DNA of 47,694 nt from contig CACDAL010000008.1 of the NCBI GenBank assembly GCA_902550805.1, forward strand, positions 1 to 47,694. Reading direction: 5' to 3'. Under the pieces are notes generated by a model. It was not told where the DNA came from. It saw only the letters and a list, made by a program, of their open reading frames with translations, and ran no database searches. Positions 1 to 47,694 of the stretch are shown here, in pieces (positions within the stretch are counted from its first letter, which is position 1; each line of letters begins with the position of its first letter). This stretch comes from an uncultured Pelagibacteraceae bacterium (GTDB lineage: Bacteria > Pseudomonadota > Alphaproteobacteria > Pelagibacterales > Pelagibacteraceae). A program made the position numbers and the translations under genes.

Positions 1-2595
<2,595 letters not shown>

Positions 2596-2605
2596 AAAAA
2601 ATAAA

Positions 2606-3364
2606 TTATATATTTTTGCATATACAGTCTTTTCTTTTTCTAAATAAAACTTTTCTAAAATTCAGATTTAATAAATCTAAGATTAAGATATTTGATTTTA
2701 GATTTCTACCAACGTTCAGTATTATTTTTAAGACTTCATTAGCTTGTATGCTACCTATAATATTTGCAGTAGAACCTAATATTCCTTCACTTTCACAATT
2801 TAAAACATCATCTCTGGGTTCAGTTTGATAAAAACATTTCAAACAAGGTGTTTTTTTTGATGTAAAATCAAATGTAAAAACATGTCCATCAAATTTGCTT
2901 ATTGCCCCAACAATTAATTTTTTTTTAAATTTTTTTGAAAATTTATTTAATAAAAATTTTGTTTTAAAATTGTCGCTACCGTCAACTATAATGTCATAAT
3001 TATTTATAATTTTTACTAAATTATTTTCATTTAATTTTTGATTATAAATATTAATTTTGACTTCATTATTTATTAAATTCAATTTTTTTTTAAGTATTTT
3101 TACTTTATATTTGCCAACATCTTTAGTTGAGTACAATGTTTGCCTATGAATATTACTTAAGCTTATCTTATCATAGTCTACAACTCCTATTACACCTATA
3201 CCTGATCTTGTTAGTAAATCAGCAACGGGACATCCAAGACCGCCAGCACCTATTATTAATACTTTCGAATTAATAATTTTTTTTTGACCAATTATACCAA
3301 TATTTTTTAAAACAATTTGTCTCGAATATCTTATTAATGAATTTTTTTTTAGAGTTTTACTCAT
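2606..3364 (-). CDS. ThiF/MoeB/HesA-family adenylyltransferase
   Basis: E1-like enzyme that adenylates the C-terminal glycine of a ubiquitin-like sulfur carrier (ThiS or MoaD type). It has 252 residues, normal for the family. Near residue 40 is the nucleotide-binding loop IIGAGGLGCP, then VVDYDKISLSNIHRQ (the D...NxxRQ acidic/arginine motif), DGSDNFKTKF, and zinc-site cysteines CLKC with a C-terminal CICK pair. The conserved cysteine region reads DVLNCESEGILGSTANIIGS. Sequence alone does not separate ThiF (thiazole synthesis) from MoeB (molybdopterin). Because SAR11 is known to keep thiazole steps while needing a pyrimidine precursor, ThiF seems likelier, but that is inference. Its ATG overlaps the dut stop by 4 bases, so the two are translationally coupled. 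Confidence 0.9.
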   Translation of the reverse strand: MSKTLKKNSLIRYSRQIVLKNIGIIGQKKIINSKVLIIGAGGLGCPVADLLTRSGIGVIGVVDYDKISLSNIHRQTLYSTKDVGKYKVKILKKKLNLINNEVKINIYNQKLNENNLVKIINNYDIIVDGSDNFKTKFLLNKFSKKFKKKLIVGAISKFDGHVFTFDFTSKKTPCLKCFYQTEPRDDVLNCESEGILGSTANIIGSIQANEVLKIILNVGRNLKSNILILDLLNLNFRKVLFRKRKDCICKNI

Positions 3365-3798
3365 TTACCAGTTGATCCGAAACCTCCAGAACCTCTTAAT
3401 GTTTTAGGTAAATCATTAACTTCTTCAAATTCGGATTTTAATATTGGTATTAATACCATTTGTGCAATTCTATCATTATTATTGACTGTGAATTCTTCTT
3501 TACCATGATTAAATAAAATAACTTTAATTTCACCTCTATAGTCACTATCAATTGTACCTGGAGTATTTAAAACGCTAATATTAGACTTTACTGCAAGTCC
3601 TGATCTTGGTCTAATTTGCACTTCAGTATCTTCTGGTATTGCAATTGATATACCAGTTGGAACTAAAGCAGATTCTTTAGGTTTAATTTTAATGGGATTA
3701 TCAATAAATGCCATTAAATCCATTCCTGATGATCCGGTAGTTTTATATTTTGGTAGTTCAACTTTAGAATTAAGTTTTTTTATTAAAACTTTAACCAT
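3361..3798 (-). CDS. dut: dUTP diphosphatase
   Basis: Trimeric dUTPase that hydrolyses dUTP to dUMP and pyrophosphate, keeping uracil out of DNA and feeding dTMP synthesis. The 145 residues carry all five family motifs in order: TGSSGMDLMA (I), PRSGLAVK (II), NTPGTIDSDYRGEI (III, with the catalytic aspartate and substrate-binding tyrosine), NDRIAQMVL (IV) and the C-terminal Gly-rich RGSGGFGSTGK (V), whose phenylalanine stacks on uracil. It sits 4 bases after coaBC and overlaps the ThiF-like gene by 4. The order coaBC-dut is common in alphaproteobacteria. Confidence 0.97.
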   Translation of the reverse strand: MVKVLIKKLNSKVELPKYKTTGSSGMDLMAFIDNPIKIKPKESALVPTGISIAIPEDTEVQIRPRSGLAVKSNISVLNTPGTIDSDYRGEIKVILFNHGKEEFTVNNNDRIAQMVLIPILKSEFEEVNDLPKTLRGSGGFGSTGK

Positions 3799-3802
3799 TA
3801 AA

Positions 3803-5002
3803 TTAGTTTAGCTTTTCTATTACTCTATTTACAATTTCTACCGCAACTAATGATTTGCTCATTTTTTTTAGAGTTTCTCTTTTTTTATCTTTATAAAAAA
3901 TTGAAATTTGATTTTCATCAGAATCAAATCCAATTGATTTATCAGATACATTATTTGCTATAATCCAATCACAATTTTTTTCTTCTAACTTTTTTAATGA
4001 GTTTTTAATTAAATTGTTAGTTTCTGCAGCAAAACCAATTGTTAATTTAGGTCTTAAAGAATTATGTTTTGAAATATTAGCAAGTATATCAATATTTTTT
4101 TCTAAAGATAAGTTTAGACTTTCTTTTTTTTTAATTTTTTCATTTTCATATTTCTTAATTTTATAGTCACCTACGGCAGCTGAAAATATAGCAACATCAG
4201 CGGGTAAATTATTTATTGTTTCATTAAACATTTCTAGAGCGGTATCAACTTTAATAAATTTTACTCCAGACAATGAATCCAAGTTTGTTTGGCCAGATAT
4301 TAGTGTCGTTTCAAAACCATTATCTCTAAATGATTTTGCAATTTCATATCCTTGTTTTCCACTAGATTTGTTAGTAATAAATCTAACTGGGTCTATATAT
4401 TCTCTCGTTGGTCCAGCAGTGACTAAAGCTTTAAATTTTTTATTTTTTTCTAAGTTATTAAAGTATGATTCAACTTGTTTGATAATTTCATTTGGCTCAG
4501 TCATTTTACCTTTGCCGAATTCTCCACAAGCCATATCACCTATTTCTGGACCAATTATTCTGTAACCATAATTTTTTAATTTTTTCAAATTACTCTTTGT
4601 CGACGGATGTTCCCACATTCTGACATTCATTGCGGGAGCTAAATATATTTCTTTATCTGATGCTAATATTACCGTTGAAGCAAGATCATCTGAAGATCCA
4701 TTGCTCAATTTTGAAATAGTATTTGCAGTTGCTGGCACTACAAGTATTAAATCAGCCCATCTTGATAAAGAAATATGATCCATTTCTGATTCATTTTCAA
4801 TGTTGAAAATATCATCATAAACCTTTTCTTGGGAAAGAGACGTGACTGATAATGGAGTTACAAATTCTTTGGCACTTTTTGTTAAAATTGTTTTTATTTG
4901 TGCATTTTTTTTTTTCAAATTTCTTATAACTTCTAAACTTTTATATGCGGATATACCTCCACATATAACTAAAAGAATTTTCTTATTTATCAAATTGTTC
5001 AT
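3803..5002 (-). CDS. coaBC: bifunctional phosphopantothenoylcysteine decarboxylase/synthetase
   Basis: Coenzyme A synthesis: the C-terminal CoaB domain joins 4'-phosphopantothenate to cysteine (CTP-dependent) and the N-terminal CoaC flavoprotein decarboxylates the product to 4'-phosphopantetheine. Length 399 is typical of the fusion (Dfp). CoaC domain, about 1-180: GGISAYK flavin loop, catalytic His76 in MDHISLSRWAD, PAMNVRMW clamp with Asn126, and flap Cys159 in GDMACGEFGKGKM. CoaB domain from about 190: TAGPTREYIDPVRFITNKSSG, and AAVGDYKIKK with the substrate lysines. It lies between ubiB (8-base gap) and dut (4-base gap) in one minus-strand cluster. Confidence 0.97.
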   Translation of the reverse strand: MNNLINKKILLVICGGISAYKSLEVIRNLKKKNAQIKTILTKSAKEFVTPLSVTSLSQEKVYDDIFNIENESEMDHISLSRWADLILVVPATANTISKLSNGSSDDLASTVILASDKEIYLAPAMNVRMWEHPSTKSNLKKLKNYGYRIIGPEIGDMACGEFGKGKMTEPNEIIKQVESYFNNLEKNKKFKALVTAGPTREYIDPVRFITNKSSGKQGYEIAKSFRDNGFETTLISGQTNLDSLSGVKFIKVDTALEMFNETINNLPADVAIFSAAVGDYKIKKYENEKIKKKESLNLSLEKNIDILANISKHNSLRPKLTIGFAAETNNLIKNSLKKLEEKNCDWIIANNVSDKSIGFDSDENQISIFYKDKKRETLKKMSKSLVAVEIVNRVIEKLN

Positions 5003-5010
5003 CGTGCGAA

Positions 5011-6579
5011 TTAAAATACTAATAAACCTAGAATTACAAGCAATAATAAACCAATAATAGTTTGATTTCTAAAAGTAATCATTTCTGATTTTTTAACATT
5101 TAATTCATTGTAGGAATTTGAGTTTTGAGGAATTTGACCACTTGATAAATAACCTAGCGCTTCATTGGCTTTATCCATGACTTCAGGTAAATTAGGCAAT
5201 CTTTTTATAACTTCTGCAGAGTCTTTTAATGTTTCATTAATTGCATTTAATGGATCTTTAGTTTCATTTAACCATTTTTCCAATACAGGCTTTGAGGTTT
5301 CCCAAATATTTGTATTTGGATTTAGTTTTCTTGCAACTCCTTCAACTACAACCATTGTTTTTTGCAACATTAGTAATTGTGGTTGTGTTTGCATATTAAA
5401 CTTTTCAGTAACGTCAAAAAGTTGTTTAAGCAGTTTGCCACCAGAAATGTCTTTTACTGTTTGTCCAAAAATTGGTTCCCCAATGGATCTTAGTGCTTGA
5501 GCCAAGTCATCTACAGGAACATCTTTGGGTACTAGGCCAGCTTTAAGATGAACTTCAGCAACTTTTTTATAGTCTCTTTGGATAAATCCGAATAAAATTT
5601 CAGCCAGAAATCTTTTACTTAATTTGTCTAATCTTCCCATAATTCCAAAGTCTATCGGTACAATTTCTCCACTATTATCAATAAATATGTTGCCCTGATG
5701 CATGTCTGCATGAAAAAAACCATCTCTTACAGCTTGTCTTAAAAAATGTTGAATAATATCTGTAGCTACTTTGTTGGTATCAATATTTCTTTTTGTTAAT
5801 TCTTCTGTTTCTCGGATAGATATTCCGTCAATCCAATCTAACGTCATCACATTTTCACTAGTAAAATTCCAATAAATTTTTGGAACTTTAAACCCGGCAT
5901 CATTTTTTGTATTTTCTGCATACTCATTAGCTGCCGCAGCTTCAAATCTTAAATCCATTTCTAGGTTAGTTATTTCTTTTAATAAAAAAACAACTTCTAT
6001 TAATTTTAATCTTTTTGCCTTGTTTATAGTCGACTCTATTAAGAAGGCAAAAAGCATCAATGCATCAATTTCATCATTAAATATTTTTTTAATATTAGGT
6101 CTTAAAATTTTTATTGCTACATCTTTTATAATTCCATTATCATTTATTTGAGCTTTATGAACTTGGGCTATTGATGCGGCAGCGACAGGTTCACTTAAAT
6201 TAATTATAGAGTTAAAAGTTTCAACTCCTAAATCTTTTTTAATCATTTCTTTAGCCTCTAATAAAGGAAAAGGTGGAAGTTTATCTTGAAGAGTTTCTAA
6301 TTGTTTTGATAATTCATCTCCTATAATATCTGGTCTAGTGGCCAAGAATTGCCCAAGTTTGATAAAAGTTGTGCCCATTGATTGCAAAGAATTGGAAAGT
6401 CTTTTTCCTTCATTATCATTAATTTTAATTTCATTATTTTTTTTAAAAGAAAATCCAAATGTTTTATAAAGTATTTTAATTATTAAGGGTGGTTCATTAA
6501 ATTTTGTAGCTATAGTCAAAGCATCAGAAGTTGCTAATTTTCTTCCTAACTTTAATAAAATAAATAGTTTTTTTATCAT
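5011..6579 (-). CDS. ubiB: UbiB/ABC1 atypical kinase, ubiquinone synthesis
   Basis: Membrane-anchored protein-kinase-like ATPase of the ABC1/ADCK family, needed for ubiquinone synthesis, probably by helping lipid intermediates reach the Coq complex. Features: KxGQ-type motif in FIKLGQFLATRPD, the Ala-rich nucleotide loop AAASIAQVHKA, invariant lysine VAIKILRP, catalytic-loop HADMHQGNIFID, metal-binding IDFGIMG, and a C-terminal membrane segment (IIGLLLLVILGLLVF). I chose the ATG at 6579, which overlaps the ubiE stop as TAATG; a TTG at 6591 would add only four residues (MENI) and needs a rare start. About 522 residues, normal for proteobacterial UbiB. Confidence 0.95.
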   Translation of the reverse strand: MIKKLFILLKLGRKLATSDALTIATKFNEPPLIIKILYKTFGFSFKKNNEIKINDNEGKRLSNSLQSMGTTFIKLGQFLATRPDIIGDELSKQLETLQDKLPPFPLLEAKEMIKKDLGVETFNSIINLSEPVAAASIAQVHKAQINDNGIIKDVAIKILRPNIKKIFNDEIDALMLFAFLIESTINKAKRLKLIEVVFLLKEITNLEMDLRFEAAAANEYAENTKNDAGFKVPKIYWNFTSENVMTLDWIDGISIRETEELTKRNIDTNKVATDIIQHFLRQAVRDGFFHADMHQGNIFIDNSGEIVPIDFGIMGRLDKLSKRFLAEILFGFIQRDYKKVAEVHLKAGLVPKDVPVDDLAQALRSIGEPIFGQTVKDISGGKLLKQLFDVTEKFNMQTQPQLLMLQKTMVVVEGVARKLNPNTNIWETSKPVLEKWLNETKDPLNAINETLKDSAEVIKRLPNLPEVMDKANEALGYLSSGQIPQNSNSYNELNVKKSEMITFRNQTIIGLLLLVILGLLVF

Positions 6580-7283
6580 TATATTTTCCAACCCGAGTGA
6601 ATAGCAACTATGCCACCAGATAAATTTCTATAACTGCATTTTTCGAATTTATTTTGTTTCATTAAATCAATTAATTCATCTTGATTTACAAATTCTTCAA
6701 TACTTTTTATCAAATATTCATATGGCTCTTTTTCTCCAACTACAACTTTTCCAATATAAGGAACTATTTTAGAATATTTTTTATAAATTAATTCCAAGTT
6801 GGAATTTTGTATTTTAGAAAATTCTAAACATAAATATCTTCCACCAGGTTTTAAAACTCTATAGGCTTCAGACAAAGAATGGTTTAAACTTTTAGTATTT
6901 CTTAGCCCAAAACTAATCGTGTAATAATCACAAGAATTTTCATTTAATGGTAAGTTTTCTGCTGAACCTACTATCCATTTTATATTTTTGTAATTATTTA
7001 GTTTTTTTTTACCTTCTTCAATCATTCCTTTGTTTGGATCAACACAATAAATTTTACTATTTTTATTTGTTAAATCTGAAAATAATTTACCTAAATCTCC
7101 AGTTCCACAAGCCACATCAATAAGCGTTCTGTCTAAAGAAGGGTTTAACCATCTCATAAGATTTTTCTTCCAAATACGATGAATACCAAACGACATAAAA
7201 TCATTCATAAGATCATATTTATCAAAGACCTTATTAAATACATTCTCTACTAGCCCTTTTTTATTTTGAAGATATTGTTGCAT
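6579..7283 (-). CDS. ubiE: ubiquinone C-methyltransferase UbiE
   Basis: S-adenosylmethionine-dependent C-methyltransferase converting 2-polyprenyl-6-methoxy-1,4-benzoquinol to its 5-methyl form (the same fold serves MenG). The 234 residues carry VFNKVFDKYDLMNDFMS, SAM motif I IDVACGTGDLG, a motif II region DYYTISFGLRN, and VLKPGGRYLCLEFSK, all diagnostic. It is first in a run ubiE-ubiB-coaBC-dut-thiF. With coq7 at 16562-17095 the window holds three ubiquinone genes. Its start lies 33 bases from the divergent mutM start, so promoters for the two genes must be packed into that gap or overlap the coding sequence. Confidence 0.96.
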   Translation of the reverse strand: MQQYLQNKKGLVENVFNKVFDKYDLMNDFMSFGIHRIWKKNLMRWLNPSLDRTLIDVACGTGDLGKLFSDLTNKNSKIYCVDPNKGMIEEGKKKLNNYKNIKWIVGSAENLPLNENSCDYYTISFGLRNTKSLNHSLSEAYRVLKPGGRYLCLEFSKIQNSNLELIYKKYSKIVPYIGKVVVGEKEPYEYLIKSIEEFVNQDELIDLMKQNKFEKCSYRNLSGGIVAIHSGWKI

Positions 7284-7316
7284 AAAATAATTTTTTTAAG
7301 ATTAATATAGTATTAA

Positions 7317-8177
7317 ATGCCAGAATTGCCAGAAGTAGAAATTGTTAGACAATCCTTAAACAAAAAGATTAAAGGAAAGATAATTAAAAAAATATTAGTA
7401 AAAAATAGAAATTTAAGGTTTAAAATACCCAATAATTTTGAAAAATTTATAAAAAATAAAAAAATAAAAAAAGTAAATAGATTTTCAAAATATTTAATAC
7501 TAATTTTTCAAAACAATAGTGGTTGTATTATTCATCTTGGAATGTCCGGAACGATTCATTTAATAGGCAATAATGCATCTAATATAACTAATGCAAGTTT
7601 TTATAATGATCCTATTTTACCAATAAAACACAATCATATTGAGATAAAATTTAAAAATTTAAGATTAATTTATAATGATCCAAGAAGATTTGGTTATTTT
7701 TTGCTTTTTAAAAATAATAATGAATTGGAAAAAAAGTTTAGTAGGTTTGGCCCCGAACCTTTCTCTTCTTTATTTAATATAAATTACATTAATAAATATT
7801 TAAAAAATAAAGAAAAAAATATTAAAAATTTTTTATTAGATCAAAAATTTATATCTGGAATTGGAAATATATATGCAAATGAGATTTTATTTCTTTGTAA
7901 AATTAATCCTAAAAAGATAGCTAAAAAACTAAACTCAGATGAGTATAAAAAAATAATATATTATTCTAAATTAGTTCTAAAAAAAGCAATCCAAAAAGGT
8001 GGTTCTAGCATTAGAGATTTTAAGAATATTTCAGGTAAGGAAGGTTTTTTTCAAAAAGATTTTAATGTTTATCAAAGAAAGAATTTGAAATGTTTAAAAC
8101 CTAACTGCAAAGGTTTTATAAAGAAAATAATTATATCAAATAGGTCAACCTTCTTTTGTAATATTTGTCAAAAATAA
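7317..8177 (+). CDS. mutM: formamidopyrimidine-DNA glycosylase
   Basis: Base-excision repair glycosylase/AP lyase that removes 8-oxoguanine and formamidopyrimidines. It begins MPELPEVEIV, with catalytic Pro2 and Glu3; Lys58 in NRFSKYLIL is the usual beta-lyase lysine. The helix-two-turn-helix reads QKFISGIGNIYANEILF, and the C-terminal zinc finger is CLKPNC...CNIC. 286 residues, slightly long and very lysine-rich, in keeping with the genome. It is divergent from ubiE, and followed by rpsT and dnaA, a common alphaproteobacterial order. A TATAGT hexamer (7306-7311) only 5 bases before the ATG could mean a leaderless transcript. Confidence 0.96.
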   Translation: MPELPEVEIVRQSLNKKIKGKIIKKILVKNRNLRFKIPNNFEKFIKNKKIKKVNRFSKYLILIFQNNSGCIIHLGMSGTIHLIGNNASNITNASFYNDPILPIKHNHIEIKFKNLRLIYNDPRRFGYFLLFKNNNELEKKFSRFGPEPFSSLFNINYINKYLKNKEKNIKNFLLDQKFISGIGNIYANEILFLCKINPKKIAKKLNSDEYKKIIYYSKLVLKKAIQKGGSSIRDFKNISGKEGFFQKDFNVYQRKNLKCLKPNCKGFIKKIIISNRSTFFCNICQK

Positions 8178-8227
8178 TACATTATTCTGTTGACCATCTT
8201 AAATTCTCGAGATATACAATCGCGCTT

Positions 8228-8488
8228 ATGGCAAACACAAAATCGGCAATTAAACGTGTCAGAAGAATTTCGAGACAAACAACTGTAAATAAATCAAGAA
8301 AAAGTAAATTTAGAGCAGCTTTGAAAAAAATGAATATTATTTTAGAAAAAAAAGATAAAAAGGAAGCTTTAGCCTATCTTCCAAAATTAAATTCTCAATT
8401 AATGAAGATAGCCAAAACTGGACTAATTAAAAAACAAAATGCGTCCAGGAATATCTCTAGAATTTCGAGAAAAATTAATTCTCTTTAA
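8228..8488 (+). CDS. rpsT: 30S ribosomal protein S20
   Basis: Primary 16S-rRNA-binding protein of the small subunit. The start is the ATG at 8228 giving MANTKSAIKRVRRISRQ, the canonical S20 N-terminus, and 86 residues. The frame is open upstream into mutM, but those 21 extra codons match nothing in the family and were not included. No clear Shine-Dalgarno precedes the ATG. It lies between mutM and dnaA as in many alphaproteobacteria. Confidence 0.96.
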   Translation: MANTKSAIKRVRRISRQTTVNKSRKSKFRAALKKMNIILEKKDKKEALAYLPKLNSQLMKIAKTGLIKKQNASRNISRISRKINSL

Positions 8489-8769
8489 ACAACCTAAAGT
8501 AGATATTAAAATTTTTTTAACTTAGAGATTGTAAGTTAATTTTATATTTTATTTTACTATATTTAAACTTTATTATTTTAAATACACAAGATGTAGGAAT
8601 TATACTTTTAAAAAAAGTAAATTATAATTTACTATTTATAATTGTTAAAAAAATTAGTCTATAAATTGATTCAATTATAAATTTATACACTTACAAATTT
8701 TATTTTTTTTTTATTTTTCAAATAAATTTATTGAAATAAATATTTATAGGCCTTAAGTGGAGTTTCCTC
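8489..8769. promoter_or_regulatory. AT-rich rpsT-dnaA gap; dnaA promoter, possible replication origin
   Basis: 281 bases without a gene, the longest non-coding gap outside the 20061-20391 stretch, extremely AT-rich. It contains a perfect 18-base palindrome AGTAAATTATAATTTACT (8616-8633), palindromes AATAAATTTATT (about 8722-8733) and ATAAATATTTAT (8736-8747), and TTATACACT near 8683-8691, one base from a DnaA-box variant (TTATACACA). This could be the dnaA control region, an origin, or both. A single near-match box is not proof of oriC. Confidence 0.45.
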
Positions 8770-10191
8770 ATGAAAAATAATTTGAAAAATACAGATAAAA
8801 TAATTGATAAAAAAATAGATTGGCTAACTGTTCAATCTGATATGAGAGAAAAGTTTGGAAACGATATTTTTGAAAGTTGGCTAAAAAAAATAGAATTAAT
8901 TGATGAATTTAAAAATTATATTTTGATTTCAGTTTCAACGAGATTCATAAGAGATTGGATAACTTCTAGGTATCTAGATCAGATTTTACAAATCATTAAA
9001 GAATATAATAAAGATTTAATAAGAATAGAGTTTGTTATAGAAGATAGTAATTTTAAAAAAAATCATACAAAAGAAAATATAGAACATCAAAGAGAATCTA
9101 AGATCAATAATAACAATGTTTCATTTATAAAAGATTCTTTTTTGCAATATAACAGAATAGATCCTAATAAAAATTTTAATAATTTTATAACTGGAGATAG
9201 CAACAAATTAGCTTTAGAGGCATCAAAAAAAGTTTCAAATGATATTGCACATTACAATCCTTTATATATTTATGGTGGCGTTGGAATGGGCAAAACACAT
9301 TTATTAAATGCTATTGGATTAAATCTAAAAGAAAAAAATAAAGTAATGTTTATTTCCGCAGAAAGATTTATGTACCAGTTTGTTAAATCTATAAAATCAA
9401 ATGAAATGGTAAAATTTAAAGAATACTTTAGAAATACGGACGTATTATTAATTGACGATATACAATTTATGAATGGAAAAGAAGCTATGCAGGAAGAATT
9501 TTTTCATACATTTAATGCGTTAATAGAAAAAAATTCTCAAATAATTGTATCTGCCGATAGACCTCCTAACAAATTATCCAGAATTCAAGAGAGAATTAAG
9601 TCTAGATTCTCAGGAGGCCTAGTTGTTGATATACAAAATCCAGATTATGAGCTTAGATATAAAATTATTACATCGAAAACTGATGAACTAAAATTGTTTT
9701 ATTCAAATCAAATAAATATATCTGAAGAAATACTTGCATTTATAAGTAGTGAAATTAGAACTAGCATAAGAGAATTGGTAGGTGCATTAAATAGAATAGT
9801 ATCCTTTTCAAGAATTTATAATAAAGTTCCTAGCATTTCTGAAGTTAGAGTTATTTTAAAAGATTTACTAAATTTATCAGAAAATAAAGTAACAATAGAT
9901 TCTATACAGACTATTGTTTGCAAATATTTTAAAATAAGCAAAAATGAAATGCTATCTCCAAGAAGATCTAGATATTTAGTTCGGCCTAGACAAACTGCGA
10001 TATATTTGTCTAAAATGTTAACTACAAAATCATTGCCTGAAATTGGAAGGGCTTTTTCAAACAGAGACCACACTACTGTAATTCATTCTGTTAAAACTAT
10101 AGAAAAACTTAGGAAAGAAGACAATGAGTTAAATGTTAGTATAGACAGTTTAAAAAATAAGATTTTATATAAAGAAGAAAATGAAATTTAA
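8770..10191 (+). CDS. dnaA: chromosomal replication initiator DnaA
   Basis: AAA+ ATPase that binds DnaA boxes and opens the origin. Domain I is residues 1-90 (WLTVQSDMREKFG, FESWLKK); a short variable linker runs to about 130; domain III has Walker A GGVGMGKT at 169-176, Walker B LLIDDIQF and the sensor region; the C-terminal DNA-binding domain holds the signature SNRDHTTVIHSVKTI. 473 residues, a normal length. The dnaN ATG overlaps its last codons by 11 bases, so the pair is coupled. Confidence 0.98.
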   Translation: MKNNLKNTDKIIDKKIDWLTVQSDMREKFGNDIFESWLKKIELIDEFKNYILISVSTRFIRDWITSRYLDQILQIIKEYNKDLIRIEFVIEDSNFKKNHTKENIEHQRESKINNNNVSFIKDSFLQYNRIDPNKNFNNFITGDSNKLALEASKKVSNDIAHYNPLYIYGGVGMGKTHLLNAIGLNLKEKNKVMFISAERFMYQFVKSIKSNEMVKFKEYFRNTDVLLIDDIQFMNGKEAMQEEFFHTFNALIEKNSQIIVSADRPPNKLSRIQERIKSRFSGGLVVDIQNPDYELRYKIITSKTDELKLFYSNQINISEEILAFISSEIRTSIRELVGALNRIVSFSRIYNKVPSISEVRVILKDLLNLSENKVTIDSIQTIVCKYFKISKNEMLSPRRSRYLVRPRQTAIYLSKMLTTKSLPEIGRAFSNRDHTTVIHSVKTIEKLRKEDNELNVSIDSLKNKILYKEENEI

Positions 10192-11293
10192 TGTAAACCA
10201 GCAAGACCTTCAAAAATCTTTAAGTTATTGTCAAGGGGTTATTGAAAAAAGAAGTACACTTCCAATATTATCTAACGTTTTGTTAGACGTAAGTAATTCA
10301 AAGTTAACTATAACAGCAACAGATCTTGATTTGATTTTTATTCATAACATTTCTAATGTTGATATATTAGAAGAAGGAAAAACTACCACCTCCTCTTCTA
10401 TAATGTATGATATAGTTAGGAAGTTTTCATCAGGAAATAAAATTAACTTTTCAAATCCAGAAGAAAACAGACTACAACTTGAATCTGAAAAATCTCTTTT
10501 TAATTTAAACTGCATAACTCCATCCGAGTTTCCTTTAACTGAAGAAAATTTTACTGATAATGAATTTTTAATTAACTCAAAAGAATTACTAAAATTATTA
10601 AATAAATGTAAATTTTCAGTTTCAAATGATGAAACAAGACATTATTTAAGTGGTATTTTTTTTCATCAAACTCAAAAAGATGAAAAAATGTTTTTAACAG
10701 CTGCTGCAACTGATAGCCATAGAATGTCTATATCTAAAGTGAGATTACAAAGTGAAATTAAATTTGAACCAATAATTTTACCAAAAAAAACAATTTTTCA
10801 ATTATGTTCTCTCCTAGAAGATTATGAAGGAGATGTAAAAATCTCAAACATTAAATCAAAAATAAAATTTGAATTAAACGATAGTATATTAATATCTAAA
10901 TTGATTGATGGTAAATTTCCTAATTATGTGCAGGTTATACCCAAAGAAAATAAAAAAAAACTGGAAATAGATTTAAAATTATTTTTAAATTCAGTTGATA
11001 GAGTTGCATCAGTTTCTTTGGATAAGAAAGATGGTGTAAAGTTTAGTCTTTCAAAAGATATGTTAAACCTTTCTGTTAATAATAGTAATAGTGGCGATGG
11101 AAAAGAAAGTTTGAACGTTAAGTTTGAACATGAGTTAGATGTTAGTTTTAATTCAAGATATCTTATTGACGTAGCTTCACAATTGAATGGAGAAAGCATT
11201 CAAATTTATTTGAAAGATTCGAGTTCTCCAGCTTTAATTAGAGATCCAGCAGATTTTGATAGTATTTATGTTGTCATGCCAATGAAAGGCTAG
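10181..11293 (+). CDS. dnaN: DNA polymerase III sliding clamp beta subunit
   Basis: Ring-shaped processivity clamp. 370 residues with the beginning MKFNVNQQDLQKSLSYCQGVIEKRSTLPILSNV, the mid-protein region AATDSHRMS, and the C-terminal DSSSPALIRDPADFDSIYVVMPM, where VMPM is the standard peptide-binding end. Start ATG lies inside the end of dnaA. Unlike many bacteria, no recF or gyrB follows; instead the convergent plsC-like gene overlaps its end by 4 bases. Confidence 0.98.
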   Translation: MKFNVNQQDLQKSLSYCQGVIEKRSTLPILSNVLLDVSNSKLTITATDLDLIFIHNISNVDILEEGKTTTSSSIMYDIVRKFSSGNKINFSNPEENRLQLESEKSLFNLNCITPSEFPLTEENFTDNEFLINSKELLKLLNKCKFSVSNDETRHYLSGIFFHQTQKDEKMFLTAAATDSHRMSISKVRLQSEIKFEPIILPKKTIFQLCSLLEDYEGDVKISNIKSKIKFELNDSILISKLIDGKFPNYVQVIPKENKKKLEIDLKLFLNSVDRVASVSLDKKDGVKFSLSKDMLNLSVNNSNSGDGKESLNVKFEHELDVSFNSRYLIDVASQLNGESIQIYLKDSSSPALIRDPADFDSIYVVMPMKG

Positions 11294-12000
11294 CCGATTA
11301 AATCTAATTCAGAATATATTTTTTTTTCAACAATTTTTGTAAAATCATCTGATTTCATTCCAGGATCTAAAGGTTTCAAAATTGAAACAGTGATTGTTTT
11401 ATTTATATTAAAGAGACCTTTTTTTGGCCAAACATTTCCTGAATTTATTGCTACAGGTTGACATTTAATACCAAGTTCATGATAAATTCTTCCAACGCCT
11501 TTTTTAAAAGGTATTCTTTCATTTGGCAAAATTCGGGTTGCTTGAGGGAATATAATTATAGGTCTATCTGAATATTTAATAGAATTTTTAATATTATCAA
11601 TTAAACCCAAATTATCTTTTGTAACCTTATTTCTTTTAACAGCAATTGAGCCAATTTTTTTTAAATACCAACCAAATATAGGGATTTTTAATAATTCATT
11701 TTTTAAAATAAATATTGGTGAATTAAAAATTGTTTGTAAGTAAAAAGTTTCAAACATTGATTGATGGGATGCAGCAATAAAAAATTTTTCATTAACGATA
11801 ATATTTTCTTTTCCTTTAATGAGAATTTTTGTTGATAAAAAAATTTTTAAACAAATTCCTGACCAATAACCCATTAATTTACCACCGAATATAACAAATT
11901 TACTATTTAAGAATAATGTTGGCAAAAATATTATTGAAATACAAATTATCCCTAAAAAGAAAAAGAATAAAAATAAAAATTGTCTTATCATTTTAATCAA
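11290..12000 (-). CDS. plsC: 1-acyl-sn-glycerol-3-phosphate acyltransferase (PlsC-like)
   Basis: Membrane acyltransferase making phosphatidic acid. Length 236. It has an N-terminal hydrophobic segment (FLFLFFFFLGIICISIIF), the block I motif SHQSMFET, which is HX4E where the textbook form is HX4D (the glutamate form occurs in many PlsC proteins), and block III FPQATRILP in place of FPEGTR. The substitutions keep the fold but suggest a divergent subfamily, so the acyl acceptor could differ. It follows lysA by 3 bases at the end of the argH-lptM-lysA cluster and overlaps dnaN by 4 bases. Confidence 0.86.
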   Translation of the reverse strand: MIKMIRQFLFLFFFFLGIICISIIFLPTLFLNSKFVIFGGKLMGYWSGICLKIFLSTKILIKGKENIIVNEKFFIAASHQSMFETFYLQTIFNSPIFILKNELLKIPIFGWYLKKIGSIAVKRNKVTKDNLGLIDNIKNSIKYSDRPIIIFPQATRILPNERIPFKKGVGRIYHELGIKCQPVAINSGNVWPKKGLFNINKTITVSILKPLDPGMKSDDFTKIVEKKIYSELDLIG

Positions 12001-12003
12001 AAA

Positions 12004-13218
12004 CTAAAATAAATCTTTTAGTTTTTGTCTTTTTTTTATAACAGTTATTTTTGAACCATTTACTAATATTTCAATAGGTTTTGTTCTAAGATTATAATTT
12101 GAACTTAATGAATAACCGTAAGCACCTACATCGCAAATAATAATTAAATCTTTTTCTTTCAATATTTGAAATTTATTTATAGTTAAAAACTTATCTGTAG
12201 TTTCACATATTGGACCCACAAATTCATAAGTTTTTTTAGAAATTTTTTTTATTTTTTTTAATGGAATTATCTTATGTTTTGCCCCATATAATGCTGGTCT
12301 AATTAAGTCGTTCATGGCAGCATCAAGAATAATAAATTTTTTTTTTTGATTTTCTTTTATATAGATTACTTTTGAAATAAGTATTCCAGCATTGCCAATT
12401 ATTGATCTTCCAGGTTCAAAAATAATTTTACTTTTATGTTTTTTTAAAAATTTTTTTATTTCATAATTATATTTTTTATAATTTAATTTTTTTTTACTTT
12501 GTTGATAAGAGATTCCCATTCCTCCACCTAAATCAATAAATTCAAATTTATAATGAATTTTATCAATTAATTTATTTATTGTTTCAAGCATTTTTTGATA
12601 AGGTTTGTGATCTAATATTTGACTTCCTATATGTACACTTAAGCATTTTAGTTTTATATATTTAGATTTTTTTAAATAATTAACTAATTCTATAAAAGTT
12701 TTTTGATTAACTCCAAATTTATTTTCTTTTTTACCTGTTGAGATTTGATTTAATGTTTTGGCATCAGTATTTGGGTTAAGTCTTATACCTATGTCAACAA
12801 TTTTATTTTTTTCTTTTGCTATTTTTTCAATTTCCAAAACTTCACTTTTGGATTCTGAATTTATTAATAATATTTTTTTATCAATAGCGTAGCTTAATTC
12901 CGAACTTGTTTTACCAACTCCTGAAAAAACAATTTTTTTTGATTTTACTCCAGCTTTAAGCGCCATCATTAATTCACCTTTTGAAACAACGTCGGCCCCC
13001 AATCCATGTTTACTTATTAGTTTTATAATTTGTGTATTTGAATTGGCTTTAACTGCAAAGCATATTAATGGAGAGAAAGATTTAAAATTCGATTTAAAAT
13101 TTTTTATATTTTTGACTATTTTTTGATTTGAGTAGCAATAAATTGGAGTAGCGAATCTTTTTGCTAATTTTTCCAAATTAACTTTTTCAAATGAATAATT
13201 TTTATTAATATATTTCAT
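12004..13218 (-). CDS. lysA: diaminopimelate decarboxylase
   Basis: PLP enzyme (alanine-racemase fold type III) that decarboxylates meso-diaminopimelate to lysine. Lys57 in ICFAVKANSN binds PLP. LSVHIGSQ, FIDLGGGMGISY, EPGRSIIGNAGIL and the C-terminal CDVGAYGYSLSSNYN complete the fold; GPICETTD carries the active-site cysteine from the partner subunit. 404 residues, normal. Its ATG overlaps the stop of the small lipoprotein gene (TAATG), as in the common argH-lptM-lysA arrangement of proteobacteria. Confidence 0.96.
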   Translation of the reverse strand: MKYINKNYSFEKVNLEKLAKRFATPIYCYSNQKIVKNIKNFKSNFKSFSPLICFAVKANSNTQIIKLISKHGLGADVVSKGELMMALKAGVKSKKIVFSGVGKTSSELSYAIDKKILLINSESKSEVLEIEKIAKEKNKIVDIGIRLNPNTDAKTLNQISTGKKENKFGVNQKTFIELVNYLKKSKYIKLKCLSVHIGSQILDHKPYQKMLETINKLIDKIHYKFEFIDLGGGMGISYQQSKKKLNYKKYNYEIKKFLKKHKSKIIFEPGRSIIGNAGILISKVIYIKENQKKKFIILDAAMNDLIRPALYGAKHKIIPLKKIKKISKKTYEFVGPICETTDKFLTINKFQILKEKDLIIICDVGAYGYSLSSNYNLRTKPIEILVNGSKITVIKKRQKLKDLF

Positions 13219-13334
13219 TACACCTTATGTATAATGTTATCATATTGAATTGATTGATATTTTGGATCTCCTTTTCTTCCGCATGAAACCAAAACAATTA
13301 AACAGATCGCAATTAAAATTATTTTTTTTTTCAT
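13218..13334 (-). CDS. lptM: LptM-like small lipoprotein (38 residues)
   Basis: A short gene filling the whole argH-lysA gap. Translation begins MKKKIILIAICLIVLVSC, followed by GRKGDPKYQSIQ. There is a charged start, a hydrophobic core and the lipobox LVSC with Cys18 as lipidation site. The CGRKGDPKY segment after the cysteine fits the CG-K/R-KG-x-P-Y pattern of LptM (YifL), which in E. coli assists disulfide maturation of the LPS translocon protein LptD. It is unusually short after the cysteine (20 residues). The ATG overlaps the argH stop (TAATG) and its own stop overlaps the lysA ATG (TAATG), which argues strongly for translation. Family assignment rests on motif and position. Confidence 0.82.
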   Translation of the reverse strand: MKKKIILIAICLIVLVSCGRKGDPKYQSIQYDNIIHKV

Positions 13335-14725
13335 TAATGGTTTTTTTTATAACTTCTTATCATTTTCTTAATATTCTCAAAAGAAGTTCCTCCATATGAG
13401 GTTTTAGAGTTAATTGAGTGTTTAAGATCAAAAATTTTTAATACTTCCGCAGTTAATTTTGGCTCAATTTTATTTATTTCATCGATTTTAAGTTCTGTAA
13501 GTTTTTTCTTATTTTTTTCTGCAAAATTAATTATTTTGGCTGTTTGTAAATATGCTTTTCTAAATGGGTAATTTAATTCTTTTACCATATAATCAGCTAA
13601 ATCCGTTGCTGTTAAAAAACCATTTTCAGCAAGTTCCAGCATTCTTTTTTTGTCTACAGAAAAATTTTTTAAAATATCATTTAAAATAATTAAAGAATTT
13701 TTTAATTGATCAAAAGATTTAAAAACTATTTCTTTATCATCTTGTAGATCTTTAAAGTATGATAGTGGAAGACCTTTTAAAATTGTTAACATTGAAAACA
13801 GATTACCAAATATAACTCCAGTTTTGCCTCTTAAATATTCTAATGGATCTGGATTTTTTTTTTGAGGCATTATTGATGATCCGGTTACAATTTTATCATT
13901 TAAATTAATTAATTTGAAGGCATCTGAATTCCATATAATAAACTCTTCTGCGATTCTAGAAATATGAATAGCGCAAGCCGAACAAGAATATAAAAAATCA
14001 ATAACAAAATCTCTGTCTGAGACAGTATCAATAGAATTTTTTGTTGGTTTTTTAAATTTTAATTTTTTTGTTGTATAAAATCTATCAATTTTAAAAGATG
14101 TTCCGGTTAAGGCTGCAACACCGAGAGGATTTTCGTTAATATTTTCAAGATTATTAATAAATCTCTTTTTGTCTCTACTAAACATTTCTACATATGCTAA
14201 TAAATAATGTGCAAATGAAACTGGTTGTGCATTTTTTAAATGTGTAAAACCTGGCATTATTGTTTCGATATTTTTGTTTGCGTTTTTTAAAATATTATTA
14301 ATTGTAATATCTAAATTTTTAGTAATTATGTTATTAGCTTTTTTTAACCAAATTTTAAAATCTGTTATAACTTGATCATTTCTCGATCTGGCGGTATGAA
14401 TATATCCCGCTTCTTCTCCAATTAAATCAAACAATCTTTTTTCAATATTCATATGAATATCTTCAAGTTTTTCATCAAATGGAAATTTTTTTTTTATTAT
14501 TTCATTTTTAATTCTATTAAGACCCCATACAATTTTATTTTTTATTTTAAAATTAATTATTTTTTGTTTAAACAACATTTCTACGTGAATTATAGAAGCT
14601 TCTATATCTTCACTAAATAATCTTTTATCGATTGATAAAGATCCGCCAACTTTTTTGAATAAATTTGAAGAAACTTTATTGATTCTCGCACTCCAAATTG
14701 GTTGATTGTTTTTATTTTTACTCAT
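13334..14725 (-). CDS. argH: argininosuccinate lyase
   Basis: Last step of arginine synthesis: argininosuccinate to arginine and fumarate. 463 residues. Fumarase/aspartase superfamily signature GSSIMPQKKNPD at 282-293 with catalytic Ser284; also YIHTARSRNDQV and GFTHLKNAQPVSFAHYLL with the catalytic-site histidine. First gene of the minus-strand run argH-lptM-lysA-plsC. The divergent TlpA-like gene starts only 24 bases away, so their promoters must overlap each other or extend into coding sequence. Confidence 0.97.
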   Translation of the reverse strand: MSKNKNNQPIWSARINKVSSNLFKKVGGSLSIDKRLFSEDIEASIIHVEMLFKQKIINFKIKNKIVWGLNRIKNEIIKKKFPFDEKLEDIHMNIEKRLFDLIGEEAGYIHTARSRNDQVITDFKIWLKKANNIITKNLDITINNILKNANKNIETIMPGFTHLKNAQPVSFAHYLLAYVEMFSRDKKRFINNLENINENPLGVAALTGTSFKIDRFYTTKKLKFKKPTKNSIDTVSDRDFVIDFLYSCSACAIHISRIAEEFIIWNSDAFKLINLNDKIVTGSSIMPQKKNPDPLEYLRGKTGVIFGNLFSMLTILKGLPLSYFKDLQDDKEIVFKSFDQLKNSLIILNDILKNFSVDKKRMLELAENGFLTATDLADYMVKELNYPFRKAYLQTAKIINFAEKNKKKLTELKIDEINKIEPKLTAEVLKIFDLKHSINSKTSYGGTSFENIKKMIRSYKKNH

Positions 14726-14749
14726 GATATCTAACTATACATTTTAAAA

Positions 14750-15280
14750 ATGAAATTTAAAAATTTAAATTATTTAGTTATTGCAATTTACTTAATATCA
14801 TCTAACTTTGCATATTCAATAGATCGTCCAGATATTAAAAATCTAATTATTCATAAAGATAAGAAAAAAATTGAAAATGTAGAATTTTATAATTCCAAAA
14901 GCCAAAAAGTAACTCTAAATTCTTATGATTCAAATTTAATTATCATTAATTTTTGGGCCACCTGGTGTGCACCTTGTAGAGAAGAGATGCCTTTATTAGA
15001 TAAGCTTAAATTAAATAAAGAATTAAAAGATATTGTAATTATTCCTATAAATATAGCGAGTGAAACAATTGAAAAATCTAAAGAATTTTTTGAAGAACTT
15101 AATATAAATAATTTAGAATTTTTTTTTGGTCCCAGTGCTGAACTTGCAAACAAATTCCAAGTAAGAGGCATCCCCACAACAATTTTAATTGATAAAAATG
15201 GATATGAATTTGCAAGGATTATTGGGTATATTGATTTTGAAAAAAAGTCTTTTATAGAATGGCTGGCTAATCATCTATGA
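14750..15280 (+). CDS. TlpA-family thiol:disulfide oxidoreductase
   Basis: Exported thioredoxin-like protein of 176 residues. N-terminal hydrophobic segment (LNYLVIAIYLISSNFAYS) looks like a signal peptide or anchor. The active site is FWATWCAPCREEMP with Cys73 and Cys76 (WCAPC), and the cis-proline loop is VRGIPTTILID. This is the TlpA/ResA/DsbE type, reducing or maturing periplasmic cysteines, for example in cytochrome c assembly. Its 3' end overlaps the following esterase by 4 bases (ATGA), so they are coupled. Its exact partner cannot be read from the sequence. Confidence 0.9.
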   Translation: MKFKNLNYLVIAIYLISSNFAYSIDRPDIKNLIIHKDKKKIENVEFYNSKSQKVTLNSYDSNLIIINFWATWCAPCREEMPLLDKLKLNKELKDIVIIPINIASETIEKSKEFFEELNINNLEFFFGPSAELANKFQVRGIPTTILIDKNGYEFARIIGYIDFEKKSFIEWLANHL

Positions 15281-15933
15281 AATTTTGTCTTAATACTACA
15301 ATAGTAAAACCTGAAGATAATGAAGAAATAAAAAATGCAGTAATTCTACTTCACGGATATGGAGGAGATGGAAAAGATATAAGTATATTAACTTTGAGTT
15401 GGAAAAGATTTTTAAAAAATACTATTTTTTTGTGTCCAGATGCTCATGAGGTTTGTGCTATTAATCCTGGCGGTTTCCAGTGGTTTGATCTTAGCGTGGA
15501 AGATCCCGATTATGTTTTGGAAGAGTCCAAAAAAGCAGAGAATAAAATAAAACAGTATATAGATGAAATTAAATTAAAGTATAAATTAAAAAATTCTCAA
15601 ATTTGTATTTCAGGATTTAGCCAAGGTTGTATGATGTCAATTAATGTTGGGCTAACAGCTATTGAAAGTTTTAACTGTATAATTGGCTTTTCTGGAAAAA
15701 TAATAAACAAAAAAGATCTTTTAAAAAGAATAAGATCAAAAACAAATATGTTAATTCTTCATGGAGATTCCGATCAAGTGGTTCCCCCAAGTAATTTGTT
15801 AGATATTAAAGATTTTTTAGTTAGAAATAAAATTAACGTAGAAACATTTATGTCAAAAAATTGTGATCATCATATATCGATCGAAGCATCAAGTGTTGCT
15901 TTAAATTTTATTAAAAAAAATTTGATTAATTAA
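15277..15933 (+). CDS. alpha/beta hydrolase, carboxylesterase/phospholipase family
   Basis: Serine hydrolase of the Abhydrolase_2 (YpfH/EstB-type carboxylesterase, acyl-protein-thioesterase-like) family, 218 residues. Oxyanion motif LLHGYGGDG, nucleophile elbow SGFSQGCMMS with Ser115, acid loop LHGDSDQVVPP and histidine in CDHHIS. FQWFDLS is a hallmark of this family. Likely substrates are short acyl esters or lysophospholipids. No signal peptide, so cytoplasmic. It overlaps the TlpA-like gene by 4 bases. Confidence 0.9.
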   Translation: MKFCLNTTIVKPEDNEEIKNAVILLHGYGGDGKDISILTLSWKRFLKNTIFLCPDAHEVCAINPGGFQWFDLSVEDPDYVLEESKKAENKIKQYIDEIKLKYKLKNSQICISGFSQGCMMSINVGLTAIESFNCIIGFSGKIINKKDLLKRIRSKTNMLILHGDSDQVVPPSNLLDIKDFLVRNKINVETFMSKNCDHHISIEASSVALNFIKKNLIN

Positions 15934-15936
15934 AGT

Positions 15937-15966
15937 TTGACATTAAATTTATATAGTTGGTATAAT
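15937..15966 (+). promoter_or_regulatory. consensus sigma-70 promoter for the HNH gene
   Basis: TTGACA at 15937-15942 and TATAAT at 15961-15966, both perfect matches, separated by 18 bases. Transcription would start near 15973, about 19 bases before the ATG at 15992. The -35 begins 4 bases after the esterase stop. Confidence 0.75.
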
Positions 15967-15991
15967 AAATTATATTTTTAAATATAATTTT

Positions 15992-16561
15992 ATGATTGAT
16001 CTGTTAGAAAAAAATGTTTCTTTAGAAAAGTGTCCTGCGCTTGTATTGAATGCGGATTATAGACCTTTAAGTTATTATCCTCTCTCTTTATGGAGTTGGC
16101 AAGATTCTGTTAAGTCAGTATTTTTAGATAGAGTTTCTATTGTAAGTCATTATGATAGAACTATTAGAAGCCCATCCTTTAGCATGAAACTTCCAAGTGT
16201 AATTGCCCTTAAGTCATTTATTAACCCTCAGTCTAATCCAAACTTTACTAGATTTAACGTTTTTTTAAGAGATAAATTTAGCTGTCAATACTGTGGTAAT
16301 AAAAATGAATTAACTTTTGATCATTTATTGCCGAGATCTAAAGGAGGAATAACCGATTGGGATAATGTTGTAACAGCATGTTCTTCTTGTAATGTAAAAA
16401 AAGGCGGAAGATTGTTAAAACATTCGGGCATGACTTTGAGCCAATTGCCATATCAACCAACAACAGAAGATCTTCATAGAAATGGTAAAAATTTTCCACC
16501 AAACTTTTTACACAAAAGCTGGATGGATTATTTATATTGGGATGTTGAGCTTGAGCCCTAA
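15992..16561 (+). CDS. HNH endonuclease family protein
   Basis: Protein of 189 residues with a C-terminal HNH nuclease domain: zinc cysteines CQYC (98, 101) and CSSC (130, 133) flank FDHLLPRSKGG with Asp110-His111 and DWDNVV with Asn125. The N-terminal 90 residues (ALVLNADYRPLSYYPLSLWSW) match the conserved stand-alone HNH proteins widespread in alphaproteobacteria and cyanobacteria; their role is unknown, possibly DNA repair. Nothing around it suggests a homing or mobile element: its 3' end abuts coq7 exactly. It has its own strong promoter. Confidence 0.92.
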   Translation: MIDLLEKNVSLEKCPALVLNADYRPLSYYPLSLWSWQDSVKSVFLDRVSIVSHYDRTIRSPSFSMKLPSVIALKSFINPQSNPNFTRFNVFLRDKFSCQYCGNKNELTFDHLLPRSKGGITDWDNVVTACSSCNVKKGGRLLKHSGMTLSQLPYQPTTEDLHRNGKNFPPNFLHKSWMDYLYWDVELEP

Positions 16562-17095
16562 TTAAATTTTTTCAGATATATTTATAGCTACTTTTGAACC
16601 TGTTTTTATTATTTTGTCTAATATTCTATAAAGACCATCTTTAGTAGCCCCTTCTTCATAAGCTATATTTTTGTGATGCAACTCGTCTGATCTAAATTTA
16701 ATTATTTTTTCTTTTAAGTTTTTTTCATCTGGACCAAGTTGATTAATTTGATTTTGATAATGTTTATCAATTACTTCTTCAACTGAAGCCGTACATAACA
16801 TAGTTGCTTTTCTACCTAATATTGTTGATCCAAAACCTAAGCCTACACCAAGCAAATCCCACAAAGGTAGTAATTTGGTAGGCTTGATGTTTCTTTTTTT
16901 GATTTCGTTTTCAAAAAATTCACAATGTTCTTTTTCATGAATTTTCATTTCTTCTATTGTTTTTTGTAAATTTGGATCTTTACATAAAGTTTTAAGAGCT
17001 AATAGTTGACCTTCATAAATTTTTATAGCGCCTCTCTCTCCCGCATGATCTACTCTTATAAATTCTTCTATTTTTTTTTGATTAGTTTTTTTCAT
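16562..17095 (-). CDS. coq7: demethoxyubiquinone hydroxylase Coq7
   Basis: Ferritin-like diiron monooxygenase carrying out the C6 hydroxylation of demethoxyubiquinone. 177 residues. Metal ligands are visible as Glu20 in DHAGERGAIKIYEGQ, an ExxH pair EKEH (54-57), Glu in ASVEEVIDKHY (about 106-107), and a second ExxH pair ELHH (138-141). Its start overlaps the end of dsbB by 14 bases. The stop codon touches the HNH gene end with no gap. Confidence 0.96.
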   Translation of the reverse strand: MKKTNQKKIEEFIRVDHAGERGAIKIYEGQLLALKTLCKDPNLQKTIEEMKIHEKEHCEFFENEIKKRNIKPTKLLPLWDLLGVGLGFGSTILGRKATMLCTASVEEVIDKHYQNQINQLGPDEKNLKEKIIKFRSDELHHKNIAYEEGATKDGLYRILDKIIKTGSKVAINISEKI

Positions 17096-17558
17096 AAAAT
17101 AGGATTCTTAAAGAATAAATTACAATTAATAAAGATAATAAAAAGTTTATACCAGCCAAAGACATTCCAAATAGATTATAATTAACTTGTTTACAGCTTG
17201 GAATATTATTATTCAAGGATTTCAATAATTCTTTTTTATCAATTATTTCAAGTGAATTGACGGCACATCCTGAAAATTCTTCAAAAATATTATTTTCAAT
17301 TCCATAATGATATCCTGATATTAAAAAACTTATTGTAAATATTATAACAATTAAAACTAATATTTTTTCATTTTTGAAATAGTTGTATCCAATGAAGCTA
17401 ATAAAAATGGCCAAAACGTAAGGTATTCTTTGGTATAGACAAAGTTTGCAAGGTTTAATTTGTAAAATATGTTCTACATATAATGCAAAAAATATTGCTA
17501 ACAAAGAATAGATTAAAATAAAAATATAATAATTTTTTTTTTTAAGAAATATATTCAT
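17082..17558 (-). CDS. dsbB: disulfide bond formation protein DsbB
   Basis: Inner-membrane quinone reductase that reoxidises DsbA. 158 residues, four hydrophobic segments. First redox pair Cys37/Cys40 in KPCKLCLYQRIPY, second pair Cys98 (FSGCAV) and Cys122 (IPSCKQV), on two periplasmic loops as in the family. It overlaps coq7 by 14 bases and follows the YqaA-like gene by 2 bases. Together with the LptM-like lipoprotein and the TlpA-like protein it points to active periplasmic disulfide chemistry. Confidence 0.94.
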   Translation of the reverse strand: MNIFLKKKNYYIFILIYSLLAIFFALYVEHILQIKPCKLCLYQRIPYVLAIFISFIGYNYFKNEKILVLIVIIFTISFLISGYHYGIENNIFEEFSGCAVNSLEIIDKKELLKSLNNNIPSCKQVNYNLFGMSLAGINFLLSLLIVIYSLRILFYEKN

Positions 17559-17560
17559 TT

Positions 17561-18169
17561 TTAATTAATAAAATTTAACAAAAATTTGTATATAAAGTAA
17601 GCAAATATAATTAATATTATAGATATAATTATTGAAACTTTTAATAATCTTTTTTCAATTATTTTTTTCATAGCCGAGCCAAAATTTCCGATAAGAAAAG
17701 AAATTATAAAAAATCTAGAACCTCTAGTTATTAAAGAGATAATTATAAAATAAAATAAATTAAAATGTACAAATCCACTTGTAATTGTTAATAGTTTAAA
17801 AGGAATAGGAGAGAAACCAGCTATTGCCAGTAAAGTCATCCATGCAATTGTGCCACCTTCGGAGGACATTTTATCTTTTAAAAATGAAGTGTTATCTACT
17901 CCATAAAGTTCAAATATTTTTATGCCTATTTCATTAAAAAAAACATAACCAATAAAATACCCCAAACATGCACCAAGTACAGATCCTAGGGTGGCAATTA
18001 ATGCTATTTTTAACCAATCTTCTTTTTTTGCTATTGTCATTGGAATTATCAAAACATCTGGAGGAATCGGAAAAATAAAACTTTCAATAAAAGACACAAT
18101 TCCTAAAAAAAATTTAGAACTTTTATGCCCTGCTAATTTAATTGTTTTTTTGTATAGCTCTTTAAACAT
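17561..18169 (-). CDS. YqaA/DedA-type (VTT domain) membrane protein
   Basis: Integral membrane protein of 202 residues with the VTT/SNARE-associated fold: ESFIFPIPPDVLIIPM near residues 28-43, GACLGYFIGY, and FSPIPFKLLTITSG followed by TRGSRFFIISFLIG. It is closest to the YqaA subgroup of the DedA superfamily, thought to act as lipid scramblases or flippases and in membrane homeostasis; no substrate is visible here. First of a minus-strand run with dsbB and coq7. Its ATG is 65 bases from the divergent tRNA-Leu. Confidence 0.9.
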   Translation of the reverse strand: MFKELYKKTIKLAGHKSSKFFLGIVSFIESFIFPIPPDVLIIPMTIAKKEDWLKIALIATLGSVLGACLGYFIGYVFFNEIGIKIFELYGVDNTSFLKDKMSSEGGTIAWMTLLAIAGFSPIPFKLLTITSGFVHFNLFYFIIISLITRGSRFFIISFLIGNFGSAMKKIIEKRLLKVSIIISIILIIFAYFIYKFLLNFIN

Positions 18170-18234
18170 ATTTTCTTTTAATATATTAAATGTTTTAATA
18201 CTATTAATTTAATTATATGAAACTTATTGTGCTC

Positions 18235-18321
18235 GGGCGAATGGCGGAACTGGTAGACGCGTTGGACTCAAAATCCAATGGTAGCAATACTGTGAGAGTT
18301 CGATTCTCTCTTTGCCCACCA
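18235..18321 (+). tRNA. tRNA-Leu (CAA)
   Basis: Acceptor GGGCGAA pairs with TTTGCCC (one G-T), discriminator A, and the CCA end is encoded (18319-18321). Anticodon stem TTGGA/TCCAA with loop CTCAAAA gives anticodon CAA, reading UUG. A long variable arm (around TGGTAGCAATACTGTG) marks a class II tRNA, as expected for leucine. 87 bases. Only 8 bases separate its CCA from the next start codon. Confidence 0.97.
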
Positions 18322-18329
18322 ACAAAATT

Positions 18330-20060
18330 ATGAACTTAGACAATTTTAATAGTTTGATTGAATTATTTTTTTACCAAGCAGACAAGCAAGATCAAAAAAG
18401 TATTTTTTTACAATGGTTAAATCCAAATAATAAAAAAACTTTTACATGGGAAGAAACAAAACTAAATATATTTAAGTTATCAAAAACCATAAAAGAAAAT
18501 ATAAAAGAAGGAGATAGATGTCTTTTAGTTTCAGAAAATAGACCTGAATGGTTTATTTCTGATTTAGCTATCATGTTATCAGGGGGTATTACAGTACCGG
18601 CGTATACAACTTATACGGAAGAAGACTATAAATATTTGATTGAAGATTGCGAACCTACATTAATTATTGTTTCCAATAATGATATGTTAAAAAAAATAAA
18701 CAATACAATTAATCAAAAAGATTTTATTAAAAAAATTATTACATTGGATGAAGTTGATGAAGTAGTCAGTAATTTAAATTTGAATAGTAAAGAAAAGTTT
18801 TTAGACTTTAATGCTATTATAAAAAATGATTTATCAGAAAAAGATAAAATTCAAAATAATAACTTAAAAAGATCTTCATTGGCTTGTATAATTTATACTT
18901 CAGGCACTGGAGGAAATCCCAAAGGAGTAATGTTAAGTCATGGTGGCATTTTAAATAATATTGTGGGAGCGTGTGAAATTTTAAAACCATTAATAGATTC
19001 AAAACCAGTATTTTTAACTTGGCTTCCTCTTTCTCACTCTTACGAGCATTGTACACAATTTGTGCAGATAGCTGTTGGAGCTAAAGTTTTTTATGCAGAA
19101 AAAATAGAAAAACTTTTAGACAATATATCTGAAGCAAAACCAACAATCATGACTGCCGTTCCAAGATTCTATCAAAATCTTTATAACAAAATTAATATTA
19201 ATATGAAAAAGCAAACAGGCTTTAAAGCTAAATTAATTGAAGCAACTATTCGATTGGGTAAAAAAGTATTATTAAATGAAAAAATGACAATTTTTGAAAA
19301 ATTATTAAATTCATTAGTAGAAGTGTTGGTAAGAAAAAAAGTAAAAAACCAATTTGGTGGAAATTTAAGAGCTTTTGTTTCAGGAGGAGGAGCTTTGGAC
19401 AAAGAAATAGGAGAATTCTTAAATTCAATAGGATTGCCTACTCTTCAAGGATACGGCTTAACGGAAACTTCACCTGTAGTTAGCTGCAATCCCATACACA
19501 AAATAAAAGTAGAAACTGTAGGTCCGCCTTTTAAGGGAAACCAGGTTAAAATTGCTGAAGATGGAGAAATTTTGGTCAAAGGAGAAAATGTGATGTTGGG
19601 ATATTGGAATAAAAAAGAAGAAACGGAAAAAGTAATTATAGATGGATGGCTTCACACAGGCGATATAGGAGAAATAGATAACGAAGATGGTTATTTAAAA
19701 ATTACTGATAGAAAAAAAGATATTATTGTGAGTGCGGGAGGAGATAATATTTCTCCAGCAAAAATCGAGAATATGATTACAAATGAGGCAGAAATTGATC
19801 AATGCATGGTATATGGAGATAAAAAAAATTATTTGGTTGCATTGATTGTTCCTAATAAAGAATTCTTAAAAGAAAAAGTAAAAATAAATAAAGTTGTCGA
19901 AAATATAAATAAAAAACTAACTTTAGTAGAAAAAATAAAAAAAATTCAATTAATAGACGAAAGTTTTTCTATTGAAAATGGTTTGATGACACCAACAATG
20001 AAAGTAAAAAGAAAAAAAGTTACTGAAAAATATAAAAAAGAATTAGAACATCTTTATTAA
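18330..20060 (+). CDS. long-chain acyl-CoA synthetase (AMP-forming, FadD/COG1022 type)
   Basis: Activates fatty acids to acyl-CoA through an acyl-AMP. 576 residues from the ATG at 18330 (MNLDNFNSLIELFFYQ). P-loop-like A3 motif YTSGTGGNPKG near residue 189, GYGLTETSPV, and the C-terminal WLHTGDIGEI, then ITDRKKDIIVSAGGDNISP. This is the AMP-dependent COG1022 group seen in bacteria and eukaryotes. An in-frame TTG at 18312 lies inside the tRNA and is rejected. The ATG is 8 bases after the tRNA-Leu end, so message and tRNA are probably one transcript, separated by 3' processing of the tRNA. Confidence 0.93.
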   Translation: MNLDNFNSLIELFFYQADKQDQKSIFLQWLNPNNKKTFTWEETKLNIFKLSKTIKENIKEGDRCLLVSENRPEWFISDLAIMLSGGITVPAYTTYTEEDYKYLIEDCEPTLIIVSNNDMLKKINNTINQKDFIKKIITLDEVDEVVSNLNLNSKEKFLDFNAIIKNDLSEKDKIQNNNLKRSSLACIIYTSGTGGNPKGVMLSHGGILNNIVGACEILKPLIDSKPVFLTWLPLSHSYEHCTQFVQIAVGAKVFYAEKIEKLLDNISEAKPTIMTAVPRFYQNLYNKININMKKQTGFKAKLIEATIRLGKKVLLNEKMTIFEKLLNSLVEVLVRKKVKNQFGGNLRAFVSGGGALDKEIGEFLNSIGLPTLQGYGLTETSPVVSCNPIHKIKVETVGPPFKGNQVKIAEDGEILVKGENVMLGYWNKKEETEKVIIDGWLHTGDIGEIDNEDGYLKITDRKKDIIVSAGGDNISPAKIENMITNEAEIDQCMVYGDKKNYLVALIVPNKEFLKEKVKINKVVENINKKLTLVEKIKKIQLIDESFSIENGLMTPTMKVKRKKVTEKYKKELEHLY

Positions 20061-20168
20061 TTAAATTATTTAAAACTGTTTATTAATCGCAATTTACTTA
20101 ACTTTTTTGTTTTAAAAAAATATAAAAAAAAAAATAATTTTTAATTTTTTTTTAGAAAAATTATGTAT

Positions 20169-20197
20169 TTGACATAACTATTCAAAAAAAATAAAAA
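20169..20197 (+). promoter_or_regulatory. putative promoter of the 27-residue basic peptide
   Basis: Perfect -35 TTGACA at 20169-20174, 17-base spacer, weaker -10 TAAAAA at 20192-20197. It is embedded in an A/T-rich stretch lacking any gene and is the only good -35 between the acyl-CoA ligase and the peptide gene. Confidence 0.5.
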
Positions 20198-20207
20198 AAG
20201 GTAAGTA

Positions 20208-20228
20208 AACGAATCAAAAAGATTCGTT
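20208..20228 (+). promoter_or_regulatory. hairpin in the 5' leader of the basic peptide
   Basis: Perfect inverted repeat AACGAATC / GATTCGTT with a five-A loop, 21 bases before the ATG at 20250 and upstream of its Shine-Dalgarno. It is not followed by a U-run, so it is not a terminator. It could stabilise the messenger or be a protein-binding dyad. Confidence 0.5.
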
Positions 20229-20249
20229 AATAAAACAAGGGAGCTAAAG

Positions 20250-20333
20250 ATGGCTAAAAGAAGAAAAAAAGCTGCTAAAAAGAAAACTAAGAAAAAAGCT
20301 AAGAAAAAAGCTAAGAAAAGAAGAAGAAGATAA
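20250..20333 (+). CDS. 27-residue Lys/Arg-rich basic peptide
   Basis: A very short gene with a clear Shine-Dalgarno (AAGGGAG, ending about 7 bases before the ATG). The product begins MAKRRKKAAKKKTKKKA and ends KKRRRR: 14 Lys and 6 Arg out of 27, the rest Ala, one Thr and Met. Composition resembles the tails of histone H1-like or HU-tail proteins, so nucleic-acid binding is likely but unproven. It is a complete unit of its own: promoter at 20169, leader hairpin, strong ribosome site, and a terminator 22 bases after the stop. Its convergent neighbour is a CarD protein that also has a lysine-rich tail. A ribosomal-protein origin was considered, but it matches none I recognise. Confidence 0.75.
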   Translation: MAKRRKKAAKKKTKKKAKKKAKKRRRR

Positions 20334-20355
20334 TTAGTATTCTTTTTAATTGATT

Positions 20356-20393
20356 ACGCTTCTCATGGCGTTTGCGTGGGAAGCGTTTTTTTT
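20356..20393 (+). terminator. rho-independent terminator after the basic peptide gene
   Basis: Stem ACGCTTCTCA (20356-20365) with TGGGAAGCGT (20377-20386), ten pairs including one T-G, loop of 11 bases, then a run of eight T (20386-20393). It serves the plus strand; on the minus strand the base run after the stem is mixed. It abuts the stop codon of the convergent carD-like gene. Confidence 0.9.
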
Positions 20394-21180
20394 ATTTAGC
20401 AAATCCTTCTTCAGGAACGTTTTCTGCTTCGGTTTTAATTTCTGGTTTTGGAGTTTGCTTTTCTAAATTTCTTTTAAGAGCTTTATCAAGTTTTTTTTGT
20501 GCATCCTCTAAGTTTGTATTCATAACAATTTGAAATTCAGTAAGTAATCTATCGTATGCTTTTTCAAAAAGTTGTCTTTCGCTGTATGATTGATCTATCA
20601 TCAAATCATCACCTTTATTTAAATCTCTAACTACTTCTGCTAAATCGTAAATTTTACCTGATGAAATTTTAGCCTCGTATTCTTGAGCTCTTCTGCTCCA
20701 CATAGATCTCTTTATTTTTGGTTTTCCTTTTAAGAGGCTTACACATTTGTTTATTTGATTAATTGTAGAAAGTGGTCTCAAATGTGATTGCTTATTAACT
20801 GGAACCATTCCATTAGCCTTATCTTTTTCAAATTTTAATATATAGGTTTCAACATCGATCCCACCAATATTAATTTTTTTAAATTCTGTAATTTGTCCTA
20901 CACCATGTTTTGGATAAACCACATAATCTTTTATTTTATATTGTTTTTTTTCTGTTTCTTGTTTTTTTACTTTTTTAATCTCTGGTTTTTGCTCGTTGGA
21001 TTTTGGTATTCTCAAAGTATCATTCTTGAGATCTACTTTTTCATTTTTTTGTATTTTTTTTACTAAAGGTTTTTTTGATTTTTTTTTTACTTTAATTTTT
21101 TTTACTTTAATTTTTTTTACTTTATTAGTTTTTTTTTTCTTAAGCAAAGTTTTAGAAATCTTAACTTTTTTTTTTGGCAT
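20392..21180 (-). CDS. CarD/CdnL-family transcription regulator with lysine-rich N-terminal tail
   Basis: CarD-type protein that binds the RNA polymerase beta subunit and stabilises open promoters. The CarD domain begins at KIKDYVVYPKHGVGQITEF and includes GMVPVNKQSHLRPLS, RSMWSRRAQEYEAKI and the region of YDLAEVVRDL. Before it lies a tail of about 80 residues dominated by lysine with a tandem repeat KKIKVKKIKVKK and a T/S-poor basic composition, followed by an acidic-to-basic linker. I chose ATG 21180 (MPKKKVKISK; 262 residues): the alternative ATG 21252 adds 24 equally basic residues but overlaps the ferredoxin gene by 44 bases. The C-terminal 30 residues are Pro/Glu/Lys-rich. Order helicase, TerB-like, ferredoxin, carD on one strand. 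Confidence 0.88.
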   Translation of the reverse strand: MPKKKVKISKTLLKKKKTNKVKKIKVKKIKVKKKSKKPLVKKIQKNEKVDLKNDTLRIPKSNEQKPEIKKVKKQETEKKQYKIKDYVVYPKHGVGQITEFKKINIGGIDVETYILKFEKDKANGMVPVNKQSHLRPLSTINQINKCVSLLKGKPKIKRSMWSRRAQEYEAKISSGKIYDLAEVVRDLNKGDDLMIDQSYSERQLFEKAYDRLLTEFQIVMNTNLEDAQKKLDKALKRNLEKQTPKPEIKTEAENVPEEGFAK

Positions 21181-21208
21181 TTTCTTCTTTTTTTTTTTTG
21201 ATTTTTTA

Positions 21209-21535
21209 TTAAAGGTTTTCTTTAAAATATTTTTCAAATTTATTTTCTTCATCTTTAAACTTTTCGTGATCCTCTAGTGGATCTTTTTTTTCAGTTATGT
21301 TTGGCCATATATCAGAATATTTTTTATTTACTTCCAACCATTTTTCACCACCTTCTTCAGTGTCTGAAACTATAGCATCCAGTGGACATTCTGGCTCACA
21401 AACGCCACAATCTATACACTCATCAGGTTTAATTACAAGCATATTTTTTCCTTCATAAAAACAATCCACAGGACAGACTTCGACGCAATCTGTTAACTTA
21501 CATTTTATACATTTATCATTTACTAAATATGTCAT
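21209..21535 (-). CDS. fdxA: 7Fe ferredoxin (FdxA type)
   Basis: Small electron carrier with one 3Fe-4S and one 4Fe-4S cluster. 108 residues. Cys9, 12, 17 and 21 ([14 protein letters not shown]) and Cys40, 43, 46 and 50 ([13 protein letters not shown]) follow the 7Fe pattern, with PVDCFYEG containing the extra cysteine typical of FdxA proteins. The C-terminal extension ([16 protein letters not shown]) matches the alphaproteobacterial FdxA subgroup. It overlaps the TerB-like gene by 4 bases and precedes carD, an association common in alphaproteobacteria. Confidence 0.95.
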
Positions 21536-21954
21536 GATCTTTTAATTCGTATCTTCTCTTTGATATCTCCTACTACTTTATCATCCAAGTACAACAAACC
21601 TGAGAGCCTTCTCATAAGATTTGTTTCATACATATCAGCATTTTCATCTGAATAAATAATATTCCAAAGAGACTCGATAATTATTTTTTTATCTTTTTCC
21701 TCAATATTCTTTATTTCCCTTGTAAAATCTAATATTTGGTTAGAATCTTTTTCTTTTTTTTCAGCTTCAATTATAATCTTATCTATTTCATTAAGATTCG
21801 CACCCATTTCTATTAGAGCTTCTTTGATAATTTTTTTTTCCTTTTCTGTAAAATTTTCATCTATCTTTGCCGAATGTATAAGCAGAGAAGCAATAGCTAT
21901 TAATGATAAATTATTTTTTTCTTCTGATTCATTTTTTTTAAACAGATTAAACAT
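21532..21954 (-). CDS. TerB-like protein
   Basis: All-helical protein of 140 residues. The TerB/DjlA-like signature is visible as [27 protein letters not shown] and [29 protein letters not shown], two halves with the characteristic acidic DxxxxxxE pairs. TerB family members bind divalent cations; the tellurite label is historical and does not imply resistance here. It sits between the helicase (1-base overlap) and the ferredoxin (4-base overlap), so it is in the same operon. As far as I recall, an S4-domain RNA-binding protein occupies this place in many alphaproteobacteria. Confidence 0.85.
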
Positions 21955-24440
21955 TACTTTAAGTTTAGCTGACTTAATACACTAAAAGGATTATTTTTTA
22001 TATCTTTTTTTACATGTTTTTTTTCAAATATTTTTTTATTTGGAATATATTTGAAATATATATTTTTTTCTTTTTCAAAAGTTTTATAATTCATTTTCTG
22101 TATAAGTTTTATAAAATTTTCTTTATTACAACCAAGCAAATTAAGCATTTCAGGAATAAGTTTGATTTCATTAATTTTTTCATCTTTATTCGAATTTAAG
22201 ATCATAATAAAAAGTCTTTCTAGAATATCTATTCTAACAAAAAAATTGTCAAATTTTTCAAATCCACATAATAACATAAATTCTTTATTAATAGATTTTT
22301 TTTCTTCTAAAAAGTTTAATCCAAAAGTAGGAGGAGAAAGATTAATATTTTTTTCACTAAAAATTTTCCATAGAAGAATTCTTAATGAGACAGCACTTGG
22401 TTTAAATAAATTAAACAAAAAAACATGATATCTTCCAAATTTTACTCCAACTCTTCTTAATTTTTTTCTTTCATTTTGATCTAGTTTTTTAAGATATGAT
22501 GAAACATTTTCTCTTTTTACCACTCCATTATTTTCATATAAATGGTAAGAAAGTGCTCTGAGTTGAGGGTTGCTATCTTTTATATTTCTTAAATCTATAA
22601 GACTTTTTAATTCATCTTCTATTTTATTATTTAACCATTTTTGTAAATATGTGCTTAAGTTTATTTTTTCTTCATTTTCAATCATTTCATCAATAATTAA
22701 TAAAATTTTAGGATTTAAATAATCTGAGCCAGCCACTAACTTGGCTACTGGGTATTTTTTCCAATAAATTTTATAATTATCTCTCAATTCAATAAGACCT
22801 GTATTTATAATTTGATTAATTCGTTTTATAATTTCTGGACCAACATTTTGTTTTGCTGCTTTTTTTAGTGATTTGATATCAGCATCTAATGCATCTACTT
22901 TAAAATCTAACTCTAATTTCAAACCTTTTAATAGTCCAATATATTGCTGATTTATCATTACTTTTTCCTCATCAACTATTTCTGTGTCAAATATAATGTC
23001 TTGTTTTAAACCTCTGGCCAGTAGACTTGCTCTTTTATCTATAAATGTTTTTGTTAATTCTTCATGTAGTCTATCTGATAATTTGTCTTCTAAGTTTTTT
23101 GTTCTTTCAATCCAATAATCTTGATTTTCTACCCAATTTGATTTGTTTGATACATAAGCCCAAGTTCTTACATTTGCTATTCTATTAGATATTGAATCTA
23201 CATTTCCATCCAACTTATCTAAAAGAGAAAGTTGTTCTTTCATATATTGATTTGGAATTTTTTTTGAATCACTAGTTAAAAAATTGAAAACTTTTCCTAC
23301 AATTTCTATATGATGGCCATAAGTTTTTTTAACAAAATCTGGTATTTGACAACAATCCCATAAAACGCTTAAAATTAGCGGGTTGTCCTTTATGGTTACA
23401 TTTGATTTATCTTTTAAGAAATATTTTAATACTTTCTCATCTTCACACTCACCTATCCTTTTTAACCATTCTTTGTCAGGTTTTTCATCTAAAGATTTCA
23501 TTAAAGTTAATTTATTATTAAAATTGAGTTTAGAGTTTCTCCAAAAAATAAATTGAGTTTCAGGAAACTTATGATTTTCAAGAGCTTCAATTTCATTTGC
23601 GTTTACTTCGCCACATTCTCCAGTAGTGCCAAAAGACCCATCATTTAGATATCTTCCTGCTCGGCCTGCAATTTGTCCTATCTCAGATACATTTAATCTT
23701 CTGAGTTTTTTTCCATCAAATTTTTTAATATTAGAAAAATAAACATGATCCAAATCCATATTTATTCCCATACCTATTGCATCAGTTGCAACAAGGTAAT
23801 CAACATCTCCTGATTGATATAAGCTAACTTGTGCATTTCTTGTTTTGGGACTTAATGATCCCATTACAATTGCTGCGCCACCTTTTTGGCGTCTTATCAA
23901 TTCAGCAATTGCATAAACTTCCTCAGTAGAAAAAGCAATTATTGCACTTTTTCTTTCTATTCTTGAAATTTTTTTATGACCTTCAAATGTTAATTTAGAT
24001 AATCTTTCTTTGTTCATGAACTCAACATCGTCATCCAGTTTTTGAATTATATTTTTTATTGTATTAGATCCCATTAGCATGGTTAATTTTTCACCTCTAA
24101 GATTTAATAATCTATCTGTAAAAACATGACCTCTTTCATGGTCATTACACATTTGTATTTCGTCTATGCCTACAAATTCTAAATTTTTGTCTATTGGCAT
24201 AGATTCAACCGTGCATAAAAAATATCTAGCGTTAATTGGTATAATTTTTTCTTCACCAGTAATAAGAGCAACTTTAGAAGACCCAACTTTTTGAATTACC
24301 TTGTCATAAACTTCTCTTGCCAACAACCTTAGCGGAAATCCAATCATTCCAGATTGAAAAGAAAGCATGGTTTCAATTGCTAAAAAAGTTTTACCTGTAT
24401 TTGTTGGACCCAGAACTGCATTTATTTTATTATTTGACAT
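21954..24440 (-). CDS. SUV3-like DEAD/H-box helicase
   Basis: 828-residue superfamily 2 helicase. Motif I GPTNTGKT (11-18), motif II as DEIQ (93-96) in IDEIQMCNDHERG, motif V SGDVDYLVATDAIGMGINM and motif VI QIAGRAGR, with the DEIQ form shared by SUV3-type RNA helicases and the alphaproteobacterial MgpS-like group. Residues after about 480 form a helical C-terminal region including KLRRVGVKFGRYHVFLFNLFKP, which resembles the C-terminal block of these proteins. Probable roles are RNA turnover or ribosome-related remodelling. It begins a minus-strand operon with TerB-like, ferredoxin and carD genes. A 164-base gap separates it from the divergent acetoacetyl-CoA synthetase. Confidence 0.9.
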   Translation of the reverse strand: MSNNKINAVLGPTNTGKTFLAIETMLSFQSGMIGFPLRLLAREVYDKVIQKVGSSKVALITGEEKIIPINARYFLCTVESMPIDKNLEFVGIDEIQMCNDHERGHVFTDRLLNLRGEKLTMLMGSNTIKNIIQKLDDDVEFMNKERLSKLTFEGHKKISRIERKSAIIAFSTEEVYAIAELIRRQKGGAAIVMGSLSPKTRNAQVSLYQSGDVDYLVATDAIGMGINMDLDHVYFSNIKKFDGKKLRRLNVSEIGQIAGRAGRYLNDGSFGTTGECGEVNANEIEALENHKFPETQFIFWRNSKLNFNNKLTLMKSLDEKPDKEWLKRIGECEDEKVLKYFLKDKSNVTIKDNPLILSVLWDCCQIPDFVKKTYGHHIEIVGKVFNFLTSDSKKIPNQYMKEQLSLLDKLDGNVDSISNRIANVRTWAYVSNKSNWVENQDYWIERTKNLEDKLSDRLHEELTKTFIDKRASLLARGLKQDIIFDTEIVDEEKVMINQQYIGLLKGLKLELDFKVDALDADIKSLKKAAKQNVGPEIIKRINQIINTGLIELRDNYKIYWKKYPVAKLVAGSDYLNPKILLIIDEMIENEEKINLSTYLQKWLNNKIEDELKSLIDLRNIKDSNPQLRALSYHLYENNGVVKRENVSSYLKKLDQNERKKLRRVGVKFGRYHVFLFNLFKPSAVSLRILLWKIFSEKNINLSPPTFGLNFLEEKKSINKEFMLLCGFEKFDNFFVRIDILERLFIMILNSNKDEKINEIKLIPEMLNLLGCNKENFIKLIQKMNYKTFEKEKNIYFKYIPNKKIFEKKHVKKDIKNNPFSVLSQLNLK

Positions 24441-24567
24441 TTCAACTTTTAGTATGATTTTTTTTTTTCTTACTATATCTTGTTACCCAAAAAGAACAAA
24501 AATAGTCTAAAACAGGGTCGAATCAGAGAGGAAAATGTTCTCATTTTAATAATTTATAATTTTAAGG

Positions 24568-24597
24568 TTATCATAATTTCATAAAATTAAATATAAT
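24568..24597 (+). promoter_or_regulatory. putative promoter of acetoacetyl-CoA synthetase
   Basis: TTATCA (24568-24573) matches the -35 consensus at four of six positions; after 18 bases a perfect TATAAT lies at 24592-24597. Transcription would begin near 24604, at or next to the ATG (24605). A second TATAAT at 24555-24560 lacks a good -35. Confidence 0.45.
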
Positions 24598-24604
24598 TTT
24601 TTTT

Positions 24605-26560
24605 ATGCCTCAGAAATTATGGGAAGCAAATTTGTCTAATAAGAATAAATCAAATTTGTTTAAATTTGAAAAATTTCTTTCTAATAAATTTAATTATAAA
24701 GTATCAAAGAATTATAATAAATTATTAAATTGGACTATTAATAATCCAAAGTTATTTTGGAGTTCAGTTTGGGATTATACAAATGTTATAGGAAAAAAAA
24801 TTGAGAAATTTGAATTTAGTAAAGAATTTATAAAAAACAAATTTTTTGTAAGATCAAAATTAAATTTTGCTGAAAATATTTTCTCAAAAAAAGATAATTC
24901 TAAAGCAATTACTTTTATTAGTGAGACAGGTTATAGAGAGATAAGATCATGGATACAGCTTCGTCAAAATACTTCAAGGTTGATTGATTTTTTTAGAGAA
25001 AATAAAATTAAAAAAAAAGATAGAATAGTAGCTTATATGGCTAACCAAATTGAAACCATTGAATGTTTTTTAGCCACTTCAACAATTGGAGCGATATGGT
25101 CTTCTTGCTCGCCAGATTTTGGGACTCCAGGTTTGATAGAAAGATTTTCTCAAATAAAACCAAAGATATTGATTATAACTGATAGGTATTATTATAATGG
25201 CAAAGAAATAAATATTTTAGAAAGACTACCAATTATTCTAAAGAAAATAAAATCTATAAAAACTGTTGTAATAGTAAATTATCCTGGAAAAAAATATTTA
25301 AAAAAGAAAAAAATAAAAGGAAAAAAAATTTTTTATTTAAATCAAATAAAAAAAAATGCACAAAGTGAAATTAAATTTAAAAAATTTGATTTTGATCATG
25401 AATTGGCAATTTTATATTCAAGCGGTACTACAGGCAAACCAAAATGTATTTGTCATAGAGCAGGTGGAGTTTTATTACAACACTTAAAAGAACACCAGTT
25501 ACATTGCGAAGTCAAACCTGGAGATAATGTTTTTTATTTTACTACTTGTGGATGGATGATGTGGAATTGGCTTTTAACATTTCTTGCTTCGAAGGCATCA
25601 ATTGTTTTATTTGATGGTTTCCCAATGTATAAAAAAAATGATTTATTATTTAAAATTGCAGAAGAAGAAAAAATTACTCTTTTTGGCATTAGTGCAAAAT
25701 ACATTGATCAATTAAGAAAACTTAATATTAAAATAAAATCAAAATATAAATTAAGTAATTTAAAAACAATTTGTTCTACTGGATCACCTCTTTCGAATGA
25801 TGGATTTCAGTATGTATACAAGAATATTAAAAAAAATGTTCATTTGGCTTCTATCGCAGGTGGTACAGATTTAGTTTCATGTTTTGTATTAGGCAACATC
25901 TACTCCCCTGTTAATAAAGGTCAAATTCAAAACAATGGCTTAGGAATGAACACAGATGTTTTTTCAGATAAAGGAAAATCATTAATAAATAAAAAAGGTG
26001 AACTAGTTTGTAAATCACCCTTTCCATCTATGCCAAAATTATTTTGGAATGATAAGAATAATAAAAAATATAAAAAAGCTTATTTTAATAAATTTAAAAA
26101 TATTTGGCATCATGGAGACTATGCCGAAAGAAAAAAAAATGGAGGATATATTATTTATGGAAGATCTGATGCAACATTAAATCCAGGTGGAGTTAGACTT
26201 GGCACGGCAGAAATTTATTCAGTTGTAGAGAAATTTAAAAATATAAAAGAGTCAATCGTAGTAGGTCAAAACTGGGATAATGACGTAAGAATTATATTAT
26301 TTTTAGTATTAAACAAAACTAAATCACTAAATGATTTTTTTATTAAAAAACTTAAAAAAGTTATAAGATCGGAAGCTTCACCGAGACATGTTCCTGCTAA
26401 AATTATAGAGGTTACTGATATTCCTAGAACTAAGAATGGCAAAATAGTAGAATTAGCTGTTAAAAATATAATTGAAGGAAATAAGATAAAAAATATTCAA
26501 GCTTTAGCTAATCCAGATATTTTAGAACAATATAAGAATTTAGAACAATTAAAATCATAA
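24605..26560 (+). CDS. acetoacetyl-CoA synthetase
   Basis: AMP-forming ligase activating acetoacetate to acetoacetyl-CoA. 651 residues. Characteristic blocks: LWEANLSNKNKSNLFKFEKF at the N-terminus, YSSGTTGKPKCICHRAGG (A3), FYFTTCGWMMWNWL, STGSPLS, IAGGTDLVSCF, and the C-terminal SMPKLFWNDKNNKKY followed by WHHGDYAE, distinctive of this group rather than acetyl-CoA synthetase. PRHVPAKIIEV, then RTKNGK carries the catalytic lysine. It overlaps the following aminotransferase by 1 base (TAATG). It likely feeds ketone-body or polyhydroxybutyrate-derived carbon into central metabolism. Confidence 0.94.
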   Translation: MPQKLWEANLSNKNKSNLFKFEKFLSNKFNYKVSKNYNKLLNWTINNPKLFWSSVWDYTNVIGKKIEKFEFSKEFIKNKFFVRSKLNFAENIFSKKDNSKAITFISETGYREIRSWIQLRQNTSRLIDFFRENKIKKKDRIVAYMANQIETIECFLATSTIGAIWSSCSPDFGTPGLIERFSQIKPKILIITDRYYYNGKEINILERLPIILKKIKSIKTVVIVNYPGKKYLKKKKIKGKKIFYLNQIKKNAQSEIKFKKFDFDHELAILYSSGTTGKPKCICHRAGGVLLQHLKEHQLHCEVKPGDNVFYFTTCGWMMWNWLLTFLASKASIVLFDGFPMYKKNDLLFKIAEEEKITLFGISAKYIDQLRKLNIKIKSKYKLSNLKTICSTGSPLSNDGFQYVYKNIKKNVHLASIAGGTDLVSCFVLGNIYSPVNKGQIQNNGLGMNTDVFSDKGKSLINKKGELVCKSPFPSMPKLFWNDKNNKKYKKAYFNKFKNIWHHGDYAERKKNGGYIIYGRSDATLNPGGVRLGTAEIYSVVEKFKNIKESIVVGQNWDNDVRIILFLVLNKTKSLNDFFIKKLKKVIRSEASPRHVPAKIIEVTDIPRTKNGKIVELAVKNIIEGNKIKNIQALANPDILEQYKNLEQLKS

Positions 26561-27786
26561 TGATTAAAGATAAAATTAAGAATTTAGATTTATCAGCAAC
26601 ATTAAAGATAAATGAAATTTCAAAAAATCTAGAAAAAAAAGGAAAAGAAATTATAAAATTTGGTTTTGGACAATCACCCTTTCCAGTTCCCGATAAAGTT
26701 GTGGAAGAGCTCAAAAAAAATGCTCATCAAAAAAGCTATTTACCTATTCAGGGTTTATACGAGCTTCGAGAAGCTATTGCAAAATATGAGTCAAAAAATA
26801 AAAATAAAAATATTTTAACTGATCAAATAATAGTTGGACCAGGATCTAAAGAACTTATGTTCTTGTTACATATTTCTTTTGATGGAGATATAATAATTCC
26901 TGCTCCAAGTTGGGTATCATATCAACCCCAATCAGTTATTGCACAGAATAGATTTCATTGGATTGAAACTAAAGCTGAAAATAATTGGTATCCAACAAGA
27001 AAAAATATAGAGAACTTAGTTCTAAAAAATAAAAATAAAAATTATTTATTGATATTAAATTCTCCAAACAATCCTTCCGGTCAAGTATGCAATAATTTAA
27101 AAGAAATAAGCGAGATTGTAAAAAAATATAAGATTATTATTTTGTCTGATGAAATTTATTCAGAGTTAACTTTTTATGAAAAATACGAATCGATATTTAA
27201 TTATTGTCCAGACAAGGTTATTGTTAGTAATGGGCTTAGTAAATGGTGCGGTGCAGGAGGATGGAGACTTGGTTATTTTGTAATTCCAAAAGAATTAAAT
27301 CATCTAAAAGATTCTATAAAAGTTTTAGCCAGTGAAACTTTTTCATCTGTTAGTTCACCAATACAATATGCTGCAATTTCAGCTTTTAAAAATGATCATA
27401 GTGATTATGTTTTAAAGTCAAAAAATATTTTAAAAGGCGTAGGAGAATATGTTTACCAAAACTTGAAATCAAACAATGTTCTTATTAATAAACCAATGGG
27501 TGGATTTTATTTAATGCCAGAATTCTTAAACAAAAAATTTAAAACTTCATCAGAAATGTGTGCTGACTTATTAAATAAAAAATGTGTAGCAATATTACCC
27601 GGATCTGATTTTGGATTTTTAGATGAAAAAATGATTGCTAGAATAAGCTATACTGATTTTGATGGATACAATTTTATGTCTAAAATAAATTCAGATACAA
27701 ATATTGATGAAGATTTAATAAAAAAATTTGCACCAAAAATTGTAGAAGGAACAAAAAGGCTTAAAGATTGGGTTGAAAAAGTCTAA
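26560..27786 (+). CDS. class I/II pyridoxal-phosphate aminotransferase
   Basis: Fold type I aminotransferase, 408 residues. Asp197 in LSDEIYSELTF, PLP-lysine Lys228 in SNGLSKWCGAGGWRLGYF and Arg236 (substrate carboxylate) are present, as is the NSPNNPSGQV loop (about 167-176). It resembles aspartate/alanine-type enzymes; specificity cannot be read. It is translationally coupled to acetoacetyl-CoA synthetase by TAATG and precedes the TAXI transport genes by about 90 bases. Confidence 0.93.
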   Translation: MIKDKIKNLDLSATLKINEISKNLEKKGKEIIKFGFGQSPFPVPDKVVEELKKNAHQKSYLPIQGLYELREAIAKYESKNKNKNILTDQIIVGPGSKELMFLLHISFDGDIIIPAPSWVSYQPQSVIAQNRFHWIETKAENNWYPTRKNIENLVLKNKNKNYLLILNSPNNPSGQVCNNLKEISEIVKKYKIIILSDEIYSELTFYEKYESIFNYCPDKVIVSNGLSKWCGAGGWRLGYFVIPKELNHLKDSIKVLASETFSSVSSPIQYAAISAFKNDHSDYVLKSKNILKGVGEYVYQNLKSNNVLINKPMGGFYLMPEFLNKKFKTSSEMCADLLNKKCVAILPGSDFGFLDEKMIARISYTDFDGYNFMSKINSDTNIDEDLIKKFAPKIVEGTKRLKDWVEKV

Positions 27787-27792
27787 TATATA

Positions 27793-27857
27793 TTAGAATA
27801 ATTCTAAAAAACTTCTGGACAATTAAAATAAATTTTGTTTCAATTATTTATTATAAT
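27793..27857 (+). promoter_or_regulatory. regulatory region of the TAXI transporter
   Basis: A dyad TTAGAAT-A-ATTCTAA (27793-27807) and, 44 bases further, TATAAT at 27852-27857, which could be the -10 of the binding-protein gene; no convincing -35 at 17 bases. A strong Shine-Dalgarno (AAGGAGAGG, about 27867-27875) precedes the ATG at 27880. Confidence 0.45.
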
Positions 27858-27879
27858 TAACAAAGTAAGGAGAGGTAAA

Positions 27880-28887
27880 ATGAAAAAAATATTATCTACC
27901 CTATCAAGCACTCTGATTATTTTTGCGGCATTATTTTCTTTTAATAATGTAGCAAAATCTGCAGAGTTTTTTACGATAGGAACAGGTGGTCCAACTGGAG
28001 TATACTTCCAAACTGGTAACGCTATTTGCAAAATGTTGCATAAATCAGCTATTAGTAAAGAGCATGGAAGAAAAAAAGGAATGGAAGGTAAAGCTTACAG
28101 ATGTACAGCACCTTCTACTGGTGGCTCAAATTATAACATTGGACAAATTAAAGATGGTGAGTTTCAATTTGGTGTAGCTCAGTCAGACTGGCAATTTCAT
28201 GCTTACAATGGTTCAAGTAAATGGGAAGGAAAAAAGTATGGTAATTTGAGAGCTGTTTTTTCAGTTCACAACGAACCTTTTCAAATTTGGGCTAGAAAAA
28301 AAGCAAAAGTTAAAGATTTTGCAGGTCTTAAAGGTAAAACTGTAAACATAGGTAACCCAGGCTCTGGTCAGAGAGGAACAATGGAAGTTCTTATGGCAGC
28401 AATGGGAGTTGACAATAGTTACTTCAAAGGAGTTACAGAGTTAACTTCATCAGAACAAGTAAAAGCGCTATGCGATGGTAAGATAGATGCATATGGGTAT
28501 TCTGTAGGATTTCCAAATGGAGCTATGGAACAAGCGGCAACTTGTGCAGCTAAAGCATTGCCAATTAATCTTACAGGTTCAGAAGTTCAAGGTTTGATAG
28601 ATGGTGCACCTTATTATGCAGCAGCGACAATACCCGCAAAAACTTATACTGGTCAGAAGAAAGATGTAACTACTTTTGGTGTTAAAGCAACAGTTGTAAC
28701 AAGCGCAGATGTTAGCGAAGATCTTGTTTATCAAGTTACTAAAGCAGTTTTTGAAAACTTTGATGCTTTTAGAAACCAACATCCTGCTTTTGGACCTTTA
28801 GAGAAGAAAAACATGATTTCTGATGGTTTATCAGCACCTTTACATCCAGGTGCCATTAAATACTATAAAGAAGCTGGATTAATGTAA
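27880..28887 (+). CDS. TAXI-family TRAP transporter solute-binding protein
   Basis: Periplasmic binding protein of a tripartite ATP-independent periplasmic transporter, TAXI (TRAP-associated extracytoplasmic immunogenic) type. 335 residues from ATG 27880, chosen for its strong Shine-Dalgarno (AAGGAGAGG) and because it starts a signal peptide (MKKILSTLSSTLIIFAA, cleavage after AKSA28). The mature domain starts FFTIGTGGPTGVYFQTGNAIC, then STGGSNYNIGQIK, KTVNIGNPGSGQRGTMEVL, and VKALCDGKIDAYGYSVG, all family hallmarks. TAXI ligands are mostly organic acids or amino acids; the ligand here is not evident. A strong terminator separates it from the permease, so it is likely expressed at higher levels. 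Codon use shows more G/C-ending codons than neighbours. Confidence 0.94.
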   Translation: MKKILSTLSSTLIIFAALFSFNNVAKSAEFFTIGTGGPTGVYFQTGNAICKMLHKSAISKEHGRKKGMEGKAYRCTAPSTGGSNYNIGQIKDGEFQFGVAQSDWQFHAYNGSSKWEGKKYGNLRAVFSVHNEPFQIWARKKAKVKDFAGLKGKTVNIGNPGSGQRGTMEVLMAAMGVDNSYFKGVTELTSSEQVKALCDGKIDAYGYSVGFPNGAMEQAATCAAKALPINLTGSEVQGLIDGAPYYAAATIPAKTYTGQKKDVTTFGVKATVVTSADVSEDLVYQVTKAVFENFDAFRNQHPAFGPLEKKNMISDGLSAPLHPGAIKYYKEAGLM

Positions 28888-28910
28888 TTTAAATTAATTT
28901 AATTCAAATT

Positions 28911-28946
28911 AAAAAGGCCCAATATATTTATTGGGCCTTTTTTTTA
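28911..28946 (+). terminator. strong terminator between TAXI binding protein and permease
   Basis: Stem AAAAAGGCCCAATA (28911-28924) with TATTGGGCCTTTTT (28929-28942), fourteen pairs, four-base loop TATT, followed by T residues to 28945. It lies 24 bases after the binding-protein stop and 21 before the permease ATG, thus it may allow partial read-through into the permease. Confidence 0.93.
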
Positions 28947-28966
28947 TAGTATTGTAAATATCTTCA

Positions 28967-31303
28967 ATGACTGAAAACAATTCAAATATTAAAACTAAAA
29001 TTCAGGAAGACTTATCTCCAACTAGAAACTTAACTGGAATACATTTAAAAATTGTTGCTGCAGTTGCAATTACTTGGTCTTTATTTCAACTATGGTATGC
29101 ATCTCCCTTTCCTTTTTGGTTTAATATTGGAATGTTTAAAGGTTTGCCAGCAAGAGCTATTCATTTAGGCTTTGCTTTATTACTTGCTTTTTTAATATTT
29201 CCTTATTCACGAGGAAAAAGAATTTCTGTTATAGATATATTAATAAGTATAGTTGCAACTTTTTGTTGTCTTTATATTTATTTTTTTTATGACCAATTAG
29301 TAGATAGGGGAGGAATTCTATTAAAAATTACTTTAAGCGAAAATATTATAATCCCCATCGAATTAATTATTGGAATATTAGGAATTTCAATATTACTTGA
29401 AGCCACAAGAAGAGTAATTGGAATTCCTTTAGTTATAATTGCAATTTGTTTTTTATTATTTTCATATTTTGGAAAATATGCTCCAGATATAATTTCTCAT
29501 GGCGGACTTTCATTAAAAAGACTTGTTGGATTTCAGTGGTTTGATCAAGAAGCAATATTTGGCATTCCAATTGGTGTTTCAGTTGATTTTATATTTTTAT
29601 TTGTTTTGTTTGGTGCCCTTCTAGAAACAGCTGGTGGAGGAAAATATTTTTTAGATCTAGCATTTGCAATGGTAGGAAAAATGCGTGGAGGTCCTGCAAA
29701 AGCAGCAATATTAGGTTCTGGGATGACAGGATTAATTTCTGGATCTTCTATAGCTAATACAGTTACAACAGGAACTTTCACAATTCCTATTATGAAAAAT
29801 ACTGGATTTTCAAAAGAAAAAGCTGGAGCAATTGAAGTTTCATCTTCAGTTAACGGACAAATTATGCCTCCAGTAATGGGAGCTGCAGCATTTGTTATGG
29901 CTAGTTTTATTGGAGTTACTTATTTTGAGGTTGTTAAACATGCTTTTTTGCCAGCCATAATTTCTTATATTGCATTGTTTTATATTTCTCATCTTGAAGC
30001 ATTAAAATTAAATTTAAAAGGCATGGATGAAAAAGATGTTCCTAATTTAAAAAACACTTTTTTATCAGGATTTCATTTTTTGATTCCAATTGCAGTTTTA
30101 ATCTTTCTTTTAGTTTATTTAAGATTTACCGCTTCATATTCAATATTTTATGCAACCTTATCTTTAATATTGGTCAATTTAATAAATAAGATAATAAAAG
30201 AAACAAATTTTAAGAACGGACTTATTATTTGGTACAATCAAACTATAGTTGGATTTGAAAAAGGTGCAATTAATATGGTTGGCGTTGGAATAGCAATTGC
30301 CACTGCAGGTGTAATTGTTGGTGCAGTTGGATCAACTGGGTTAAGTACGAATTTAATAATTGTCATTGAATCTATTGCCAAAGATAATGTTATGATCTTA
30401 TTATTTTTGACAATAATTTTATGTTTATTATTAGGAATGGGTCTTCCTACAACAGCAAATTATGTTGTAGTTGCATCTCTTATGGCGACTGTATTAGTAG
30501 ATGTAGGTAATGCTTCAGGGTTTATTTTTCCTTTAATTGCAGTACACTTATTTGTTTTTTACTTTGGTTTAATGGCCGATGTTACCCCACCTGTTGGTTT
30601 AGCATCATATGCTGCGGCCGCAATTTCAGGTGGAGACCCACTAAGAACCGGAGTTCAAGCTTTTTGGTATAGTTTAAGAACTGGAATTCTTCCAATAGTT
30701 TTTTTATTTAATCATGAATTACTTTTAATAGGGGTGGAAAATTTTTGGCACGCACTTCTTATAATTATAACTTCATTGATAGGTATTTTAGTTTTTACAG
30801 CTGCTACTCAAGCATGGTTTATTAATAGATTAAGATGGTATGAAATTTTAATTTTTTTAATCATTTCAATTTCTTTTCTTTCACCAGAATTTATATTAAA
30901 CAAGTTTTATCCTAAATATAATTATTTAGATTTAAATCAAATTCATAATGTAAAACTAGATCCAAATATAGAAACAAGAATAAAAGTAACTAGAGTAAGT
31001 GAATATGGAGAAAGATATAAATTATTTGTGATAGAAAGAAATACTTTTGAGAAAGAATTTAATTTAGTGGATTATGGTATTAGTTTAACAAAGGAAGATG
31101 AAAAAGTTGTTGTTGACACTCTAAATTGGAAGGGTGAAGCAAAAAAATCTGGAATAGAAATGGGAGATTATATTAGTGAATTTAAAACTGAAAACTTAAA
31201 CAGACCAAACAAAAATATTATTTACCCAATTGCATTATTTTTATTATTAGTTTTCGGTTATTTAAATAAAAGAAAAAAAGTTACCCACCAAACCCAGCAT
31301 TAG
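28967..31303 (+). CDS. TRAP transporter permease, fused DctQM (TAXI type)
   Basis: Integral membrane protein of 778 residues: small and large TRAP subunits fused as in TAXI systems. The N-terminal segments (about 30-160) form the DctQ-like part; the large domain contains GGGKYFLDLAFAMVGKMRGGP, then KAAILGSGMTGLISGSSIANTV, and LGMGLPTTANYVVVASLMATV, typical of the DctM family. After the last helices a soluble region (about 645-745) with GISLTKEDEKVVVDTLNWKG and KKSGIEMGDYISEFKTENLN resembles the DUF3394/PDZ-like C-terminus of TAXI permeases, followed by one more hydrophobic segment. It overlaps the convergent thioesterase gene by 23 bases. Confidence 0.93.
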   Translation: MTENNSNIKTKIQEDLSPTRNLTGIHLKIVAAVAITWSLFQLWYASPFPFWFNIGMFKGLPARAIHLGFALLLAFLIFPYSRGKRISVIDILISIVATFCCLYIYFFYDQLVDRGGILLKITLSENIIIPIELIIGILGISILLEATRRVIGIPLVIIAICFLLFSYFGKYAPDIISHGGLSLKRLVGFQWFDQEAIFGIPIGVSVDFIFLFVLFGALLETAGGGKYFLDLAFAMVGKMRGGPAKAAILGSGMTGLISGSSIANTVTTGTFTIPIMKNTGFSKEKAGAIEVSSSVNGQIMPPVMGAAAFVMASFIGVTYFEVVKHAFLPAIISYIALFYISHLEALKLNLKGMDEKDVPNLKNTFLSGFHFLIPIAVLIFLLVYLRFTASYSIFYATLSLILVNLINKIIKETNFKNGLIIWYNQTIVGFEKGAINMVGVGIAIATAGVIVGAVGSTGLSTNLIIVIESIAKDNVMILLFLTIILCLLLGMGLPTTANYVVVASLMATVLVDVGNASGFIFPLIAVHLFVFYFGLMADVTPPVGLASYAAAAISGGDPLRTGVQAFWYSLRTGILPIVFLFNHELLLIGVENFWHALLIIITSLIGILVFTAATQAWFINRLRWYEILIFLIISISFLSPEFILNKFYPKYNYLDLNQIHNVKLDPNIETRIKVTRVSEYGERYKLFVIERNTFEKEFNLVDYGISLTKEDEKVVVDTLNWKGEAKKSGIEMGDYISEFKTENLNRPNKNIIYPIALFLLLVFGYLNKRKKVTHQTQH

Positions 31304-31706
31304 GAAGGGGTTTTTTTAATATCTTCCATATCCCCGAAGCTGTTGCAATTAATTTTCCTTTACATTCTAAATGACAAATTAAGAAAACCATACTATTTGT
31401 TACTTTTTGAATTTTTGTAAATCCAGTAATTTCATCTCCTAATACGGTAGAACCTATAAATTTTATATCTAGAGAAATGGTAACACAAGGTTTACCTCTT
31501 GTGGATTTGTGAGCACCTGTTCCAGCTCCAGCATCAATTATAGAAGCTATATAACCTCCATGAGTAATCCCTGCCATATTTAAGTGATTTTTATCTATTT
31601 TCGTTTTGAACTCATACTGATTTTTTGAGATTTCTCTAAATAATAATCCTCCATTATGTTTCATAAATCCAGGTTTAATACTTAATTGTTCAAAATTTTT
31701 AGCCAT
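31281..31706 (-). CDS. PaaI-like hotdog-fold acyl-CoA thioesterase
   Basis: Hotdog-fold protein of 141 residues with DKNHLNMAGITHGGYIASIIDAG, where the N..G-HGG segment matches the catalytic PaaI/4HBT pattern, and TISLDIKFIGSTVLGDE and IATASGIWKIL in the C-terminal half. It would hydrolyse a short or aromatic acyl-CoA; the substrate is unknown. It overlaps the end of the TRAP permease by 23 bases. A 28-residue hydrophobic peptide lies upstream, just after tRNA-Arg. Confidence 0.9.
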   Translation of the reverse strand: MAKNFEQLSIKPGFMKHNGGLLFREISKNQYEFKTKIDKNHLNMAGITHGGYIASIIDAGAGTGAHKSTRGKPCVTISLDIKFIGSTVLGDEITGFTKIQKVTNSMVFLICHLECKGKLIATASGIWKILKKPLPNAGFGG

Positions 31707-31707
31707 T

Positions 31708-31794
31708 TTATATGAATATAGTAATCAGAATTAATATTATTAATACTAAACAAAAAAAATATATTACAGATTTTTGTAAAGATATTTTCATCAT
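31708..31794 (-). CDS. tiny membrane peptide (27-28 residues)
   Basis: Begins with ATGATG (31794 or 31791), preceded on the minus strand by AAAAAGGAGA, an unusually strong Shine-Dalgarno for this genome; the second ATG has the better spacing. Translation starts MMKISLQKSVIYFFCLVL and ends with an uninterrupted run of Ile, Leu, Thr and Phe, i.e. one membrane helix with a basic N-terminus. The whole gene fills the space between tRNA-Arg (9 bases away) and the thioesterase ATG (stop 1 base before it). No family recognised; a coupled leader peptide or a small membrane protein are both possible. Confidence 0.5.
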   Translation of the reverse strand: MMKISLQKSVIYFFCLVLIILILITIFI

Positions 31795-31803
31795 TCTCCT
31801 TTT

Positions 31804-31880
31804 TGGTGCGCCTGCTAGGAGTTGAACCCAGAACCTCCTGGTCCGTAGCCAAGCGCTCTATCCAATTGAGCTACAGGCGC
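31804..31880 (-). tRNA. tRNA-Arg (ACG)
   Basis: Read on the complement: acceptor GCGCCTG/CAGGCGC, D-stem GCTC/GAGC, anticodon stem CTTGG/CCAGG with loop CTACGGA giving anticodon ACG (A34 normally converted to inosine, reading CGU/CGC/CGA), T-arm CTGGG TTCAACT CCTAG, discriminator A and encoded CCA (31804-31806). 77 bases. A TATAAT on the minus strand (31894-31899) lies just upstream of the 5' end. Confidence 0.97.
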
Positions 31881-31945
31881 AATTTATTTAACTATTATAA
31901 ATATATTTTTAATGTAAATTATTAATTTAGCAATTATTGTGTATA

Positions 31946-31951
31946 TATAAT
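31946..31951 (+). promoter_or_regulatory. putative -10 box of the pyruvate dehydrogenase operon
   Basis: A perfect TATAAT 8 bases before the ATG at 31960, with no obvious -35. If used, transcription would begin near 31957-31959 and the message would be leaderless. In such an AT-rich region the hexamer could arise by chance. Confidence 0.3.
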
Positions 31952-31959
31952 CTTTATAA

Positions 31960-34900
31960 ATGCATTTAGAATTATTAATTCCAGATATAGGCGATTTTGA
32001 AAAGGTAGAGATAATTGAGATACTGGTTAAAAAAGGTCAAAAAATCAATAAAAATGATCCTGTAGTAACTCTAGAAAGTGATAAATCTAGTGTGGAAGTT
32101 CCTTCAATCTACGAAGGTGAAGTTATAAACATTGGTGTCAAAATAGGTGATAAAGTATCTAAGGGTGATTTAATACTTACCTTATCATCAAATCAAAAGA
32201 GGACTGATGAAAAAATACCTCCGATTACTGAAAAAATTATTCAAGAAGCCGAAAGTTCAATAAAAAAAACCAATAAAAAAATTGAACCACAAAAAACAAG
32301 AAATGAATCTAAAATTGTGGTTAACAACAATGACATTGATCCATTTGAAACTAAAGATTGGTTAGATTCTATTTCTGCCGTTCTTAAAAAAGATGGAAAA
32401 CATAGAGCACAATTTTTAATAAAAGAATTAATTGAACATTCGTATAAAGAGGGTTCAGATTTAATTTTATCTAGAAATACACCTTATATAAATACCATAT
32501 CTCCAGAAGCAGAAACAAATTCTCCAGGAGATCAAAATATAGAACGCAGATTGAGATCTTTAATTAGATGGAATGCAGCGGCTATGGTAGTTAGAGCAAA
32601 TAAAAAGTTTCCAGAATTAGGTGGTCATATTGGAACATTTGCATCAGCAGCTACATTGTATGATGTGGGAATGAATCATTTTTGGAGAGCTAAAAATAAT
32701 AAATTTGGTGGAGACTTAATTTATTTTCAAGGTCATAGCGCACCAGGAATGTATGCAAGAGCGTTTTTAGAAGGAAGATTAACTGAAAAGCAATTAGATA
32801 GTTTTAGACAAGAAGTAAAAAAAGGAGGTCTTTCATCTTATCCTCATCCATGGTTAATGCCTAGTTTTTGGCAATTTCCAACCGTTTCAATGGGCATAGG
32901 ACCAATGCTAGCAATTTATCAAGCCAGGTTCATGAAATATTTAATTAATAGAGGATTAATAAAAGATGAAGGAAGAAAAGTGTGGGCTTTTTTAGGAGAC
33001 GGTGAGATGGATGAACCAGAGTCACTTGGTGCAATTGGATTAGCAGCTAGAGAAAATTTAGATAATTTAATATTTGTAGTTAACTGTAATTTACAGAGAC
33101 TAGATGGACCAGTTAGAGGAAATGGAAAAATAATTCAAGAACTTGAGGGTATTTTTAGAGGTGCAGGATGGAATGTAATAAAGGTTATCTGGGGGTCTTA
33201 TTGGGATTCATTATTGGCAAATGATAAAACTGGTCATCTCATTAAAATAATGAATGAAACTGTAGATGGTGAATATCAAGCATTTAAAGCCAGAAATGGT
33301 TTATACGTTAGGGAAAAATTTTTTGGAAAATATCCAGAAACTCTAGAATTAGTTTCAGCAATGTCCGATAAAGATATTTGGAGATTAAATCGAGGAGGTC
33401 ATGATCCTCACAAGGTTTATGCGGCATATGATAAAGCCGTAAAAAATACTGGCAGTCCAACAGTTATTATAGCCAAAACAATTAAAGGCTATGGAATGGG
33501 AAAAACCGGAGAAAGTGTAAACACTACTCATCAACAAAAGAAATTAGATGTAGATGATCTATTGTATTACAGAGATAGATTTGATGTTCCGCTAAACGAT
33601 GAACAAGTAAAAAATATAGAATATTTTAAACCAGATGAAAATTCTGAAGAAATTAAATATTTAAAACAAAGAAGAATAGAATTGGGTGGCTTTATACCAG
33701 AGAGAACATCTTATTCGAAACCTATTAAAACACCTAATAAAGATATTTTTGATTCCATGAAAATTTCAACTGGTGAAAAAGAAATGTCAACAACTATGGC
33801 TTTGGTTAGAATTTTAACTAATTTATTAAGAGATAAAAATGTTGCACCAAAATTAGTTCCTATTATTCCAGATGAAGCAAGGACTTTTGGAATGGAAGGT
33901 TTTTTTCAAAAAATTGGAATTTATGCGCATGAAGGTCAAAAATATGAACCAGAAGACTCAGCACAACTTTCTTCATATAAAGAAGAAAAAAGTGGACAGG
34001 TTTTAGAGGAAGGAATTACTGAATCAGGATCAATGTCCTCGTGGATAGCCGCAGGAACGTCATATACTAATCACGATATTGAAATGATTCCGATATATTT
34101 ATTTTATTCAATGTTTGGATTTCAAAGGATTGGAGATTTTGCATGGGCTGCAGGTGATAGTCGAACTAGAGGTTTTCTAATAGGTGCAACAGCAGGAAGA
34201 ACAACTTTGGCAGGAGAAGGTTTGCAGCATCAGGACGGCCATAGTCATCTGATTTCATCAACTATACCAAATTGTATTTCCTATGATCCAACTTTTCATT
34301 ATGAATTAGCGGTAATTTTTAGAGAAGGTCTTAAAAGAATGCACGAAAAAAATGAAAATATTTTTTACTATATTACAACTATGAACGAAAATTATCATCA
34401 TCCTGAAATGCCAAAAGATAAAGATTGTGAAGAAGGAATTTTAAAGGGCATATATAAAATTAAAGAATATTCTAAATATAAAAAGACGAAGATTCAGTTA
34501 TTAGGTTCTGGGACTATTCTAAGAGAGATGTTGGTTGCCGCGGAGATTTTGCAGAATGAATATCAAATTGACAGTGAAATATGGAGCGTAACTAGCTTTA
34601 ATGAATTAAGAAGAGATGGACTAGAGGTCGAAAGATATAACTTATTAAATCCAACAAAGGAAAAAAGAATTACATATCTTGAAAAATGTTTAGGAAAAAC
34701 TGAAGGACCTATTCTGGCAGCATCAGACTATATGAGAATTAATTCTGATCAAATTAGACCTTATACATCTAAGAGCTTTTATTCATTAGGTACTGACGGC
34801 TATGGAAGAAGCGATACAAGAAAAAATTTAAGAAGATTTTTTGAAGTAGATAAAGAACATATAGTTGCATATGGTCTAAGTGTTTTAGCTAATGAGCAAT

Positions 34901-34980
34901 TAATAGCATCAAAATATGCAGAAGAAGCAATAAAAAAATATAACATAGATAAAAATAAACCAATTCCAATAAAATTATAA
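31960..34980 (+). CDS. aceE: pyruvate dehydrogenase E1 (AceE type) with fused N-terminal lipoyl domain
   Basis: Thiamine-diphosphate decarboxylase, homodimeric type. 1006 residues instead of about 885. Residues 1-76 form a complete biotin/lipoyl domain (IPDIGDFEKVEIIEILVKKG, VTLESDKSSVEVPS) with lipoyl-lysine Lys42 in the DK turn; a Lys/Glu/Asn-rich linker (77-125) leads to E1 proper, starting NDIDPFETKDWLDSISAVLK and closely following AceE: TFASAATLYDVGMNHFW, TPP motif GDGEMDE (346-352) and NCN (375-377), FGMEGFFQKIGIYA, EGLQHQDGHSHL. The downstream E2 lacks a lipoyl domain, so the swinging arm appears to have moved to E1. Leading gene of the operon; the E2 ATG is 1 base after its stop. No E3 in the window. 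Confidence 0.96.
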   Translation: MHLELLIPDIGDFEKVEIIEILVKKGQKINKNDPVVTLESDKSSVEVPSIYEGEVINIGVKIGDKVSKGDLILTLSSNQKRTDEKIPPITEKIIQEAESSIKKTNKKIEPQKTRNESKIVVNNNDIDPFETKDWLDSISAVLKKDGKHRAQFLIKELIEHSYKEGSDLILSRNTPYINTISPEAETNSPGDQNIERRLRSLIRWNAAAMVVRANKKFPELGGHIGTFASAATLYDVGMNHFWRAKNNKFGGDLIYFQGHSAPGMYARAFLEGRLTEKQLDSFRQEVKKGGLSSYPHPWLMPSFWQFPTVSMGIGPMLAIYQARFMKYLINRGLIKDEGRKVWAFLGDGEMDEPESLGAIGLAARENLDNLIFVVNCNLQRLDGPVRGNGKIIQELEGIFRGAGWNVIKVIWGSYWDSLLANDKTGHLIKIMNETVDGEYQAFKARNGLYVREKFFGKYPETLELVSAMSDKDIWRLNRGGHDPHKVYAAYDKAVKNTGSPTVIIAKTIKGYGMGKTGESVNTTHQQKKLDVDDLLYYRDRFDVPLNDEQVKNIEYFKPDENSEEIKYLKQRRIELGGFIPERTSYSKPIKTPNKDIFDSMKISTGEKEMSTTMALVRILTNLLRDKNVAPKLVPIIPDEARTFGMEGFFQKIGIYAHEGQKYEPEDSAQLSSYKEEKSGQVLEEGITESGSMSSWIAAGTSYTNHDIEMIPIYLFYSMFGFQRIGDFAWAAGDSRTRGFLIGATAGRTTLAGEGLQHQDGHSHLISSTIPNCISYDPTFHYELAVIFREGLKRMHEKNENIFYYITTMNENYHHPEMPKDKDCEEGILKGIYKIKEYSKYKKTKIQLLGSGTILREMLVAAEILQNEYQIDSEIWSVTSFNELRRDGLEVERYNLLNPTKEKRITYLEKCLGKTEGPILAASDYMRINSDQIRPYTSKSFYSLGTDGYGRSDTRKNLRRFFEVDKEHIVAYGLSVLANEQLIASKYAEEAIKKYNIDKNKPIPIKL

Positions 34981-34981
34981 A

Positions 34982-35899
34982 ATGAATGATACTAAACAAA
35001 AAAATAATCAGAATGTTTTAGCCAGTCCCAAAGCTAGAAAGTTTGCTAGGGAATTAGGTGTCGATGTTAATGATGTTGTTGGTAGCGAAAGACTGGGACG
35101 GGTAATTGAAGAAGATATAAAAGAATTTGTTTCTTCAAAAATAAATAATAAAGAAGATGTTAAAATTAATAATGAATATGAACATTCAGAATTTGGAGAA
35201 GTAGAAATTAAAGAAATAACAAGAATAAAAAAAATTGCCGCACCACATTTGGTCAATTCATGGAAAAACATTCCTCATGTAACCAACCATGATGAAGCTG
35301 ATATTACCGAGATGGAAGAATTTAGAAACTCTTTAACTGATATCTATACTGGAGAAAAAAAAAAAATTACACCTCTAGCTTTTATAATAAAAGCAGTTGT
35401 TTCTTCTTTAAAAAAATTTCCTAGTTTCAATTCTTCTATAGACGATATTGAAAATGGAAAAATTACTTTAAAAAAATATTTTCATATTGGTATAGCTGTA
35501 GATACACCTCATGGTTTAATGGTTCCTAAAATTAGAGATGTAGATCAAAAAAATATAAATCAATTAAGCTACGAATTAAAAAAAGTGAGTAAAGATTGTA
35601 GAAATTTGAAAATAGATAAAAAAGAATTTTTTGGTGGATCTATCACAATAACTAGCTTAGGCGGAATAGGAGGTTCTTTTTTTACACCAATTATAAATTA
35701 TCCTGAAGTAGCAATATTGGGTATTGGAAGATCATATAAGAAACAATTATTTATAAATGAAAAATTTGTAAATCGTACTGTGTTGCCCCTTTCTTTATCT
35801 TATGATCATAGAATTATAGATGGTGCTGAAGCTGCTAAATTTAATAATGATTTAAAAGATAATCTTGGAAGCAATTTTGCTTATAAATTAGCAATTTAA
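34982..35899 (+). CDS. aceF: pyruvate dehydrogenase E2 (dihydrolipoyl acetyltransferase) lacking a lipoyl domain
   Basis: Core acetyltransferase of the complex, 305 residues, compared with 400 or more for E2 with one lipoyl domain. The N-terminus is directly the peripheral-subunit-binding domain (LASPKARKFARELGVDVNDV, then GSERLGRVIEEDIKEF, about residues 13-50), followed by a short linker and the catalytic domain (about 70-305) with VTNHDEADITEMEEFR, HIGIAVDTPHGLMVPKI, SITITSLGGIGGSFFTPIIN and the active-site DHRIIDG, His276 and Asp280. No DK lipoyl motif exists anywhere upstream of the binding domain in this frame. The lysine-bearing domain is instead fused to the E1 encoded just upstream. 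Confidence 0.95.
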   Translation: MNDTKQKNNQNVLASPKARKFARELGVDVNDVVGSERLGRVIEEDIKEFVSSKINNKEDVKINNEYEHSEFGEVEIKEITRIKKIAAPHLVNSWKNIPHVTNHDEADITEMEEFRNSLTDIYTGEKKKITPLAFIIKAVVSSLKKFPSFNSSIDDIENGKITLKKYFHIGIAVDTPHGLMVPKIRDVDQKNINQLSYELKKVSKDCRNLKIDKKEFFGGSITITSLGGIGGSFFTPIINYPEVAILGIGRSYKKQLFINEKFVNRTVLPLSLSYDHRIIDGAEAAKFNNDLKDNLGSNFAYKLAI

Positions 35900-35903
35900 T
35901 CAA

Positions 35904-36803
35904 ATGTCAAAATCTACTTCAATGCTGAGTGCAATAATTTGTACTCTTATATGGGGAACAACTTTTATAGCACAAGACACTGGAATGAAAGTTATAGGAC
36001 CATATGTATTTAATGGTGTGAGATTCTTTGTAGGGTTTTTGACATTAGTTCCTTTTTATTTTTTGATAGAAAAAAAACATACTTATAATGAAGTTTCTAA
36101 AAATCAGAAAAAATTTATTTTTCTATCAATTTTAATTGGATTATTTTTATTTTTAGGTACGCTTTTTCAGCAAGTAGCCTTGTTGTACACCGATGTCGCA
36201 AATGCTGCGTTTTTCACGATTTTTTATGTACCTATGGTTCCAATAATTGTTTTTTTTCTCTTTAAAAAAAAAATTCATTGGAGCGTGTGGCCATCAGTAA
36301 TTTTATGTGTAATTGGGGGTTATTTGCTTACAAATTTCAACGATGCAACAGTTAGATTGGGTGATACTTTAGTTATCTTGGGTGCGGTATTTTGGAGTCT
36401 TCATATAATTTTTATAGGTAAAATTATAGATGAGTTTGATGCACCATTATTAATAGGCTTGATTCAAACAATAACTGTGTCTTTTTGCTCAATTATTTTA
36501 GCTCTTATTTTTGAGGATATTATTTTAATAAATATCTTAGAACAAAAAATACAAATTCTTTACGCCGGTATACTATCTGGCGGAATTGCTTTTGTTCTTC
36601 AAATTTATGCACAAAAAAATATATCACCAGCTCCTGCGGCAATCATTTTTTCCTTGGAGGGAGTTTTTGCAACTATTGCTGCTTGGATTATTTTAAGTCA
36701 AATTTTAAATCTTAATAATATTTTAGGTTGCATCTTTATTCTTGTAGGTGTGCTCATTTCTCAATTGTTGCCAGAGATTAATATTTCTAAGAATAAACAA
36801 TAA
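35904..36803 (+). CDS. EamA-family (DMT) transporter
   Basis: Drug/metabolite-transporter superfamily permease, 299 residues with about ten hydrophobic helices forming two EamA repeats. SAIICTLIWGTTFIAQDTG at the start is typical, with VGFLTLVPFYF and, in the second half, LIGLIQTITVSF and APAAIIFSLEGVFATIAAW. Substrate cannot be read. It starts 4 bases after the E2 gene, so it is likely in the pyruvate dehydrogenase operon. It overlaps convergent uppP by 17 bases. Confidence 0.9.
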   Translation: MSKSTSMLSAIICTLIWGTTFIAQDTGMKVIGPYVFNGVRFFVGFLTLVPFYFLIEKKHTYNEVSKNQKKFIFLSILIGLFLFLGTLFQQVALLYTDVANAAFFTIFYVPMVPIIVFFLFKKKIHWSVWPSVILCVIGGYLLTNFNDATVRLGDTLVILGAVFWSLHIIFIGKIIDEFDAPLLIGLIQTITVSFCSIILALIFEDIILINILEQKIQILYAGILSGGIAFVLQIYAQKNISPAPAAIIFSLEGVFATIAAWIILSQILNLNNILGCIFILVGVLISQLLPEINISKNKQ

Positions 36804-37554
36804 CAAATAGTATCAGAGCCAAGAAAACCCTATAGTATACAAAAAATTTTAAATTAAAATTTTTTACATAAATTAAAAAATATTTTATTGTTAAATATGA
36901 AATAATAAATGAAAATATAATTGAAAATAAAAAGATAAAATTAAAATCGATATTGGCTTCCACTAAATCTTTAATTCCCAAAAAGCTTGCTCCGCCCAAG
37001 GCGGGTATAGAAAGATAAAAAGCTATTTTTGATGAGTCTACTCTGTCAAAATTTAAAAATCTTGAAACTGTAATAACTATTCCAGATCTACTAACGCCTG
37101 GTACAATCGACAATACTTGAAGTAAACCAATTATTATAATACTTTTATAATTTAAACTTGTGTTTAATTTATTTTTTATTTGAGACTTATCTGCAAAAAA
37201 TAAAAGTATTCCAAATATTAAAGTGGTCCATGCTATAATTTTTAAATTTCTTAAATAATCTATTAGACCAGTTGAGTAAAAAATATATCCAATAATAACT
37301 ATAGGTATTGATCCTAAAATTATTAATTTAGCTAAGTTTTTATTTTTTGTAATATTTAAAAAATCATTTCTAAAATAAAATATTATTGCTAATAATGATC
37401 CTAAATGAAGACTGATATCTAATTGTAAAGAACTAACGTTAAAGCTATAAATTTTCGAAACAATCAGTAAATGAGCTGAGGAACTTACTGGTATAAATTC
37501 AGAAAAACCCTGAATAAAGCCTAAAATTGATGCTTCTACATATTTTGAAATCAT
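36787..37554 (-). CDS. uppP: undecaprenyl-diphosphatase UppP (BacA)
   Basis: Membrane enzyme recycling undecaprenyl pyrophosphate for peptidoglycan and other glycan synthesis. 255 residues, seven or eight helices. The two active-site blocks are present: GFIQGFSEFIPVSSSAHL near the N-terminus and VPGVSRSGIVITVSRFL (about 150-170). Monocistronic on the minus strand, overlapping the end of the EamA gene by 17 bases. Confidence 0.95.
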   Translation of the reverse strand: MISKYVEASILGFIQGFSEFIPVSSSAHLLIVSKIYSFNVSSLQLDISLHLGSLLAIIFYFRNDFLNITKNKNLAKLIILGSIPIVIIGYIFYSTGLIDYLRNLKIIAWTTLIFGILLFFADKSQIKNKLNTSLNYKSIIIIGLLQVLSIVPGVSRSGIVITVSRFLNFDRVDSSKIAFYLSIPALGGASFLGIKDLVEANIDFNFIFLFSIIFSFIISYLTIKYFLIYVKNFNLKFFVYYRVFLALILFVIVYS

Positions 37555-37583
37555 TGAGATGAATAACTTATAATCAAATAATC

Positions 37584-37623
37584 AAGTAAATAAGGCAATT
37601 ACTTATTTGCATATCAAATATGC
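37584..37623 (+). promoter_or_regulatory. two dyads upstream of gltD
   Basis: AAGTAA...TTACTT (about 37584-37604) and GCATAT-CAA-ATATGC (37609-37623) are adjacent inverted repeats in the 177-base gap between uppP and gltD. They could be operator sites or RNA hairpins in the leader; no factor is known to me. Confidence 0.35.
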
Positions 37624-37731
37624 GACATTTAAAAAAACCTTATAAAACAATAAATTTTTATAAAATAAGTCATAATATATGACCTTATTATGGTTTATAT
37701 TACGATTTTATTGATATATATAGCAATTTTG

Positions 37732-39165
37732 ATGACAGAAAAAATGTTAAAATTTGTAAATATAGGTCAACAAAACCCACCTAAAAGGGATAAATTTGAA
37801 AGAAAAGAAGATTTTAACGAAATATATCAAGAATTCTTAACTGAAAAGGCAAGTGAACAATCGAGCAGATGTTCACAATGTGGAGTCCCTTTTTGTCAGG
37901 TTCACTGTCCTTTAAGTAATAATATTCCTGATTGGTTAAAATTAACTGCTGAAGGCAGAACTGAAGAGGCTTATCATTTATCGCAAAGCACGAATAACAT
38001 GCCAGAAGTATGTGGGAGAATTTGTCCTCAAGATAGATTATGTGAGGGTAACTGTGTAATAGAACAATCTGGCCATGGCACAGTTACTATAGGATCAATA
38101 GAAAAATATATTACAGAAACAGCTTGGGAAAATGGCTGGATAAAACCAATCAAGTTAAATGATGAGATTAATCAAAGTATTGGGATTATTGGAGCAGGTC
38201 CAGCAGGATTAGCTTGTGGTGAAGAACTTAGAAAAAAAGGTTATCAAATTACTATTTACGATCGCTATGATAGAGCTGGAGGATTGTTAATATATGGAAT
38301 TCCAAATTTTAAATTAGAAAAAAATGTAGTTGAGAGAAGAATTAAACTTTTAAAAGATGGAGGCATAAATTTTGTTCAAAATTTTGAAATAGGAAAAGAT
38401 TCATCTTTAGAACAATTAAGAGACAAGCATGATGCTATTTTAATTGCAACGGGAGTTTATAAAGCAAGAGAGGTTAATATACCTGGTAATGATTTAAGTA
38501 ATATTTTTCCAGCCATGGATTTTTTAACAGCATCTAATAAAAAGGGCTTAGGTGATAAGGTTGAAATATTTGAAAATGGAACATTAGATGCAAAAAATAA
38601 AAATGTAGTAGTTATTGGAGGAGGAGATACCGCTATGGATTGCGTTAGAACTTCAGTAAGACAGCATGCAAAATCAGTAAAATGTTTATATAGACGTGAT
38701 AAAGAAAATATGCCCGGTTCAGCAAGAGAAGTTGCTAATGCAGAAGAAGAAGGCGTTGAATTTGTATGGTTAAGCAATCCAAAAGAATTTAAAGGTACTA
38801 ATAAAATTGAAAGTTTAATTGTTGATAAGATGAAATTAGGTGAACCCGATGAAAGTGGAAGAAGAAAACCTATTGTGGAACAAAATTCCGAATTTGAAAT
38901 TAAGGCTGATTTAGTTATTAAAGCACTAGGTTTTGATCCAGAGAATCTTCCTAAACTATTTAATGAAGGAAGACTTCAAATAACAAAATGGGGAACAATA
39001 AAAACTGATTTTGATACTATGGAAACGAATATCCCTGGTGTTTTTGCTGCAGGAGATATTGTTAGAGGGGCTTCTTTAGTCGTTTGGGCTATCAAAGATG
39101 GTAGAGACGCCGCAAGTTCAATAGAAAGTTATTTGAAAACCAATCAAAAAAGAAAAGTAGCTTAA
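37732..39165 (+). CDS. gltD: glutamate synthase (NADPH) small subunit
   Basis: Electron-input subunit of NADPH-dependent glutamate synthase. Start ATG 37732 (MTEKMLKFVNIGQQNPP), giving 477 residues; the ATG at 37690 would add a hydrophobic peptide (VYITILLIYIAIL) unknown in this soluble protein. Two Fe-S cysteine groups near the N-terminus (CSQCGVPFCQVHCPL and CGRICPQDRLCEGNC), FAD-binding GIIGAGPAGLACGEEL and NADPH-binding VIGGGDTAMDC, and the C-terminal FAAGDIVRGASLVVWAI. Its stop overlaps the gltB start (TAATG). Confidence 0.95.
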   Translation: MTEKMLKFVNIGQQNPPKRDKFERKEDFNEIYQEFLTEKASEQSSRCSQCGVPFCQVHCPLSNNIPDWLKLTAEGRTEEAYHLSQSTNNMPEVCGRICPQDRLCEGNCVIEQSGHGTVTIGSIEKYITETAWENGWIKPIKLNDEINQSIGIIGAGPAGLACGEELRKKGYQITIYDRYDRAGGLLIYGIPNFKLEKNVVERRIKLLKDGGINFVQNFEIGKDSSLEQLRDKHDAILIATGVYKAREVNIPGNDLSNIFPAMDFLTASNKKGLGDKVEIFENGTLDAKNKNVVVIGGGDTAMDCVRTSVRQHAKSVKCLYRRDKENMPGSAREVANAEEEGVEFVWLSNPKEFKGTNKIESLIVDKMKLGEPDESGRRKPIVEQNSEFEIKADLVIKALGFDPENLPKLFNEGRLQITKWGTIKTDFDTMETNIPGVFAAGDIVRGASLVVWAIKDGRDAASSIESYLKTNQKRKVA

Positions 39166-42100
39166 TGGATATTAGAAAAAAAAATTTAAATCTTTTAAAA
39201 GAAAACTCAGTATATAATGAGTCTATGGAGCATGATGCCTGTGGTGTTGGTCTTGTAGCATCTACCGAAGGTGTAAAATCAAGGAAAGTTGTTGAGCATG
39301 GTATTCAAGCATTAAAAGCAGTTTGGCACAGAGGGGCAATTGATGCCGATGGTAAAACAGGAGATGGAGCAGGTATTCATATAGAAATTCCATCAAGATT
39401 TTTTATTGAAAAAATAGAGAATTATGGGCGCGAATATGACGGAGGAATAATTTGTGTTGGAATGATTTTTTTACCTAGAAATGATTATAATGCACAGGAA
39501 AAATGCAAAACATTTATTGAGACTGAACTTTTAAAAAATAATTTTAATATTTATAGATGGAGACAGGTTCCAATTAATACTAGTGTATTAGGTGCAAAAG
39601 CTGAAATAACAAGGCCCGAAATTACTCAAGTTTTATTTACGCCAAAAGATAAATTATTAAATGAAAAACTATTAGAACGAAAACTTTACGAAACTAGAAG
39701 AAAAATAGAAAGAGAATGTTTAAAAAATCACTTGAATGAATTTTACATTTGTTCGTTTAGTTCAAAATCAATCATATACAAAGGTATGTTTTTGGCTGAA
39801 GCATTATCAGAATTTTATTTAGATTTACAAGATGAGAGGTTTATATCTAGGTATGCTATATTTCATCAAAGGTTTTCAACAAATACTGCTCCAAGTTGGG
39901 ATCTTGCTCAACCATTTAGAGCCATTGCTCATAATGGAGAGATAAATACTTTAAAGGGAAACATTAATTGGATGAAAGTTCATGAGGAAGAAATGTTTAG
40001 TCCTTTATTTGAAGATATGAATAATTTAAAACCAGTTATTCCTATAGAAAACTCTGACTCAGCTTCATTAGATAATGTATTTGAATTGCTTAATATGTCT
40101 GGTCATTCTGCTCCTTTGTCTAAACTTATGTTAATACCTGATGCTTGGTCTAAGAAAAGCAAAGTACTTCCCAGAGATCATTTACAATTATTTAATTTTT
40201 TAAATAGTACAATGGAACCATGGGATGGACCTGCTGCAATTGCCGCAACCGACAATGAGTGGGTTATAGCCGCTACAGATAGAAACGGTTTAAGACCATT
40301 AAGATATACAATAACTCGAGATAAACTATTATTTGCAGGCTCGGAAACAGGAATGGTTGATTTAAATGAAAAAAAAATTGTCAAAAAAGGTAGGTTGGGC
40401 CCAGGAGAGATAATAGGTGTTAGAATAGAAAAAGGAAAAGTTTATACAAACAGTGAAATAAAAAATTATCTGGCGAAGGAATATAAACATTTTAATAATC
40501 AGATTGTTGATTTAAATAAAAAATTTCCTATAGAAAATGAAAAAAATCAATTTTCAGGAACAGAACTAAGAAACAAACAACATTGTTTTGGTTATAGCAT
40601 TGAAGATTTAGAATTAATTCTTCATCCGATGGCAGAGGACGCAAAAGAAGCAATAGGATCAATGGGAGATGATACTCCATTAGCAGTTTTATCAGATAAA
40701 TATCGACCTCTTTATCATTATTTTAGACAAAATTTTAGCCAAGTTACTAACCCACCGATAGATTCGTTGAGAGAAAATAAAGTTATGAGTCTTAAAACTA
40801 GATTTGGAAATTTAGGTAATATTTTAAATTTTGATAACTTAACGGAGGAAAATATATATGTTTTAGATAGTCCAATACTGTCCAATTCTCAGTTCGATAA
40901 ATTTATTAAATATTTTGGCAATAATCACAAAATTTTAGACTGCACTTTTTATAAAAAAGACAATCTTGAAATTGCATTAAAAAATTTAAAGATAAAGGCA
41001 GAAAGATCAGTTAGAGAAGGAATTAAACAAATTGTTCTTACAGACAAATATATCTCAAAAGAAAAATTACCAATTCCAATTCTTTTATGCATAGGTGCAA
41101 TTAACACACATCTAATTAAGCTTGGTATAAGAGGTTATGTATCAATTAATGTTCAAACAGGAGATGCTCTTGATACGCATTCTTTTGCAACGTTAATAGG
41201 TGTAGGCGCAACTACGATAAATCCATATTTAGTTTTTGATAGCTTGTATCAAAGATATGAAAAAAAACTTTTTGGAAAACTAAATTTTGATGAGTGTATC
41301 TCAAGATATATTGAATCCGTAAATCTTGGATTACTAAAAATTATGTCTAAAATGGGTATATCGGTATTAAGTTCATATAGAGGAGGATGCAATTTTGAAA
41401 CAGTGGGATTAAGCAGAGCTATAGTAAAAGACTATTTTCCTGTTGTGTTATCAAAAATTTCAGGCATTGGTCTTAATGGAATAGAAAAAAAAATTAGAAA
41501 TATTCACGAAGAAGCATTTAATTCTACTGACAATATTCTTCCGATTGGTGGTATTTATAGATATAGAAAAAATGGTGAAACACACCAATATCAAGGCAAA
41601 TTAATTCATCTACTTCAAACTGCTGTTACAAAAAATTCTTACAATATTTATAAAAAATATGTGAAAGGAATATATAATTTAAAACCAATTAGTTTAAGAG
41701 ATTTAATGGATTTTAAAGTAAAAAATCCAATAAATATAGATGAAGTAGAGTCCACACCAAATATTCTTAAAAGATTTGGCAGCGGAAGCATGTCTCATGG
41801 TGCATTATCGAAGGAAGCACACGAAACTTTAGCGATAGGAATGAACAGAATTAAAGGAGCTTCCTGTAGCGGAGAAGGTGGGGAAAATGAAAAAAGATTT
41901 AAAACTTTGGATAATGGAGATAGCGCCAATTCAAGAGTTAAACAAATAGCGTCAGCTAGGTTTGGAGTAACAATTAATTATTTAAATAATTGCAATGAAA
42001 TAGAAATTAAAATTGCTCAAGGTGCAAAACCAGGAGAAGGAGGACAACTTCCTGGTTTTAAAGTTACTGAGGAAATAGCAAAATTAAGACATTCAACACC

Positions 42101-43661
42101 TGGTGTTACTTTAATTTCTCCTCCTCCTCATCACGATATTTATTCAATCGAAGATCTTGCCCAACTAATATACGATCTTAAACAAATAAATCCAAAAGCA
42201 AGAATTGGAGTTAAACTAGTTGCATCTTCGGGAATAGGAACGATAGCAGCTGGAGTAGCTAAAGCAAAAGCAGATATAATATTAATTTCAGGACATTCGG
42301 GTGGTACCGGTGCTACGCCACAAACAAGTGTAAAATATGTTGGTATTCCATGGGAAATGGGGTTAACAGAAGCTAACCAAGTATTAACATTAAATAATTT
42401 GCGTCATCAAGTCACCTTAAAAACTGATGGAGGTATTAAAACTGGACGAGACGTAGTAATAGCAGCAATGATGGGCGCGGAAGAGTACGGTGTTGCCACT
42501 ACTGCTCTTGTAGCAATGGGTTGTATTATGGTTAGACAATGTCATTCAAATACTTGTCCTGTGGGTGTTTGTACACAAGATAAAAAATTAAGGGAAAAAT
42601 TTACAGGAACCCCAGAAAAAGTTGTTAATTTATTTACTTTTATTGCAGAAGAAGTAAGAGAGATTTTAGCTGAATTAGGTTTTAAATCTTTAAAAGAAGT
42701 TATAGGAAGAACAGATCTATTAAAGCAAATTAGCAAAGGATCTTCTAATTTGGATGACCTGGATCTTAATCCTTTGTTTGTCCAAGCAGACCCGGGATCC
42801 AATAAAAGATATTGTGAAAATCTAATAATAAATTCCGTTCCAGATACGTTAGACCAAAAAATATGGCCAGAGATTGAAAAATTAATTGATAATAATGAAA
42901 ATATTGAAAAAGAGTTCCTGATAAAAAATACACATAGAGCAGTTGGAACTAGAATTTCTTATCACTTATATAAAAAGTTTGGAAATGAAGTGTTAAAGGA
43001 GAATTCAATTTCATTAAATTTTAAAGGTTCAGCAGGACAATCTTTTGGGGCTTTTGGAATTAAAGGACTTAAATTAAATTTAAAAGGTGATGCAAATGAT
43101 TATGTTGGGAAAGGATTGTCTGGAGGTACAATTGTAATTAAATTACAGAATGAAAGTAATTTAGTCTCTAATGAAAATACAATCATTGGAAATACAGTTC
43201 TTTATGGCGCTACTTCTGGAAACCTTTATGCTGCTGGACAAGCAGGAGAAAGATTTGCGGTTCGAAATTCTGGTGCCACGGCAGTTGTAGAAGGATGTGA
43301 TTCAAATGGATGTGAATATATGACTGGTGGAAATATAGTAATTCTTGGAGAAGTTGGAGATAATTTTGCAGCTGGTATGACAGGTGGCATGGCATTTGTT
43401 TATGATTTAAACAACAAGTTTGAAAAAAAAGTAAATTCAGAAAGTGTTATATGGCAAAAACCTGAAACTGAATTTTGGAAAGATTTTCTTAAAGATTTAA
43501 TTTCAAAACACGTTAAAGAAACCAATTCTATGTTTGCAAAAAAAATTATAGAAAATTATGAAAATGAAATTGTGAATTTTTATCAAGTTTGCCCAAAAGA
43601 AATGCTGAATAAACTTGACAATCCTATTACTTTTAACAAAACAGTTGGTATTGCAAGTTAA
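39165..43661 (+). CDS. gltB: glutamate synthase (NADPH) large subunit
   Basis: Makes glutamate from glutamine and 2-oxoglutarate; central ammonium-assimilation enzyme. 1498 residues, normal. N-terminal Ntn amidotransferase with catalytic Cys26 in MEHDACGVGLVAS (mature start after a 25-residue propeptide), RHAIARFST-like FHQRFSTNTAPSWDLAQPFR and NGEINTLKGN; central domain; FMN/synthase domain with GGEGGENEKRF, AQGAKPGEGGQLPG and SGHSGGTGATP; 3Fe-4S cysteines in MVRQCHSNTCPVGVC; C-terminal GXGXG beta-helix (GGTIVIK, GATSGNLYAAG). Coupled to gltD by TAATG. Confidence 0.97.
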   Translation: MDIRKKNLNLLKENSVYNESMEHDACGVGLVASTEGVKSRKVVEHGIQALKAVWHRGAIDADGKTGDGAGIHIEIPSRFFIEKIENYGREYDGGIICVGMIFLPRNDYNAQEKCKTFIETELLKNNFNIYRWRQVPINTSVLGAKAEITRPEITQVLFTPKDKLLNEKLLERKLYETRRKIERECLKNHLNEFYICSFSSKSIIYKGMFLAEALSEFYLDLQDERFISRYAIFHQRFSTNTAPSWDLAQPFRAIAHNGEINTLKGNINWMKVHEEEMFSPLFEDMNNLKPVIPIENSDSASLDNVFELLNMSGHSAPLSKLMLIPDAWSKKSKVLPRDHLQLFNFLNSTMEPWDGPAAIAATDNEWVIAATDRNGLRPLRYTITRDKLLFAGSETGMVDLNEKKIVKKGRLGPGEIIGVRIEKGKVYTNSEIKNYLAKEYKHFNNQIVDLNKKFPIENEKNQFSGTELRNKQHCFGYSIEDLELILHPMAEDAKEAIGSMGDDTPLAVLSDKYRPLYHYFRQNFSQVTNPPIDSLRENKVMSLKTRFGNLGNILNFDNLTEENIYVLDSPILSNSQFDKFIKYFGNNHKILDCTFYKKDNLEIALKNLKIKAERSVREGIKQIVLTDKYISKEKLPIPILLCIGAINTHLIKLGIRGYVSINVQTGDALDTHSFATLIGVGATTINPYLVFDSLYQRYEKKLFGKLNFDECISRYIESVNLGLLKIMSKMGISVLSSYRGGCNFETVGLSRAIVKDYFPVVLSKISGIGLNGIEKKIRNIHEEAFNSTDNILPIGGIYRYRKNGETHQYQGKLIHLLQTAVTKNSYNIYKKYVKGIYNLKPISLRDLMDFKVKNPINIDEVESTPNILKRFGSGSMSHGALSKEAHETLAIGMNRIKGASCSGEGGENEKRFKTLDNGDSANSRVKQIASARFGVTINYLNNCNEIEIKIAQGAKPGEGGQLPGFKVTEEIAKLRHSTPGVTLISPPPHHDIYSIEDLAQLIYDLKQINPKARIGVKLVASSGIGTIAAGVAKAKADIILISGHSGGTGATPQTSVKYVGIPWEMGLTEANQVLTLNNLRHQVTLKTDGGIKTGRDVVIAAMMGAEEYGVATTALVAMGCIMVRQCHSNTCPVGVCTQDKKLREKFTGTPEKVVNLFTFIAEEVREILAELGFKSLKEVIGRTDLLKQISKGSSNLDDLDLNPLFVQADPGSNKRYCENLIINSVPDTLDQKIWPEIEKLIDNNENIEKEFLIKNTHRAVGTRISYHLYKKFGNEVLKENSISLNFKGSAGQSFGAFGIKGLKLNLKGDANDYVGKGLSGGTIVIKLQNESNLVSNENTIIGNTVLYGATSGNLYAAGQAGERFAVRNSGATAVVEGCDSNGCEYMTGGNIVILGEVGDNFAAGMTGGMAFVYDLNNKFEKKVNSESVIWQKPETEFWKDFLKDLISKHVKETNSMFAKKIIENYENEIVNFYQVCPKEMLNKLDNPITFNKTVGIAS

Positions 43662-43669
43662 AACAAAAT

Positions 43670-44425
43670 TTATAATTTGTAAGATAAAATATTATTCAAT
43701 TCTTTATTAATTTTCTTTAAATTAGTTTTATTTGATAAGCTGTGATCGCCATTTTTAATTATTAAAATTTTCTTTTTAGCATTTTTAAAAATTTTTAATA
43801 TTTTTCTAGAATATCCAACTGGAACAATTTCATCTTTAGATCCATGTACCATAGTAATGGGTATTTTTAATTTATATTTTTTATGTAAAACTTTGTTTTT
43901 TTTTCCATCTTTAATCAGTTGATATGTGATTGGGTACTGATATTCGCCATGTTTTAAATTGTAAATTCCCCTTTTTACAATTTCCATTTTTATTTTTTTA
44001 GAAAATTTTTTCCACATTAAGTGTTCTAAAAATTCAGGCCCTGATCCTATTCCCAAAAAGCCTTTTATTTGATTTTTAAAGTATTTGAATTGATTTAACG
44101 ATAACCAAGATCCCATGCTAGAACCTATTAGAATAAAATTATTTTTTTTTATAATTTTTTTTATCATTATCCTAACATCTTCAGTCCATCTAGATATATT
44201 GCATTTTGTAAATTTTCCTGAAGATTTGCCATGACCAGAATATTCAATTGCCAGAAAACCTAATCCTTTTTTTTTACAATATTTTAAAAAGTTTTTTGGC
44301 TTATCGCCCTCTATATCTGACATAAAACCATGTAAAAAAACTATGGATAAATTAGAATTTTGATTAATTGATAAATATCTTAATTTTTTGGATTTTGAAA
44401 TTTTTAAATATTTAAAATTACTCAT
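43670..44425 (-). CDS. alpha/beta hydrolase (S33/YqiA-like)
   Basis: Serine hydrolase of about 251 residues. Start ATG 44425 (MSNFKYLKISKSKKLRY); a further upstream ATG at 44473 would overlap the divergent glycosyltransferase start, so it is rejected. Nucleophile elbow LIGSSMGSWLSL, oxyanion IVFLHGFMSD, acid loop VHGSKDEIVP, histidine in KNGDHSLS. The second half is very lysine-rich. Probably an esterase or lipase of the carboxylesterase/monoglyceride-lipase type; substrate unknown. 41 bases from the divergent glycosyltransferase. Confidence 0.86.
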   Translation of the reverse strand: MSNFKYLKISKSKKLRYLSINQNSNLSIVFLHGFMSDIEGDKPKNFLKYCKKKGLGFLAIEYSGHGKSSGKFTKCNISRWTEDVRIMIKKIIKKNNFILIGSSMGSWLSLNQFKYFKNQIKGFLGIGSGPEFLEHLMWKKFSKKIKMEIVKRGIYNLKHGEYQYPITYQLIKDGKKNKVLHKKYKLKIPITMVHGSKDEIVPVGYSRKILKIFKNAKKKILIIKNGDHSLSNKTNLKKINKELNNILSYKL

Positions 44426-44466
44426 AAAAATTATTATAAAATTGTGATAATATATTAGTTTACTAA

Positions 44467-45621
44467 ATGCCAACTAAATTAAAAGTTTTACAAGTTATTC
44501 CTAAATTAGGTTATGGAGGAGCAGAAACTGGCTGCTATGATATTGCGCATTATTTATATGAAAATGATTGCAAATCATACATAATAACAAGCGGTGGAGA
44601 ATTAGCTAAGTTTGTAAATAATAGTAAAGTAAAATTAATAAGACTTCCTGTTCAGTCAAAAAATCCATTAATAATGTTGGTAAATACTCTAATAATTTCT
44701 TTAATTATTCTTTTTTTTAATATTAATGTAGTTCATGCGAGAAGTAGAGCTCCAGCATGGTCTTGTTTGCTAGCAACAAAAATTACAAGAAGAAAATTTG
44801 TTACAACTTTTCATGGGACATATAATTTTAAAAGTAAATTAAAAAAATTTTATAATTCTGTAATGGTAAGGTCAGATTTGATTATAGCTGGTTCAAATTT
44901 TATTTTTTCACACATTAAGGAAAATTATTCTGATTATTTAACTTCTGATAAAAGGTTTTTGGTAATTTTTAGAGGAATTAATACAGACTATTTTGATCCT
45001 TCCACAACCTTGGAATCAGAAGAAGATAATTTATTTAAATCTTGGCAATTAGAAGTTGGAAAAAAAATAATATTATTTCCTGGAAGATTAACCGCCTGGA
45101 AAGGTCAAGAAATGTTTTTAGAATCTTTAAATAAAGTAAACACTCATTTAGGTCATGAGGCATTTATTGCTGTTATATTAGGAAGCCAACAAGGTAGAGA
45201 TCTTTATAAAAAAAAACTTATTAGATTGGTAGAGCAATATAGATTAACCAATCAAGTAAAGTTTATTGAACATTGCAAGAAAATGCCATTAGCATATAAA
45301 ATTTGTCATTTTGTGGTTTCAGCTTCAATTGAACCAGAAGCTTTTGGAAGAGTATCCGCAGAAGCACAATCTATGCAGAAACCAATTTTAGCTAGCAATA
45401 TAGGAGGATCAAATGAAACAGTTATTAATGAAAAAACAGGTTTTTTATATGAGGCGGGTAATTCTGAAGAAATGTCCAAAAAAATAATAGAAATATTAAA
45501 TTTAGAAGAAAATACTTTGAAACAAATGGGCATTGAAGGTAGAAAAAACGTTATTAATAAATTTAATGTTGAAAAAATGTGTTTTTCTACTTATTCAGAG
45601 TACAAAAAACTATTTAATTAA
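44467..45621 (+). CDS. glycosyltransferase family 4
   Basis: GT-B fold transferase of 384 residues. N-terminal VIPKLGYGGAETGCYDIAHYL (GT4 acceptor domain), RSRAPAWSC, donor domain LFPGRLTAWKGQEMFLESLN, and the EX7E-type region EPEAFGRVSAEAQSMQKPILASNIGGS. Likely transfers a sugar to lipopolysaccharide or another surface glycan. It starts 41 bases from the divergent hydrolase and its stop directly touches the thrS start (no gap), so it is probably cotranscribed with thrS-infC. Confidence 0.9.
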   Translation: MPTKLKVLQVIPKLGYGGAETGCYDIAHYLYENDCKSYIITSGGELAKFVNNSKVKLIRLPVQSKNPLIMLVNTLIISLIILFFNINVVHARSRAPAWSCLLATKITRRKFVTTFHGTYNFKSKLKKFYNSVMVRSDLIIAGSNFIFSHIKENYSDYLTSDKRFLVIFRGINTDYFDPSTTLESEEDNLFKSWQLEVGKKIILFPGRLTAWKGQEMFLESLNKVNTHLGHEAFIAVILGSQQGRDLYKKKLIRLVEQYRLTNQVKFIEHCKKMPLAYKICHFVVSASIEPEAFGRVSAEAQSMQKPILASNIGGSNETVINEKTGFLYEAGNSEEMSKKIIEILNLEENTLKQMGIEGRKNVINKFNVEKMCFSTYSEYKKLFN

Positions 45622-47538
45622 ATGCCTAATATAACGCTTCCAGACGGAAAAAAATTATTTTTTGAAGGAAAAGTGAATGGAATTCAGATAGCTGATCAAA
45701 TTAGTAAATCTCTTTGTAAACAGGCTTTGATTGTGAGTGTAGATGGACAGTTAAGAGATTTGGATTTTAAAATTGAAAAAGATTCTGCAATAAAGATATT
45801 TACATCAAAAGATAAAGAAGGATTGGAAACGATAAGACACGATACTGCACATATATTGGCTATGGCAGTTCAAGAACTATTTCCTGGCACACAAGTAACT
45901 ATCGGTCCTGTAATTGAGGATGGTTTTTACTATGATTTTGCTAGAAAAGAACCATTCACTAAAGAAGATCTAGAAAAAATTGAAAATAAAATGAAAGAAA
46001 TTGTTGATAGAAATGAAAAAACTTACAGAGAAGTTTGGAAAAGAAATGATGCAATTGAGCACTTTAAGAAAAATGGAGAAATTTATAAGGCTGAAATAAT
46101 TAGTTCAATACCCGAGGATGAGGAAGTTTCTATTTATTTTCATGGCAAATGGCATGATCTTTGTAGAGGACCACATTTAAGTTCCACAGGAAAAATTGGA
46201 AAATTTTTTAAATTAACAAAGGTATCGGGAGCATACTGGAGGGGAGATTCTAAAAATGAAATGTTACAAAGAATATATGGAACATCATGGCCAACTCAAA
46301 AAGAATTAGATGATTATTTACTTAGAATAGAAGAAGCAGAAAAAAGAGATCATAGAAAATTAGGTAAGGAGATGGATTTATTTCATTTTAGAGAGGAAAG
46401 TCCTGGATCGGTATTTTGGCATGAGAAAGGATGGAATTTATTTCAAAAATTAGTTTCTTATATGAGAATGAAACAAGATTATGCAGGATATAAAGAAATC
46501 AATACTCCAGAAATCTTGGATAGAACTTTATGGGAGAAATCTGGTCATTGGGAAAAGTTTGGAGCAAATATGTATACTTCAACTACACCAGATGAGAAAA
46601 TATTTGCAATAAAGCCCATGAATTGCCCTGGATGTGTCCAAGTTTTTAATCAAGGATTGAAGAGTTATAGAGACCTGCCATTAAAAATGTCAGAATTCGG
46701 CAAGGTTCATCGCTATGAACCTTCAGGAGCACTACATGGTTTATTGAGAGTAAGAGCGTTTACCCAAGATGATGCGCATATTTTTTGTACCGAAGATCAA
46801 ATCACAGATGAATGTTTGTCAGTGACTAACTTAATATTAGAAATTTATAAAGATTTAGGTTTTGAAAATGTAATCTTAAAATATTCAGATCGTCCAGATG
46901 TAAGAGTTGGTGATAATAGCGTTTGGGATAAGTCTGAGGCAGCTTTATTAGAAGCTATAAAAGCATCTAAGCTAGAATATTCTATAAATAAAGGAGAAGG
47001 AGCCTTTTATGGCCCTAAAATAGAATTTGTTTTAAGAGACGCAATTGGAAGAGATTGGCAATGTGGAACTTTACAAGTTGATCTAAATTTGCCAGGAAGA
47101 CTCGGAGCATCTTATGTTGATAAAGATGGAGATAAAAAAGTACCAGTTATGCTTCATAGAGCATTATTTGGATCATTAGAAAGATTTATAGGAATATTGA
47201 TTGAAAATTATGCAGGTAAATTACCTTTTTGGATAACCCCATTACAATCTGTTGTAATACCTGTTTCAAATGATTTTGATGATTATGCAAAAAAAGTTTA
47301 TCTCCAACTTAAAAAAGCAGGTATTTCAGCCGAAGTAGATTTGAAAAACCATAATCTAAATTATAAAATAAGAGAGCATTCTTTAATAAAAATACCTTTA
47401 TTATTAATTTGTGGAAAAAAAGAAGTTGACAGTAATACTGTAACTATTAGAAGATTGGATTCTAATAAACAAGAAAATATGGAATTAAAAGAATTTATAA
47501 AAAAATATTCTGCTTTAAACAAAGCTTTTTCAATTTAA
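45622..47538 (+). CDS. thrS: threonyl-tRNA synthetase
   Basis: Class II synthetase, 638 residues. TGS domain (1-60, LPDGKKLFFEGKVNG), editing domain with HDTAHILAMAVQELFPG and YYDFARKEPFTKEDL, catalytic core with motif 1 region, KPMNCPGCVQVF (zinc cysteine), motif 2 RVRAFTQDDAHIFC, motif 3 VPVMLHRALFGSLERFIGIL and the C-terminal anticodon-binding domain (VVIPVSNDFDDYAKK). The start ATG follows the glycosyltransferase stop immediately, and infC begins directly at its stop, matching the thrS-infC order common in bacteria. Confidence 0.97.
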   Translation: MPNITLPDGKKLFFEGKVNGIQIADQISKSLCKQALIVSVDGQLRDLDFKIEKDSAIKIFTSKDKEGLETIRHDTAHILAMAVQELFPGTQVTIGPVIEDGFYYDFARKEPFTKEDLEKIENKMKEIVDRNEKTYREVWKRNDAIEHFKKNGEIYKAEIISSIPEDEEVSIYFHGKWHDLCRGPHLSSTGKIGKFFKLTKVSGAYWRGDSKNEMLQRIYGTSWPTQKELDDYLLRIEEAEKRDHRKLGKEMDLFHFREESPGSVFWHEKGWNLFQKLVSYMRMKQDYAGYKEINTPEILDRTLWEKSGHWEKFGANMYTSTTPDEKIFAIKPMNCPGCVQVFNQGLKSYRDLPLKMSEFGKVHRYEPSGALHGLLRVRAFTQDDAHIFCTEDQITDECLSVTNLILEIYKDLGFENVILKYSDRPDVRVGDNSVWDKSEAALLEAIKASKLEYSINKGEGAFYGPKIEFVLRDAIGRDWQCGTLQVDLNLPGRLGASYVDKDGDKKVPVMLHRALFGSLERFIGILIENYAGKLPFWITPLQSVVIPVSNDFDDYAKKVYLQLKKAGISAEVDLKNHNLNYKIREHSLIKIPLLLICGKKEVDSNTVTIRRLDSNKQENMELKEFIKKYSALNKAFSI

Positions 47539-47694
47539 GTGGCAGATTTCAAACAAAATTATTTTCAGAGAAGAACAAAACCTAGAGGACCAAGGTCAAA
47601 TAACAGAATAACTTCACCAGAAGTACAAGTTATTAATAACGATGGAGAGAATCTTGGAATATTAAATTTAAATGATGCTATTAATCGTGCACGT
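47539..47694 (+). CDS. infC: translation initiation factor IF-3 (partial at right edge)
   Basis: Begins with GTG directly after the thrS stop (TAAGTG). Visible product: MADFKQNYFQRRTKPRGPR, then SNNRITSPEVQVINNDGENL and GILNLNDAINRA, agreeing with the N-terminal domain of IF-3 (xNxxIxxPxVxLIxxxGxxLG). 52 codons are inside the window; the gene continues right. Rare start codons are typical for infC (AUU in E. coli). Confidence 0.9.
   Translation, partial: MADFKQNYFQRRTKPRGPRSNNRITSPEVQVINNDGENLGILNLNDAINRAR

Follow-up and report, generated by a model that had tools for sequence, protein, structure and literature searches.

In textbook 2-oxoacid dehydrogenase complexes the lipoyl arm resides on E2, so that the number of arms is tied to the E2 core. 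In alphaproteobacteria, a heterotetrameric E1 reportedly bears an N-terminal lipoyl domain (LD) on its beta chain (E1-beta; Zymomonas, Sinorhizobium PdhB), and the corresponding E2 retains its LD. For gammaproteobacterial pyruvate dehydrogenase (PDH), one to three LDs on E2 are described (PMC8421416). Actinobacterial OdhA/KGD contains an E2 catalytic domain devoid of an LD, described as reliant on the LD of AceF (PMC10415282, PMC10581250). Finally, LDs may occur at the N-terminus of E3, as in 5u25. We also observed, in many loci outside SAR11, a separate LD-bearing ORF of 550-620 aa downstream of E2, which is likely to encode such an E3.

The locus described here stems from an uncultured Pelagibacteraceae (SAR11) bacterium (GCA_902550805.1, contig CACDAL010000008.1, positions 1-47,694 of the forward strand; this entire stretch of 47,694 nucleotides is referred to as the window). 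It shares with the AceE/AceF/Lpd systems of E. coli and Azotobacter an AceE-type E1, the catalytic class of E2, a peripheral subunit-binding domain (PSBD) and a shared E3, but the LD is found on E1 and E2 has none. The N-terminal LD on an E1 subunit resembles the alphaproteobacterial E1-beta, whereas the E1 is of the AceE type and its E2 lacks an LD. As in the actinobacterial PDH-ODH hybrid, an E2 catalytic domain without an LD of its own is combined with an LD supplied elsewhere; in the hybrid, however, the lender is AceF, an E2, and E1o and the LD-less domain form one polypeptide, whereas the window encodes E1 and E2 separately and its LD belongs to the E1p of that very complex. Complexes with an LD-bearing E3 likewise have an LD on a partner enzyme of E2, but their E2 still carries one. 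The features of the locus are as follows.

31960-34980, + strand: E1, AceE-type pyruvate dehydrogenase with N-terminal LD, 1006 aa (profile matches)
31960-32187, + strand: LD, E1 residues 1-76 (PF00364 and AlphaFold2 strands)
32188-32328, + strand: flexible linker, E1 residues 77-123, 47 residues (AlphaFold2 pLDDT)
32329-34977, + strand: AceE catalytic body, E1 residues 124-1006 (phmmer to E. coli E1)
34982-35899, + strand: E2, dihydrolipoyl acetyltransferase without LD, 305 aa (PF02817 and PF00198 only)
35015-35119, + strand: PSBD, E2 residues 12-46 (PF02817, 46.8 bits)
35201-35866, + strand: catalytic domain, E2 residues 74-295 (PF00198, 259.1 bits)
35825-35896, + strand: C-terminal tail of E2 past DHRIIDG, residues 282-305, with Phe299 (tail comparison)

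The first-pass annotation of this DNA had proposed that an AceE-type E1 carries a full LD at residues 1-76, including DKSSVEVPS and Lys42, and that the following E2 starts at its binding domain without a lipoyl motif. A domain search of both proteins (PF00364, PF02817, PF00198) bore this out, detecting an LD on E1 and none on E2. E1 is encoded by a single ORF without interruption. TIGR00759 covered residues 123-1004 with 1416.9 bits (cut-off 859.9), as for a full-length AceE, whereas the rival model TIGR03186 stayed under its cut-off (1264.7 versus 1408.3 bits). Further profile matches were obtained with PF17831, PF22613, PF00456 and PF00364, the last of these (Biotin_lipoyl) at residues 5-75 with 61.1 bits versus a cut-off of 22.1. 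NF008854, the model of the LD-bearing E1-beta, aligned E1 residues 2-124 with model positions 2-129 at 20.1 bits (cut-off 454), a match confined to this segment and leaving out the E1-beta body. AlphaFold2 predicted six strands in the LD (2-6, 16-21, 34-39, 44-48, 53-58 and 71-76), and Lys42, the candidate lipoyl-lysine (32083-32085, within ESDKSSVEVPS), sits in the hairpin turn joining strands 34-39 and 44-48. In the linker, pLDDT fell below 50 at residues 79-87 and 100-122, and a helix was predicted for residues 88-102. Residues 124-1003 were aligned by phmmer with residues 6-883 of E. coli E1 (1l8a), identity to E. coli E1 structures being 54-56% over aligned columns. The nearest fold to the E1 model was 4qoy, an entry of an E1-acetyltransferase subcomplex. 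Furthermore, residues 124-165, that is, the first ~42 residues of the AceE body, matched chain C of 9h1n, an E1 peptide co-solved with an E2 binding-domain fragment. H524, E688 and H757 were invariant among 35 sequences and align with E. coli H407, E571 and H640, which we take to be the catalytic residues of that enzyme.

The E2 ORF starts one base past the E1 stop codon. A profile search of its 305 aa revealed no lipoyl match, only the PSBD and the catalytic domain. The model of the canonical long E2p, TIGR01348 (PDHac_trf_long), gave 325.2 bits versus a cut-off of 552.1, the match being limited to positions 275-580 of the 587 in the model; the PSBD and the catalytic domain are thus in place and the N-terminal LD is missing. 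The DHRIIDG motif occupies residues 275-281, with H276 invariant in 30 sequences, and the core resembles the E2p cores of A. vinelandii and E. coli structurally (Z ~27, rmsd 2.0). The PSBD matched the E2 fragments of 4qoy (residues 13-54) and 9h1n (residues 7-58). Both partners of 9h1n were hence matched, one by the post-linker region of E1 and the other by the PSBD of E2.

A separate aceF-like gene with an LD elsewhere was also considered. The genome of the window organism (80% complete) yielded four PF00364 matches, namely SucB, an AccB-like protein of 118 aa, a BCCP-like protein of 72 aa adjoining a urea-amidolyase-like gene, and the window E1 (the names SucA, SucB, AccB-like and BCCP-like were assigned from sequence and neighbours, not by family search). 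Two E2 catalytic domains were present, SucB and the window E2 (ORFs of 426 and 308 aa in this search). Neither a further PDH-type E2 nor a further PDH-type lipoyl carrier turned up in the assembly, which is 80% complete. In nine relatives with an LD-less E2 (completeness 94-99%), PF00364 matches, classified by ORF size and place, were confined to ORFs of SucB size, AccB size and E1, apart from one additional partial match of 22 bits in genome G127; in four relatives with an LD-bearing E2, that E2 was also among the matches. Exactly two E2 catalytic domains per genome were counted in 14/14 genomes tested. LipB was found in 13/14, including that of the window; the exception was G152, a 96% complete genome with an LD-less E2. 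A second LD-bearing PDH E2 elsewhere was set aside, as neither the own genome nor the nine near-complete relatives yielded one.

SucB is the only other lipoyl carrier of a 2-oxoacid dehydrogenase that was found, and the single E3 gene found adjoins sucAB. This would fit a mixed complex in which the LD of SucB serves the LD-less PDH E2 and the E1 LD is auxiliary, thereby mirroring the PDH-ODH hybrid of Corynebacterium, for which reliance of OdhA on AceF lipoyl groups is described (PMC10415282, PMC10581250). We consider such sharing quite improbable. It leaves without explanation that the E1 LD lysine was retained in 52/52 loci with an LD-less E2. In addition, a tree of LDs (72 columns) grouped the E1 LD with PDH LDs and placed SucB outside on a long branch, and the strongest PDB matches of the E1 LD were PDH components. 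No OdhA-type E2o-E1o fusion was seen in the own genome either, where SucA and SucB occupy separate frames and E2 catalytic domains occur in two ORFs only.

The fused LD was present throughout the sampled Pelagibacteraceae. Among 140 loci in which no contig end truncates the start of E1, it was in frame in 137; in the three exceptions the LD was encoded by an ORF immediately 5' of E1 in a different frame, the linker containing A-runs or Ns. Because the fusion is in frame in 137/140 loci, it reflects neither a frame error nor an assembly artefact of a single genome. Nor is an E1 LD a general feature of AceE, since it was seen in 0/41 E1s of AceE loci outside SAR11 and in 0/19 further non-SAR11 E1 5' regions, picked mainly for long reading frames; the remaining non-SAR11 AceE matches were judged solely by the listed match start. 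A phylum-wide search recovered AceE in at least 161/398 genomes, with two SAR11 among the matches listed, and a class-wide search in 11/385, five of them SAR11. The E2 of Pelagibacteraceae carries 0, 1 or 2 LDs. In the majority of relatives sampled, E1 and E2 alike bear LDs; E2 was without LD in 56/148 loci, a ratio that does not represent a prevalence because the sample was enriched for LD-less E2s. The 148 loci came from genome searches, from GTDB contigs and from regions picked by hand and enriched for LD-less E2s, some possibly representing the same genome by two routes; four pairs identical in E1 core and E2 were merged to give a 144-row tree, and locus L198 was omitted since its E2 is cut.

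The near-complete genomes G097, G154 and G178 showed no strong AceE or PDH E2 match, so PDH is possibly dispensable in some SAR11. One could hence suppose that the E1 LD is vestigial or regulatory and that PDH is inactive or a mere pyruvate decarboxylase in these strains. Conservation makes this very improbable: besides the invariant E1 residues H524, E688 and H757 and E2 H276, the LD lysine was constant in 143/143 E1 LDs of Pelagibacteraceae, in contrast to the second LD of two-LD E2s, which lacked it in 7/7, and E1 was up to 87% identical to that in genomes of other species, unlike a decaying gene.

To trace the E2 arm, trees were calculated with IQ-TREE from 58 SAR11 and 5 outgroup rows, picked by state and clade. 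The E2-core tree required 8 LD changes, 8 of them forced by supported branches, and the E1-core tree 7, with 6 forced. A single origin of the LD-less E2 was rejected, as it appeared in 0% of 200 bootstrap trees of the E2 core and one clade gave p-AU 3.4e-32. By these trees, absence of the E2 LD arose several times, in lineages keeping the E1 LD. The window E2 clustered with LD-bearing E2s (97/90 in the E2-core tree, and also in the joint tree), whereas its E1 clustered with an LD-less-E2 clade (91/92, E1-core tree); given this disagreement, its E2-LD loss may be its own or shared. In the 72-column LD tree, which leaves many forks open and whose bootstrap had not settled, SAR11 E1 and E2 LDs formed one group (95/90) relative to the gamma- and betaproteobacterial E2 and E3 LDs included.

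The parsimony counts (7-8 changes) do not tell losses and regains apart. The E2 LD might thus have disappeared early, in one or a few events, and several lineages might then have regained it, for instance through recombination drawing on E1 or on other strains. In parts of the LD tree E1 and E2 LDs do intermingle, and a supported E1/E2 pair in L173 (97/89) suggests conversion. Nevertheless, regain as the general course appears unlikely, given that it would demand repeated precise insertion at one same place, that the LD was on E2 in 36/36 non-SAR11 loci with a recognised E2, and that 1-2 LDs are found on E2 in the SAR11 group that branches first.

We therefore favour, with a probability of roughly 85%, a working PDH with an E1-borne arm, in which E1 acquired a copy of a pelagibacteral E2 LD at an early stage and the E2 copies were repeatedly lost. 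Pyruvate would be decarboxylated by E1 on thiamine diphosphate, and E1 would reductively acetylate a putative lipoyl-Lys42 on its own N-terminal domain or on that of a neighbouring E1. The region just past the linker would dock E1 on the binding domain at the E2 N-terminus, while the 47-residue linker would allow the acetylated arm to reach the E2 catalytic trimer, where the acetyl group passes to CoA. The single shared E3, presumably also held by E2 binding domains, would reoxidise the arm. The E1 arm was probably acquired no later than the base of Pelagibacteraceae; with an arm present on E1, that of E2 would have been dispensable and may have been lost several times independently, the window organism belonging to one such lineage. 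The best reading of the sequence data is that E1 bears the only PDH arm in this organism. The earlier proposal that the arm had moved to E1 is thus supported, with a qualification: no other PDH carrier was found in near-complete relatives, the lysine is kept and the E2 LD switched repeatedly, but there was not one relocation, as both proteins bear LDs in the majority of relatives sampled and only the E2 copy is repeatedly absent. Linker lengthening to offset the lost E2 arm was seen as a trend only (median 64 in loci with LD-less E2 versus 54 in those with one LD on each of E1 and E2); a tree-aware test gave no significance (median p between 0.125 and 0.5, depending on the threshold), and the window, with 47, is an exception.

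The E2 tails of SAR11 comprise 24-25 aa with F[AG] within the last 9 residues (146/146), whereas 29/34 non-SAR11 tails have 22 aa, two non-SAR11 E2s failing the tail motif being excluded from the 34. The excess over most non-SAR11 tails is 2 residues (3 in four cases), compared with the Phe-containing 3-residue C-terminal insertion of the actinobacterial-type trimeric E2p. The window tail aligned with NFA..LA of Corynebacterium mustelae AceF (6zzm), being one residue shorter. A search with 25 aa of tail gave no relevant match. The attempt to prove from structure that E2 forms trimers only was abandoned, because the AlphaFold2 E2 model aligned, C-terminus included, with both cubic and trimeric E2s. 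It is conceivable, though we hold it only tentatively and at less than even odds, that armless E2 forms small trimers by a Phe insertion independent of Actinobacteria, acting as docking hub and acetyl acceptor of a compact, inside-out PDH to which only E1 dimers bring arms. If so, there would be no 24-mer E2 core with radiating arms, and E1, not E2, would set the arm number.

Neither an LD-bearing AceE nor an LD-less E2p in SAR11 was described in the open-access literature searched (titles and abstract openings); aceEF in SAR11 is mentioned, with no domain detail in the portion available, in PMC10030771. The first-pass statement that the arrangement had not been described in this clade holds for that literature. 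It needs qualification insofar as an LD on an E1 subunit is known from alphaproteobacterial E1-beta, a relation that shows in the window E1 as the NF008854 match: E1-borne LDs and LD-less E2 domains are known separately, and we found no description of their combination in the open-access literature searched. The finding addresses the long-standing question of whether active-site coupling needs an arm tethered to the E2 core, or anywhere in the complex. This question is directly testable because SAR11 relatives form a natural series of arm placements, with arms on E1 and E2, on E1 only, or two LDs on either protein. In these bacteria, a central metabolic machine may run with its parts rearranged.

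Excerpts of two papers describe lipoyl domains (LDs), which carry the swinging arm of pyruvate dehydrogenase (PDH), as normally residing on the acetyltransferase E2, in one to three copies (PMC8421416, PMC6270654). The window's E1 and E2 comprise the following features:

31960–34980, forward strand: complete AceE-type E1, 1006 aa (TIGR00759 at residues 123–1004, 1416.9 bits against a cut-off of 859.9)
34982–35899, forward strand: E2, 305 aa, next ORF after E1, with PF02817 and PF00198
35825–35896, forward strand: longer, Phe-containing C-terminal tail of E2, from the tail comparison

Biotin_lipoyl (PF00364) matched residues 5–75 of E1 with 61.1 bits, N-terminal to and in frame with the AceE body, thus bearing out the first-pass annotation, which had placed an LD with Lys42 on E1. 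An AlphaFold2 model (mean pLDDT 78.6) showed six strands within residues 2–76, with Lys42 in the turn joining strands 34–39 and 44–48, followed by a linker mostly of low confidence (residues 79–122) and the E1 body; residues 124–1003 align to E. coli E1 (1l8a). As the same annotation had stated, E2 lacked a lipoyl motif: the domain profile search returned E3_binding (PF02817, the peripheral subunit-binding domain, PSBD) at residues 12–46 and 2-oxoacid_dh (PF00198) at 74–295, and no LD N-terminal to them. The long E2p model scored 325.2 bits against a cut-off of 552.1, covering only model positions 275–580 of 587.

In the window's own genome, PF00364 matched SucB, an AccB-like protein, a 72-aa BCCP-like protein (names are ours) and the window E1, PF00198 matched SucB and the window E2, and a single E3 (PF02852) was found beside sucAB. 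Since a gene could have been missed in this 1.08 Mb assembly, which is 80% complete, the search was extended to nine relatives of 94–99% completeness whose E2 lacks an LD (genomes G051, G093, G127, G152, G166, G083, G105, G190 and G001). Judged by size and place, their PF00364 matches were SucB-size (436–454 aa), AccB-size (119–151 aa) and E1 (1018–1034 aa) frames; apart from one weak, partial 22-bit match in G127, the nine yielded no further match. A separate LD-bearing PDH E2 was found neither in the own genome nor in these nine. Where E2 bears an LD (genomes G003, G017, G026 and G043), the extra match was the 428–447-aa E2 frame at the E1 locus, with one weak partial match apiece in G026 and G043. 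E2 catalytic domains numbered exactly two in all 14 genomes, the window's included; LipB was found in 13 of these, among them the window's, with no match in G152. On contig C1 of the own genome, two adjoining genes (locus L011:1093–2813, reverse strand; 303 and 278 aa) resemble by eye E1-beta- and E1-alpha-type thiamine-diphosphate enzymes; a cupin-like gene lies next to the pair, and the stretch retrieved showed no neighbouring E2. ORFs at window positions 8770–11293 resemble dnaA and dnaN by eye; a replication origin may therefore be close by.

A family search with the window E1 matched 195 of 197 genomes at E 0.001, several weakly; among the matches listed, all but 12 start at query residues 1–8 and therefore include the lipoyl part. 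The contigs holding the nearest matches are labelled Pelagibacteraceae, and an order search (179 of 247 genomes at 1e-100) gave, among the matches listed, only members of this family. We sampled 148 SAR11 loci, each with one E1 and one E2. The 5′ end of E1 was cut by the contig in 8, and the LD was in frame with E1 in 137 of the remaining 140. In the three exceptions (L128, L138, L139) the lipoyl ORF lies immediately upstream of E1 and out of frame with it, and the linker contains A-runs or Ns; these breaks are probably sequencing errors. E1 carried two LDs in 5 loci and one in all others. On E2, 56 loci lacked an LD, 85 had a single one and 7 had two; as the loci were partly chosen to enrich LD-less E2s, 56/148 is not a frequency. 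Outside SAR11 the picture is reversed: none of 41 AceE loci examined had an LD on E1, and E2 had at least one in 36 of the 36 loci with a recognised E2 (five yielded none). Genome G009 encodes a second AceE without LD (L217:1922–4597, reverse strand), 54% identical to the window E1 and with no E2 in the stretch retrieved. Three genomes of the same genus (G097, G154, G178; 95–97% complete) showed only weak E1 matches and no PDH E2 match at 1e-60, and apparently lack this PDH.

The lipoyl lysine was kept in all 143 SAR11 E1 LDs (52/52 where E2 is LD-less, 76/76 with one LD each on E1 and E2, 15/15 in the remaining classes) and in 92/92 first or sole E2 LDs. In the second LD of two-LD E2s it was retained in 0/7, with Glu or Asn instead; the position can therefore decay, yet does not on E1. 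By sequence, the second LD of these seven E2s (L165, L166, L167, L178, L179, L183, L199), from an early-branching part of Pelagibacteraceae, could not be lipoylated. Tandem N-terminal LDs, both with the lysine, occur on E1 in L173, L174, L177, L178 and L180.

E. coli E1 docks via its N-terminal region on the PSBD of E2. PDB entry 9h1n pairs a peptide of E1 with part of E2, and both partners match here, at window E1 residues 124–165 and E2 residues 7–58; in fold, the E1 model comes closest to subcomplex entry 4qoy. The linker thus sets the arm immediately beyond the region presumed to dock, and its 47 residues, when extended, could bridge well over 100 Å from there. The E1-borne arm would be reductively acetylated by E1, visit E2 for transacetylation and then reach E3 for reoxidation. 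Alternatively, the arm of SucB might serve the LD-less E2, in an arrangement that mirrors the actinobacterial hybrid, but this leaves the conserved arm on E1 unexplained.

Explaining where the E2 LD is present and where it is absent took 8 changes on an E2-core tree (63 rows, IQ-TREE); well-supported branches force every one of them, and none of 200 bootstrap trees showed a single origin. An AU test rejected the placing of all LD-less E2s in one clade (p 3.4e-32). The E1-core tree needed 7 changes (6 forced), and a FastTree phylogeny (144 SAR11 and 11 outgroup rows) 8, or 9 losses under losses-only. The window E2 grouped with the LD-bearing E2s of L187 and L015 (97/90, E2-core tree; likewise in the joint tree), and the window E1 with the LD-less-E2 clade L013, L014, L016 and L128 (91/92, E1-core tree). 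Since the two trees place the window differently, the loss in its lineage may be its own or common to that clade. SAR11 E1 and E2 LDs formed one group (95/90) against the included E2/E3 LDs of other Proteobacteria. The likeliest origin of the E1 LD is therefore the copying of a pelagibacteral E2 LD; the tree, with 72 columns and an unsettled bootstrap, does not fix order and direction within the group.

After the DHRxxxG motif, SAR11 E2 tails have 24–25 residues with a Phe near the end (146/146 checked), the commonest sequence being LGKNFAYKLAV. Non-SAR11 tails have 22 residues in 29/34 and 25–26 without that Phe in 5/34, two more E2s having failed the motif and been left out. Aligned to AceF of Corynebacterium mustelae, the window tail falls on its NFA..LA stretch. 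In Actinobacteria, a three-residue C-terminal insertion with Phe keeps E2p trimeric and has been proposed as a signature of the actinobacterial class, according to excerpts of PMC10415282 and PMC10581250. Over aligned columns, SAR11 E2p is 45–46% identical to that of E. coli and about 30% to that of C. glutamicum. Going by the tail, the core of SAR11 E2p may have become reduced in the same way as that of the actinobacterial enzyme; the predicted structure does not discriminate.

An LD on E1 is familiar from alphaproteobacterial E1-beta, and the NF008854 match to the window E1 reflects this LD-bearing type. An E2 domain without LD, as in the window E2, is already known from OdhA, as excerpts of PMC10415282 and PMC10581250 describe. 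In the open-access literature searched, we found no description of an AceE-type E1 bearing the sole arm of a PDH.
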